Below are positions 1 through 64,000 of a DNA stretch of 64,000 nucleotides, one piece after another. The position numbers and the translations under genes are program-made. A model generated the notes under the pieces. That model ran no database searches, was not told the origin of the DNA, and saw only the letters and a list, made by a program, of their open reading frames with translations. The DNA lies in the NCBI RefSeq assembly GCF_030445035.2, contig NC_080677.1, positions 153,637,169-153,701,168 on the forward strand. Direction: 5' to 3'. This DNA is from Dasypus novemcinctus. Lineage: Eukaryota > Chordata > Mammalia > Cingulata > Dasypodidae. Each line of letters opens with the position of its first letter. Position 1 is the stretch's first letter.

Positions 1-2387
1 ATTTAAACATTTTAACTTATTTTGTTAAGGTATTGTGAAAGTCTATACTACCATTATTTCTTTTAAAATTTAAAATCTGTTCAACAAGTAGATGTTGCCT
101 GCCTACCACAGGACAGGCCCTGGGAATTCAAAGTGAAAATGAATGAAAGAGCCTCTGCGTTCAAGGTGCTGTCATTTTTGTGGCGAGGGCGAGACCAAAC
201 AACCCAGGACATCATGATGTTCCATTTAATAATGTTAATAACATGGAGCTATGTACAAAGAGCTGTAGGGGCACGGGGGAAGCCGTCCAGATCTGCCTGG
301 CAGGGCCAGGGAATTTTTGCAGAGGAAAGGATTTGAGCGGCTGGGAAGTGGGTGTGAAGGCAGCTCACCCCCTCCTGGGCCCCGGAACAGAGGGAGGCTG
401 CCCAGGAAGGCAGCGGCCGTTCTCAGGGCCTTTGTCTGCCAGGCAAAGTTAAGGTTGTATGCTGGGGTTAGCAGGGAGCCACTGATGACTTGGATCTCAG
501 AAGTAACGTAATCACATTTGTATGGCAGAAAAATCACCCAGGCCGGAGCAACATGGAGAAGGCATTGGGGGGACCAACGCTAGAGCAGGGGGACTGGCAG
601 GAGCTGTGCCCAAGCCAGAAGCTGGAAGGGGCGGCGGAGGGGAGCCGTGTCCAGGAGGAAGACTCAGCTGGCCCTGGGGATGGATAGGACGCGGAAGGCG
701 AGGGAGGGCCCTCTCCAGCTGTCCACTCAAACCCACCAGATTTCTAGACGATTCTGCAATCAGTTCCGCTTTCTCTTATTCCAACCACAACAGCATCTTT
801 GCAGCCACACACTGACACTGTCATGCAAAATAACAGGAACCAGTTCGTTTCCAAATCAAGCAACTGTTGATTGCCTTGTCTTTGGAAATCAGTATTCTAT
901 TCACAATACTGCAAACAGCCGCTGATGAGTATGACTTGAACAGATGTTAAAATTACGTTTTGGGTAAGGAGGGTGTGCAGTGAACAAGGTTGGAATCTTC
1001 CCAGTACAATTTTCCAGTACCACACACCTGGCATCTTTGCTAATTGAAACTGTTTGATAGCAGGCACCAAAAATCCTCCTCACGTGGCTAACAGAGCATG
1101 AAATTAGGCCAATTGAAGCGAGAACATAATATATAATAAACATTGGTAAAACCAGTGGCCAAAACAGCAGATTTGCATATGGAGTACAAAAATGGGCTTT
1201 CTTCTTGGAACATACGGCTGAGTCTTCTTTTTGTGTTTTAGCTTGAATGGAATACACAAAACAATGTAAGCGATGTTTACCAAATGTTCATCGTGAAGTG
1301 AAAAATCCCTGGTAAGGACCATAAGGATGACACAGGACCACAGTAAGGGTGATCCTGATTTCTGGAAGGTGGTTTCCCCACCTGGCTCCTGACAAGTGTG
1401 TACGGCTCTTCCACATCAAGTACAAACCTGGGAGGTCAGTGCCAATGACCCAAAGACATCCACTTCTACCATCCCCTGCTCTGCTTCCCCATTTCTTTGC
1501 CCGCGTGGTAAGGTGTTTCCTAATAATAGAGATGATAATGATCATTAACATTTATTTAGTGCTTTCTATCAACCAGATATGGCTCTAAGAGCTTTACATT
1601 CATTGGTAGATTAATTGAAGCACTTTTCAACCGAGGCAATCAAGGCTCAGAAAGGTTTACTGACTAAATCACGCAAAGGCAGGATTCAACTTAGGGGCTC
1701 CTAACTGCCTTGCTCTACTGCCTATAAGTGGGAGAAGGAGCTTGGCGACCTCAGACCTAGAGTCATACTTGGGATTCCATCTTCAGCAGTCACCTTCACG
1801 AGAAACCAGAAAACCAACCACATTCTTTACATCCTTCGAACAAAGCTAGAAAATATAATTAAAAAGTGAGACTTTATTTACAATGATGACCCCCCAGAAA
1901 GCAAGCAAGCAAACAAAAGCAGTCAATGGAGTTCGGCATTAATTTAACCTAGGACCCAAGAGAGTTCATCAATGAAAACTGCAAAATCAAAGTGGGGACT
2001 GCTTCAACTGAGAAAATTAGCATTAAAATCTTAAAATATATAGAAATATTTCATGCTCTTTCTTGTTTCTTTTTCTGGATAAACCTCAGCATAAATTTGT
2101 AAAGTGCTTGAAAATGTTATTTAAGAATTTTAATTGAAATGAAACCTACAAAAAGAAAATTTCTTTAAAATAATGTTAAAAACTAAAAAAGGACTCTCCA
2201 GAAACTGACTCTAACAATTAAATGGACTTAATGAATTTTAAACCAGAAGAAGCACAGCAGAGGGGGAAAGGAAACACTACATAATAAATGTTGTTGGAAC
2301 AGGTCTATAACTCGGTAGCAGACAGACAAACTTACTTTACTTCCCAAACTGGAAAATATTATAGGTGGGTTAGGAAATTGAACATTT
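1..2387. other. Non-coding flank, mostly unique sequence
   Basis: No coding exon is recognisable here. About 80-260 resembles the common mammalian L2/MIR-type phrase for a shared-size ancient repeat (a run reading like 'aggccctgggaattcaaag'). About 1545-1720 resembles a reverse MIR. The remaining sequence, including the GC-richer stretch at 340-720, shows no repeat I can name and no convincing splice-bounded open frame. Short frames at 235-815 overlap each other in several phases and look like chance frames in GC-rich DNA. Confidence 0.5.
1545..1720 (-). repeat. MIR-like SINE fragment
   Basis: On the minus strand this follows the order of the MIR core and 3' region. The plus strand shows 'tttagtgctttctatcaac', then a 'gagctttacattcattgg' type phrase, then the 'aggctcagaaaggttta' phrase and a degenerate 'aggattcaacttaggg'. 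Divergence is high, as expected for an ancient mammal-wide SINE. The edges are approximate. Confidence 0.6.
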
Positions 2388-2399
2388 AAAAATCTTTAA

Positions 2400-2765
2400 G
2401 GGAAACGGACTTGGCCCAGTGGTTAGGGCGTCCATCTACCACATGGGAGGTCCGCGGTTCGAACCCCGGGCCTCCTTGACCCGTGTGGAGCTGGCCCATG
2501 CGCAGTGCTGATGTGCGCAAGGAGTGCCGTGCCACACAGGGGTGTCCCCCGCGTGGGGGAGCCCCACGCTCAAGGAGTGCGCCCGTGAGGAAAGCCGCCC
2601 AGCGTGAAAAGAAAGAGCAGCCTGCCCAGGAATGGCATTGCCCACACTTCCTGTGCCGCTGACGACAACAGAAGCGGACAAAGAAACAAGACACAGCAAA
2701 TAGACACAGAGAACAAGACAACCAGGGGAGGGGGGGAGGAATTAAATAAAATAAATAAAATCTTT
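2400..2765 (+). mobile_element. DAS-type tRNA-derived SINE, young-looking copy
   Basis: This is a full-length armadillo SINE. The tRNA-like head has a B-box-like 'ggttcgaaccccgg' near 2456-2469, followed by the conserved body with 'gcgcagtgctgatgtgcgc', then a G-rich stretch and an A/TAAA-rich tail. A perfect 12-bp target-site duplication (aaaaatctttaa) lies at 2388-2399 and 2766-2777. Many CpGs survive, and the sequence is close to the copies at 3496 and 54515, which suggests a recent subfamily. The antisense frames over this element (2386-2721) are SINE artefacts. Confidence 0.93.
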
Positions 2766-2777
2766 AAAAATCTTTAA

Positions 2778-3369
2778 AACATTCATCCAACTGGTAAAGA
2801 GGAATAAACGAATGGCTGAAGAAATGCTAAAGATATAATAGTTTAAGATGTTCAGATATTTTAAAAATTTATAAATGCATAACAGAACATATTTTATACA
2901 GGACAAAAGAAAAACACCTGTCAAGAAATTATATTTATAAGAACATGTGACAAAAACTGTCTGTTAAGAACATATAAAGAATCGGACTAGAAATACCTAT
3001 TTAATGCCCAGATTTCCTTGCATAAGTGATTCAAAGAAGATAAAGAGTTTACATGGGAGGAAACACACAAAATCAACCAAAAAACGTAGTTAGCTTCAAT
3101 AACAACTACTAGAAAGGTGTTTAAAGCAATTGAAAGACCTAGACCATAAATGAGACCTTCTTGCTTAATTGTCTGTATAACTCTAGCTCCTATTGCAACG
3201 CGTAACACATAGGTGGACGTGTCAGAAAAAGTATTTGAAATGTGAGAATAGGCAAAGATTTCTAAGTTCTTTCAGAGCAGTGCTGTCTTGCACCTTTGAC
3301 TGACCTCTTGTCTCAGCTATTTTACAATGCTGTAGGGACAGAGGTTAACTTGCAGATTTTTGTCCAGTG
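2778..3369. other. AT-rich unique sequence
   Basis: I see no gene or named repeat. The stretch is AT-rich with only short chance frames, such as the reverse frame at 2987-3208. Confidence 0.4.
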
Positions 3370-3988
3370 GAGATACAAATAATGTCTGACCAGTGGAAAA
3401 CAACACCAAAGGTTACAGTTTATGGTCTTACAGAATATTAAACCGGCAATCTTACCTCACTCCTCAGCCCCCCAAAAGCTCCTTGAGCCAATCTTTTTTT
3501 TTTTTTTTTTTTTTTTTAAAGATTTATTTATTTATTTAATTTCCCCCCCTCCCCTGGTTGTCTCTTCTTGGTGTCTATTTGCTGCGTCTTGTTTCTTTGT
3601 CCGCTTCTGTTGTCATCAGCGGCATGGGAAGTGTGGGCGGCGCCATTCCTCGGCAGGCTGCTCTCTCCTTTCACGCTGGGCGGCTTTTCCTCACGGGCGC
3701 ACTCCTTGCGCGTGGGGCTCCCCCACGCGGGGGTCACCCTTGCGTGGCACGGCACTCCTTGCGCGCATCAGCACTGCGCATGGCCAGCTCCACACGGGTC
3801 AAGGAGGCCCGGGGTTTGAACCGCGGACCTCCCATATGGTAGACGGATGCCCTAACCACTGGGCCAAAGTCCGTTTCCCTTGAGCCAATCTTAACACGTT
3901 ATTGGCTCCCTCATTAATTAATGAGTTTAATAACATCTTCAGCACATCTTCATTTTATACTTGCATCAGAGTCATGATTTTACCTTTT
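3370..3988. repeat. Unassigned interspersed repeat, copy 1 (split by a SINE)
   Basis: The sequence on either side of the SINE at 3496-3878 aligns by eye with 6250-6529. Shared landmarks, in the same order, are 'caaaggttacagttta' against 'caaagttatagttta', then 'cggcaatcttac' against 'cagcaatcttat', 'ctccttgagcca', 'attaattaatgagtt' against 'ttaattaacgagtt', 'cattttatacttgca' against 'cattttatatttgca', and 'atgattttacc' against 'atggttttacc'. I cannot name the family. Copy 2 provides the uninterrupted version of the SINE target site. Confidence 0.6.
3496..3878 (-). mobile_element. DAS-type SINE, reverse, young-looking copy
   Basis: This is a full-length SINE on the minus strand: a T-run at 3496 onward (its tail), a C-rich stretch, a CpG-rich body, and the tRNA-like head ending at about 3878. 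A perfect 14-bp duplication (cttgagccaatctt) lies at 3482-3495 and 3879-3892. The frame of 153 codons at 3422-3883 simply reads this SINE in antisense. It is inserted in the unassigned repeat at 3370-3988. Confidence 0.94.
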
Positions 3989-4005
3989 CAAAAATTTGCT
4001 CCAGC

Positions 4006-4633
4006 AATTTTTGAGGTTGTCCATACAAGATGTCCAAATGGACTCACCTAAGACAATCAAACTGCTTTGCTTGAGCAAGGTACTTTGTTGGCTTCCTGAG
4101 GATTCTCAAGCAGTGATAAAAATTTATTTAATAACCCTTTATTGATTCTGGTAGTGGTTTTTTTCCTCCAGTGAATTTGTGGCTTTTGCTTCCGGTTCAT
4201 CACGGTCAACAGGTCAGCTCCCATTCTTGGTGGCAATGATTGGGAATTTGAGGCTATGGTCTGATGACTTGGAGGTCTCTGTTGAATGAGAAATGGAGAT
4301 TTATTTTCTATTGGAAGAGAGATGAGAGAAAATCTGGCTTGTTAGTCTTTTTTTCTGTTTGTATCTTTAGAGTTCAGTTCAATTAATGATATTTGGTGCC
4401 TCCTGGGAAGGAGCGCTTTGAACTCAAGACAGGTGAGCTTTTGTATTTCTGTCTTTACTTCGGGTGGGTGGCTGAATCTGTAGGACTGAAGCTTTAAGCT
4501 CTCTTTGTGTTGATGTGTCTGTGTGTCTATAACTTAAAACAGCCTTTATCTCATGGTGTATGAAACAGTATTGCATGCAGAGGTTATTAGTAAATTACCT
4601 AAAATAATGATTGATAATGAGAATGAATACATT
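4006..4633. other. Unique sequence
   Basis: No gene, RNA gene or named repeat is visible between the unassigned repeat and the next SINE. Confidence 0.4.
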
Positions 4634-5056
4634 GGAAAGTGGATTTGGCTCAACAGATAAAGCGTCTGCCTAACATATGGGAGGCCCAGGGTTTAAACCC
4701 AGGGCCTCCTGACCCGTGTGGAGCTGGCCCACGTGCAGTGCTGATGTGCGCAAGGAGTGCCCTGCCACCAAGGGTGTCCCCGCATAGGGGAGTTCCACGC
4801 GTAAGGAGTACACCTCGTAAGGAGAGCCGCCTAGCGCGAAAAAAGTGCAGCCTGCCCAGGAGTGGCACCGCACACACGGAGAGCTGACAAAGCAAGATGA
4901 CGTAACAAAAAGAGACACAGATTCCAGGTGCCACTGACAAGAATACAAGCAGACACAGAAGAACACACAGCGTATGGACACAGAGAGCAGACAACTGGGG
5001 GGGTGGGCGGGGAAGGGGAGAGAAGTAAATAAAAAATAAATCTTTAAAAAAAAAAG
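4634..5056 (+). mobile_element. DAS-type SINE, older copy
   Basis: The tRNA-like head is at 4634-4710 with a degenerate B box ('gggtttaaaccc'). It is followed by the long body containing 'gcagtgctgatgtgcgc', the 'agcctgcccagg' motif and the 'acacagagagcagacaa' motif, and it ends in a TAAA-rich then A-rich tail. The target-site duplication is not clear. It belongs to the longer-body subfamily shared with 7859, 13276, 17238 and 37891. Confidence 0.9.
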
Positions 5057-5129
5057 ATTGAATAAATAAGTGCTTATATGAATGAAATATTTTCAAAATT
5101 CGCAGTAAACAAAGAAACATTTCCCCATT

Positions 5130-5330
5130 AATCATATTCAGATATATATTTCAGCACTGTGAATTATGTTGACAATGTTGTGCTGCCATCACCACCATCC
5201 ATTACCAAAACATTTCCATCATTCCAAATAGGAGCCCTGTACATTTTAAGCCTTAGCTTCCCATTCCCTGTCCTCTGGCAACCTCTATTCTAGACTCTGA
5301 CTCTAAAGACAACTCCTTCCCCCTTTTTAA
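5130..5330. repeat. L1 3'-region fragment
   Basis: The phrase 'atgttgtgctgccatcaccaccatcca' and the later 'cccattccctgtcctctggcaacc' pattern match the antisense of old mammalian L1 (L1M) 3' sequence. The same type of sequence recurs at 5880-6225. Both edges are approximate. Confidence 0.55.
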
Positions 5331-5541
5331 TTTTAAGGCCTAATTTTGGGAAGACAAAAATCAAAAGAATAATCAGAGGATATTCAAACACTTGGTTAAC
5401 ATAGGATCACAGGGAGCCTAAGAAGCAATATTTGGTTACCTATTTAATCTATTTAATGTGACCATAAAATATTTTTAAATGAACATAGAAGAAGGCAAGA
5501 TCATTGTTTGGAACCACAGCTCTTTCACAAGTTGTGAAACC

Positions 5542-5587
5542 TTTTTGTTTTGTTTTGTTTTGTTTTGTTTTGTTTTGTTTTGTTTTT
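5542..5587 (+). repeat. (TTTTG)n microsatellite
   Basis: About nine tandem copies of the pentamer TTTTG/GTTTT. Confidence 0.9.
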
Positions 5588-5879
5588 AATAATCAAAGAC
5601 ATGATGAAGTTAACACAATGCAGAGAAAACTATTCTGGTAAGGTGTAGAATCTCTGCCCTCTGGGCAGATTATCCACAAGGTAAATGATAACCTTTTACT
5701 ACCCCTTGGTAACAGCACCAAGACCAATTTATCCTATTTTATTTCTGATTGCAAATGAAGGAAACTGTCAGAAAAATTATGCAAAACTTGGAAATAAGCA
5801 AAAGAGACTGTTGGGGCTTCTTTCATTGCACTTCTGAGTCTGCTCTTTTGACTTTCTACCACCTTGTCATCTTACAACT

Positions 5880-6225
5880 TTTCTTTTTATTATTGTGGCA
5901 ACATAAATATATATAACGTAAAATTTGCCATTTTAACCATTTCTAAATGCACAATTCAGTGGCATTAATGACTTTTACAGTGTTGTGCTCCCATTACCCC
6001 CTTCCAGTACTGAAAATTTTTCATGACGCCAGAGACTCTGGACCCATCAGGCAATAATCCCCATTCTTCCCTCCCCCAGACCCCTGGTCATCTCTCAGCT
6101 GCTCTCTGTCTCTATGCATTTGCATATTCTAACTATTCCATATAAGTGAATCATATATTATCTGTCCCTCTGGTCTAGCTTCAAGGCTCATCCATGTTGG
6201 AGCATGTTAGTTTACAGCTCTTCAA
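5880..6225 (-). repeat. Old L1 (L1M-type) 3' fragment
   Basis: On the plus strand the order is 'gtaaaatttgccattttaacc', 'acaattcagtggcattaa', 'gttgtgctcccattacc', 'cagacccctggtcatc', 'tctctatgcatttgcatat' and 'ggctcatccatgttggagcatg'. This is the standard order of antisense L1M 3' sequence. It contains no reading frame. Confidence 0.75.
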
Positions 6226-6249
6226 AGGTTAACCTAAAGAAGTCTGGTA

Positions 6250-6529
6250 GAGAGGCAAATCATTTCTGTCTGGTATAGAAGATAACCCCCAAAGTTATAG
6301 TTTATTGCACTGTAGGACATTAACCAGATTTTAGCTGACCCAGCAATCTTATTCTAACATTCCCTTGTTAAATTGCCTATATCTTCCCAAGATGTAGGGA
6401 AATGCTCCTTGAGCAATTGCTCCTTGAGCCATTATTAACATCTTCTTGGATGTTAATTAATTAACGAGTTAGATAAAATCTTTGAATTATGTTCATTTTA
6501 TATTTGCAGGCGAGTTATGGTTTTACCTA
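6250..6529. repeat. Unassigned interspersed repeat, copy 2
   Basis: This is the uninterrupted partner of 3370-3988, in the same orientation and about 2.5 kb downstream. Compared with copy 1 it carries an extra stretch of about 50 bases at about 6352-6402. It could be an old LTR or DNA-transposon remnant. I see no terminal inverted repeats or TG/CA ends that would decide. Confidence 0.55.
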
Positions 6530-6870
6530 TTTTAATAGAGGTTGAAATGTTTGTTATATAAATACGTGGCTACACAGGTGAAGGTCCAGAGTGTGCACAG
6601 CAAAAGCATGAGTAAGGGGTGGAAATCTAGCTCATGCTCCACCCACAAAGCCATCTACTATGCCAGGGCTGTGCCCATCCAGAGGAAGGGCAGTTTTTTC
6701 CTTTTTCACAAAGATGTGAATGTACAGCTGCCTTCTTTTAATTTGCAGAAAGCCACTAGTAGGCTAGCAGTAGCTCTAAATGCATCTGTCAAAGTAACAA
6801 AATTTTTTAAAAATTGTAAAACCCAATAAAGGACGCACTGTGTGAAAGTAGTACAAATATGTTGTGGGTT

Positions 6871-7262
6871 GGGAGCAGATGTGGCTCGGGCAATTGGGCT
6901 CCTGTCTGCCACGCAGGAGGTCCAGGGTTCGATACCCAGGGCCCCCCAGTGAGGACAGGCTGGCCTATGTGCTGAGCTGGACCACGCGGAGTGCTGGCCC
7001 ATGTGGAGGGCTGGCACAGCAAGATGACACAACAAAAGGAGACACAGAGGAGAGATAGTGGGAGATGCAGCAGACCAGGGAGCTGAGGTGGCGCAGGAGA
7101 ATGATCTCCTCTCTCCCACTCCTGAAGGTCCCAGGATCAGTTCCCAGAGCCACCCCAGAGAGTACAAGCAGACACAGAGGAGCACACAGCAAATGGACAC
7201 AGAGAGGAGACAATGGAGGGATGGGGGAGAAATAAATGTAAATACATATATATATATATATG
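6871..7262 (+). mobile_element. Dimeric DAS-type SINE (two tRNA-like modules)
   Basis: Module 1 (6871-6945) has a B-box-like 'ggttcgatacccagg'. The linker has three degenerate units of about 17-20 bp built on 'gctggcccatgtggag'. Module 2 begins near 7078 ('gagctgaggtggcgcagg') with a B-box-like 'aggatcagttcccag' at about 7134-7148. The body then continues with 'acacagagaggagacaat' and ends in a TAAA tail that merges with a (TA)n run at 7245-7262. The target-site duplication is obscured by that run. Related dimers are at 9488 (reverse), 20398, 27833, 38613 and 43677. Confidence 0.88.
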
Positions 7263-7844
7263 TATTTAGTGGGTGAGCCAGAAATATTTTCAGAGTCTGG
7301 AAAGCAACCTGGCAGCATATAAGTAGTGATGAAGCACACCATAATTTTAATAGAATGATTCTATTTTAGGGTAGAAGAAGGTAGAATTTCTCCCTTTCTC
7401 CCAAAATAGAAATTTGTATACAGTAGCATATTAATAACATCAAAAAATTGGGAACACTATATAGTTTGACTATGGCAGTACGTGGGACGGTCTATAAACT
7501 TGTGGTAGGTTTTTAAAAAAGAACAGAATTTTTAAAATGTAAACGTTTTGACAGCAGGAATCTGTCTCCCCAGCACGTGTAGCACCTGGTGGGTGTGGGG
7601 TGTGGTGCTCATTGAAAATGTGGTGACAGGATAAATTTGTTTAGGGTAAAGATAATTATAGTTTTGTAAAAAATTATTATGCATATATAATGATCCAATT
7701 CCAGCAAGGCGGGAAAGGATTGGAGGCATGTAGCAGAGGCTAGTGGGTGTGGGGCTGTGCAGTCTGACCTTTATGCTATGGCAATAATTTCAAGCTGGAG
7801 ACTGTTTTTCAAGAAGACAAGCACCATGTTGAAAACTGTGTTTT
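7263..7844. other. Unique sequence
   Basis: No gene or named repeat is visible. The reverse frame at 7532-7729 has no recognisable domain. Confidence 0.4.
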
Positions 7845-7858
7845 AGGAAGTAGTTGTG

Positions 7859-8280
7859 GGAAGCAGACTTGGCCCAATGGATAGGGCGTCCGTCTACCAC
7901 ATGGGAGGTCCATGGTTCAAACCCCAGGCCTCCTTGACCCGTGTGGCGCTGGCCCATGCGCAGTGCTGATGTGTGCAAGGAGTGCCCTGCCACGCAGGGG
8001 TGTCCCCCGCGTAGGGGAGCCCCATGCGCAAGGAGTGCGCCCCGTAAGGAGAGCCACCCAGCGCGAAAGAAAGTGCAGCCTGCCCAGGAATGGTGCTCCA
8101 AACACGGAGAGCTGACACAGCAAGATGACGCAACAAAAAGAAACACAGATTCCTGGGCTGCTGATAAGGATAGAAGCGGTCACAGAAGAACACACAGTGA
8201 ATTGACACAGAGAGCAGACAATGGGGGCGGTGGGGGTGGCGGGGAGAGAAATAATAAATAAAAAATAAATCTTTAAAAAA
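7859..8280 (+). mobile_element. DAS-type SINE, full length
   Basis: A perfect 14-bp target-site duplication (aggaagtagttgtg) lies at 7845-7858 and 8281-8294. The tRNA-like head carries 'ggttcaaacccc', the body keeps the 'gcgcagtgctgatgtg' and 'agcctgcccagg' landmarks, and the tail is TAAA/A-rich. The overlapping frames at 7790-8261 on both strands are repeat-derived. Confidence 0.95.
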
Positions 8281-8294
8281 AGGAAGTAGTTGTG

Positions 8295-9128
8295 ATTGTT
8301 TGGGTAAAGGTTAAAGTGGGATGGAAATGGTGTCTGTCTTCCTAGTCTTGAAAGCTGGCAGAAGTTTCGGAGCTGAAATATGCTCCATCTATATATGGAG
8401 GTAAAGGAGAGTTTGAAGTGATATGAATAGTAAAGAGCTTAATATTGACTTTTTTCCTGTAAATGTGTTTAAATTTTTGGTTAATCTGGGAATAATCATC
8501 TTAAATTTTTAAATTATTTTTTTTAAATATCATAATCCCCCAGGTTCTCTGGTAAGGACGAAACATCTTGGATTTCCATGGGATTCGCACTAGAGGGCAT
8601 ACCCCCTGGGCACTACACCTCTCCAGGCTCTGAGAGTTGGGGCCCGGCATCATCGGGGGCCTAAATGCAGACTCAGAGGCCCACTGAGACCTACAGAATC
8701 AGAATCTATGTTTTATCAAACTCCAGTGAAGTGCAAGTACATTAAGATTTGGGAAACCTTGCTCGGGGCACACAGCTCTCTCCCTCGCTTTTCTTATTAG
8801 CACTCGGGGTTTCTATTCAGTAGCTGGTTCACCTTCTCACCCTCCACCCTCTCCACTCAGCTCCTCCACACATGGCTATTTTCCTGCTGCCACTGTCCAA
8901 TTTCTCAGCCCCCTCCCACCCCCACAACTTGTGGAATATGCCCAAGGGAAAAATAAAGGATAGGAGTGGGTTTTGAAAACCAACCCAGCAAAACCCACAG
9001 CTGCTCAGCTACTTCCTAGTGCTGGCGCTTTTTAAGGCCAACACTGGAGCAGCTGTTTCCATTCTCTTGTGTTTCTGTGGGATAAGAAGATAAATTCTGT
9101 TTTTGATTTACCAAAACAGAAATAGAGG
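8295..9128. other. Unique sequence with a MER5-like remnant
   Basis: The part from about 8655 to 8765 ('cctacagaatcagaatctatg ... ' order, with 'aagatttgggaaacc') resembles a MER5/MER20-type non-autonomous hAT element. The rest, including the CT-rich 8800-8940, shows no gene. Confidence 0.45.
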
Positions 9129-9140
9129 ACAGCTGCTTTT

Positions 9141-9445
9141 TTTTTTTAATTTATCTTATTTACTTTATTTTTCTTATTTCTTTATGCCCCCACCCCTCCC
9201 CCAGATGGTTCTCTCTCTGTCTGCTCGTTGTTTGCTTGCCTTCTCCAGGGGGCGCAGGGAACCAAACCTGGGACCTCCCGCATGAGAGGCGAGTGCCCAA
9301 AGGCCTGATGTGGTGCCTGTTGGCTTGTGGCATCTGCTTGTTGCAGCAGAAGGAGGCATCTGTTCTTCTTCTTTTAGGAGGCACTGGGACCCGACCCCCA
9401 TGTGGTAGGCAGGCACCCAATTGGTTGAGCCACATTTGCTTCCTG
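9141..9445 (-). mobile_element. DAS-type SINE, reverse, short dimeric form
   Basis: The T-rich start at 9141 is the tail. Two antisense B-box-like motifs, at about 9260 ('aaccaaacctgggacc') and 9385 ('gggacccgaccccc'), mark two tRNA-like modules. Imperfect target-site copies lie at 9129-9140 (acagctgctttt) and 9446-9456 (acactgctttt). Confidence 0.85.
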
Positions 9446-9487
9446 ACACTGCTTTTTAAAGTGTGTCTACCACTGGGGTCACATTTT

Positions 9488-9888
9488 TTAAAAATTTATT
9501 TATCCCTCCTACCCACCCCCACCCCCCATTGTCTGCTCTCTGTGCCCATGGCTGTGTGTTCCTCTGTGCCTGCTTGTCTTCTTTTTAGGCAGCACCAGGA
9601 ACCGATCCCAGGACCTTCTGGAGTGGGAGAGAGGCGTTCAATCTCTTGCACCACCTCAGCTCCCTGGTCTGCTGCGTCTCTTATTGTCTCTCCTCTGTGT
9701 CTCTTTTTGTTGTGTCACCTTGCTGTACCAGCTGTCTGTGCAAGCCAACACTCCACGTGGACCAGCACTCCACTTGGTAAAGCTCACCGCACAGACCAGC
9801 TTGCCTTCATCAGGAGGCCCCGGGAATTGAACCCTGGACCTTCTATATGGTAGACGGGAGCCCAATCGCTTGAGCCACATCCGCTTCC
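9488..9888 (-). mobile_element. Dimeric DAS-type SINE, reverse
   Basis: A perfect 15-bp duplication (ctggggtcacatttt) lies at 9473-9487 and 9889-9903. On the minus strand the head ends at 9888 with the B-box-like complement at about 9828-9840. The second module is near 9595-9660. The 205-codon frame at 9236-9853 runs through this SINE and the one before it, and is not a gene. Confidence 0.94.
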
Positions 9889-10319
9889 CTGGGGTCACAT
9901 TTTATAGGAAGACTTTAGCTCTTGAAATCAGTCCGTCAAGAAAAGCCTTTTCCCACAGGCTCCCAAAGCCGGAGGAAAGGAGAGGAAGTCTGTCTAGGGG
10001 TGAGGTCTGTCTTTTTAACCAGCCTGAGTTTTGGCATAAGTGAGCCTCAGGTGGGAGAGTCTGTGAGGACCCTGAGAAGGGGGAGCAAGAAGGTCCACCT
10101 TATGCCTTGGGTGCTGGTGGAATCCTAGCACCCCACACCCCCATTTCCCAGGAATCTCACTGCGCTCAGTTAGCCTTTGGTTTGCCCTCAGTCCTGGGAG
10201 GTGGGGTTAAACATAGGACATCTTCCAGGCTGAAACAGCACATTCCCAGTGCAGCAACCAGAGCTGTGACCCCTAGCCACGCTTGCAGTTCAACCAAGTC
10301 CAGAAACTCCAACTTTCTC

Positions 10320-10490
10320 ATACTTCAGAGTCACAGGAAGGTCTTGTTCAAGCACAGATGGCTGGGCCCCAGCCCTGGGGTTTCCGCTTCAGTAAGTCTA
10401 GTATGGGACCCAAGGATTTGCATGTCTATCACGTCCCCAGGTGATGCTGCTGTGGCTAGTGGGGAACACACTTTGACCACTGTTCTAAGT
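10320..10490. mobile_element. MER5A-like non-autonomous hAT fossil
   Basis: The order 'agatggctgggccccagccc', 'ggggtttccgcttcagtaag', 'aaggatttgcatg' and 'ccaggtgatgctgctgtgg' is the familiar MER5/MER20-group arrangement. It has no coding capacity. Confidence 0.65.
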
Positions 10491-11839
10491 TCTAAGGCAT
10501 CCTTCAAGACACACGCATTCCTGCAATGGATTTAAATAAGCCTCCTGCTAAAGACCCCACCCCTTGCCCATAGCGCCATAACCCACGAGGAGGGATTACA
10601 GGGCAGCGCAAAGAAGGCTGATACCAGGGCAGCCGGTGATGCCTTCAAGGTTGCCAAGAACACCTTTACTTCAGCCTGAAGAATGAAAATGTCCTGGTAC
10701 CCCGTAACCAATAGCGCGGTGTGACTGTTAGAAACTTCGATGGACCTTCTGCCCATCCCCCAGCACCCCATCCTTCTCTTCCCACCTCTTTATATCGGTG
10801 TGATTCGTTTTTTTAAGGTAAGGTTGTGTTCTGTTAAAATGACAATAATCTCAAGGTGGGGCTGGGGGTGAGCCACCGTCAATCCCAGAAGTCTAAATTA
10901 GCACATGGAAGTTTGGATAAAAGGGAAGGAGAAAAGATGGATTCAAAACATGGGAATCCAAGGTTACATGAAGGACTCACTGTAGATTAGTCAGAATGAG
11001 GATAAGAGACACCTGGAGATGGGTTCAAAAGTCAGAGGATGACAAAGGACACTTTCCCTGGATTGCTCCTGTGCTAGAGCTCTATATATGCAACGAGACA
11101 GACTGGCATCATGGTCAAACCTTCTCCTCTTCCCAGGAGAAAATGGCCTTAATCTTATATGTTTTTAAGAGTCATGGCATTTCTTAGTTACACTTGATGG
11201 TCTTTTGTCCACTAAGAAGTAATCGCTCAGGACTGCAACAGGTCCTGTCATGGTTTCATCACTTGTCCCAATCGCAGCTGTCCCTCTGACAATCTTCCAC
11301 TCACCTAGCCAAGAAAGTTCCTTGGGGACATTACCCAGAATTTATATTTTAATTATAATTTATTTTCCTGAATAGAAGGGTAATACCTATTTTCTGTGAC
11401 AAGAACTTACTGGGTCTGCTTGCAGGCTAATAAATTAATCTACCACAATTTCAAGGATGCTGGCAGAAGACATGAGACCCCTGGATCAGAGACAAAGAAC
11501 TGTATTACTCACTGCGGTAACAGCAGCAAGACTATCAGCATGTGTGCAGGTTCCCTCAGGGTGCTGCAAGAAGGGGCTGACACCCACATGTGCAGTGCGT
11601 TGCTTTTCAGGAGAGGAACCCTGATCTTAGAAAACCCCAATCTTTTACAATGAGCACTTCTGCCCCAGAGGGAGACAGTATCTCTATCATCCCAGGCTGT
11701 TTGTTAGACAAATATCCTTGAAAAGATAGCCCAGAACAAAGGCAGTCAGTGTCTCAGCTCACAAAATATGCAGAAACACAAGAGACCATGGATAATAGTC
11801 TCCTGGTGCACCGGAGGAAATAAACTGAAAAAAATTATT
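10491..11839. other. Unique sequence
   Basis: No convincing exon or repeat is visible. Frames at 10532-10771 (reverse), 10996-11187 and 11396-11653 lack recognisable domains. Confidence 0.4.
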
Positions 11840-12060
11840 GTAATCTTATTTCTTATAGCTAAGCATTGTTAACAAGTTGGTGTACAGCCTTACAGATTTT
11901 TCCCACATCATACTGTTTCTATGCGTCCCCTCCTATACATGTTGCATAGCAGTCCACTGCACAGGTGTTTCACAACTTATTCACCAGTCCTCTAATGTTG
12001 AATGCTTAGTTTGTTTCTGTTTTACATATATCTTCTTCAGGCTGAGATTATTTTAAAGAG
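11840..12060 (-). repeat. Old L1 3'-region fragment
   Basis: Features such as 'tttcacaacttattcaccagtcc' and 'gcttagtttgtttctgttt' match the antisense old-L1 phrase that describes the 3' end of ORF2/3' UTR in mammalian L1M. It is diverged, with approximate edges. Confidence 0.6.
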
Positions 12061-12414
12061 AGTTTCAAATCCGAAAAGAAAATGTAAAAACTTCTGTATT
12101 TCTTTTCAGGAAGTCCTTATTGGGGGAAAAAACAAATAAAATATGGTCTCTGCCTTTGGGAAATTCTAGGAAAAATATATTTGAGCAAGAGAATACTTTT
12201 TTTCCCCACAAACTCAATCAAATAGGACTAGTTTAATGTAATGTAACAGAAAGGCATTTTATAACAGAAGGTGTAACACACTGAGAATTGATTCCTGGGC
12301 CATCAAATTCCATGGGTAAGCCAGGCCCAAAAGAAGGCTCGGAGCTCATGAGGCTATTTAGATGAAGCTGGAAAAACACAGAGACATATGAGTGTTCTTA
12401 ACCATTAATACCAT

Positions 12415-12495
12415 TATACATATATATATAACATATATATAACACACATATATACATATTTTATATATATATATACACACACACATACTATACAA
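12415..12495 (+). repeat. (TA)n/(CA)n compound microsatellite
   Basis: Alternating TA tracts are interrupted by 'acacac' blocks. The reverse frame at 12358-12546 reads this tract as a Tyr/Ile-rich peptide and is not a gene. Confidence 0.9.
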
Positions 12496-13263
12496 TATAT
12501 TAAGTTGACAGAGTTTCCCAGTCCCACTTAATGGAATTCCTCTCATAAAGCTTTGAAAGCTATCCAGAGTGAAGCTATTCCCGTTACCTGCTGGAGGCTA
12601 GCTGCCCACTGCTCCCAGTCCAGTCCAGTTCTGATGGCCTGTGGTACATGGGAAAGCTGAAAATGGTGTTAATTGTTAAGAACACATTTTAACACGTATT
12701 TGGGGAGATGTGGGTGTGGGCATCCATACCTCTGCCAAAATGTTGTAAAAAAGTAAATAGTTCCTCCCTTCCTGTAACCCCACTTGTTCAAGTCTGGGGT
12801 GGGTGGCTAAGTCTTACACGTCTATGTATTTTCACCGCCCAGCACAGACTTCCCCAGTGCACTCTGCAGAACTGTTAGCTATGGGCAAAGTAGGATTCCA
12901 GGGTCAAATGTTCTCCTGACTGCAGGACTTCGCAGTGCCTTTAATAAGCCAGTGTTGATTGAGAGTTTTCATGCTAGAATTCCATTTTTCTTACATTTTC
13001 CAATTTTTCTAAAATCTCCTAAATCTTCCTAAAATTTTTCCAATATGGAATACTTCTTTCAAGGAGTGTATGGCAAGGAAAATGTTCAACAGAACCTGAG
13101 CTTGAGAATTCCTGGCTAGCCCAACAGTGTGGAAATGGAATGACATGACGGTATTTGTCTGGGAACTCCAGGAAACTGGACATCTAGCTGTGTCCTTAAC
13201 AAACTACTCCTCCCCATAAAGTCCAATAAGGGAAATAAATGCCCAGAAGATGAGAGGTAAATC
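12496..13263. other. Unique sequence
   Basis: No gene or repeat is recognised. A short stretch at about 12990-13040 repeats a 'ctaaaat(c/t)' motif. Confidence 0.35.
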
Positions 13264-13275
13264 AACATTATTCTT

Positions 13276-13691
13276 TGGGAAGTGGACTTGGCCCAGCAGT
13301 TAGGGCGTCCCTCTACCACATGGGAGGTCTGCAGTTCAAACCCCAGGCCTCCTTGACCCTTGTGGAGCTGGCCCACGCACAGTGCTGATGCACGCAAGGA
13401 GTACCCTGCCACGCAGGGGTGTCCCCGCATAGGGGGGCCCCACACGTAAGGAGTGGGCCCCATAAGGAGAGCTGCCCAGCGCAAAAGAAAGTGCAGCCTG
13501 CCCAGGAATGGCACCGCACACACAGAGAGCTGACACAACAGGATGATGCAGCAAAAAGAAACACAGATTCCCGTGCTGCTGACAACAACAGAAGCGGACA
13601 AAGAAGACACAGCAAATAGACACAGAGAACAGAAACCAGGGGAGGGGGGGGGAGGAAGGGTAGAGAAATAAATAAAAATCTTAAAAAACAA
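13276..13691 (+). mobile_element. DAS-type SINE, full length
   Basis: A perfect 12-bp duplication (aacattattctt) lies at 13264-13275 and 13692-13703. The head carries 'gttcaaaccccagg', the long body is shared with the copy at 7859, and an internal G-run precedes the A-rich tail. The reverse 204-codon frame at 13116-13730 and the smaller frames here are antisense SINE sequence. Confidence 0.95.
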
Positions 13692-14084
13692 AACATTATT
13701 CTTATTGTGATTTGACACCAGTGGGAACACAGTGAAAGATAATGGGCCATGTAAAGGATGCCTTTAGCTATTTAGATCAAGTCTAGAACCTAGACCCAGG
13801 ACAGGTGAAGGGCCTCCTCTCCTTTGTCTGCATTTTCGATCTTCCCACTGAAGATGAGAGAATGTTGCCCTAAAGAACACAAGGAGAAAGAGAGTGTTGC
13901 CTCGTGCTGTCTCAGGTTCTGGCAGCGCTAGGTGGAACTGCATCCTCTACCTTTCCAACCCCACCTGCCGAGGCATCCAAAGAACAATGACGAAGGACAA
14001 CAGAGAAAGACCTGTCGCCTTAGCTGCCTCCTGGATGCTGAGCCTTTACTTCTGGGAGCGATGGAGCATCTCACCATTTCATCC

Positions 14085-14500
14085 ATCCATTCTTTCTAAC
14101 ACTAACTATGTGCCAGGAATAGTCCAGGTGCTGGGGACGCCCCAGCGGAGGGCTCTGTCCTCAGGAAGAAGCCCTCCCTCCTGGTTTCTGGGGGTGGGGG
14201 CAAAGAGAGGCAGAAAATCATCAAAGCAACAGACAACTATACGTCAGGGACAGTCAGGGGCATGGAGAGAACAACTGTTCACCAGATTCTCAGCACCTTG
14301 ACACATAAAAGGTGTGCAATAAATTTTATTTAACCAATCAATGGTCCTCACTTGAACCTGTAGAGGTAAGTGTCATCTTCATTTTACAACCAAGGAGACC
14401 GAGATTCAAAAAGGACTAAGTCACTTGCCCCAAGTCAAACAGCTAAGTGACGGAATAGGTCTTTGAACCCCGTGTTCTGGCTCTGGAGCCAAGGACAAGG
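14085..14500. repeat. MIR/L2-type remnants
   Basis: About 14085-14200 reads like the mammalian ancient-repeat phrase 'actatgtgccaggaatagtcc'. About 14365-14500 matches reverse MIR, with 'tcttcattttacaac', 'caagtcaaacagctaagtg' and 'ctttgaacccc'. Both are heavily diverged. Confidence 0.6.
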
Positions 14501-15234
14501 TCACTGTGCTATATTCTGTACCTCCCTGCCCTACGGCAGCTTACAGACAAAGTTTAACATCTAGGTTTTCTCTAAAGAAAATATAATAATAATAATAGTA
14601 ATGAGATCATCTTCACAGCTTTAAAAAGGAAAGATTTTGTATGCTGTGTGTTGGGGGGATGGAGTTGGGAAGTAGCCTTTATAGATCAGAGTCCCAAAAT
14701 TGGAGAGATGAATTTTATGAGGGCAATGCCAAAATTATTCAAAAGTGCTATTACCAAATATAGTTGGGATTTTAAAAAAAATAATAAAGAAAACCTAAGG
14801 GTTTTCCAGTCCACTCATTGGCTTGAGGCTCGACCTTCCAAACACACAGGCTTTGCCTTCACGTAAAGAGGAGCACATCGAAGCACAGGCATCAGGGCCT
14901 TTAACACAGAGCAGCGCTGTTCTCTACTTTTAGGTTCATAGATGGTAAAAGGCCATTTCCTCTGGGGGACTGATTCCATGAGCAAGTTCTGAAGTGATAT
15001 CTTATAGTCTCTCTCCTTCCTTCCTGAGGAAAACATTTCCCTCAACCTCTCCTCTTCTCTGTCTTGAGACCCTGCCCCTCCCCAGTGAAATCCATCAAGA
15101 TGCAAAGATTTCCAACCATTTGGGCAAAACCCAGTGAGCTACGAGAAACTTACCCACACAAGTTCTGGTGAGGCATATTATGCCCTTAGCCCTGCCACAC
15201 GGATCACAGAATGGGAGGCAAAGGATTGAAAATT
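14501..15234. other. Unique sequence with one unexplained small open frame
   Basis: The reverse frame at 14815-15105 (96 codons) is not explained by a repeat that I recognise, but it matches no domain I know and has no visible promoter or splice context, so I do not call it a gene. A short (ATA)n run lies at about 14584-14602. Confidence 0.35.
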
Positions 15235-15244
15235 AAAATGTAGG

Positions 15245-15557
15245 AAGAAGAGATGTGATGTGGGGGCATTTTCAGGACTTGGAGTTGTCCCGGGCGGTAC
15301 TGCAGGAACAGATGCTGGACATTGTAGGTCCTGCCATGGCCCACTGGGTGGACTGGGGGAGAGTATAAACTACAATGTAAACCACTATCCATGTGGTGCA
15401 GCAGTGCTCCAAAATGTATTCACCAAATGCAGTGAATGTGCCACCAGGATGGAAGAGGCTATTGATGTGGGAGGAGTGGGGTGAGGGGGGTAGGGGGTAT
15501 TCAGGGACCTCTTAGATTTTTTGAATGTAACATTTTTTAAAAAATAAAGAGAGAAAA
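15245..15557 (+). mobile_element. 5'-truncated LINE 3' end (probably xenarthran L1)
   Basis: The sequence matches, in order, the reverse complement of the right-hand part of the element at 50340-51087. Shared points are 'atgtgggggcattttcagg', 'cttggagttgtcc', 'tgctggacattgtaggtcc', 'ccatggcccactgg', 'atgtattcaccaaatgcag' and the ending 'gaatgtaacattttttaaaa'. It starts internally and ends in an A-rich tail, with a 10-bp duplication (aaaatgtagg) at 15235-15244 and 15558-15567. This is the hallmark of 5'-truncated target-primed integration. Confidence 0.82.
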
Positions 15558-15567
15558 AAAATGTAGG

Positions 15568-16701
15568 TGAAAGGATCACAGAAACTCAGGTTCTTTCAGC
15601 AACCAGAGGCAGTGTGACAACCTAACAAATGTTCTGTTAAAAAGACAAACGGGATTGATAACCCGTAGGCCCCTTCACAGTGGCAATGGCACAGGAATGC
15701 GTTTGATTATTCATAAGTACCTGAAAAGCTGACCTAAGCAGAGTACCCAGGTGGCTCCTATTTCTGTGAAAAGCAAACTTTACAGACCTACATAAAAGAA
15801 AAGAATTTCCTGATCCCGACACCACGGACATAGCCATAAATGTTGCAATCCCGTAGTAAGCACCCAGAAGGGCCTTTTGCCTTTTGGCAGATAGAAACAA
15901 GCCGAGCTCGCTCAGGCATTCAGGGGTAACTGGATGATTCCGTGTCCAGAGAATGAAGAGATACCTCTGCGGCAGGGGCTGGTTCACTGAGCGCTGGCGC
16001 TCTGCCTTTGCTCCTGTGGTGCTTCTCCTCCAGGAAAGGGAGTGACTCGTTGATTTGTTCAGAGCTGATCATCACTAGTAGGTGCCCCATTCAATAAGCA
16101 CCAGGTCCCTGAGGAATGTAGCTACTTCACCGCAAGGGCCATGCTTGCGTTTTGAAATGGTAACTCTCTCCCATAACATCATGTGACTTGGTATTATTGA
16201 ATTAGCAGACATGTTAGGAAAGGAACAGGCATATTTTGTGATGTTTCAGGTTTCTGAGACCCTTGAGCTGCACACTTTGCCTCAGCTGCTGGATGGCGGC
16301 TGTGCCCCTTAAATGTTGACTCACTTACCCAAAGGGGTCCAAGCGCCTTCCTTGGAGTTTGTAGAAACTGCCCCAGGCCCGGCCGCCTCCTCTGATCTAG
16401 ATCCTGGGGGGGTACGGGGGCGGAACAGGTCCTCAAGGCTCCTAATCTTCACATCTCCAGTCACCTGCCAGAGGCAGGCGATTCTCGGGCTGAGGCTGAC
16501 AAAGGTGGTGTGGCAGCGGGTCTTTTCCAGGTGGCGACGATGTCCCCACGTCCAGGGCTCTTCTGCGGTGCAGCCTGGCCACGCCCCCTCACTGAGGGCT
16601 AGAGTCCGTGTCCCCACCCCCTTGGATCAGGGGAGCTGTGACTGCTTTGAACAGCAGAGGGTGCCAGAAGGGGTGCTGTGTGACTTCCAAGGCTGGAGCA
16701 G
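15568..16701. other. Unique sequence
   Basis: No gene is recognised. The GC-rich 16380-16640 has overlapping frames on both strands (16313-16780 and 16321-16617), the first running into the LTR that follows, so neither is called. Confidence 0.4.
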
Positions 16702-17055
16702 TGCATTAGCCAGCCAAGGGGTGCTGAGGCAAAGGATCAGAGCTCTGCCCGCGTTTATAAAGGGTATTTATTTGGGGTAAAGACTTACAGTCACAAGGCC
16801 CTAAAGAGTCCAACTCAAGGTCACTTCCTCCCCGAAAGTCTGTTGTCACCTGCTGAAGCAAGGTGGTGGACATCCCTGCGAGGGCTCAGCCCTCCTCTTC
16901 TTCTTAAGGCTCCATGGGCCCAGCTTCTCCCAGTCTCGGCTGTAGACTGGAGGGCTCGTCTCTTTCCCAGCTCTCTCAGCTGCTCTGGTCTCTTCACCAG
17001 GTCAGTTGTAAACTATCAGGTGAATGGCTCATCTTTCCCTGGGACTCCAGTGTCA
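16702..17055 (-). mobile_element. Partial ERVL-type LTR (U5 plus R)
   Basis: On the plus strand it begins 'tgcattagccagccaagggg', continues through the conserved 'tttataaagggtatttattt' block and 'gcaaggtggtgg', and loses similarity to the copy at 32064 after 'aatggctcatctttccc'. The sense strand is minus: TTTATT at 16767-16772 is the complement of the polyadenylation signal AATAAA. It lacks U3, so it is a truncated copy. No coding sequence is associated with it. Confidence 0.8.
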
Positions 17056-17237
17056 AAACAAATACATGGCTGCACATGTGGATAGTATGTAGACATGAAA
17101 CAAGCACTATCCCTAGGGGATGCTGAGAACATTGCAAGAGGAGTAGAAATTTAACATTTAATGTGCTGAAGTAGCAGTCACAATAATAACTATTAAGCAG
17201 AAACCAGGGCATTTTTCCTGCTTCAAAAAACAATTTG

Positions 17238-17667
17238 TGGGAAGCAAATTTGGCTCAATGGATAGGGGGTCCACCTACCACATGGGAGGTCCAGGGTTCA
17301 AACCCAGGGCCCCCTGACCCAGGTGGTGAGCTGGCCCATGCACAGTGCTGATGTGCACAAGAAGTGCTCTGCCATGCAGGGGTGTCCCCTGCGTAAGGGA
17401 GTCCCATGCGCAAGGAGTAACCCTGTAAGGAGAGCCATCCAGCACGAAAAAATCATAGCCTGCCCAGGGGTGGCGCCACACATAGAGAGCTGATGCAGCA
17501 AGATGACGCAACGAAAAGAGACTCAGATTCCTGGTGCCACTGCCAAGAATACAAGTGGACACAGAAGAACACACAGCGAATGGACACAGAGAGCAGACAA
17601 TTGGCGGGGGGGCGGGGGGCGGCGGGGAAGGGGAGAAAAATAAATAAATCTTTTAAACAAGAAAAAG
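17238..17667 (+). mobile_element. DAS-type SINE, full length
   Basis: The head has 'ggttcaaacccagg' and the body carries the usual landmarks. A long impure G-run with CGG lies near 17605-17630, before the TAAA and A-rich tail. The duplication is short (caatttg at 17231-17237 and 17668-17674). Confidence 0.9.
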
Positions 17668-17756
17668 CAATTTGCTACCCACATATTGACATTTTCCATT
17701 ATTTGGGATCAAAACAAATCAAAAGTTGTATTAATTTGACACATTAAAAGCCACCC

Positions 17757-17885
17757 ACCTGAGGTATGGGAGCCTTGTATGATGGTACGTATGTTTTGTA
17801 AGTTCACAAATTTCACTATACACTTACTGTTTATGTATGTACATGTATGTATGATACACTTCAATAAAATTTTATTTTAAAAAAA
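17757..17885 (+). repeat. LINE-like 3' tail
   Basis: The ending 'acacttcaataaaattttat' followed by an A-run, preceded by 'gtatgtacatgtatgtatg', looks like a truncated L1 3' end in plus orientation. Family assignment is tentative. Confidence 0.5.
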
Positions 17886-18074
17886 TATGTAAGGGGGTGG
17901 GGTGGTGGGAAGCCAGCCACAACGTAATACAGGTAGGAAACCCAAGAAATGTTTTGAGGTATCAGTTTGATTTTCTGGGTGGTTTTCAGGTCACACGTCT
18001 GCCATCTAGTGGTAGTAATGATTACTGCAGACACTGTCAAACAGGTCAAAGGAAAGAAAAAAAGAAACAGCTAT

Positions 18075-18490
18075 TTACTAAGGATTTACTGAGTGCCAAG
18101 CATTGCCAATGGGTACTTTATTTCTTCCTATCATTTAGTCTCTTCCAATCTTCTTTGTTGTGAATATTCACTGCTATATCTCCTCCTAACAAGCAGATGA
18201 AGAAAAGAAAAGGAGAACGTTCTCCTAAGGTCACATTGAAGTAGAATGGGGGGGAAAAAACAAGAGAGATCCAGAACTGGGGAGTTCTAAGACTCGAGTG
18301 TGTGAGCACCTTCTTCCATGACCATGGGGACTAAATGAATCAATGGATTTAAACATTGCCTGGGACTCACGAAGCCCATGAAAGGTATCTCTAACGATAA
18401 CGCTGATCATTACAAGTTTCTTGAAGACAGAGTCCATGTCATATACTGCTGGCATCTCCTACAGTCCCTTGGTTAGTATGCACTCAACAA
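18075..18490. repeat. MIR-like remnants
   Basis: About 18075-18260 reads like reverse MIR ('ggatttactgagtgccaag', later 'aaggtcacattgaag'). About 18325-18490 reads like forward MIR/L2 3' ('actaaatgaatcaatgg', 'cattgcctgggactcac'). Both are diverged. Confidence 0.5.
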
Positions 18491-20380
18491 GTAAGTGCTG
18501 ATTAATGGGTTAAACCAACCCTCTAAAAGCAGGGAGGTGGTCTGTTGGGATGGAACTGTCAATCACATAAAAAATCTCTTCTCTTCCAGTGTTTGAGTGC
18601 TTAACCCTAGGATCTGAGGCAGTGAAGTCAAACCATTGATTCAGGAGGGATGGAATGGGGTTCTAGAATAGAACTATATAAGAACTTCTAAAGGAGCTTT
18701 CCATCCCAATCCTGGCAATCAGAAGGTGTGTTTTAACTGTGATAGGAATGTCTGTTGGCCTATCAGTTAGAATGATAGAATAGAAAATCTGTCTAATAGG
18801 GACATATACTGTTTCCTTGGCAAGATGCCTGAAGATTGGTGGCTCAATGATTCCAGTACACTGGGTCAAAATCTGTGATTCTTGGGGTCTTTTCCTCATG
18901 TTCACAAAATGGCTGCTGCACTCCAGGTATCACATTCTCACACCATTGCAGGAAAAAACAGGGAAGGTAGAAATGTAACCTTCTTATAATGCTCTTCTAT
19001 CTTTTTCCAGGAAGAAAATCTTACCCTAGACCTCCCCTGGTGTCTCATTGGCCAGAACTGGGTGACTTGCCCACTTTAGACCAATCGTGACTCATGGTTT
19101 ATCCAGACCTACTTTCCCTGAGATCAGTGGCTCTCCACCTAACACCAGAGTAAAGCTGGAATTATGTTAGCCAGAGCAAGAGAGAATGGCTAGGGGAAGG
19201 CAGCTCACACTGTCTGCTGCAGTTGGTGACAAGGTAGGCAACAAAGCATTGAGAAGCATTTTGCTTTACTTGAGCATTTTCAGAATGCTCCCACAAAGTC
19301 TTCTCTTGCCATCCCAGCCTTCAGTGAACCTTCCCTGAGTATTAACAGTAGCAGTCACTTAGTACTTGAAGATGACATCGCCTTGTCCTGTGAGCTTTCT
19401 GCATGAATTAGCTCCTAAATTAGAATGTAAGATCCTGTACAGCTAGTATTATTTCTTAAGCTGCTTTATAGATTTTTAAGGATAAAAGCAATATTCTGCC
19501 TCTGAAAATCTCTAGTTAATGAATTATCCATTACAATTCATGTGAATATCTGCAAAGCCATCCACTTCCAGATCAACCTGGGAAGAGTGAATTGTACACT
19601 TAATTCAAAGGCATCACTTCTGATCCTCTCCATATTACATGGGAAGGATGAAGAGTTGGAGGGAGCCAGTCACACTCACAGGTCTTCTGAGGCTCTGGCT
19701 ATATTAACAATAAGTAAGTAAATTAGTGAATGTCCACACAAAATTACAAAAATTGTAATATATTTTATTAATTGATGTTTAACAAATCAGCACTTTTAAT
19801 CCATGCACACAACATCTAATAACTGTATTTTTGCCATCATTTGGAAAGAATATTAAAATTCTGAATTTGAGGCCCTTTCTGAGCCGAAGCACCCCTGGCT
19901 TCCCACATACACATTGGCCAAGTCGCTTAGCGCCCAATGGCCCTTGAGTTTTGCGTCTTGTGCGTTAACTGAGGCTAATGGGAATGTGAATCATGACAGA
20001 GAATTCCTACCAAGAGACAAAGTAGAACCAGAGGTGGTGGAAATGTTTGTCTAGAGACCAGACTGCAGCAGCTTTGACTCTCAGGGCCCTCCAACGCCTC
20101 CCTGGCGTTCCCCCAACCCAACACGTCCCCCGCGGGTCGCGCACTGGCTCCTTCCTCGGCCTCAAAAGCGCCTGCATGGACAGCCGCACTGCAACCTCCC
20201 TTACCCCCTCAAGTCTTTGCTCCCATCCTGTCTTCTCGATGATTCTACTACAGTCTTTTAGTTTTTGCCACCTGCTCTCTGTCCCCCAGCCCCCAACCCG
20301 CCTTACCCAGCTCCACCTTTCTTTTTACCCAGGGCATGATCAGCTCCCTGTGTCCTACATAATTTACTTTTGTGTTTTGT
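18491..20380. other. Unique sequence
   Basis: About 1.9 kb without a recognisable gene or repeat. The CpG-richer 19880-20180 has short frames on both strands (20007-20189 reverse and 20047-20382 forward), but no domain or start context supports them. Confidence 0.4.
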
Positions 20381-20397
20381 AAATTACTTATTGTGTG

Positions 20398-20763
20398 AGG
20401 GAAGCTGATGTGGCTCAAGCAACTGTGCTCCCGTCTACCACATGGGAGGTCCAGGATTCGATTTCCGGGGCCTCCTGGTGAAGGCAAGCTGGCCCGCGCA
20501 GGAGTGCTGGCCCATGCAGAGAGCTGGCACAGCAAGATGATGCAACAGAAAGAGACACAGAGGAGAGAAAAAAACAGACACAGCAGATCAGGGAGCTGAG
20601 GTGGTACAAGAGAATGATGGCCTCTCTCCCACTCTGGAAGGTCCCAGGATCAGTTTCCAGTGCTGCCTAAAGAGAAGACGAGCAGACACAAAAGAATGCA
20701 CAGTCAATGGACACAGAGAGTAGACAATGCGGTGGGGGCCACGTAAATAAATCTTTTTTAAAA
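20398..20763 (+). mobile_element. Dimeric DAS-type SINE
   Basis: A perfect 17-bp duplication (aaattacttattgtgtg) lies at 20381-20397 and 20764-20780. This is the longest perfect SINE duplication in the window. Module 1 has 'ggattcgatttccgg'. Module 2 begins near 20593 ('gagctgaggtggtac') with the B-box-like 'aggatcagtttccag'. The tail is TAAA then A-rich. Confidence 0.95.
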
Positions 20764-20780
20764 AAATTACTTATTGTGTG

Positions 20781-21690
20781 TTCTCCACACAGGCCAGGGT
20801 TTTGTGTCCTTTGTTCATGGGTATCCCTAAAGGCCAAGAAAAACTGCCTGGATTGTCTGTGGCCTGTGTACAGAGCCATGAGGATAGAAGTTGTGTTCCT
20901 ACAGAGTGAAATACGAGTGGACGAGCACATCAAGACCCAGAGGAGGGAAGGCAGTCAGGACTCTGAAAGAAAGAGAAAAACTGCCTGGCCCAGACCAAAT
21001 GTTCACTACGCGTTCGTTAACCTGTCCTGCTTTTAGAGCTGGAGGACACTAAAGACATCTGGTGGGGAGTGTGAAGTGGCTTTTCCAGAGATGGTGAGTT
21101 TTAGATAGAGCCAGGCACCATCCCGGGGCCAAAGGAGTCTACCTGCCCGGTGTCTGTCCACGTCGCCCTGGGCCCTTTCCCGGGTCTGCCCGCAGTAACT
21201 GCAACCCAGGCAGGACGTTGTACATGACCCAGGCAAGACCCAGGCGGCACCTGCTCCTTCTAGAGCTTATGGCAATTTGATGCTTGGATAGCAGAAACAA
21301 GGAGTCAAAGCAGAAGGCAGATGAGGCATGAGATCATCTCAAACGTTTGCCACATACCTACTGTGGGCTAGAAATTGTGCTGAGCAGTTGAGATTTAGAG
21401 AAGCAATGTGGCCCTAAGTCTGGAGAAAATGGCATCTGCTGGAGAGCAGGACATGAAGGCAGACACTTTCCAACAAACTTTGTAAAAATCACGTTAATAT
21501 GGTGTACTGAGGGGCATCCAGCACCAAGAGGCAGTTAGCACAGGGAGCAGAGTGTCCAGCTGGAACTTTGAGAATGTCATTGCACAGCAGCAGGATTTTG
21601 GGGGAGGACAGCATTAAAAAAAGAAAAGGCACAGGGCACTTGGACTCTTTAGAGAATGTAGTATGTTAAATGACAGAGCAAGGAAACGGT
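20781..21690. other. Unique sequence
   Basis: No named gene is seen. A MIR-like phrase ('cctactgtgggctagaaatt') at about 21355-21400 is the only repeat trace. Confidence 0.35.
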
Positions 21691-21779
21691 AGGAGCAAGT
21701 TATTTACTGCACATGCAGTGTGGCTCTGGGCTGGCTAAATGGCGAGTGGGATGGAATTGCTTGTTACAATAATGGCCTT

Positions 21780-22235
21780 GCAGGCTCACCCTGTGGAAGC
21801 CACGCCCGTGGATAGTGCCCTTTCCCACGCCCTCCGAGAGATTTGCTTTGGCCAGTTGCACGTCGGCCACGATGTAACAAGCAGAGGTTTGCAAGAACCC
21901 TCGCACATCAGGCTTGTGCCCCTGCTGCTGAGTGCCCTCCTGCCATCCTGGGAAGCAGCCTGGGCTGGCCTTCTGGAAGACGAGAGCCCGCGGGGAGCAG
22001 GGGTGAGCTGTCCCAGGACAGCGTAGACCCAGCCTGCATGCCGGCCACCAGACGGGGGCAGTGCAGCCATCTTAACCAGCTGTGCCCGCAGAGCTGCCAG
22101 CTCATCCTGGAGAGCAGCCAAGGGCCGAAGAGCTGCCCTCTGACCCCACAGAGCTGTGAGGAAAGAAAACCGTGTTTGTTTTAAGCCACTGAGTTTTGGG
22201 GTGGTTTGTTATGCAGCAATAGATCACTGATATCG
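21780..22235 (+). repeat. Probable old LTR-like element, 3' end visible
   Basis: The final 50 bases ('taagccactgagttttgggg', then 'ggtttgttatgcagcaatag') are a familiar mammalian repeat ending. The preceding GC-rich part carries 'gatttgctttggccagt', which fits the same element type. I cannot name it with confidence. The overlapping frames at 21739-22184 on both strands are explained by this GC-rich repeat. Confidence 0.4.
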
Positions 22236-22339
22236 GGGGCAAAACCAAGTTATTAGGGAGATAGGAAATACACACAGTGGAAAGCAAATAACCGGAGAAA
22301 AGTCAGCCAGGAAGGGGCTAGAAGGCCAGTGGCCTTGTG

Positions 22340-22780
22340 CCAGTGGTAGGGAGCTTACTTGGCTCCAGCCATACTGGCCTCTTTGCTGTTTCTCAAACTT
22401 TAAACCAGCTAGGCATGTTCCTACCCCAGGGCCTTTGTACTTGCTGTTCTCACAGCCTCACATACCCTTCAGGTCTGTGCTCAAATGACACCTTTCCAGG
22501 AAGGCCTACCCTGACTGTCGGATTGAAAATTCAGTCTGCTAAACCTTGGTACTTCCTACTCCCTTCCCTGCTTTGTATTTGCCAATGCACTTATCATCTT
22601 CCAATAGGATAGACAATGTACTTATTTATTTTGTTTAGCTTCTGTTTTCTCCCACCAGAATGTAAACTCCGTGCAAGCAGGAACTTTATTTTCTTCACTG
22701 CTACATCTCCAACACTCAGACAGTGCCCGGCACTGTAGGTAGACGATGACTTTTTGTTGAATAGATAAATGAGTGGGAAA
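22340..22780 (+). repeat. L2 LINE 3' end
   Basis: Classic L2 order: 'ctccagccatactggcctc', 'cagggcctttgtacttgctg', 'gtctgtgctcaaatgacacc', 'gaatgtaaactccgtgcaag', 'agtgcccggcactgtaggta' and 'ttttgttgaatagat'. It is ancient and non-coding as it stands. Confidence 0.85.
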
Positions 22781-22789
22781 TTCTATTAA

Positions 22790-23199
22790 TTGCAATTTTA
22801 GAAATATCTCTGCCAGCCCCCAAATAACCCATACAATGTAGATTTCACTAAAATTGTAAACCTAAGTGCAGGACTATTTAAATCGCAGAAGGAGCAGAAA
22901 TTCCTTGTTACAGGAAAAAGGAGAGCCATCAAGGCATCTAAAGTCATGGCCAGGAGACACCCACCCAGATCGTCAAGATCCATCATGATTCCAGATCTTT
23001 TTCCCTGTTGTTTCTGCAAATATACTCATATTTGTCAGAACAGATTCCCCAGTTCTGGAAAATATGAGTCCATACAGTAAATGCAACCCAAGGGGCCCTT
23101 ATTGATAACAGTATACAGGCTTTTAAAGTCCACATGCCCCTCCTAGAACTGCTCCTTCTCAAGCTTTCTGTGTCATTTCCATCTTCCCTCACCACCCTG
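22790..23199. other. Unique sequence
   Basis: No gene or named repeat is visible. AT-rich with a few short frames. Confidence 0.35.
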
Positions 23200-23545
23200 C
23201 TTGTGCACCAGCCAGTTGGCCCAACCCATATCCTTGACCGCTTTGGACGTTTCTTGTCTCTGTGCCTTCACTAATGCTGTCTCCTTTGCCTGGAAGGAAT
23301 AACCTTCCCCCAAATCCTTCCTGCTTGTCCTGGAAGCCAACTCAAGCAATAGTTTCTTGAGGATCTTCTCTGTCCCCACCCCAGCCCCACCTACTACGAT
23401 AATCATTTGCACCGAACCCGCTGGTTTCCTTGCCCATCTCCCTTGGACCATAAACACCTTGAGACTAGCTGCTCTGTCTATTTGCCTGGACCTCATATCT
23501 CCAGGACTTAACAAACCTGGCAAATATTTGTTGAATGAATGTGTA
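23200..23545 (+). repeat. L2 LINE 3' end, second copy
   Basis: Order 'gctgtctcctttgcctggaa', 'cttcctgcttgtcctggaag', 'aactcaagcaatagtttctt', and ending 'ggcaaatatttgttgaatga'. A second L2 copy in the same orientation as 22340-22780. The reverse frame at 23173-23523 is antisense L2. Confidence 0.8.
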
Positions 23546-25019
23546 AAAGATCACTTATGGCCATGTAACACAAACGATGCCCAGGGTACTTGGGACTGAA
23601 TTCCTGAAAGCATAAGATAGAGAGATTTCTTTCCAAGGCTGATCCCAAGAAGGTGGGACTCAAGAAATAGCAGTTCCCTTTAAAGAACTAAACCACAAAT
23701 ATACTGGTGGGACCGTTATCTTAGTCTTTCCAAAGAGACAAAACTAATGTTGGTCTATGTATTTGATAAGCACAAATATAGACACAGTTAAACTCATGTG
23801 AGCCAAAACCAACCAGACTTTAAAAATGAGGAAAGGCCAAATATAGAAAGACTCCAAATGAGTCAAGAGGAAAGGGAACCAAATGTAGGGTGAGTCCAAG
23901 CGAGCCTTTTTATTTTAAGCAGGGAAGGAAAACCAGCAGCACAGGGAAACTGAATCTCCCCACTCCTGTGGGGGCAGGAGAAAGACAAAAGCAGTGAAAA
24001 GGCTGGGGTCTGGGACCAGGGGTCGGGGAAGGACCCAAGGGCTCTCCTTCCCTGCCGGCCACTTCTCCTTCGCTCCCCAGGCCCCTTCTCAGAAGAGACC
24101 TTGGCCTGGCAGGAACCCAGGGTGAAAATTTTCACAACGAGAACTCCTGATGAAGGAGGCAAGGCTCTTGTCACAGTTATTTCGACCACAAAATGACTTA
24201 CACAGGCAGATTTCTCTCACTTCTTGTTTTCTGAATGTGTTTCAGAGGCTTGCCAAAAGTTAGTGTTGGATGCTGATTTGGGTTTTTATTTGTTTGTTTG
24301 TTTTTTAACTTATTCTCTTCTAGTCAAGCACACTTTTTTTCTCTGTAGAGCTTTCTCTGGTCTCTATGTCGAGGTACACAATTTCCGGAAAGTGAACAGG
24401 GAAGAAAAATCAGTACTTATCAGACAGAATTTGGCTTCCAAAGAAACTTGGCATATTGCTATTCCTTATTTTCATTAAGTTGGTGAAATTTCTATCTCAC
24501 AGCTCCTCTTAACTCCATCTTCCAACTAAAGATGTTGACTTAAAATTTTGTTTTGAGGAAAAAGAACCAGTGACTGCAAGTTAATGGCCCCCAAACTGGA
24601 ATAGCGGCTGTAGTTATAGTCAAATTAGGGCCTGTAGGAAAAGCCAGGAGAACGATTTTTTTCTCTCCAGAGGAAAGAGCGATTTAAGATGAAAATGGTT
24701 GGACCAGAAGGTGTTCTGGCATTTGTCCAGGGGCCTCCCTGGTAGGCTCTACTTGTGGCAATGGTGCTGATGGGCTGGTTGTTTGGTTAGAGATGAAGGT
24801 AAGGAAGGAAAAGACGCATCAGGAATCATCCGCACAAAGGGCCAACCTTGCCAACGTCCTCTGGAGGCAGAGACTGACACTGGAAACGCCACAGAGTAAT
24901 CATTTCTTCTTGGTCGCGTATTTCCCATTTATTATTTTGGGTCCTTGCCATCTCATACAATTTCCTCTTTGAGCTGCTCAATAAATATTTATGATAGTTA
25001 ATTAATTAAAGAGGGACTA
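23546..25019. other. Unique sequence with AT-rich homeobox-like end
   Basis: No exon is recognised. The reverse frame at 23863-24189 (108 codons) has no visible domain. The last 100 bases hold 'aataaatatttatg' and 'gttaattaattaaag', which resemble forkhead- and homeodomain-type sites. Base composition alone could produce these. Confidence 0.35.
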
Positions 25020-26370
25020 CATATTTTTTAAAAAAACGTTTTAAACACTGTTTTGTAATGATCTCAAACTCGCTGAAAGGTTGAAAGAACAGCGCATAGA
25101 CTTTTGTTTTCCTGATCCAATTAAGAGTACGTTGCCCATGATGCCCAGTTGCACCCATATTCTGGAGCGTGCCTTTCCTACAAGTGAGCACGTTTTCCTT
25201 CAGAACCACAACAAGTGATTAGAATCAGGAAACCTCATCGATCCATTACTAATATCTAATCCTCAAACCCATTCAAGTTTCACCAACTGTTCCAATACTG
25301 TGCTTTAGAATAAAAATATCTAGGCCAGATTCCCTCATTTAATTTAGTTGCCATGTCTCTTTCATCTCCTTAAATCTGAAACAGTTTCTCAATCTTTCCT
25401 TGACTTTCAGAGCCTTGATACTTTTAAGGATTACAAGTCATTTATTTGGGGGAGTGTGCCTCAGTTTGGATTTGTTTGGTTTCCTTGTGATTTGTCTTAG
25501 TTTCTTGTCTGCTCAAGCAAATATCATGCAATGGGTTGGCTTAAACAATTGATTAGCTCAATGTTTTCAGGCTGGGAAAATGTCCAAACCAAGATGTCAT
25601 CAAGGCAATACTTTCTTCGCAAATATTAACATTCTGGGGCTGGCTGCCAATGATGCCTTGTCCTGGGTTCCTCTGTCACATGACAATGCACGTGGTGGCC
25701 TCTCCTGGCCTCTCCCTTCTTTCCCAAGTTCTGTTGAATTTCAGCTTCTTGTTTCTCATGACTTTCTCAACTCTGTCTGAATTTCATTTTGTTTAAAAAG
25801 GACTACAGTAATAGAATACAGTAATAGAATAAAGTCCCAGCTTGACTGAGGTGGACTTAATTGAAGTAATCTCATCAAAAAGTCCTACTTACAATGGGTT
25901 CACATCCATAGGAATCGATTGAATCGAAGAACGTGCTTTTATGGAGTACATCCAGCTCCATACCAGTACATGCTTATATTCTGGTTAAGAAATTTTGGCA
26001 GGAAAATCACAAGATTGATTCAGGTGATGCACAATTTTGATTTGTCCCATTATTTTGATAACCAAAGTAAGGTGGCATCTGTCAGTCTTCTCCACTGTGA
26101 AGTTAATTTTCTTTCCCTTTGTAATTAGTAAATATTTACATTTACTCTATGTAAATATTCTCCTCCTCATCAAACTTCATTTTTGCCTTCCTTCATTTAT
26201 ATCAATATGTACTTACAAATTCCTGCTTCATTCTATGGTTTGTAAATTATTGCTATCAATTCTTTATTTTAATGGTCACATGTTTGCTTTTTTGTTGTGA
26301 GAGATTGTTCATCAACAACTCCTGTGTCTTTTTCACACATTCTCATAATTCTTCCTTCCTTTGTAGCCAA
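25020..26370. repeat. Ancient L1 fragment interrupted by an LTR
   Basis: The left part (25020-25492) contains 'aagtttcaccaactgttcc', 'agttgccatgtctcttt' and 'aaatctgaaacagtttctc'. The right part (25971-26370) contains 'tttggcaggaaaatcacaag', 'tttgatttgtcccattattt', 'ctccactgtgaagttaattt' and 'ccctttgtaattagtaaata'. These phrases are consecutive in a common old mammalian L1. The MaLR-type LTR at 25493-25970 separates them. Orientation is not certain. Confidence 0.7.
25493..25970 (-). mobile_element. MaLR/ERVL-type LTR, reverse
   Basis: It shares order with 33883-34401: a 'gctcaagcaaatatcatgc' type start, 'aaaatgtccaaaccaagatg', 'tttcagcttcttgtttctc', 'gaggtggacttaattgaagt', 'ctcatcaaaaagtccta' and a '...tacca-taca' end. 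Its ends are TG (25493) and CA (25970), with near-matching 5-bp flanks (tgatt/tgctt). It holds a 13-bp tandem duplication (acagtaatagaat) at about 25803-25829. Confidence 0.75.
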
Positions 26371-27820
26371 AAAGATGTTCCAAACTCACCTGGAATTTCT
26401 ACAAGAAGCCCTAGTCCCTGTGCAGGGAGAATGGTATTTTGAAACAAAGATCTGAATGACCTGGGTACTAGGTAAGCACATTGCTAAAGGATGTCTCCAC
26501 TCTCAGGACCTTGGAACAGAGCCCAAGCTCTCAACTATTGTTTCTGAAAGAACATTTATATCTTATTTATTTCTAGGTCTAACTATTTATATTAAAAACA
26601 ATGAGTTCACACTGATACCTCCAATTCCAAACAAACACTGCAGGGCTTGTTCTATTTGTCTCCTTTTCCATATTTTTAATCCTCTTCTCTGGCCACGAGA
26701 AAACTGGCTCCCATTATCATCAATATATGTCCTTACTTGATCAATCCCCTTTTATGAAACCAATCTCCCTCCATTGCCACCATCCCACAATGCAAACACC
26801 CCCTCACCCTGGGTGGGCTTTGCACCCCACTCTGGACCACTAACGTGGGGTGAGCATGCCCTCCTCAGTTTCTCTAGACTCTGACGTCAGGCCACCTCCT
26901 GAGTTGGCTCCTGCCTCACCCCAGGTGGGCGCCAACCCCAAGCCAGGTCATCCTCCTGGGTGAGTCTCTTTCCTTGCCTTACTTGGGCTCTGACACCCTA
27001 TGCCATGTTGCCCCTTCACCACACTTGGACTCCAAAATCTCATCCCAGATGACCCCTGCTCATCTCCCTCACTTCCCTCCCACCCCAGCACAGCTGTCCA
27101 CCTTGATTGCCCCACCTAATGGCTTTGGGGCTGAAATGCTGGAGAGGAAGAGCTCGAGATACGTCAGATTCAGTCAAGGTCAGTTCTCATGCACTCGTAT
27201 TTGCTCATTTGAACAGATTTGGGTTTTCAAGGCAATTGAATAGAAACTGCTCATTTCCTTCTGGGAATGGATGGCCTGAAAACCAGGTAGCTTCCCCAAT
27301 CCCTACAAATGATAGCGAGGCTTACCCCCAAGTATAGGTAACTTAAAGAAAAGATTCAATAGAAGGAAATAGTTGGTGACAATGGCGATGATCTAGGTTG
27401 GTCCAGGCAAAAGCAGATGGCCAGGGGGAGAGCAAAGACGAGGTAAGATGGGAGCAAAGAGATCTGGAGCAACCAGTCAGGGTTCCAGGGCCTGGCCTGA
27501 GGATGGGCTTCTGGACAGGACCTCTGACCCAATAAGAAAGTTGGATGCCACTCAGAGAAATCCAGATAGGCACCCATTACAGAGACCAGGCCCATTTGTT
27601 AGGGTGTAGGAAAGGCTCAACCCGCAAACCACAGATTAAACCTGGCATGCCAGATACCAGATCTGTGTCAATTAGGCTAATGCTGGTGCCAAACAATGAC
27701 TGGCCTGAGTCTGTTAACCTGCAGGAATTGTTAAGAAATTTGGGAGAGGGGTATAGACCTTCAAAGGGAGGTGTGTTTGCAAGTCTCCCAACTTCTCAAA
27801 GTTCAGTACTCACAAGACTT
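26371..27820. other. Unassigned C-rich and unique sequence
   Basis: At 26780-27110 a C-rich tract has loosely repeated phrases such as 'ctcaccctgggtgggc' and 'ctcaccccaggtgggc', possibly a degenerate tandem or old-repeat 5' region. No gene is recognised. Frames at 26974-27337 and 27343-27880 have no domain that I know. Confidence 0.35.
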
Positions 27821-27832
27821 AAGAGTAAGTTA

Positions 27833-28426
27833 TGGGAAGTGGATGTGGCGCAGGTGATAGGGCCTCTGGCTACCATATAGGAGGACCGGGGTTCGACCCC
27901 TGGGGCATCCTGGTGAAAAAGAAGAGGAGAAAGTGTGCCCGTGTGGTGAGCCAGTGCCTGCACGGTGAGCTAAGTGTCTGCACAGTGAGCTGAGTGCCCA
28001 CGTGGCGAACTGAGTGCCCGTGTGATGAACTGAGTGCCCACACTAGTGCCAACATGGTGAGGCAAGTGCCTGCATGTCAAGCCAGTGCCCACATGGTGAG
28101 CCAAGGGCCCATACAGTGAGCCAGTGCCCACACCAAGTAAGTCCCGCAGCAAGACGATGACGCAACAAAAGAGAAATGAAGGGGAGAGTCAAGGTGAAGT
28201 GCAGCAGAAACCAGAAACTCAGGTAGTATAGTTGACAGGGAAACTCTCTCTACATCAGAGGTCCCCAGGATTGAATCCCCCTGAACTGTAGAGGAGGAAA
28301 AAAGGAGAAGAGAAGACAAAAAGAGAAATAGATACAAAAGATCACAAAGCAAATGGACGCAGACAGCGAAAAACAGCAGGGCAGGGGGAGGGGGAGAGGA
28401 TGGGGGGGCAATAAATTTTTTTAAAA
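27833..28426 (+). mobile_element. Dimeric DAS-type SINE with internal tandem-repeat expansion
   Basis: A perfect 12-bp duplication (aagagtaagtta) lies at 27821-27832 and 28427-28438. Module 1 (27833-27905) has the B-box-like 'ggttcgacccctgg'. Module 2 near 28216-28282 has 'aggattgaatcccc'. Between them is an array of about eleven 19-20 bp units (27932-28136). The element is about 594 bp against about 370-400 bp for its relatives. It ends in a G-rich run and an A-rich tail. Confidence 0.92.
27932..28136 (+). repeat. 19-20 bp tandem array inside a SINE
   Basis: About eleven imperfect units share the pattern 'gtgcccacatggtgagcca'. Variable positions are concentrated at the 'cacgtg/cacatg/cgtgtg' core and the 'gagcca/gagctga/gaactga' end. 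The ordinary dimeric copies at 6871 and 20398 have only a few related units at the same place in the linker. Confidence 0.9.
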
Positions 28427-28438
28427 AAGAGTAAGTTA

Positions 28439-29111
28439 CACTCATGGTTACAATTTATTATAGCAAAGACAAAGAGCAAAAGCAGCATGAAAAAGATATT
28501 TGTCAGTGGAGTCCAGAAATGTCTGGCACTGGCATCCTTCTTTGTCAGAGACGGTTGGAGAGCTCGCTGTGTCTGGCAGCAAACTACAGGGACACGTGTG
28601 GAATATCTCTGTCCATGGAAGCCCATGTGAATCTCAGGTTCTGAGGCTTATTGGGGTGCAGGTCTTATAGGTACATCCTGTTAGCACCTGGCCATGATTT
28701 AGAAACCCCAACAATAAAGTTAGGTGGCCTTCATCAGTCCTGATGTTTGTGCAAAGCAACACGATGATCTGATATGACTTAATTTCTTGCTCCAGTGTAC
28801 ATGATAAAATCATCAATCACTAACGTAGAGAGCACTCCAAGGACACATTCCCAGGGGTTGGCCAAGGTCAATGGTGACCCCTAGGAGACATGTAAGGGGT
28901 AAGGACCAGACCTATGGTGTTAACTCTTTCCTCACAGGAGAGCACAAGCTTAAATGAGTGAAACTCAGGAAGTCAGGAGCTGAAAATATTGAAAATTCAT
29001 TCCTAAAAATGAACTCTCAATAAATTATCAACATCAATACTAACCAATCTCTAATTTAAACTCATCAACTGATATGAAATTCTAAACAAAATTAAATGGA
29101 AACAAATATTC
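28439..29111. other. Unique sequence
   Basis: No gene or named repeat is visible. Confidence 0.35.
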
Positions 29112-29990
29112 TGTATTAGTCAGAGCTCTCTAGGGAAACAGAACTGATAGGAGATATCTATAAATAGTATGAAATTTTATAAACTTATCTCACATGTCTG
29201 TGGGCATGCACAAGTGCAAATTCTGTAGGGCAGGCTGCAAACCAGGGGCTCCAAGGAAGGTCTTTGATGAGTTCCCAGGAGATGCTGGCTGTCTGAAGTA
29301 GAAATGGGGATTCTCTCTCTGAATGCTGAAATCACTTCCCCTTTAAAGGCCTTCAAAGGATTGGATGAGATGCCAGTCATTGCTGACGGCAATCTCCTCA
29401 GTTGATTATATAGATGTAACCAGCATCTATCTATGCAATCAACTCACTGATGATTAAAGTCTATGAAATACCTTTATATTACAAGTAGCACAGGGAAGTG
29501 GTTGTGGCTCAACAGGTAGAGCATCTGCCTACCATAAAGGAGGTCCAAGGGTTTGATACCCAGGGCCTCCAGGCCCAAGTGGTGAACTGGCCCCCATGCA
29601 GTGCTGCGCTGCTGTGCACAAGAAGTACCAGCCCACATGGGGATGCGCCTGCATAAGGGTGCCCCTGCGCAAGGAGGGGTCCCTGTGAAAGGAGAGCTGC
29701 CTTGCGTGAAACCGCAGCCCACCCAGCAGCGGTGCCATACACAGAGAGCTGATGCAGCAAGATGACACAACAAAAAGAGACATAGATCCCCAGTGCCACC
29801 TGATGAGATTACAAGTGGACACAGAAGAACACAGAGCAAATGCACAAAGAAAGCAGACAATGGGTGGGGGGGGGGGGGGCGGGGAGAGAAAGAAATCTTA
29901 AAAAAAAAAAAAACAAGTAGCACAGTGTCTGCTTGACTAAACAACTGGGCACCTTTACCTGCTGAGTTGACACATTAGCCTAACCATCAT
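29112..29990 (-). mobile_element. ERVL-type (MLT2-like) solo LTR, split by a SINE
   Basis: On the plus strand it begins 'tgtattagtcagagctctc' and ends 'agcctaaccatcat', the reverse of the MLT2-like LTR pattern. About 447 bp remain after removing the SINE at 29494-29912. It shares order with 47546-47998, including 'gagatatctataaatagtatg' (split here as two words), 'aatcacttccccttt' and 'gatggcaatctcc' type phrases. No internal retroviral coding sequence is adjacent. Confidence 0.8.
29494..29912 (+). mobile_element. DAS-type SINE inserted in an LTR
   Basis: A perfect 13-bp duplication (acaagtagcacag) lies at 29481-29493 and 29913-29925. The head has a B-box-like 'gggtttgatacccagg', followed by the long body, a pure G-run (about 29866-29879) and an A tail. 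It interrupts the LTR 29112-29990 and so is younger. The overlapping reverse frames at 29474-29944 are SINE antisense. Confidence 0.94.
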
Positions 29991-30410
29991 GTATACCTAG
30001 GCACAAGTCAGGTAACTCCCTCTCACAGAAAAATTATAAGTGGAAAGCACTTTGAAAATTATAAAGCGTTATGTAAGTATGACTGCACGTAATGATCTGC
30101 GGGAAAGGCACGTGGGCTCAGACAATCCCCAGAACGAACCCAGCATTCCTAATAATGGATGATCTTGGATGCAGATGAATCAGAGGATGGGGCCAAGATG
30201 TCTTTCAGTTCTCCTCACTTTGCTGGTCAGTGTTAAGTACGCTTCATGTGGGCAGAAATCCCTCAATCAGAATCATCTTCCTTTTCTTTTATCCTACAGG
30301 GTCTCAAATTATCCTGCCATAGGCCACCTGGACCATCACATTCTTCAAAGTGGACAACCTAAGATACAGAAACCGCTCACTTTCTAATATTGAATTCCAC
30401 ACACCAGGAG
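29991..30410. other. Unique sequence
   Basis: A MIR-like tail phrase ('gaaagcactttgaaaatta') is at about 30035-30080. Otherwise no feature is seen. Confidence 0.35.
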
Positions 30411-30816
30411 TGTAGTGACTGTGTGTGTGTTCATGTCTTAATCCACCTTCCTGTAGGTATGAACCTTTGAAGGACCTTTGAAGATGTTATTCTTAGTTAA
30501 ATTGTAGCCAGATTGGATTAGGGTGGTCCTTAATCCAGATGGCCCAAGCTTTATAAGCAAAGGAAATTGGACACAGAAGTGGAAGCCAGTAGAATCTGGA
30601 AGTCAGTAGATGCCAAAAGTCAGTGGAAATCAAGAGCAGACACAAAGAGAGAGAAATGGAGGATAGCTGGAATGTTACAGATTCCAGGAGAAAGCAAGCC
30701 CTGCTGATACCTTGATGATGAACTTCTAACCTCCAAAACCACCAGGCAATACATTTCTGTTGCTTAAGCCAACCCACTGTGTGGTGTTTGTCTTAGCAGC
30801 CCATGCAAACTGGGAT
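30411..30816 (+). mobile_element. MaLR-type LTR
   Basis: Order typical of MLT1-like LTRs: 'catgtcttaatccacc', 'attggattagggtggtcctt', 'aagctttataagcaaagg', 'aacctccaaaaccaccagg', 'aatacatttctgttgctt', 'aagccaacccactgtgtgg' and 'agcagcccatgcaaact'. The polyadenylation signal position reads CAATACAT, so it is degraded. Confidence 0.65.
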
Positions 30817-31010
30817 GGTGTGTGTGTATGTCTGTGTGCTTTATTTTCTGAGCAACTGGCAAACACAACAGGTATGAAGAGGACAGAAAACCCTATTTGG
30901 TTTGCTAGAAGATAGCAGTGGCTGCATCAAGGCGTCGTAGGAAGTCTTGACCCTCCTCACCAAAAACCACACCAAATAATTTTTTAAAGAGTAAGCAAAA
31001 CATATATATA

Positions 31011-31085
31011 GGGAGCTGGTGTAGCTCAACTGGTTGAGCACTGGCATGACACATATAAGGTCCTGGGTTCAATTGCTGGCTCTGG
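31011..31085 (+). mobile_element. Short tRNA-like SINE head
   Basis: The A-box-like 'tgtagctcaactggttgag' and B-box-like 'gggttcaattgctgg' are followed after 'ctctggatgac' by a T-run at about 31090. It looks like a monomeric tRNA-derived SINE without the usual body, with (TTTG)n following. It is not a functional tRNA: no cloverleaf-compatible acceptor end is seen. Confidence 0.65.
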
Positions 31086-32063
31086 ATGACTTTTTTTTTT
31101 ATTTGTTTGTTTGTTTGGTTCGTTGTTTATATTTCTGGGTTATGATAGCACAAGCTGAATTTCCGAAGGGAAGAAACAAAGTAAATCTATAATTGAATAA
31201 TTGGCTGAATTTTGGAAAAAGAAAAGTTTCCAAGTTAGTTATATAAAACTCAGTTAACTATTATATTCATGTGAATAAAATGTGCTTTTTTCTTAATCAC
31301 ATTTTTCTTGCTTTATTTTCCGGTGATCAGCTCCAGTCAGCTTGTGTTTCAGGTAAATAATTTTGTGTTTCGAGCATACTTTTATTTCTTTTTTAATTTG
31401 CCATCTGTATCCTATTTTTATTGATTTTTAAGATTCTAGTTAGAAGTGGGATACTTGCTACCCTGTGCAAGATAAGTCCACTCATAACTTTCCCACTGAG
31501 GCCCCATCTTCCAAGCAGATAGTCATCCCTAAGACTCTGCGATGTTTTGTAGTAGCAAGAAAATGAGACAGAAAACCAAGAACCTAGGTTTAAGTTTGGC
31601 TTTCCATTAGCTGACAGCACAATATTGGGCAGGCTGTTGAACCTACTGGAGGCTCAGTTCCTTATTGGCAAAAACTGAAAGGCTGAACTAGATGGGTAAT
31701 TTCCGAAGCTGATGTGTATCAAAACCACTGAGGGGAATTTTTTAAAAAATAAAAACACCACCTCCTTCCCCCACGTCCCCACCCCCAGCCCCCCACCTCC
31801 CTCCCGGATATACTGAATCAGAATCTCTAGGGGAAGCTCTGCTGTAGGTGATTGTGAAGTGGCCCTTCCTGCTCTTCAGTCCCCTTCAAAACCCTCTTCT
31901 ATGCCCACTATCTAGAAGCTTCTGTGGGTGTCAGCCTTCCACAGGGAAAACCCAGTCTTCCTCCTCATCAGGACTCCAGAGGACAGTCCCCACATCTCTC
32001 TACTGCTCCTGTTAGTTCCTTCAACCCTGGATGGGTACCCAGGTGTCCTTTCTTCCTTCGATG
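31086..32063. other. Unique sequence with a MER5-like remnant
   Basis: About 31700-31850 has 'atcaaaaccactgaggggaa' and 'tgaatcagaatctctagggg', a MER5-type arrangement interrupted by a C-rich run. No gene is visible. Confidence 0.5.
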
Positions 32064-32704
32064 ATATTTTAGTCAGCCAAAGGGGTGCTGATGCAAAGTA
32101 TGGGAAATCTGTTGGGTTTTATAAAGGGTATTTCTTTGGGGTAAAAGCTTATAGTTACAAGGCCCTAACGAGTCCAACTAAAGGTTGATTTCTCACCCAA
32201 AGTCATTTGCCAAGTGTTGAAGCAAGATGGTGGACGATGTCTGCAAGTGTTCAGCCTTCCTCTTTCTTAAGGCTCCATGGGCCAGCTTCTTCCCACCTCA
32301 GCGGTAGGCTGGAGGGCTCATTTCTTTCCAGCTCAGTTGCTCTGGTCTCTTACAAGGTCAGCTGGAAACCATCAGGCAAATGGCTCATCTTTCTCCCCAG
32401 GGCCACAGGATCAAAGCTCTCTCCTCTGTTGTGTCTATGGAACTCTTTTCCTCTGTGTATTTCTTTTTCTGTGTTCTCCTTGAGTGAGCGTCCATTTATA
32501 TAGCCCACCAAAGGGGTGGGGACTCAATCTTGACCATGCCCTAATGACATGGTTGAATCGAGCCCTAATCATAACACAATCAAGTAAATGTAAAATCTTC
32601 GAGTTTAATACAACCAAAGGGTATCATGCCCAGAGGAACAGACCAGTTTACAAACATAATCATTGTCTCTTTTTGGAATTCATAAATAATATCAAACTGC
32701 CACA
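32064..32704 (-). mobile_element. Full ERVL-type solo LTR
   Basis: This is the most complete copy of the LTR family also seen at 16702-17055, 52209-52863 and 44366-44729. Sense strand is minus: U3 starts with the complement of 'caaactgccaca' (32704), a TATATAAA box lies at 32495-32502, and the 3' end reads back through 'tttataaagggtattt'. Near-matching 5-bp flanks (cgatg/agatg). The polyadenylation signal is mutated (complement of 'tttctttgggg'). No gag-pol sequence adjoins. Confidence 0.82.
32495..32502 (-). promoter_or_regulatory. TATA box of the ERVL-type LTR
   Basis: Minus-strand TATATAAA in the U3 of the LTR 32064-32704. The 5' end of the retrocopied LTR RNA at 44366 aligns about 25-30 bases downstream of it, consistent with a real start site. 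Present-day activity is unknown. Confidence 0.6.
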
Positions 32705-33182
32705 GATGTCCTCCAGGCTGCTCTTCCATCCCTCTGCCCTGCTTTCCCTCCTTCTTGCCCCCAGAGCTATGCAAGTTGGTGGGGCGGAGTTCATTCTCTG
32801 TCCTGGGAGGGCATCAGAGGATTCTTAAATTATTCAGTTTCTGTGAGACATGCACACAGCAAACCTCTCCCAGCAGTCTTCATCGCTATTGACAGAATAA
32901 CTTCAATAGCTTATGACTTTCTCTTTCAGAGGCAGATACCATAGAGATGAAGAGCAAAATCTACAGCCCAACTCCCTGGGCTCAAATCCTAGTGTGTCAA
33001 CTGTGATTTTGGTCAAGTCACTTAATGTTTCCTACCTCAACTCTCCCATCTATAAAATATGAACAAAATAGTAACATAGTACCTGTTCCATTGAGTTTTT
33101 AAATTATTATTATTATTTCACCCTGCCCCCTGCCCTGAGGTGGCTCCCTCCTGCTTACTCATTGTTGTTTTTGCTCATTGTC

Positions 33183-33590
33183 TGTTGCCGCCTTTCTCCG
33201 CCCCTCCTCCCCTTCCAGCCCCCGCCACCCTTCCTGCCAGTCCCGCCCATATTACCAACCTACAATCTGCCCTCTTCCCCAGTAACTGCTTACGGCGTAT
33301 TACCAGAGGTCTGCCCCCCCAGCTTTAGCCAATCCGCAGCCACCCCTCCGCCCTGCTCTCCCCTTCATACTCCACCCCCTTCCCTGCCTATATAACCAAG
33401 TGTACTTCCGCAATAAAGCAGACCCGTTCTTGCGCTCAAGCGGTCTCCGTGGTTTTTCCCCAACCGTGCGTCCCCCACGCCTGGAGAACCGGTGCTCCCT
33501 CTTGGGGCACCCCCCGCCGGTGGTTCGGCAGGAGCAAGCCCCCCCGACTCTTGGGCCTGAGCGAGGACAAAACCCTCTCGCTCAGCTACA
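33183..33590 (+). mobile_element. Betaretrovirus-like (ERV class II-like) solo LTR
   Basis: A 408-bp LTR with TG at 33183 and CA at 33590 and a perfect 6-bp duplication (attgtc) at 33177-33182 and 33591-33596. The U3 is C-rich. TATATAA is at 33389-33395 and AATAAA at 33412-33417, only 17 bases later, so R would be very short, as in betaretrovirus-like LTRs. A GT-rich stretch follows ('gtctccgtggtttttcc'). Preserved ends and many CpGs suggest a recent insertion. No internal viral genes are present, so it is a recombined solo LTR. Class assignment is an inference from the 6-bp duplication and R length. Confidence 0.85.
33389..33417 (+). promoter_or_regulatory. LTR TATA box and polyadenylation signal
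   Basis: TATATAA at 33389-33395 and AATAAA at 33412-33417 within the solo LTR. The short spacing implies that transcription would start at or just after the polyadenylation signal. Confidence 0.65.
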
Positions 33591-33882
33591 ATTGTCTGTG
33601 CTCATTGTCTGCTGGTTGGTTGTGCTCATTGTCTGCACTCATTGTCTGCTTGTTGTTTTTGCTCATTGTCTGTTTTTTCTTTTGGAGGCACCAGGAAAAG
33701 AACATGGAAGGAGGTGGGTGCTCAACTGCTTGAACCACACCTCCTCCTCCATTGGGTTTTTACAAGGATTACTATATATAAAATGTGCAAGAAAAGTGCC
33801 TGCACATTGTAACTGCTGTAAGTGCTGGCTATTCCTATGACAAGACTGTGGAATAGAGAGGACTGTGGGGTGTGAATGGGGC

Positions 33883-34145
33883 TGTTTTCATTTCCTAGAC
33901 TGCTTAAAGTCATCCCATCAAATGGGTTCGACTTAAACAATGGGAATTTATTGGCTTACATTAGAGTCCAGGAAAATGTCCCAATCAAAACATCCTCAGG
34001 GCTATGCTTTCTTCCCAAAGACCGACTGCTGGTGATCCTTGGCTCCTCTGCCACATGGCAAGGCCCATGGCAGCATCTGCTGCTCTCCCCCTTCTCTTCC
34101 AATTCCATTGATTTCAGCTTCTTGCTTCCATGGCTTTCTCTCCCT

Positions 34146-34222
<77 letters not shown>

Positions 34223-34401
34223 CATTCCCTTCACAAAGGACACCAGTAATAGGATTAAGCCTCATCCTGAATGAGGTGGACCATGCTTTAACTGAAGTAG
34301 CCTCATCAAAAGAGTCTCCTTACAATGGCTCCACACCTACAGGAATGGATTTAATTTGAGACTATGTTTTTCTGGGGAACATAAAGCTTCAAACCACCAC
34401 A
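33883..34401 (-). mobile_element. MaLR-type solo LTR with expanded microsatellite
   Basis: Plus-strand TG at 33883 and CA at 34401, with a perfect 5-bp duplication (ggggc) at 33878-33882 and 34402-34406. Order: 'aaaatgtcccaatcaaaac', 'gatttcagcttcttgcttcc', microsatellite, 'gaatgaggtggaccatgc', 'agtagcctcatcaaaagag' and 'cttcaaaccaccaca'. Same family as 25493-25970 and, in the opposite orientation, 52997-53442. Confidence 0.85.
34137..34219 (+). repeat. (CT)n(TA)n compound microsatellite
   Basis: CCCT-rich start, then about 20 CT units, then about 17 TA units, inside the LTR 33883-34401. The long TA tract is self-complementary and may form a cruciform or be unstable. Frames at 33876-34359 reading Ser/Leu then Tyr/Ile runs are artefacts. 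Confidence 0.95.
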
Positions 34402-34832
34402 GGGGCCGATGAACTCGTTCAATCATTTATCAATCTGTTATTGACCTCTTCTTGGATATATAGTATACCTAGTATACTGCAAAAAGAATCTCAAATTTAC
34501 TTTCACTATGGTGAGTGTTTTCTGAGTCAGAAACTTTGGCTCTCAACCTCTTCCTTCCCTGAGCCCGAGCAAGCCAGCTGTGGCTTTTCTCTTGCTAACT
34601 CTTTAACAGAAAGTCACTTATTCCCTGACCAATGCACATTTCCAGCTGATGCTCAAAGTCAGTGTCTTTCCTTGGAGAGAACTGCCCTCAGTTTTCCTTA
34701 CACTTGCTGTTACTACAGATCTTCCAAACTAAATCAGAAATTGCATGGCTGTTTATCACCCAACTATATATTGCTTTGGGAGTGTAGATATTTGAGGTTG
34801 CCTGATCCACTTTCCTCACTTTACAGATGGCC

Positions 34833-35278
34833 TGAGTTTCCTATGGTGACCACAGCAAAGTGCTATAAACCAGGTGCTTAAAACAACAGAAAGGTATTCT
34901 CTCACTGTCCTGGGGGCCAGAAGGCTCCAGATTCTAAGTAGAAGCAATGGCAGGGCCGAGCTCCTTCCACAGGCACTAGAGAAGAACCCTGGCCTCTTCC
35001 AGCTTCTGGAGGCCCCAGGTGTTGCTTGGCTTGTGGCAGGACCCCTCCAATATGCCTCTGTCTCCATGTGGCCCTCTCCTCCCTGTGTTTCTCCATTCTT
35101 GTGTCCAAATTTCCCTCTTCTTCTAAGGACTCCAGTCATTTTGGATTAGAGCCCACCCTAGTCCAGTATGGGTTTATTTCAACTAATTACATCTTCAAAG
35201 ACCCTATTTCCAAATAAGGTCCCATTCACAGTTTCCAGGTTGACATGAATTTGGGGCAAGCACTATTCAACGAGTACA
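34833..35278 (-). mobile_element. MaLR/MLT1-like LTR, reverse
   Basis: Order 'gtgcttaaaacaacagaaag', 'ctcactgtcctgggggccag', 'aaggactccagtcatttt', 'aattacatcttcaaagacc' and 'ctatttccaaataagg' is typical of this LTR class read backwards. Starts TG (34833) and ends CA (35278). Confidence 0.75.
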
Positions 35279-37076
35279 CAGAGTTGGAACTCTGAAGCCA
35301 AATCACATACTCGGTGTCCACAACTCCTGCCTCTGGGCACATAGCTTCCTACAGGAGGCTTAGCTCTATCATGGACATTATCTGGCCCTTGTCCCTGGTA
35401 CAGTAACACCGTCCTACTGCATGTTTATTATTTATGGATGAATCTGAAATCATTAGGGGTGTATTTCAAGTGGACCTGGCAAACCAAAGGTTGGGAGCCA
35501 GGATCATAAATTCACTCAAATCAATTCTTGGAGCACAGTTTAATGAACACTATTTGAGGTGGGCAAATAAAGGCATGAAGGAGGAAACAAACAAACAAAA
35601 AACCTAGGAAATTGAAGCCAATTAATTTAACATCAGTAGCTGAGAAAATAAAGATGCCCATTCTGTAATCACCTCCACAGGAATGTTATGAATTGAATGA
35701 GGCAGCAGTTTTCCTCTTAGACAATGAATCATGTTAAATTAACCAGACTTCTTTTGATGAGATTACAAATTGACTGCATAGAAGAATGTGCTAGCCATTG
35801 CATTTCTGTACCTGGTGAACCGAATGAGAAACAATTGCAATTCTCATCTTCCCCTTTGGGTTTCAACCAAGCAACTCAACACAGTTTACAGAGATCCAGA
35901 CTCCATCAAATAGGGTCGGGAGGTCACTTGTCCCGGGGCTGGGTTAGTAAGTGATTGGGAGAGGTGAGAAGTGCATCTAAATTCTGGGCTGGGTTCCAAC
36001 AAACACCCCAACCACCGCCTCAGTGGTATGGTGAAAGAAATGATCCCCGTCGTACCCACCCACCCCCAGCCTGCAGGGCTGCTGGAGCAGTAGCTCTGTC
36101 TGTGCAGATTGTTTCCAGCTGGCTTCTTTCCACTCACCAGGGGCTTTTCTCCTAGTAACAGTCTGGGCTCCTCTCCTGCGGATCCCTGATGGGCGGCGGG
36201 TTGAGTCACCGCATGTTATGACGGCTTTATTGAGGTGCTCCAGGAGAGAGCGCCTCTGGAGGATTGGGAGGGAAACCAAGCGGTGCTGAGCTGGGTGAGC
36301 TGTTTAAAATCACAGTGTTTGGTCTTGTTTTCCAGCTCTCAGAGGTAAAATCTTCAAGAGTTCCACTTTGAGGTTTTTGTTTTCCAGAAAGTATATACTG
36401 TGGATCTGGGCTTTTCCCCAAATCCTCCTCTTGTAATTTCAAAGTAAAAAATCTCCCCTCAATTTCAAATCATTCCAAACCATGTGACTTCAATGGAGCC
36501 AGAAATAAAATCTGGTCTTGAGTGATAACTGACCGTTTTCCCTGTTCCTTTCTCCCATCCCCTCACTCTAGGGTGCATGTTTGAGTTAGCTCTCTACCAG
36601 GAAGGAACATTCTCTCCAGATCAGCCCAGCAAGTCCCCAGCATGCCAGAGCTCTGTCAAGTCTGGGTGCTCTTCACCCACCCCTCAAAGAAACCATAACA
36701 TTCGGCTGTCAGCCATAGCAGGCATTCACAGGGTCCCACCCACTCACCAGGGCCAGCTCCTGATGTCACTTACACAAGGTCCCTCCAAGAGGGCGTCTCT
36801 GAGGAGCAAGCCAGTCCATGAGGAGCAGGGACTTGGTAGATAAATGCCCCACCTTCCTCACCCTTCAGGGACAAGCTTTGAGACATATCCTACACAGACT
36901 CTCAAGTGTCCCCAGCAGGACAAAGGCCCTCTTGCAAATAGCGATAATCCACTCCATCACACACCTAAACACACTATTTGCACCCAAACATTGTCTCACT
37001 CTGGTTTGGGAAACTCTAACTAAAAACAAACCTTTCCCACTCCTCAATAACTCCCTGACTCCTCACTCTTATCCTT
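35279..37076. other. Unique sequence
   Basis: About 1.8 kb without a recognised gene or repeat. Frames at 35886-36279 (reverse) and 36577-36843 lack known domains. Confidence 0.4.
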
Positions 37077-37267
37077 TTTTTTTTTAGGAGGTACCAGGGA
37101 TTGAACCTGGGACATCATACATGCGAAACAGGCACTCAACCACTGAGCTACATCCACTCCCCAGTGAGAGCTGGTTTTTTTCATTTGCTTCTTTTGTTTT
37201 TAGGAGGTACCGGGACCTCGTATGTGGGGAGCAGGTTCACCACCTCTTGAACTACATCCGCTCCCCA
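37077..37267 (-). mobile_element. Short two-module tRNA-derived SINE, reverse
   Basis: Two antisense tRNA-like modules in tandem: one with 'gggattgaacctgggac' and 'cactgagctacatccactcc' (about 37085-37162), the other with 'ggtaccgggacc' and 'ttgaactacatccgctcc' (about 37200-37265). A T-run at 37075 is the tail. It is the reverse counterpart of 46302-46507 and lacks the long DAS body. No clear target duplication. Confidence 0.8.
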
Positions 37268-37329
37268 TTCTTCTTCCTTACCTCATTTGAAAAGAGGCAG
37301 GCTCTAACCCAAGGTTCCACCCTGTCCCT

Positions 37330-38600
37330 CTATTCTTGAATCCATCTAGGAATCTCCTACCTCTAGTTGATCTGCCCCCTCCGTACCTTGACATCCACCC
37401 CCAGTGGTTCCCTTCCCTCAACATACACAACATGCTGACCAACCCAAAGCTTCTCCACGGGGCATCTTCTTTACCTCTTAGACTACAGTCTCTCTCACGT
37501 GCTCCCTTTCTGTCCTTCAACTCCTCAATTTATGGACTCAAGCTCCACTTGCTATTTCTAACCCCTCATTGCCCACTTTATGCCGAAAACTTTTAAGTCC
37601 ATTTTCCCTACGACTTCACAGAAACTGTTCCCTTGACGGTGACCTCACCAAAACCAGCATTCCCTCAGCCTTATTCCTCCTTGGTTTCTCCCTTTCCACC
37701 CACCTCCAATCATTTGCTAAGACCCACTGATTCTTCTGAAATGGCCCCACCTCTTTCCTTTCTGGGCCTCTCAAGTGCAGGCCCGTGGATAGACAATTGC
37801 AATGCCACCAGGCTGCTTGACTCTACTTTCTCTCTTCTGCAGTCTTCTACCCAGTGAAGCACAGCTCTGGTGTCACTCAGAACTTCAATGGGGAAGTGGA
37901 TTTGGCTCAACTGATAGAGCGTCCACCTACCACATGGCAGGTCCAGGGTTCAAACCCAGGGCCTCCTGACCCATGTGGAGCTGGCCCATGCGCAGTGCTG
38001 ATGCACGCAAGGAGTGCTGTGCCATGCAGGGGTGTTCCCTGCATAGGGGAGCCCCACGCGCAAGGGGTGTGCCCCGGAAGGAGAGCCTCCCCATGCAAAA
38101 AAAGTGCAGCCTGCCCAGGAGTGGCACCGCACACATGCAGAGCTGATGCAGCAAGATGATGCAACAAAAAGAGACACAGATTCCTGGTGCTGCTGACAAG
38201 AATGCAAGTGGACACAGAAGAACACACAGTGAATGGACACAGAGAACAAACAACTGGGGGAGGGTGTGGAAGGGGAGAGAAATAAATTTTAAAAAAATAA
38301 ATAAATGTTTAAAAAAAAAAAATTCAATGCCTCCCATTGCCTATAGAATAAAGCACAAATTCCACTGCTTGGCTTTTAACCTCTTTGTGTCCTGGCCCTA
38401 ACTCGCTTTTCAGGTTTTTATCCTTCCTTCCTACATAGGAATCAAATTAAATGACTCATCTTACCTTTTTCCATATACTTTCTAGGCTATTCTTTTTGCT
38501 TTATCTCTTTCTATTCACAGTGTACTCAACTCCAAGTCTCAGTTCAACCCATGAAGACTTTTGTGACCATCCTGGTTGGAAATATCTTCTTCTCCCTTAG
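37330..38600 (+). repeat. L2-like LINE remnant interrupted by a SINE
   Basis: The firmest part is 38323-38560 ('ttcaatgcctcccattgcc', 'tatagaataaagcacaaatt', 'ttggcttttaacctcttt', 'gtgtcctggccctaactcg'), a standard L2 phrase. Upstream C/T-rich sequence from about 37330 to 37890 is compatible with L2 but diverged. The SINE at 37891-38322 splits it. Confidence 0.6.
37891..38322 (+). mobile_element. DAS-type SINE, full length
   Basis: Head with 'gggttcaaacccagg', long body with 'gcgcagtgctgatgcacgc', and TAAA/A tail. Short duplication ttcaatg at 37884-37890 and 38323-38329. It is inserted in L2 sequence. The frames at 37854-38337 on both strands are SINE-derived. Confidence 0.93.
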
Positions 38601-38612
38601 AATCCTTAAATG

Positions 38613-38952
38613 GGAAGTGGATATGGCTCAAGTGATTGACCTCCTGCCTACCACAGGGAGGTCCCAGGTTTGGTTTCCAGTGCCTCCTAAAGAAGACGAG
38701 CAAGACAGTGAGCTGACATGACAGGCAGGTGCTGCAAGCTGACGCAATAAGAGACGCAAGGAAAACATAATGAGAGACACACAAAGCAGGGAGAGGAGGT
38801 GGCTCAAGCAATTAAGGCCTCCCTCCCACATCAGAGGTCCTGGGTTCGGTTTCTGGTGCCTCCTGTAAAGAAGACCAGCACACAACAAACAGACACAGCA
38901 AATGCAAGCAACGAGGGGGTGGGGAGAAATAAGATAAATCTTCAAAATAAAA
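38613..38952 (+). mobile_element. Dimeric DAS-type SINE
   Basis: Module 1 at 38613-38690 ('aggtttggtttccagtgcc'). Module 2 at about 38790-38865 ('gggttcggtttctggtgcc'). TAAG/A-rich tail. A 14-bp duplication with one mismatch (agaatccttaaatg and agaatccctaaatg) lies at 38599-38612 and 38953-38966. Confidence 0.93.
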
Positions 38953-38966
38953 AGAATCCCTAAATG

Positions 38967-40394
38967 CCAAATTTCTTAAACTTCCCCTGTATTATAGCCA
39001 TCCACTGTATTTCCCTTTCTAGAGCATATGTTCCTTGGGGGTCAAAGACTGTGTTGTTATCTTTGGATCCCTCATTCTTATGCAAACAAGAAAATCAAGA
39101 AATTTCTGTGGAAGAAAATGTCCAGTTGCCTTTGAGGCAGTTCTACTCTAATAAACTAACAAAACAAAGCCCAGAACCTAAAAACAGTTGTCAATGCAAC
39201 CCTTTCCTGTGTTCTCTTCTTCCTCTCTTCTCCGCTGCCATCAGAAACTTCCAGTAACACTTCCACACTAAGGCCCCCTAGCCTCGCCTGGCTCTTAGGA
39301 CTGCCCATCGGCAGCTCCCTTGTTAAAGCCAAATGGCTTTCCTTCTCCCTGCCAGTCCTTGGCCCCAGAGATCCGGCAGCTCCCGTGGGATGGGAGGCGC
39401 CCAGAGGTGTGGCTAGGCAACTGTTCAACCTGCTTACCTCACTGCAGAGGCCCCGCGGCTCAGGGCTGTGTTGACGTCGGGGAAGGGGCCTCTCAGGAGA
39501 TGCGCGCCAGCCTTCTGTTTGCTTGGAACTTTCCTCTCCGGAGCTTGCTCAGCCACACTCACGGTTGTGTGACAGCTGAATACATCTCTGCGTCCACCCG
39601 AAGGCCTGCCTCCGTTTCACCACCCCAGACAGTCTCCCCAGCCTCGCGAGGAACCGCCGTCTCCTCTGCCCCAGTGTCTCCTCCAGCCGTTCCACAGATA
39701 ACAAAAACTTCTTAGAGAGCTTCATTCCGTCATTAGAGATGACGTTTAAAATACCTGGCAAAACCGCAGGTGCAAGTTAATACCACGGTGCTAATGACTG
39801 GGGCAGAACGAGGGCTGGGCAGGGAGTCTGTGGGGTTGTGTGGCCAGGTTTAACAAGGGTGTAGCTGAATAGGCGAAAGGGTCGGAATGAAACGCTTCGC
39901 AGGCCAGTCTGGGGAGAAGCAAAACAAGGCTCACTGGCCAAGTGTTAACTCAGGGCCGCTAGGGCAGGAGGAGGGCTCCCACCAGGCTGGGCGAGGCCTT
40001 CCTTCCTCACCACCTCCCTCCTTCTCCTCACCCCTGCTCCTCTGCTCCTCCTTTCTCGGCCTCCGCCTTGGGGCCCGGCTTCCAGGTGTTGCTTCCTGGG
40101 GCTCCACACCTGCACCCCCAGCCTCGCAGGTACCAGGAAAGGAGGCTCAACCTCCCCTCCAGTCCCCCACGAGTAAACGCAAATCAAAAAGAGAAGGGGG
40201 CCAACCGATAGGTAATGTTTTCATCGACAACCACGCCTTGCCCTCGTCCCTCAGTCTCAGACGCTCGAGAGAACACCACATAAACTGCCCTGAACCAGAA
40301 AGGCACGTTAGCCACGATTCTGTGGTGACTTTGCCGATGAAAGTTTACCTCAGCCCTCTGTGCTCCTGGGGGGAGCTCTGGATGGTGATTTCAG
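38967..40394. other. Mostly unique, GC-rich stretch without a supported gene
   Basis: 39240-40300 is GC-rich with scattered CpGs. The longest repeat-free frame in the window (39887-40468, 193 codons) lies here. It is Ser/Pro-rich, matches no domain I know, and its 3' end runs into a MIR at 40395, which argues against a conserved exon. A promoter or first exon cannot be excluded, but no motif supports it. Confidence 0.4.
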
Positions 40395-40600
40395 TCCTTT
40401 CAAAAACAGGCGTGAAGAGCTCGAGTCCTCATCCCTCCACTTGCTGTCTGTGGAGTGAGGCTGCTTAACCTCTCTGTTTCCTCTTTTATCAAAAGGAATG
40501 ATTATGGCACATAGCTCATTCATTTGTTTAAATTGATTATTCCACTTAAAGCGCTTGGCACAGTTCCTGGCACATAATGAGCACACAGCATATGTTGGCA
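40395..40600 (+). repeat. MIR
   Basis: Order 'aagagctcgagtcctc', 'taacctctctgtttcctc', 'atggcacatagctcattc', 'gcgcttggcacagttcctgg' and 'cacataatgagcacac' follows the MIR consensus order. Confidence 0.75.
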
Positions 40601-41694
40601 ATTATGCTCTCTCCTTAAGTAGGTCGACCCAGTTATTTCCTTCAGTTTCGTGAAGCAGCATTTGTTCTACCATCACTCTGCCCTTCCAAGTCCCCAGCCC
40701 CGCCATGGCAACTCAGGGAGTGCTTCTGAGCTAACCCGAGGGCCTTTGGCATCCCCTCGTGTCACTGAAGTATCATCTGAAACTCATGTCACTGAAGTGT
40801 CATCTGAAACTGTTTTGACATTTCCCCCCGAGTTTCTCTTTTCTACTTTCTCTCTGGGCATTCTCAGAAATGTGCAAAGTGGCCTCAAATTCCCTCCCAG
40901 GAGACGCAGGGGCTCTCTTTGAAGATACGGGGTTAGGGTCCCAGGGGGGCCTGATGGCCCCTGCAGCAGCCTGGTCTTTTCCAGGTTCCCCCAGAGCTAA
41001 TCCAGTTCTATGCAGGTGTATGCAGAGGGCGTGCTGGGCTAAGAAGGCGCTTGGTTGAGATGGTTTATGTTGTGACCAACCCGTGGTGGTCATTCACCAT
41101 GATCAGGACCTTTTCAGGATTATTGGAAAGCTTGGAGGTTGGAGAGGACAATTCATAGTCTGTTCCAATGAGATCCGCTCTCTATCACGCAGTTTGTTGC
41201 AACGAAAGCAGGTCTCAGGGAGTTCTGTTACACCTACAAATACTTACTGGCCAGCTGGCAACTATCAGTTGTACAGCCTGTTCTGTAAGGTCCGGGAAAT
41301 TGCGGCTCTCTGGTCCTCAGGTGCTCCATCAGGGACCTCGCATGGAAGGTTTGCCTAAGGCAGGTCAAGCAAAATTCCAGCAGCAGGTCTCAGCAGACCT
41401 CTCCAGGAATGGGTGGGAAACTCCTCTGGAAGCCGAAGACCCAGGAATGTGCTTTAAACTGGCGCCATTCCAGAATGCACCTGGGCGGTGGGCCCCCAGG
41501 ACAGGAGGGTCACAACAGTGGGTCAGTGTTTGGAGCCAGTCTGCCACAGCTCCAGTCATTTCACCCCCGTGAAGTCATTTATAAACTCCATTATGCTAAT
41601 TAACAAATCCCTGTTAATGATCAGAAAAAAAGGCGAATTGAAGAGCTTAGAGTTTTCTTCTCTGGAATATGGGTTTTGATTAGTCTTTCACCCC
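40601..41694. other. Unique sequence
   Basis: No gene recognised. Frames at 41083-41603 are short and mutually overlapping. At 41590-41610 'ttatgctaattaac' resembles an octamer/homeodomain site. Confidence 0.4.
40758..40811 (+). repeat. 27-bp direct tandem duplication
   Basis: Units 40758-40784 and 40785-40811 differ at two positions (cgtgtcactgaagta... against catgtcactgaagtg...). Two copies only. Confidence 0.9.
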
Positions 41695-42051
41695 TGTTAC
41701 GGAGTAAATTGTATCCCCAAAGAGATAGGTTCAAGTCCTAAGCCACCAGCCTGCGAATGTGAGCTCATCTGTGAACAAGGCCAAACTGGATTAGCTCTAT
41801 CCAGTATAGCTGGTGCCCACATAGAGAGAGACACAGACAAGCGCTGCATAGACGGGGAGATGGCATGTGACGCAGGCAGAGACCGAGTGGCATCCCGGAT
41901 TGCCAGCCAGCTGCCTCCAGGGCCCATGGTCCTCAGAGGCAGTGCTGGCACCTTGGATTTGGACTTCTAGCCTCCAGAACGGTAAGACAATAAATCCTAT
42001 TGTTTAATCCAATAACCTGCTATTTGTTAGAGCCCCTGGCAAACTAAGACA
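41695..42051 (+). mobile_element. MLT1-type MaLR LTR
   Basis: TG at 41695, CA at 42051, flanked by acccc/ccccc. Order 'gtaaattgtatccccaaaga', 'ttcaagtcctaagcc', 'gaatgtgagctcatctgtg', 'ggacttctagcctccagaac', 'aataaatcctattgttt' (polyadenylation signal AATAAA near 41990) and 'ggcaaactaagaca'. Classic MaLR arrangement. The reverse frame at 41697-41951 is LTR antisense. Confidence 0.85.
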
Positions 42052-42764
42052 CCCCCAAAATTGTGCATTCCCAATTAATGATGAAGATCAAAACACACAC
42101 ACACACACGCACACAACCTTAGCCTAAGGACTTAAATCACAGACAATTCACAGTTTACCATGCTTCAAATCCCTTTTTGTGCTATTCAGGTCAGGAAAAG
42201 TGGCACTGCTTACTTACTCTTAGCCTCCAATCCAACCAAAAAATCAAACAAAACTAGCAGTAAAGTCATACAATGAGGGTCACACCACTGGCCAGTCTTG
42301 TGCCCAGTAACATTGGCTATGTGACCTCATTCCTCCAGTTGCTTGCTGGGGCACGTGCTGCTTATCTCCAGGTTTATCTTTTTGTTGGGGGCCCAGATCA
42401 CAAATTAAATACAGGTAACTAGGGGCCTCATAAGAAGTAGAACTTGGGACCTCAAGCACCCTCTGCAAGTGGCTAGTGGGAAGGTGGTGTAAAGAGTCCT
42501 GCAAGGGGCCCCAAGAAAGGAGCTCTGGGGGGGACAGTACCTGGTTACAGGTAGTCAGGAATGAAAAGAGGCGGCCAGGGTGGGGGGAGCAGGGGAAGTC
42601 AGAATGGGGAGGTGTGGAAACCGTGGCCACGATGACCTTGGACATGATGAAATTCATCAGCTGCCTTAGCTCTTCCAGGGTGGGTGCTTCAACAGGCCCT
42701 GCTGACTGTTCCTTCTGGAGAAGCTGGGGCGGTGGTGCTCACTTTTCGGGCGAGTTCGAAGGGC

Positions 42765-42800
<36 letters not shown>

Positions 42801-43149
42801 CGTGCGCATTTACAGGGCTGAATCCAGGGGTCCTCACCTCATTCCATCAGTCTGTGGGGGGGGACCCGAAACTTGCATTTTCAAAAAGCACCACAGGTAA
42901 CCATCCTGGCGCAGCAGGCCCTGCCCGTGAAGGCAAGAGGCCGTGGGGAGCTGACCTTGGGCCCGGGAGTTTCCTCAGAGGTCTGCGGATGTGCAGCGGC
43001 CTTAGTTCTGAGCACAGGTAGAACGCTACAAACGTTTAAGCCAGGTGACCTGCGTTTCCTCAACTTCCCAAGGACGTTGTCGTGCAGGGTAATGGGCCCG
43101 GTTTGTCTGGCATGAGTCGTGGCAGCCGCAGGTCTGTAGGGACGGTGTA
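42052..43149. other. Unique sequence with (AC)n and (TG)n microsatellites
   Basis: (AC)n at 42091-42115 and (TG)n at 42766-42798. No exon is supported: the 181-codon frame at 42476-43021 reads through the (TG)n run as a Val/Cys repeat. Confidence 0.55.
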
Positions 43150-43545
43150 GGGGTATTCCTCGTTCTCTGCACTTGACTGTGCGCCAGGTCCTCTGGCGGG
43201 GACCTTACGTGGATCTTTCTATTTAATCCTCACATTCAGGGCTCGCCCCGTTTTACAGATAAATGAGGTCAAAAGTTAGGTAAATTGCTAAAGATTATAC
43301 CACTTCTGAAAAAGAGCAAGATTTAGAGCAAGGTGTCTTGTATGCTACCTTTCATGTAAGAAAGCAGGAGAAATAACAAAAAAAAATTGTATGTATGTGT
43401 ATACATGTATTTGCTTATTTTTGCAAATAGAAACTCAGGAAGGTTAAACAAGAAACTAATGAAAGTGGTTACATATAAGGGAGATACCCACCTCCTTTTT
43501 AATATCTTTGAAGTTTGACCCATGTAAATGTTTTCTTTACTTTTT
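43150..43545. repeat. Reverse MIR then L1M fragment
   Basis: 43150-43320 resembles reverse MIR ('tgcgccaggtcctctgg', 'aatcctcacattcaggg', 'ccgttttacagataaatgag'). 43330-43545 matches forward L1M 3' sequence ('gctacctttcatgtaagaaa', 'acaagaaactaatgaaagtg', 'gacccatgtaaatgtttt'). Confidence 0.6.
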
Positions 43546-43676
43546 TAAAAAAAGGATTAATTGAAAAGGGAGAAAGAGAACTAAAGCTAAATATAAACCA
43601 ATGTGCGTTATGGCAAGTTGATGACTTACTGTCAAAGAAAATAATTATTTCAAGTAACTTTTAAAAAGTTATTCTG

Positions 43677-44021
43677 GGAAGCAGATGTGATTCAAGCGAT
43701 TGAACTCCTACCTACCACAAGGGAGGTCTCGGGTTTGGTTCCCAGTGCCTCCTAAAGAAGATGAGCAAGACAGTGAGCTGATGCAACAGGCCAGCGCAAC
43801 AAGCTGACTCAACAAGAGACACAAGGAGGAAAACATAATGAGAGACTTAACAAAGCAGGGAGCAGAGGTGGCACAAGTGATTAGGTACCTCCCTCCCACA
43901 TGACAGGACCTGGATTCAGTTCCCAGTGTTTCCTAAAAGGAAGACCAGCACACAATTAATACACAGTGAGTGCAAATAAGGAATGAGTGGGGAGAAATAA
44001 AATAAATCATAAAAAAAAATT
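43677..44021 (+). mobile_element. Dimeric DAS-type SINE
   Basis: A perfect 12-bp duplication (aaagttattctg) lies at 43665-43676 and 44022-44033. Module 1 'gggtttggttcccagtgcc', module 2 'ggattcagttcccagtg'. Close relative of 38613-38952, sharing its linker with 'aaaacataatgagagac'. Confidence 0.94.
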
Positions 44022-44365
44022 AAAGTTATTCTGAATGCATCTAAGGAAATGGATTTATTCATTATAGTGTTTAATGTTTTCAAAGGAAGGGAAGAAAAAA
44101 CTCTTTCAGTGTACATGGTCTGATGGAAAGGTTCCTGAACAGAAGCTATGTATGTTTGTTATGCAAAACACATTAAACCTCTTGCGTTGAAACTAGAAAA
44201 GTTTGAGAGAGGTCATTAAAAGGTATTGGGGGAAACAGCCATGGCTCTATCAGTTGGGCTCCCATCTACCATATGGGAGGCCCTGGGTTCGCATCCTGGG
44301 GCCTCCTTGTGAAGGCAGCTGGCCCACGCCCATGGAGAGCTGGCGCATCAAGATGACCCAGCCAA

Positions 44366-44744
44366 GAAACACAGAGTAGATACACAGAGGGAGACACCTC
44401 CATAGATACAGCAGTGGTCCCGGGAAGAGAGATGAGCCATTCACCTGAGAGTTTCCAGCTGATCTTGTGAAGAGAACAGAGCAGCTGAGCCTGGAAAGAA
44501 AGGAGCCCTGGGAAGAGAGACGAGCCTTGTGCTGCATGCAGCTGAGATCAGAAGAAGCTGCGCCCACAGAGCCTTAAGAGGAAGAGGAAGGCTGGACCCT
44601 CGCAGACGTCACCTGTCATCTTGCTTCAACACGTGGCAAGAGTTTGGTAAGGAAGTAACCTTGAGTTGGACTCTTCAGGACTTTGTATGTGTAAGCTTTT
44701 ACCCCAAATAAATACCCTTTATAAAAGCCAAAAAAAAAAAAAAA
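44366..44744 (+). mobile_element. Polyadenylated retrocopy of an LTR R region
   Basis: Flanked by a 16-bp duplication with one mismatch (aagatgacccagccaa / aagatgacccaaccaa) at 44350-44365 and 44745-44760. The 364 bases before the A-run align with the minus strand of 32114-32478, inside the ERVL-type LTR 32064-32704. The 5' end falls about 25-30 bases after that LTR's TATA box. The 3' end falls about 18 bases after AATAAA (44707-44712) and is followed by about 15 A. No U3, U5 or internal viral sequence is present. The structure is that of an LTR-started and LTR-terminated RNA inserted by L1-type machinery. Confidence 0.85.
44707..44712 (+). promoter_or_regulatory. Polyadenylation signal in the LTR-RNA retrocopy
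   Basis: AATAAA, with the A-run starting at about 44730. The same block is present as its complement at 16767-16772 and 52274-52279 in the solo LTR copies. Confidence 0.8.
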
Positions 44745-44870
44745 AAGATGACCCAACCAAAAAGGGAGACAGACAGACACAGAAGAACGCACAGCAAATT
44801 GACACAGAGAGCAGACAGCAAACAAGCCGGGGACGGGGAGGAGAGGGGAATTTTAAAAAAAGGTATTGGG

Positions 44871-45549
44871 TGTTTGTGGTATGAACAAACGGAAAAGAAA
44901 TCTTTTTTTTTTTTTCCTTGGCGTAATCTCAATTTCTCTTCTGTAAAATGGGGAAAAGCAATGAGTGGGTAGGCCCAAAACTGCCCCCTCAGTGGCCTTT
45001 TGGCTACCACTGTGATTAAAAGCTTATTTTTATGAATTACCTGTCAGGAGGAAGAGCACTGGCTCTTGGATTCACTTTGTCAAAGGGGTCTCCTGACCAC
45101 ACTGTAAAATTATAAATTTTTTCTCCATCCTTTTTACCTTTTTTCCCCTTCTTCCTGGCACATATGACCTTGACAAATTACATTATCTATTTATTTTTAA
45201 GTCTAGTGTCTGTTCTCTACTAAAATGTAAGCTTCACAAGGACAGTCTTACTGAACGACAAAGTAGGTTGTCGTGAGGATTAAATAACCCGTCAGTTGAC
45301 CCATGTCATTGCTCAACTAAACGTGAGACTTAGTTCTCCCATAAACAGTATATCTAGCAGGTTTTGAACTTTAGTATTACTTGTTGTCTTACATAAATTT
45401 TTAAAAAATAACGTTTTCCATTTGGAAAAAAACAAAGCACAGCAGGTAATTCATTTCATAGTCTGCGTTTTGAAGAACATTGACGTACAAGATGCACAGC
45501 GCCAGCCTAGGTTTGGAGTACTTTAAATTTTCTGCGACAAAGAAAATAG
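44871..45549. other. Unique AT-rich sequence
   Basis: No gene is visible. A MIR-like phrase ('cgtgaggattaaataacc') is at about 45270-45300. Confidence 0.35.
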
Positions 45550-46090
45550 CTTTATTAATGATTTGACTACCATGTACTCAATATAAAATTTGGGTAATTC
45601 ACAGCACAAAGAAAAAAATCAACTTAAATCCCACTACCTTCAGTATTTGGTGATCTCATTAACATTTGGGAAACTATCATTTTGAGAAATGTTTAGGCAT
45701 GAATAAATATATATGCTTTTGCATAAATAGGGTTATATGCATTTTGGGGTTTTTAAATGCTCCCTTTTTTTTTCTTTAGTTTCCTATGCCCCCCCCCACT
45801 ACCTTTCTCCCCAACTTCCATGAGTATCACCCCTCTACAGATGTGTATCCATTCCTATTTTTCTCCATACTCACGTAATCATGAATAAATACCCATATGG
45901 GATTTTGTCATCAACACAAATGGGTTCTTACTATACAGTCACAACTCCATGGTTTTGCTTTTTTTTTTCACTCAGTGATACCTCTCACAAACCCCTTAAA
46001 GTCGAGTGTTCCAGGTCTGATGTTTTCTCCCCACCTTTTACCAACATTTTATTGCAACTCAGAAAAGTCCCATGAATTTAGAACATGCAA
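45550..46090. repeat. Old L1-like sequence
   Basis: Phrases such as 'gcataaatagggttatatgc', 'gtcacaactccatggttttg' and 'ttttttcactcagtgatacc' resemble antisense L1M 3' sequence. Family and strand are uncertain. Confidence 0.45.
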
Positions 46091-46301
46091 GTTGATGAAG
46101 TATGCTCTCTCAGGTGCTATAGACAATATTTCATTGGATAATGAGATGGGCTGCCCTTTCTGTCCGTCCTTGGAGCAGCTGGAGACAGTATTTGCTACCA
46201 GGCAAAACTTTCAAAGAAGGAGCTTTCTTAGCAGCAGATAAACCAGGGGGATCTGAGATCTGGTTCTGTGAAGCCAGGTGAGCTGCTATTAAGAAGTTGC
46301 A

Positions 46302-46507
46302 GGGAGTGGATGTAGCTCAAGTGGCTGAGTGCCTGCTTCCCACTTTTGAGGTCCAGAGTTCAATCCCCAGTACCTCCTAAAAGAAAAACAAATGAAAAAA
46401 CCAACTTTCATTGGGGAGCAAATGTAGCTCAGTTGTTGAGCACTTTCTCCCATGTCCAAGGTCCTGGGTTCAATCCCTGGAATCTCAAAAAAAAAGCAAA
46501 AACAAAA
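46302..46507 (+). mobile_element. Short two-module tRNA-derived SINE
   Basis: A perfect 11-bp duplication (aagaagttgca) lies at 46291-46301 and 46508-46518. Two tRNA-like modules lie head to tail: 'gtagctcaagtggctgag' with 'agttcaatccccag' (46302-46376), then 'gtagctcagttgttgag' with 'gggttcaatccctgg' (about 46415-46482), joined by an A-rich linker. It ends in an A-rich tail without the long DAS body. The matching duplication shows it moved as one unit. Confidence 0.92.
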
Positions 46508-46518
46508 AAGAAGTTGCA

Positions 46519-47545
46519 TTCCTCCTGCTTTTCAATGTGAGTTTTACAGTGCTCAACTGGTGTCTGACCTCGATCATTTTCAGCCTCATTGTCGCTCTGG
46601 AGGCTGGAAATCCGAATCAAGGTGTCAGCAGGGCCATGCTCCCTCTGAAACCTGTAGGGAAGAATTCTGTCTTAGCTTGGGGTGCTTTGCCAGCAATCGG
46701 TGGTGTTCCTTGGCTTGCAACTGCAGCACTCCCAACCCCGCCCCCGGTGTCACTTGGCCTTCTCTCCTGTGTCTAATGACTGCCCGATAGTCCCAGGTAT
46801 TGGTGGTGAGGGCATTCACTCCATCTCCAGCATTTTGCCATGGTGAACAGTGCTACAAGAGACATGCCTTGCCCTCATGTCCTTATACTATTTCAGAATA
46901 AACTGTTGTGTTGGGAGGTTGTACTGGTTTCCTAGGTCTGCCATAGCGAGTTCAGAAACTGGGTCCCTTCAAACAACAGTGGTTGTTGGTGGTGGTCGTG
47001 ATGGTGGTGGGGTGGGGGGATCTCAGCTGGGAGTCTGAAGTTCCCTCCTCTAGGTCAGCCCAGCTTCTCACATGCTGTTCTTGGGGTTTTAAAGGGCCCC
47101 ACTACATGAGCACGTTTCAAGTCTCTGCTGGAAAGTCCCAGGGCCAGCCCGGAGCCAGTGTGGGAGAAGACCACCAAGGACTTGGACCACCAAGGGGAAG
47201 TCTTATGGCCACTTTTGCAGGCCATCAGACACAGGCAGTAGGTGCTAAGAGGTTCTAAATGTTTAACAGGAAGCCAGAAGTGAGTCACAGGGAAGGGACC
47301 TGTCATTTTCACCCATAGGTGAATTCTAATGAGGTGACTGTCAGCACGCTCCTAATGATCCAAGGGTTGCAGAATATCTTATTCCAGACTCCTGCAACTT
47401 GGACTCTGGCAGAGCTGACACATCTGGTCTGTCCTCTCCCCCTCCCTGAACCAGCTCCCAAGGAAGATTTCTCTCTGCACCTGCTCCCGTGAGGCCTCAG
47501 GAAATTTCCTTTTCCTTGGGTCTCTTGTATCCAGGATTATATGGC
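46519..47545. other. Unique sequence with a probable MaLR fragment
   Basis: 46925-47330 begins 'actggtttcctaggtctgcc' and holds 'cttcaaacaacagtgg', which suggests a reverse MaLR LTR fragment. It is too diverged to bound. A GGT/GTG-rich run lies at 46978-47015. The short frames here have no domain. Confidence 0.4.
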
Positions 47546-47998
47546 CATATTAGTCAGTGTTCTCTAGGGAAACAGAATCAACATGAGATATCTGTCAATA
47601 GTATGCGATTCTATAAGAGTCTTTCACGCAGCGGTGGGGATGCACAAGTTCAGGTTCGGCAGGCAGGCTGCAACCAGGGGCTGCAATGAAAGTCCAGTGA
47701 AGGTTCTTGATGAGTTCTGGGAGATGTTGGCCATCCAAAGACAAGCTGGGAAATTCTCTCTCAATGCTGGAATCACTTCCCCTTTTAAGGCACTCAGCTG
47801 ATTGGGTAAAGCATCCTCACTGCTGATGGCAATCTCCCTGATTGGTGTAATTATAATCAGCTATGATTTACCACTGCAGTAAAGTCAATGTGACTAAGGT
47901 CCATAAATGCCCTTGTATCACAGTTAGCCTCGTGCTTGCTTGACCAAACAACTGGACACAATTACCCAGCCGAGTTGACACAATAGCCTAACCATCAC
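47546..47998 (-). mobile_element. ERVL-type (MLT2-like) solo LTR
   Basis: Same family and orientation as 29112-29990, here uninterrupted, about 450 bp. Shared landmarks: 'tattagtcagtgttctctag', 'gagatatctgtcaatagt', 'caaccaggggctgc', 'gatggcaatctccctga' and 'cctaaccatcacga'. It gives the empty-site reference for the SINE in the other copy. Confidence 0.8.
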
Positions 47999-48201
47999 GA
48001 TGGCTGTATCCTGTGGCCTAGCCTGGCTAGAGGAAGCCTCTAGTGGAAACCAGGACTTCTGCCAGTGTTGCTTTTCTGACACCCTTGATCCTGAGTCTTC
48101 AGCCTGCCACGTCTAAGGAACTCTTCAACTGCAGTGTAGACCACAGCAGGAGCACGAGCCTGGCACCGGGAGACTTGGCTCTGGTCCTGCGTGTTCTCAG
48201 G

Positions 48202-48623
48202 TGCCTTAGTCTCCCGGGGCAGCTGTAGCTGTGGCTTAAAACAGCAGGTCTTTATTGCCTCACAGTTCCTGAGGCTAGAAGACTGAAGTCACTGTGTGGG
48301 CAGGACCACGCTCCCTCAGACCCGGCAGGAGAGAACCCCTCCTGGTCCCCTCCTGGCCTCTGTTGGTCTCCGCGCCATCCTCGCTTGCAGCTGCAGCACC
48401 TGCACCTCTGTCTCCAGGCTCATGTGGCCAAATTCTGTCTGTGTGTCTGTCTCTTCTCTTAAGGACACCAGTCATTGGACGAGGGGCCTGGGTTACTCCA
48501 GGATGACCTGATCTCAACTGATTCTACCTACATGGCCCTATTTCCAAATAAGATCTCAGTCTGAGGTCCTGGGGATGGGGGCGTCAATATACCTTGAGGG
48601 GAGACACGATTCAACCCATAACA
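48202..48623 (-). mobile_element. MaLR-type solo LTR, reverse
   Basis: TG at 48202 and CA at 48623 with a perfect 5-bp duplication (tcagg) at 48197-48201 and 48624-48628. Order 'gtggcttaaaacagcagg', 'tcacagttcctgaggctaga', 'aaggacaccagtcattgg', 'cctatttccaaataagatc' and 'attcaacccataaca' is characteristic. Confidence 0.9.
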
Positions 48624-48674
48624 TCAGGCAAGGCACTCATCGCTCTCTGTTAAATGAAGCAGTTGGTTGAGAAC

Positions 48675-48935
48675 AGGGCTTCTCAATCTTTAATGGCCGT
48701 GGAATCACCTGGAAGCCTCCTTAGAGACACGGGCTGCCCCCTCCAGACACACGGAAGCAGCATCTGCTTTTTAATAACATCTCTTGATGTGGGGCAGTTG
48801 TTCTCAATTCTGGCTGCACATTAGACTCTCCTGGGGGAGTTTTAAAGGCCTGGTGCCCAGTGCCCCCTCCCAGAGATCCTGATGAAACTGGTCTGGGGTA
48901 CAGCCTGGGTATGGGGCACCCCTAGGCCAGAAGGG
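48675..48935. mobile_element. MER5-like hAT fossils (two)
   Basis: 48675-48770 has 'ggcttctcaatctttaatgg', 'cgtggaatcacctgg' and 'gcagcatctgctttttaata'. 48790-48935 has 'cagttgttctcaattctggc', 'gcacattagactctcctggg' and 'ggtgcccagtgccccctccc'. Both follow MER5A order. Confidence 0.7.
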
Positions 48936-50219
48936 GTGACGAGAGCCAGGGCTGTCAGCCCCAGGAGAGGGGAGCTGTGGGGCGGGCCATAGCCCCCCGT
49001 AGAGGGACGCTGCCTCCCAACTGCAGCCAGCGGGGAAGTGGCCGAGGAGTTTCATACCCCGCCCGCCCTCTCCTGCCACACTCTCATTTCCTGCCACTGC
49101 TTCCCATTCGCTGAACCCAAGCGAATTCCAGAGGACAAAGGAGCCCGGCCGATGCAGGCCATAAATGCCAGCCTTCTGGGGCACATGGTTGGAGGGAGAA
49201 AGGGGGAGAGTGGCTTTGAAACAGGCAAATGGATACTCTCCAAAGGGTGCTTGTTCTAAAATACAGAAGGGAAGAGTAAAGGGAGAAAATAACAGATCAT
49301 GGGTCCCAGAGAGAGGAAGGGGCTGACGAGCGGTAAGGAGGCCTCAGTTACAGACTCCAATTCCCCACCACAGATTATAAATGCCCAGGTTTTACTTGCA
49401 TGGCCATCATGGCAGGGGAAAATGGCGAGAGCAGGGCGCAGAGGGCAGGAACAGGGCAGGGACAGGCAGAGGGACGGTTTATTTTCCCACTTGCCTTTCA
49501 AACAATTAATTATTCTGCCCTTTTGCTAATGACATGGGAGGAGTCTCAGCTATTTGCTGCTTTGATTGATTATCCCACCCATCACTCCCCTGGAAGGGCC
49601 CAATGATAAGGCCCCTGGATAATATCCAGAGCTTCTCCTGGCTGCCAGAGGAAATCTCGTTCCAAATGGGAGAATCCCACAGGGTCTTCCACCAGCCATC
49701 TTGGGGGTACTGGAGGACACGTGTTAATGGTGGCCAGGTTCCAGATCCATTTATTGGTTCCCTGTCTAGCCTGCTCCAACATTTTGTATTTATTACCTCC
49801 AACCTGGAATGTACCTTTAGAACATTCCAGCAATCCTTTCATGTATACTGATGAGATTCCTCACCTACATTGCTCATGGACATTCAAAAACTTCTCCACC
49901 CTCTTTACTACATACTCCATCCCTGCCTTCCTCTCCCTCAACAGGTGAGGTTGTCTCTTACTTCACAGAGGGGGCTGAGAGTGTCAGAGAGAACTCTTTC
50001 AACTTTCTGCAGGTACTCCTCCTCTTGAGTCCATATTCTTCTCCTTCCTTCTCATCTCAGAAGTGTCCCTCCTCTTGTATATTCATATGTGTGAGATCCC
50101 ATTTCTTTCCATCTCCTCAAGGAAGTCACTGGCCTTCTATCATTTCAAATTCTCCCTCTGTATTGGCTTCTTTCATTCAGCATAAAGGAAATGCTCAAGT
50201 CTCTCTCTTCTTACAAAAA
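48936..50219. other. Unique sequence with a candidate regulatory cluster
   Basis: No exon supported. 49495-49640 is dense in sites resembling homeodomain ('acaattaattattc'), PBX/MEIS-like ('tgattgatta') and GATA-like ('aatgataagg') motifs within otherwise mixed-composition DNA. Low-confidence inference. Confidence 0.35.
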
Positions 50220-51550
50220 AACTTTCTTTACGCTCACACACTGCTAATGGTAGTGTAAATTGGTTCCAATTAAAATAACGACCAGAATAATAATGTTTCA
50301 CAAGCATTTTGCAATGCATTTTAAAAGCCCAAGACTTTTCTTTTTCATTTTTAAAAAATATTACATTCAAAAAACATGAGGTAACCATTCACTTCCACCG
50401 CCCCCACCCCACCACTCCCCCCACAGCAATACTCTCCCGCATCATCATGACACATCCATTGCATTTGGTGAGTACATCTCTGGGCATCGCTGCATCTCAT
50501 GGTCAATGGTCCACATCATAGCTCATACTCTTCCATGTTCCATCCAGCGGGCCATGGGAGGATCTACAATGTCCGGTAATTGTCCCTACAGCACCACCCA
50601 GGACAACTCCAAGTCCCGAAAATGCCTCCACATCTCATCTCTTCCTCCCATTCCCTGCACCAAGCAGCCACCATAGCCATTTTTTCCACACCAATGCCAC
50701 ATTTTCTCGATTACTAACCACGATAGTTCATGAGAATACCAGTAAGTCCACTCTAATCCTTACTGTATTCCTCCTCCCTGTGGACCTTGGATTGGTTGTG
50801 TCCATTCCACATCTATGTCAAGAGTGGGCTTAGATTCCACATGGATACTGGATGCAGTCTTCCTGTTTTCACTTGTAGGCACTCTTGGCTCCATGGGTGG
50901 TGGTTGACATTCTTCACCTCCATGTGAGCTGAGTGGGGTAAGTCCAATAAAGCAGAGTGTAGTAGGAGCTGAAGTCTGTTGAGGCTCAGGGCCTGGCTAT
51001 CATATTGTCAGTCCAGGGATTCAGATCCCCTAGATATATCTTAAACCCCAGCATCAACTACAATTCCAGTAAAGTAACAGGGAAGGCTAAAAGCCCAAGA
51101 CTTTTGCATGAATTTTGATTCAAGAAATTCCACTCCTTGGAATTTATCATGTTTGTGCTCAAAGACATAGCTACAAGGAGAACCATCCTAGTGTTGTTTA
51201 CAATATTGAAATACTGTAAAACTGTAATGGCTGGGGAGGTTATTAAAATAAAATATAGATATGCAATGGAAGACTAGGTGCTTTTATTAAAGATGATGTA
51301 CTAGAAAAATATTTTGGAGCTAGAAAATTAAGATATATAGAAACAAAAAATAGGCAACAAAATGATCTGGACAGCATGACATCATTTTGAAAATATATTT
51401 CGCTTTAAAATAGACTATAAGTATACTGCATATGCCAAAATACTAACAGTGATTATCTCGGGAAGGGGGAATTATATAAAATACTTTATGTGTATTCTAA
51501 ATTTTCTTTAATAAGAATCTATGGCTTTAAGAAGAAATATTTTTAAAATT
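50220..51550 (+). repeat. Old L1M 3' end split by a younger LINE insertion
   Basis: Left part 50220-50339 ('ctgctaatggtagtgtaaat'). Right part 51106-51550 ('aagaaattccactccttgga', 'caaagacatagctacaagga', 'gttgtttacaatattgaaat', 'aacagtgattatctcgggaa'). Together they follow the order of L1 ORF2 end and 3' UTR, but the frame is destroyed. Confidence 0.7.
50340..51087 (-). mobile_element. 5'-truncated LINE 3' end (probably xenarthran L1), reverse
   Basis: A perfect 18-bp duplication (taaaagcccaagactttt) lies at 50322-50339 and 51088-51105, the longest in the window. The poly(A) side is at 50340 (T-rich on the plus strand). The last 300 bases match 15245-15557. The 748-bp insert shows no long reading frame and reads like 3' UTR only. 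Inserted antisense into old L1M sequence. Confidence 0.88.
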
Positions 51551-52208
51551 CTTCCTTTGGTCCTGCATATCACACAATCACTTTTCCTCTTCCACGGCTA
51601 AGCTTCTTCAAAAACTAGCCCTCCCTCGTATTACCACTTTTTTCTTTCCCCTTCCCAATCCATTGTGAGCTTTCACCTGACTCCACCATCCCTCTGACCC
51701 TCAAGTTGTCAAATGGACGGTTCCCTTTGCCATCCACGTCTTTGTTGACTTCTCTGCAGCATTTACTGCCATCTAGTTTCTCCTTGAAATTCTATCCTCC
51801 TTGGAGTCTGTTATACTCATGATTTGTGTCTTTTTTATCTGGCTGTAGCTTCTCGGTGTCTCTTTAAGGTACCTGCCTCTTAGGCGTTAGTGTTTCCCAT
51901 GGTTTCATCCTTGGTTGTCTATTTGCATTTAACACATGCTCCTGGGTAACGATCTAGGCACACACAGCTTGCAGAGCCAACCATGAGCTTCCAGATGATG
52001 GCATCAGCCCAGACTTCTCTCCTGAGTTCCAGAATGCAACTGCCCACAAGACATCTTCATCTGGAGGTCTTGCACATTTCTCAAAATCAACATGGCCCCA
52101 AAGGAATTCACTATCTTTCCCTAAAAGCTTCTTCCTACTCCCATACTGACTATTTTGGCTAATGATTTGCCATCCAATCACTCAAGTCAAATATCTGTAG
52201 AAGGCTCT
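51551..52208. other. Unique sequence
   Basis: C/T-rich sequence without a recognised gene. Part may be diverged L2-like sequence ('ctgacttctctgcagcattt'-type words), not bounded. Confidence 0.35.
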
Positions 52209-52863
52209 TGTATTAGTTGGTGAAAGGCGTGCTGATGCAAAATACCAGAAAATGGTTGGTTTTATAAAGGGTATTTATTTGGGGTAGGAGCATACAGATA
52301 CCCGGCCATAAAGCATAAGTTACTTCCCTCACCAAAGTCTATTTCCACTTCTTGGAGCAAGATGGCTGCTGGTGTCTGTGAGGGTTCAGGCTTCCTGGGT
52401 TCCTCTCTTCCAGGGTCTTGCTTCTCTCTGGGCTCAGGTCCTCTGTTTTCGCCACAAGGTCACCTGTAGACTATGAGGCCTTCTAGGCTTTGCCTCTCTC
52501 CACAAGGTCAGCTGTAGATTATCAGGCAAATGGCTCTGTTTCTCTCCCTGGGGTTTCTGCTGTGTCTATGGAGCCATCTCTATTCCTCTGTGTTCTTCTC
52601 CTGGCTCCAGCTTAAGGCTTCAGCATCAAACTCCAACATCAAAATTCCAGCATCAAAAATCCTTGCATCAAACGCTCCAACTCTGTCTTTACCATGCCTT
52701 TTATCTGTGAGTCCCCACCCAACAAGAGGTGGGGACTCGATGCCCTAATGACGTGGCCCAATGAAAGTCATAATCATAACTCAATCATGCCCAGTAATAG
52801 ACCAGATTGCAAACATAATCCAATATCTATTTTTGGAATTCATAACCGTATCAAACTGCTACA
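52209..52863 (-). mobile_element. ERVL-type solo LTR, diverged subfamily
   Basis: Begins 'tgtattagttggtgaaagg' (TG at 52209) and ends 'atcaaactgctaca' (CA at 52863). TTTATT at 52274-52279 is the complement of AATAAA. It shares the 'tttataaagggtatttattt' block with 32064-32704. It has its own extra repeats: two near-copies of 'cacaaggtca(c/g)ctgtaga' and a triplicated 'atcaaa(c/a)(t/n)cca' motif near 52620-52680. Confidence 0.82.
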
Positions 52864-52996
52864 GCTTGAGACTCCCCTTTCTCCATCATTTCTCTGACAC
52901 TATACACATCAATCTATTCTTAAAAATCAGGTGTTCCAAACCATCACCCCTCTTTCAAGATGCCTGTTTCACCTGCTTTCTTTCTCAGTAAATGAT

Positions 52997-53442
52997 TGTG
53001 GTGGTTTGGGCCTGTACCTATCCTAGAAAAACATGTTCTTAAACTTAATCCATTCCTGTGAATGTGGATCCATTGTAAGTAGGACCTTTGAGGCTAATTC
53101 AGTTAAGGTGTGACCCACATCATTCAGGATGAATCTTAATCCTATCACTGAAGTCCTTTATAAGCAGAATGAATTCAGGCACAAGAAAGAGAAAGCCGTA
53201 GGAAGCAAGAAGCTGAAACGGAACCCAAAAGAGAAGGGAGAGATTGGGAAATGCCATGTACCTTGCCATGTGACAGAGGAGCCAAGGATTGCCAGCAGCC
53301 AGTCTTTGGGAAGAAAGCATTGCCATGGTGATGTCTTGATTTGGACATTTTCCAGGCCTCAAAACCATGAGCAAATAAATTTCCATCATTTTAACCAAAC
53401 CATTTTGTGGCATTTGCTTGAGCAGCCTAGGAAACAAAAACA
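52997..53442 (+). mobile_element. MaLR-type LTR, forward
   Basis: Starts 'tgtggtggtttgggcctg' (52997), with 'aaacttaatccattcctgtg', 'aggatgaatcttaatcc', 'aagcaagaagctgaaacgg', 'ccttgccatgtgacagagg' and 'gcaaataaatttccatc' (AATAAA near 53374), ending 'gcctaggaaacaaaaaca'. It is the same family as 25493-25970 and 33883-34401, in the opposite orientation. Confidence 0.78.
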
Positions 53443-53464
53443 ACATGGTAAAATAAGATTACCA

Positions 53465-53866
53465 TGGGAAGCAGATGTGGCTCAACTGATAGAGTGTCTG
53501 CTTACCATATAGGAGGCTCAGCGTTCAATACCCAGGGCCTCCTGACCCATGTGGTGAGCTGACCCATGCTCAGTGCTGATGCGCACAAGGAGTGCCATGC
53601 CACGCAGGGGTGTCCCCCACATAGGGGAACCCCATGCTCAAGGAGTGCGCCCCGCAAGGAGAGCCGCCCAGTGTGAAAAGCACAGCCGCCACACACACAG
53701 AGCACTGATGCAGCAAGATTACGCAACAAAAAGAGACACAGATTCCCGTGCCACCTGATGAGAATGCAAGCGGACACAGAAGACCACACAGCGAATGGAC
53801 ATGAGAGCAGACAATGGGGGGCGGGGGGGGGAGAAGGGAAGAGAAATAAATCTTAAAAAAAAAGAA
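53465..53866 (+). mobile_element. DAS-type SINE, full length
   Basis: Duplication aagattac(c/t)a at 53455-53464 and 53867-53876. Head with 'gcgttcaatacccagg', long body, G-run with a single C near 53816-53831, and A-rich tail. Inserted just downstream of the MaLR LTR. Confidence 0.92.
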
Positions 53867-53876
53867 AAGATTACTA

Positions 53877-54500
53877 GGTGAAAATTTCCTCACCTTTAGT
53901 AGCCAGTGATACAAAGATGGAAAAGCATGATTTCTGGGAGCTTTCAGTCTAGTGATCTATGGGGGATTTGTTTAGATTCTGGGGAAGAAAAATTTTTTCC
54001 CAACAATGTACTTATCTATATTTAGATAAGACTTAGTGTGTAACCTGTTTGTCAGATTCAAGGATAAGTTTGAATTGCATGATCTAAAACGTCTAAAAGT
54101 CAAAGCAATAAAATTTAGCTCAGGGATCTGGAAAAGTTTGTATGAAAACCTTAACCCCTAAGAGTGTACAGCTCATTGCCTGAACTCTAGCTCATTAATT
54201 TGTATAAAAGCTTACACATGCATTCTTTCTTTGGGTCCACTCATCTAAAAATACATCAGCAAATCTGAGGGCAGTCCATTTTCTATGAAGGCACACAGAC
54301 GGCAACTAATACCACAATAACCTCACTGCCATCGTGGAGTAGGAACGGAGTTTAGTGAGCATGCAGAAGCAGCCGATCTTAAGGGAAGGCTCCACGGGGA
54401 ACACAGCCTTTGATTTGGGACTTGAAGGACAGCGGCGAACCATTTATTGGTTTATCGATTTATAGCCTACCAGCTTCCAAAACAAGTTAACATAGTTTCA
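53877..54500. other. Unique sequence
   Basis: No gene or named repeat is seen. Confidence 0.35.
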
Positions 54501-54514
54501 AAAATGAAAGCAGA

Positions 54515-54893
54515 TGGGAAACGGACTTTGGCCCAGTGGTTAGGGCGTCCGTCTACCATATGGGAGGTCCGCGGTTCAAACCCCGGGCCTCCTTGACCCA
54601 TGTGGAGCTGGCCATGCGCAGTGCTGATGCGCGCAAGGAGTGCCGCGCCACGCAAGGGTGTCCCCCGCGTGGGGGAGCCCCACGCGCAAGGAGTGCGCCC
54701 GTGAGGAAAGCCGCCCAGCGTGAAAAAGAGAGAGCAGCCTGCCCAGGAATGGCGCCGCCCACACTTCCTGTGCCGCTGATGACAACAGAAGCGGACAAAG
54801 AAACAAGATGCAGCAAATAGACACCAAGAACAGACAACCAGGGGAGGGGGGGAAATTAAATAAATAAATAAATCTTTAAAAAAAAAAAAAAAA
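54515..54893 (+). mobile_element. DAS-type SINE, youngest-looking copy
   Basis: A perfect 14-bp duplication (aaaatgaaagcaga) lies at 54501-54514 and 54894-54907. The head reads 'ggttcaaaccccgggcctcc' with the young-subfamily 'cggactttggcccagtgg' start. Very CpG-rich, with a (TAAA)n tail ending in a pure A-run of about 20. Nearly the same as the copies at 2400 and 3496. Confidence 0.96.
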
Positions 54894-54929
54894 AAAATGA
54901 AAGCAGAAATTCTACTTCCAGAAAGATGA

Positions 54930-56890
54930 AGTAGATATACTTTTCCCTACTACTTTAACCACATACAGCCAAAACTCTGGATATTACATATAAAACAAAC
55001 AAAGGCTCTGAAAGTGCCTTAGTATGGTGGGCAGAAGGCAGCCTGACCAGGTCTGCCTGAGCAGCAACAAGCAGTGAGTTCTCTGGGTTTTCTTTTTACC
55101 TTGTATATCCCAGACTGTGTGCTAGGGAAGCTGGCAACATGGGAGAAAAAAAAAAAACCTTAAGAAAATCCTGCTCTTTCTAGCCAAAGAATCATGGTGG
55201 GAGGGGAGGGGGGCAGGGGAGGGGGGGGGAGGGGGGACAGCAGCAAGGCAGGAAACTTTCAGACAGTCCATACAAATAAAGCCGTAGCTCCAGCCTCACC
55301 CCAGCCGTCCAAGATGGTGTGGGGAGCCTGGACTTTCATACCATGAGGCACCTATTCCGTTGGTGTAAGAGAAGGCTGACTGCGGAGTCACTGACACCCA
55401 TCCCCAAGTGCCAGGGGAGGCCTACTAGGAAGCCAGGACTTACACCACTGCCCAGAGGTAACAAAACCACCCTCCTCTGGAGTATCAGTAGGGACCACGG
55501 GAGGAGCAGTAACGAGGAAGGGTGGTATCAGTGGAGGTCTGAGGGAGCCTGAACTCCCACCACCACTCAGCTGTAACTGGGAGCCCCTCCCTCCCAGGTG
55601 TCAGTGGAGGCTGAACAAGGAACCTGGATGTCTGCCCATCCCTGGCAGCAATGAGGCAGCAACCCCCTTCACCTCTGGGGTGGTATTAGAGGCAGCCTGC
55701 CATAACACAATACACAAAATGTCCAGGTTTTAATAGAAAATCACTTATTATATCGAGGACCAGGAAAGTCTCAATTTTAATAAGAAAAGACAATCAGCAA
55801 AGACTAATGCTAACATGATAAAGATGTTAAAATTATCTGACCAGGATTTAAAAATAATCATCATAAAAATGTTTCAATAAGCAATTATGAACACACTTGA
55901 GACAAATGGAAAAAAAAATAAAATCTCAGCTAAATAACTAGAAGATACAAAGAAAAATCAAACAGAAATTTTAGAACTGAAAAATACAATCAACAAAAGA
56001 AAAAGTGTATGGGCTTAACAGAGCAAAAATCTTGAAAGCAGCAAGAGAGAAATTGTAACTTACCAATAAGAAAAGACAGTGGATTTCTCATCAGAAATCA
56101 GGCAGAAGGAACTGGCACAGCATTTTTTAAGGGCTGAAGGAAAAGAACTCTCAGTTAAGAATTCTATATTCAGTGAAAATGTCCTTCAGGAATGAAGGGA
56201 AAATCAAGACATCCTCAAATGAAGGGAAACTAAGAGAATTTGTTTTTAACAGACCTAACCTAAAGGACCTCCCCTAAATGAATGGCTAAAGAAATTTCTT
56301 TTAACTGAAAGGAAGAGATAAAAGAATCTTGGAACATCAGGAAAAAAGAAAGAAAAGAAAGTAAGAATATGGTTAGGAAGGAAAAATAGACTAAACTGCT
56401 CTGGAGTTTCTAAACATGTTTGATAGTTGAAAAAAAATTGTAACAGACTAACAATATTATATTGTTAGAGCAGTCTGACACCATTCTCAATGTATGTAAA
56501 GGAAGTATTTAAGACAATTATCCTATAAGTTGGGGAGGATAAAGGGATGTAAAGGGACATAAAGTTTGTACGCTTCACTCAAACTGGTAAAATGTCAACA
56601 CCAGTCCATTGGGATAAGTATGTACTATATAGTCGTAGCTCAAGGTAGATCTCTGTAATGATGGAATAGTCCCATGTCTTGACTGTAGTGATGGTTACAT
56701 GAATCTATGCAGGTAGTAAAATGATATAGAACTATCCACACACATTGTATCAATGTGAATTTACAGCTTTTAATATTGTACTATAGTTATGGAAGATGGA
56801 ACTATTGGGAGAAGCCAGGTGAGAGGTACTTCACCTGTACTATCTTTGCAACTTCTTGTAGTCTAAAACTATTTCACTATAAAAAAGTGT
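54930..56890 (+). mobile_element. Ancient HAL1/L1-like element, nearly complete, inactive
   Basis: Apparent 5' UTR (54930-55690) has 'aaaactctggatattacata', the 'accttgtatatcccagact' phrase and degenerate repeats of 'ggtgtcagtggaggctg'. A decayed first-ORF region follows (55730-56300; 'attttagaactgaaaaatac', 'gaaagcagcaagagagaaat', 'agaattctatattcagtg'). It is followed directly by 3' UTR (56460-56890; 'ctgtactatctttgcaactt', 'tctaaaactatttcacta'). No reverse-transcriptase region is seen, which fits HAL1 (half-L1). Assignment is by recognised phrases only. No long frame survives. Confidence 0.6.
55196..55238 (+). repeat. G-rich tract
   Basis: Runs of 3-9 G separated by single A or C, able in principle to form intramolecular G-quadruplexes. 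Lies inside the 5' part of the HAL1/L1-like element. Confidence 0.85.
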
Positions 56891-57020
56891 TTTTTTAAGT
56901 AAATATAGTACCCCATGATAAAATATGAATGGGAAGGAGTAGGTGTTCTTACAAAAAAAAAAGGAAATATATTAATCGGGATGTTATTGGTTGCAAGTGA
57001 CAGAAACCTGAATCCAACCA

Positions 57021-57322
57021 TCTTATTTATTTATTTATTTTTGTTGTTGTGTCATCTTGTTGTATCAACTCTCCATGTGTGTGGTGCCGTTCTTGGGCAG
57101 GCTGCACTTTCTTTCGCACTGGGCAGCTTTCCTTACGGAGCGCACTCCTTGTGCATGGGACTCCCCTATGTGGGGGACACCCCTGTGTGGCATGGCACTC
57201 CTTGCGCGCATCAGCACTGCGCATGGGCCAGCTCCACATAGGTCAAGGAGGCCCAGGGTTTGAACTGCAGATCTCCCATGTGGTAGGCAGACACCCTATC
57301 CACTGGGCCAAGTATGCTTCCC
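57021..57322 (-). mobile_element. DAS-type SINE, reverse, shortened 3' end
   Basis: Duplication ccaacca at 57014-57020 and 57323-57329. The head is complete (antisense 'cagggtttgaactgcag' near 57255). The TAAA tail follows directly after the 'gatgacacaacaac' motif, so the usual last 100 bases of the body are missing. The forward frames at 56915-57339 are SINE antisense. Confidence 0.9.
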
Positions 57323-57329
57323 CCAACCA

Positions 57330-58524
57330 CTTTAAGTGAATTGGGAAATTTTCAGCTGATGTAACTTCTTCTTAGTTTTGCTTCTCTCTTTGGATTGGTC
57401 TCATATTCCCTTTCAGCAGCCACACCTCCTCCAAGGACCCTGACTCAAGATTGAAGGGACAAGGGAGTCTCTCTCTCAATATTCAAATATGATACCCCAG
57501 GAAAGGACACCAATTCATTGGCTTGGAGTTTTGGTCACTGTGGCCAAGAGGAGGGATGTTGTGACTGACAGTATTCCCCCTTGATTCCCTCCCACCCCCG
57601 CCCCCAACCAAATTAAGTTGGGAAGGAAATGCTGTTCACATAAACAGAAGGAAGAGATGCCGGGCAGAAAATCCATTAGATGTCCATTACAGATAATCCA
57701 GCTGTCCTATGGGATAATTTAAGTGAGGGAATGATTGCCTGAAAAAGATGGAAGGCTAATTACCAGAAACAAGAAAGGAGCAGCAGGGCTGGTAAATCAC
57801 AGGTGCCTTGCCTTAGCTACACCTTGTCCAGCAGGTGAACGGACAAAGCTCTCAGGGATGGCTTTGAGACAAGAGTCAAAAGATCTTCTTGGAACTTTGA
57901 AAACTTTCGTGAAGATTCAAATTCCCTTTTTGAATTCAGAAACACTACAGATGTAGGCAGATGGAAAACATGAATAATTTAATTTCTAGCTAGAAGAAAA
58001 ACAAGGTGAAATCCATGGGGAATTGTTTTCTCTTCATGGACAGATCTTCAGACAATGCAAAGACGAATGAGGGTCCCAATTCAAAATCCAATGCATAAAC
58101 ATGCCAAAGAAAAATCAATAAGCGAAAAACAACCAAAGGTATAAACTGAGTGGGGGGTGGGGGGTGTAATGCTAGCCTTCTGATACTGAAGGAAACATTT
58201 TGAAACCCACCTAGTGTCAACCCAAGTGTAATTCTCACTCCTCACAACACCTTCTGTCACTTGTGTCAGAGAAAGAAAAAGCACCCAGTCCACAGCTCCC
58301 ACAATCCCCTGCAAGGAGGCCTGCAGCTCTTGCCAGCAGCTCTCCAGTTAGATGACTCCATAGGAGAAGAGTTAGTCCAGCCTCCCTCGAAGCTCTCAGG
58401 TGGGCAAAGCTTCACTTTTCACAGGTAGCTGCAAAGCACCACATCTAAAAGAAGTAATAACCTGCACAATCAGTGTCTTCTCTCCATTTTCCCCCCTTTG
58501 ATACTGTGTGTTTAGCATAAATAA
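57330..58524. other. Unique sequence
   Basis: Just upstream of the SINE, 'ggttgcaagtgacagaaacc' (56988-57007) is a common old-repeat phrase, and 57330-57560 may continue it. I cannot name it. No gene is seen. The reverse frame at 57990-58314 has no known domain. Confidence 0.35.
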
Positions 58525-58690
58525 AAGTCACCTGCATTTGTTGTGTACCTGTAGGCCACCATGCTAGAACTTTCCATCTCACTGGACCCCCACAACCACT
58601 CTAAGAGGTGGTAATGTGATTATTGCCATGTACAGATGAGGACAGGAGCTTAGGGCCCTGTGCAAACATGGGTTTGATGTCACAGGCTGC
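58525..58690 (-). repeat. MIR, reverse
   Basis: Order 'gttgtgtacctgtaggcc', 'actggacccccacaacc', 'ctctaagaggtggtaatgtg' and 'gtacagatgaggacagg' follows reverse MIR. Confidence 0.6.
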
Positions 58691-59847
58691 ATTCTTAACT
58701 TCTCCCTCCAGGCTTCAACTGAAGAGGAATTCTAGCTCTTTTCCTCAAATGCAAGTGAATTTGCTTTCTTGCCTGTACACAACTGGCAATTTCTTGGTGC
58801 ATGTGTGTGTTGGGAGGGAGGGGGCAGTAAATTAAAAGGGACCTTTTGAATATGTTGTGATATTTTCATACCAAACGTAAGTTAAAATTCCACTGACTTG
58901 CTGTTGGTTGTCAAAACAGAGATTAACAGTCTGAGTCATTGAGTAGTTTATTTCAAATTTGGCTTCTGTGTTGATTGCTAAGTAATTTCAAAAGTGGGCC
59001 AGAGGCGTGGGAATGGCTTTGGGTGACATCAAGGTTGGGCAACGTGATTCCATCCCAGAATGTGAGCTTGATTTGGGCATGATGCTTGCTTGCCTTTTGG
59101 GTCCTCCACAGTTGAGCTAAGTGAGTGGCTCTCCCATTTTGCAGTTGTTGTTTTTTTAAAGAAATCAATTTTATTGATACGTATTGATAAAGCTTACAGT
59201 TTACCCAAAGGGTACAATCAATGGTATATCACATACTTGTCGTTGGGCGGTTTTGATCTCCTCTGCAAGCAGCTGCTTGGTGCACTCTCATCTTTCAGCC
59301 TGAGCTGCCAACTTTCCAGTACTGGCTCCAGAATTAAGACAAAGAATCATCCTCCAAAGTGATGCCGGATTCTTTATTCTTTCTCTCCCTTATGACCTCA
59401 GGGTTTTCAATGGAAACCTGATTCACTTGTTGCCAAAAAAAACACAGAGCCGCCTCAGAGTAGGGAGCCTGGGATCCTGTTTCCACAGAGAGCGCCCAGC
59501 TGGCTGCGGGAGCTGCGAGAGGGGGAGGGCAGAGAAGCAGCGCCCCCGGAGCTTGGATGGTGCATCTCCCCCGCTGGAAAATTCTTGACGCTCCTGCGAC
59601 ATTCACCCTTTCCTGGATAAGACTTCTGCAACTTAAGGATATTAAATATGACAATACTGAGATTCAGAAGGTTTTAAATGACCCGAAATACCGTCCCCAC
59701 TCATTGCTCTCAGAGAGGGGCACCGCTGCTCGACAGCAGCTGGTCAAGCCACAAAATAGGAAAGACTCTAGGACTTCCTACTTCTTAGGTTTCTGGTCTA
59801 GGGAGGCAGGTTAGTGGTCCGGGTTCTGGGCCAGATCATCCGGGTCG
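58691..59847. other. Unique sequence with an L1 3' tail
   Basis: 59153-59240 reads as an antisense L1 tail ('atcaattttattgatacg', 'aaagggtacaatcaatgg'). 59440-59560 is GC-rich but shows no supported exon. The frames at 59334-59654 (reverse) and 59557-59814 overlap and lack domains. Confidence 0.45.
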
Positions 59848-60440
59848 AGTGTGTTAGTGCCATTTCCTAGCCAGTGGTTTGACCTTACATTTCCTCCATT
59901 TCCGTATCAGGAATGGGGCTGAGAATGATACTAACAGGCCTTGTCCTAGGGCTCTAGGGCTTAAGTGTGGAAAGCACTTAGAACCATCCTTGGCATCTAA
60001 TAGGCTCTTTATAATGTGTCCTGCTACCATTAGAGTCAGTGACCAGTCCACGGTCTGCAGGAATGTATTATTAGGGTACAGCTGTCCCTTCTGTGCTATT
60101 CTGCATGCAATCTTCTTTAGCCCTACAGGCAAGTGTTTAGGACGAGTGCCTATAGATGGCCTTAGATAGACAGGAAGGGCTTGGTCAGCACTAGGGCTGA
60201 GTCCAGGTGGGGAAAGGTAAAATGTTAGCTGAGCATCTACTAGGTATGAGGGACTTTACACGTATAGATTTGTTCACTCCTCATAATCACCCTGGGGATA
60301 AATGGATTATAGGTGAGAACAAATGTGCTCAGAAATGTTAATTTACCCCAAATCACAAAGCAGGGAGTGGTAAAGCCTGGTCTCGAGAGTGCGTTGACTC
60401 CAAAGCCCGGATCTCCCCGGTCCCTGCGACCCAGAAGGCC
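59848..60440. repeat. Two MIR-like elements
   Basis: 59848-60020 is forward ('gtggtttgaccttacatttc', 'cagcttggca'-like end 'ccttggcatctaataggc'). 60215-60440 is reverse ('ctgagcatctactaggtatg', 'ctcctcataatcaccctggg', 'aatcacaaagcagggagtgg', 'ttgactccaaagcccgg'). Frames across them are repeat artefacts. Confidence 0.6.
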
Positions 60441-60728
60441 CCAGACCAAGGCTGTTTTACTCCCACTGCTGGGAGATACCCAACCTTACCTTAACCGTGA
60501 CAATGTAGGTTTATAAGATGCAGACAGCCCCGACTGACAAAAATTCCCACTGAAGCATATGCATCTGACACGTGATCCTTTCCTGATATCAGATTTGCTT
60601 GTGGCAGGAACAAAAGCGCACTGGTCCCAGAAAGTGAGGCCAGATCAAATTTAGGTCACAGCTTACTACTTTCCTGGGGAGTTTTACTTGCTCTGGGAAA
60701 CTCTACATTTTAATATCTGCTCCTTGAA

Positions 60729-60912
60729 GGGTTGCCAGATTTAGCAACTCAAATTACAGGATGCCTCGTTAAATGTTAATTTCAGATAAACAGCTAATAT
60801 TTTTGGCATAAGTGTATCCTATACAATATTTGGGACATATTTATCCCCCCAAAATTTTCATGTCTGAAATTCAAATTTAACTGGGCAGCCTGTGTCTTAC
60901 CTGGCAAGCCTG
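60729..60912. mobile_element. Palindromic non-autonomous DNA transposon fossil
   Basis: The left arm ('ggttgccagatttagcaa', 'aattacaggatgcctcg', 'aatttcagataaac') is the approximate inverse of the right arm ('gtctgaaattcaaattta', 'ctgggcagcctgtgtctta', 'cctggcaagcc'). The long imperfect terminal inverted repeats with no coding sequence mark a MITE-like element. I do not assign a family name. Confidence 0.7.
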
Positions 60913-61188
60913 GTGTCCTGGCCCACAAAGCTTCCCACTGCGATCCTCATGGACAAAGACCTCTTCGCTGACAACCCTGGCATCCGAGACATGTTCCCAG
61001 TGGCTTCCCAACTCAGCAGCTTAAGATGAACTTTGAGCTGTACTCGGGCATGTCTGGACTTGGCTTAGCAACAGGATTTTTCTGAGGGAAATTGGTTGAG
61101 AGCCTGTTTACCAGATCTGAGTGTAGTAATGGTGGGACAGTGAGGAAGAGGGGGCAGGATGGATCTTCGTGCTGGGCTATTGAACCCA

Positions 61189-61785
61189 TGTATTAATTTT
61201 CTATTGTTGCCGTAACGATTTATTACCAATTCAGTGGCTTGAAACCACACCAATGTATTATCTCAGAGTTTCTGTAGGTCAGAAGTCCGAGTAGCCTTAT
61301 CACGAGGCAGAAAAGAAGATCACTCTCTAGACTCTTATCTGGAGGTTCATGGGGAGAATTTGCTTCCAGGCTCATTCAGGACATTGGCAGAACCTAGTTC
61401 CTTCTCATATGGCTGTAGGACTGATGTCCCCATGTCTTTGCTGGCTGCTGGCCAGGGATCATTCTCAGCTTCTGGAGACCTTCTGCATTCTTGAGCTCAG
61501 AACCCTCTCTACCTTCCAAAACAGCAACAGTGCATCGTGTCCTTCTCATGCTTCCCCTTCTGCTGCCTCTCTGCCTCACTCTTCTGCCTTTCTCTCCTCC
61601 TTCCAAGGGCTCCCACGATTCTATTAGGCCCACTCACAAAAACCAGTACGATCTCTCCATTTTAAGGTCAGCTGATTACTAGCCTTAATTACACCCATCA
61701 AGTTCTTTTCGCCATGTAATGAAACATATTCATGGTCATAACACAAGGAAGTGAAGAGCATGAGGTCAAAGTTCGGTCTACCACA
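61189..61785 (-). mobile_element. MLT1-type MaLR LTR, reverse
   Basis: Starts 'tgtattaattttctattgtt' (61189) and ends 'ggtctaccaca' (61785). In between 'agtggcttgaaaccacacc', 'tctgtaggtcagaagtccga', 'ccttctcatgcttccccttc', 'cgccatgtaatgaaacatat' and 'ttcatggtcataacac' match MLT1 read backwards. Frames at 61349-62060 on both strands lie in or beside this LTR and are not genes. Confidence 0.85.
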
Positions 61786-61899
61786 ACAGTCTCTGGAAGA
61801 TGGCAACTCATCCTGGCTGGCGTTAATAATCTCCAAAGCAGAAGAGAAATTTCCCATAATACCATGGGCCACAGCTGTTCACTTGTCCATTCTGGTCCA

Positions 61900-62400
61900 G
61901 TGGGAAAGGAGCAGAGCTTCATTCTGATCCCAGCTCTGCCATCACCAAAGCAGGTGGATTTAGCCACATCATTTAAAGTCTCTGGGTCTCTAGCTACTTC
62001 CTTTGTCAGATGTAACATACCGGACAGCCTTGTGCTCCATGGATTACATGGCTCATTCATTCATTGATTCATCAACATTGATTCAGCACCCATTATGGGC
62101 TGGGCCCTTGCTAGGTGCCAACGATACGAAGATGAATAAGACGTGTTCCATCACAGGAAGGAAGACTGCATTCCAGTTGAGCTTGTTACTGATTAATTAT
62201 GCTAGTGTCATTCATTCACTTATCAAGTAGTTATTGAAAGCCTAACTTGTTGCTTGAAAGAATCAAATGGTTCTTTGAGATAAATTTTATTATCTTTATT
62301 TTACAGATTGGGAAACCAAGACTCAGAAGAAGAAAGTATTTTGCTCAAGGCCACACAACTAGTAATTGCTTGATCCAGGATTCAAATTCTGGATTTTTTA
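61900..62400. repeat. MIR/L2-like remnants
   Basis: 61900-62010 reads as forward MIR ('attctgatcccagctctgcc', 'tgggtctctagctacttcc'). 62060-62160 has 'gattcagcacccattatggg' and 'cttgctaggtgccaacgata'. 62270-62400 reads as reverse MIR ('ttattttacagattggg', 'aaggccacacaactagtaat', 'ggattcaaattctgg'). Confidence 0.55.
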
Positions 62401-64000
62401 TTTAAGTTTGGTGCTCTGTCTCCTGCATCCCAGCTTTGAAAAAGTGAAGTGTTCTGTACCCTTTATGTATTATTACCATCATCATTTAAACTCTGGCTAC
62501 TTTTAATAAGGAAATTAAAAATAAAATAAAAATTCCAAGTCATCTGTAAGCCACCATGCAAAGACTGGACTTCTCTCTGAGTTGGAAAATCCTGTTGTTC
62601 TTATTACAGACATTTAGTTTAGTTTAGTTTATTCTACTAATGACACCCTTGCTCAAGACTGGGGTGCCAAGGACCTTCTCCCGGAGAGTTTTCAGAAAGT
62701 CATCTTTACATAAGGGCCCATTAAACACAACGACTCTCAAAAAGGCTGGGTCTTTAATGAAGCCATTTAAGAAGCAGCATCTTATCTGGACATAAAGAAA
62801 TCCATTTATTCCATCTCACGGGCTTGGAGGAAAATGCTAAATGTGGGTGTTTGCAGACTACTGGGTAACAATACTGGGTGCAGCACAACTCAGAGCTGGA
62901 AGGAGAGCAAAAAGCAAGCATGATGTAATTGTCTCCTCCCTAAAATATTTCCTTTCCATTTCCAAGAGCATGAAGTTATTGCAAATATTTCAAATAAGTG
63001 CTCTTGTCGGATCTGCTCGCTGGTGCTCTCGAGCTGCCTCCAGACAGAAATGAATACAGTTGGGGCTGAGCCCTGGGCTTGCTGGTCCCAGGGTGGCTTC
63101 TTATTCTTGTTCATTTATTCCACCCCGACTTCCCCATCCTTCTTTCTTTCCAGGTTTCCCAAGAAAAACACAAGTTCATTTAGACTGCAGAAGTTCTGCC
63201 CCTGGTTTTTCATCTGCCCCCTGAAAAACTCTGCAGCCACAGAGCAAATGCAATTTTCTTGTCTCAGCTCATCCTCAGGTGAGGTAATGTCCCAGGGGTC
63301 TTAAATCAGCTGGCCCAAGTGCCTGCTCGAAACCCTTTTTCTTCTTGGATCTCTTCTTCCTAGATGATAAGGCTTCCTGGATTTTACTCTGCGGGTTTCA
63401 GTGGTAGCCACGTCATAACCTTACTCACCTGGAGCCTTCCCAGTCGACAAATAGACTAGTATATGAATTTATTACCTGAAACTTTATAAAGTACTTGAAG
63501 TTTATTAAAGAAGGATCTTAGAGAGCCTACAAGGTATCACGTTGCTCTTATTAATTTTTGCACAGTTATAGTAATAATTGGAATCCCCATTCATTTCTCT
63601 TTTTTCTCTTAATAAACGTCTATTGAGCACCTATTGCATTGCAGAGCCTTCTGCTGGACACCCTTAGAGGTGTAGGGACAAAGCCTCTGCCCTTCTAGAA
63701 ATTACCATTTATTATTTAAAACAAGCAAATGAGAGGAGGAATTGAAAGCTTTTCCTGGTGGTATGCCAGGTTGGTTCTGAGCAACATGTCACAAATACTG
63801 CTTTGGGAGTAAAAGACCAAGTTGATGCTGACCACAGCTGCCTTCACTTCCCTGCCTCTGCGGCCACCTGAGAGGCAAGGTGCCCCGTGCTGGGTAGTTT
63901 GGCATCTGCCAAAGGCCAGCAGAGCTAATTCCAGGTTGGTTAGTGGGTACTTAAAGTGCAGTCCTTTTTAATTGGTGAGAGTTAAGGGACACACTGAAAT
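62401..64000. other. Mostly unique flank
   Basis: No gene is supported. 62613-62631 has a (TTTAG)n run. 63605-63720 carries the ancient-repeat phrase 'ctattgagcacctattgca' and 'agcctctgcccttctagaaa' (MIR/L2-type). The remaining sequence has only short frames. Confidence 0.4.

What the first reader, a model, noticed from the sequence alone, without database searches (positions are those of the whole stretch)
44350..44760. SINE-like retrocopy made of only the R region of an ERVL-type LTR
Seen: a 364-base insert with an A-run, AATAAA 18 bases before the A-run, and a 16-bp target duplication, sitting inside a DAS SINE. It aligns with the minus strand of 32114-32478 in the solo LTR at 32064-32704. 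Its 5' end falls where transcription should begin (about 25-30 bases after that LTR's TATA box) and its 3' end where polyadenylation should occur. Known: L1 machinery inserts polyadenylated RNAs with such duplications. Inference: an LTR (perhaps a solo LTR) can start and end a very short RNA of its own, and this RNA was mobilised like a SINE. If it has many copies, it would be a SINE-like family descended from an LTR.
Basis: partly seen in the sequence, partly recalled or inferred. Interest (0 to 1): 0.75.

Follow-up and report, generated by a model that had tools for sequence, protein, structure and literature searches.

The report
LINE-1 copies of LTR-only short RNA
A short RNA that seems to start and end inside the terminal repeat of an old virus-like element was copied back into this mammalian genome by LINE-1-type insertion, here and at eight other places I found, which suggests that such a repeat can make a complete small RNA of its own and that this RNA can be mobilised.

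Summary
Window 44366-44729 is an LTR R region ending in A17, flanked by 16-bp repeats (14/16 identical), inside a DAS-like SINE whose empty site can be shown. The 20 closest relatives I read run on into U5; many are solo LTRs with 5-bp duplications.

A genome pattern search found 256 places (2 in the reversed control) where this poly(A) site is followed directly by an A-run. I read the 100 listed. A blind duplication search (26 of 100 pass, 2.4% of mocks) shows L1-type insertions with mixed 5' ends: truncations inside R, longer RNAs ending in an LTR, and a peak. Nine copies, the window's included, begin 27-33 bases after the first base of the TATA box, where Pol II should start: eight in one LTR subfamily, the window's in another.

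So L1 repeatedly retroposed R-only RNAs. The copies lack the U3 promoter and do not form one clade, so they look like processed pseudogenes of an LTR transcript, not a self-copying SINE family. HERV-W processed pseudogenes and SVA's SINE-R are the nearest known things; recurrent R-only retrocopies are a new variant. Solo LTR versus proviral 5' LTR as source stays open.

The parts
44220..44351 (+). host SINE (DAS-like, name recalled), 5' part before the insertion; start approximate
   Evidence: repeat copies elsewhere in window; empty site aligns to 20396-20588
44352..44367 (+). 5' copy of the target-site duplication (the last 1-2 bases may belong to the insert)
   Evidence: 14/16 identical to 44747-44762; blind duplication search score 11
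44366..44729 (+). R-only LTR retrocopy, from the expected transcription start to the poly(A) site
   Evidence: 90% to U5-bearing LTR L009 over 1-364; start +30 from TATA
44707..44712 (+). AATAAA poly(A) signal
   Evidence: sequence
44730..44746 (+). A17 tail
   Evidence: sequence
44747..44762 (+). 3' copy of the target-site duplication
44747..44860 (+). host SINE, 3' part after the insertion; end approximate
32064..32704 (-). LTR of subfamily 1 (TATA box near 32502, poly(A) site near 32114, U5 present): comparison copy, not the parent
52223..52863 (-). LTR of subfamily 2 (GATAAAAG box, U5 present), the type from which the other R-only copies found derive
16706..17045 (-). LTR fragment that matches R and U5 but not U3, without an A-run at the poly(A) site; not a poly(A) retrocopy

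Best explanation
The insert is an L1-made processed copy of a complete short Pol II transcript. The transcript started at an LTR's own TATA-dependent start site, ran through R (inserts of 259-387 bases in the nine copies), was cut and polyadenylated at the R/U5 border of the same LTR, and was reverse transcribed at an L1 endonuclease nick. Shown here: the anatomy of the window copy; recurrence of the same start and end elsewhere in the genome; L1-type duplications. Inferred: that the shared start is the cap site, that Pol II made the RNA, and that solo LTRs were the main source.
For: 256 vs 2 pattern matches for poly(A) site plus A-run. Duplications found blind to LTR coordinates in 26 of 100 loci at score >=10 (three of these, L039, L103 and L128, are A-only or A-rich matches) against 2.4% of 1000 mock flanks. 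Offsets of 5' ends from the first base of TATA: L058 27, L074 28, L098 28, L082 29, L125 29, window 30, L063 32, and L048 33 (set by hand against the LTR in L044; the program gave 18 because its reference lacks a repeat unit). L047 near 29-30, its duplication seen by eye beyond an A-rich tail. With the window copy left out, 5 of 17 ends at score >=10 fall in 25-33, binomial p 7e-5 to 2e-4; 7 of 26 at score >=8, p 5e-6 to 2e-5. The flanks shown for the R-only copies differ; among 3' flanks long enough to compare, only L071/L079 repeat each other. Nick sites resemble TT/AAAA, mean 4.0 of 6 over 25 sites against 1.6 background (inflated because duplications were extended through A). U5-bearing LTRs of both subfamilies are present.
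Against: No RNA data. Recurrence at the peak is shown only in subfamily 2; subfamily 1 has one copy there, the window's, and its other near-start copy, L084, begins at +14. L109 begins at +19, L073 at +2, and 10 of the 17 ends at score >=10 lie further inside R (60 or beyond; L107's place is poorly mapped). Duplication scores of 8 (L058, L074) are within reach of chance (8.5% of mocks), and L047 scored only 5 by program. The start window follows the canonical TATA distance but was fixed after I had seen the first sequences. One offset (L048) was corrected by hand.
Confidence: 0.85

Rival explanations
1. The copies are 5'-truncated retrocopies of long proviral or read-through RNAs whose 3' LTR ends at the same poly(A) site; the start at the TATA distance is chance.
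For: Truncated copies exist (such as L092, L072, L041, L044, L076, L051, L070, L037, L065). Copies with U3 upstream exist: L030 and L049 have duplications near the LTR start, others far upstream of it, and LTR homology passes the TATA by more than 15 bases in 47 of 100 loci, some of these spurious.
Against: The peak at +27 to +33. For the window copy taken alone, chance could not be excluded.
Confidence: 0.08
2. A true SINE-like family: one or a few R-only master copies kept amplifying.
For: One subfamily-2 clade of 7 rows (support 100/96) holds L048, L063, L082, L125 plus near-start L109, truncated L092 and U3-bearing L055.
Against: R-only copies lack U3 and TATA; the window copy pairs with LTR L009 at 100/100; L047, L074, L098 and L058 lie outside the 7-row clade (59 chosen rows, bootstrap not settled). 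U5-bearing LTRs of subfamily 2 exist, such as the one in L044, 88% to L048.
Confidence: 0.1
3. The RNA came from the 5' LTR of a provirus by premature polyadenylation, not from solo LTRs.
For: Any LTR with start and poly(A) site in R could do this; nothing in the copies tells the two apart.
Against: Many sampled relatives are solo LTRs: exact 5-bp duplications at both ends in 8 of the 15 scored, L017 and L024 being near-identical copies. Splice-donor suppression of a 5' poly(A) site would be lost in solo LTRs (recalled).
Confidence: 0.35
4. An ordinary LTR fragment with a grown A-run and a chance flanking repeat.
For: LTRs of this kind are common here (7343 first-look candidates).
Against: Empty site, 14/16 duplication, and the genome-wide pattern.
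Confidence: 0.01

Closest known systems
HERV-W processed pseudogenes
   Same: ERV RNA retroposed by L1, poly(A) tail, 5-15 bp duplications, TT/AAAA motif (PMC5016936 and PMC5537654; passages seen)
   Different: Those copy a proviral RNA (R-U5 at the 5' end, U3-R at the 3' end), with an R of about 70-90 bases. Here the whole RNA is R, 259-387 bases. PMC5537654 calls HERV-W the sole HERV group specifically mobilised by L1; the LTRs here are, as far as I can tell from recall, of another group.
SINE-R part of SVA
   Same: LTR-derived sequence mobilised by L1 (PMC13174262, passages seen)
   Different: SVA is a composite that amplified as a family; no composite and no family amplification is shown here.
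mRNA processed pseudogenes
   Same: start at the cap site, end at the poly(A) site, promoter not copied (recalled definition)
   Different: The template is a transposable-element LTR that provides both promoter and poly(A) site for a 0.3-kb RNA.

Membership tests
L1-mediated processed pseudogene | poly(A) tail directly after a poly(A) site | tested here: met
L1-mediated processed pseudogene | target duplication of about 7-20 bp (range recalled) | tested here: met
   16 bp, 14/16; 26 of 100 loci vs 2.4% of mocks
L1-mediated processed pseudogene | TT/AAAA-like nick site | tested here: inconclusive
   mean 4.0 of 6 over 25 sites vs 1.6, inflated by the A extension; window site TC/AAGATG
L1-mediated processed pseudogene | full-length copies start at the transcription start | tested here: inconclusive
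   nine copies at +27 to +33 from TATA, which fits; the RNA start itself was not measured
HERV-W-type ERV processed pseudogene | R-U5-internal-U3-R structure | tested here: not met
   only R is present
SINE | promoter carried in the copy | tested here: inconclusive
   U3/TATA absent; T-runs of 4 or more within the first 26 bases in 7 of 8 subfamily-2 copies speak against Pol III; A and B boxes not scanned
SINE | copies descend from copies (a clade of their own) | tested here: not met
   R-only copies do not form one clade, window copy pairs with an LTR; 59 chosen rows, bootstrap not settled
solo LTR (ERVL-type) | U3-R-U5 with a 5-bp duplication | tested here: not met
   the insert has no U3, no U5, and a 16-bp duplication; relatives do meet it (exact 5 bp in 8 of 15 scored)
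ERVL group | pol phylogeny of the internal region | not tested
   no internal region examined; 'ERVL' rests on the 5-bp duplication and on recall

The most novel reading that the evidence does not exclude
A class of 'LTR micro-transcripts': solo LTRs with start site and poly(A) signal in one long R act as self-contained 0.3-kb genes, and in one LTR lineage of this genome such RNAs were L1 substrates often enough to seed a SINE-like set of copies.
Probability: 0.3. Interest if true: 0.72.

Novelty: new variant of a known kind. Interest (0 to 1): 0.55.

Why it matters
R-only retrocopies are fossil RNA ends: they can mark the start and poly(A) site of an LTR without any RNA data. They suggest that an LTR can both start and end a transcript within itself and that L1 copied such RNAs more than once. 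The same read-out could be applied to other LTR families with long R regions, to ask which LTRs were active in the germ line and how far an LTR can go towards becoming a SINE.

Tried and rejected
Considered and dropped: A-run expansion in an ordinary LTR (empty site and duplication speak against it); random truncation (peak at the start site). L036, L038, L068, L087, L097, L040 and L094 carry, before the LTR part, what I take from recall to be an L1 3' end, with different joints; I read them as 3' transductions ended by an LTR poly(A) site, not as R-only copies. That identification was not tested against a library. U3-bearing copies that begin at or near the LTR start (such as L055, L116, L117) were not resolved; L109-L128 hold only about 460 bases upstream.

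Rows dropped before counts: the window copy (L034) was left out of the binomial test. Eight loci with score >=10 were not among the 18 ends counted: L030, L039, L040, L049, L066, L078, L103, L128 (end outside TATA-to-poly(A), A-only or A-rich match, or start not mappable). At score >=8, L057 and L081 were also left out, as were L038, L043, L069 and L093. In one search the program put L048 at 18; I corrected it to 33 by hand. L047 was added to the nine by eye and is not in the binomial counts. An earlier, looser duplication search on 70 loci was replaced by that. L071 and L079 are one insertion twice and were not merged in the count of 100.

Limits: the list stops at 100 (51 without mismatch, 49 with one); 156 of 256 matches were not listed and not read. 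A count of U5-continuing LTRs and a search with the L048 R region did not complete, so there is no genome-wide ratio. Literature: 10 searches of the open PMC set; nine bear on LTR-derived retrocopies and one on DAS-SINEs. I saw listings only (titles and starts of abstracts), plus passages of PMC5016936, PMC5537654 and PMC13174262; no listed title or abstract start describes R-only LTR retrocopies. Most subscription papers are not held. Statements on Pol II start distance, splice-donor suppression, DAS and ERVL names are recalled.

Full report
What is there. Window 44366-44729 followed by A17 sits between 16-bp repeats (44352-44367, 44747-44762; 14/16 identical) inside a SINE-like repeat, and that repeat is continuous in another window copy once insert and one duplication are left out. 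AATAAA lies 17 bases before the A-run. The insert matches LTRs from about the expected transcription start to the R/U5 border.

Relatives by identity. The best 40 genome matches include the window itself; I read 20 of the other 39 (L009-L028). All 20 run on into U5 (L017 and L024 are near-identical). Of 15 where both LTR ends could be found, 8 have exact 5-bp duplications, 3 more have 4 of 5, and L009 has 5 of 5 one base off. So by identity the insert looks alone: the relatives read are ordinary LTRs, many of them solo. The nearest is L009, 90% identical by BLAST, about 0.95 Mb away on the same contig.

Relatives by structure. A pattern for the poly(A) site followed by an A-run gave 256 places at up to 2 mismatches, against 2 for the reversed control. 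I read the 100 that were listed (L029-L128; L034 is the window copy; L071 and L079 share identical 3' flanks). A search for duplications that knew nothing of LTR coordinates found them at score >=10 in 26 of 100 loci, against 2.4% of 1000 mock flanks, and at score >=8 in 41, against 8.5%. Three of the 26 are A-only or A-rich matches.

Where the copies begin. Aligned to LTR copies with a visible TATA box, the duplication-defined 5' ends fall into classes. Some lie well inside R, as expected of truncation. Some lie far upstream: RNAs that read into an LTR and were ended there, including copies joined to what I recall as the L1 3' end. And there is a peak: L058 27, L074 28, L098 28, L082 29, L125 29, window 30, L063 32 and L048 33 bases from the first base of the TATA box, with L047 near 29-30 by eye. 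Eight of these nine are subfamily 2 (GATAAAAG); only the window copy is subfamily 1 (TATATAAA). Without the window copy, 5 of 17 ends at score >=10 lie in 25-33 (p 7e-5 to 2e-4) and 7 of 26 at score >=8 (p 5e-6 to 2e-5). Ends outside the peak: L084 at 14, L109 at 19, L073 at 2, and the other ends counted at 60 or beyond.

How it works. A TATA box about 30 bases upstream is where Pol II starts (established knowledge, recalled). The shared start is therefore best read as the cap site, and R as the whole RNA. T-runs early in 7 of 8 subfamily-2 copies argue against Pol III. Duplications of 11-16 bp, A-tails and TT/AAAA-like nick sites (with its caveat) are those of L1. The copies leave U3 behind, so they should be silent on arrival. 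A tree of 59 chosen R regions puts the window copy with LTR L009 (100/100) and does not unite the R-only copies, though one 7-row clade is rich in them; its bootstrap had not settled. U5-bearing LTRs of subfamily 2 exist, in the window (52223-52863) and in L044 and L059. L044 has a truncated R retrocopy inserted between the TATA box and the start of such an LTR.

Comparison. HERV-W processed pseudogenes (PMC5016936, PMC5537654; passages only) are L1 copies of proviral RNA with R-U5 and U3-R ends; the present copies fail that structure and are R alone. SVA's SINE-R is LTR-derived and L1-mobilised but composite (PMC13174262, passages only). In the listings of the nine searches named under Tried and rejected I saw no report of recurrent R-only retrocopies, in a library that lacks most subscription journals.

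Verdict. The number of such copies is a lower bound: 9 of the 100 places read.

Noticed in passing
L036, L038, L068, L087, L097, L040, L094: Retrocopies in which an L1-like 3' end (recalled) with an A-rich tail is joined, at different points, to an LTR part ending at the LTR poly(A) site: probable L1 3' transductions ended by LTRs.
   Followed up: partly
L044:1150-1752 (minus strand, approximate): A 106-base truncated R retrocopy inserted between the TATA box and the start site of an LTR of the same family.
   Followed up: partly
L055, L093, L116, L117: Copies whose LTR part begins at or next to the LTR's first base and ends in the poly(A) site plus A-run without U5; the 5' limits of the inserts were not resolved.
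   Followed up: no
L066: Retrocopy with an exact 15-bp duplication whose 5' part is A-rich sequence that does not match the LTR.
   Followed up: no
window 16706-17045: LTR fragment that matches R and U5 but not U3, without an A-run at the poly(A) site.
   Followed up: no
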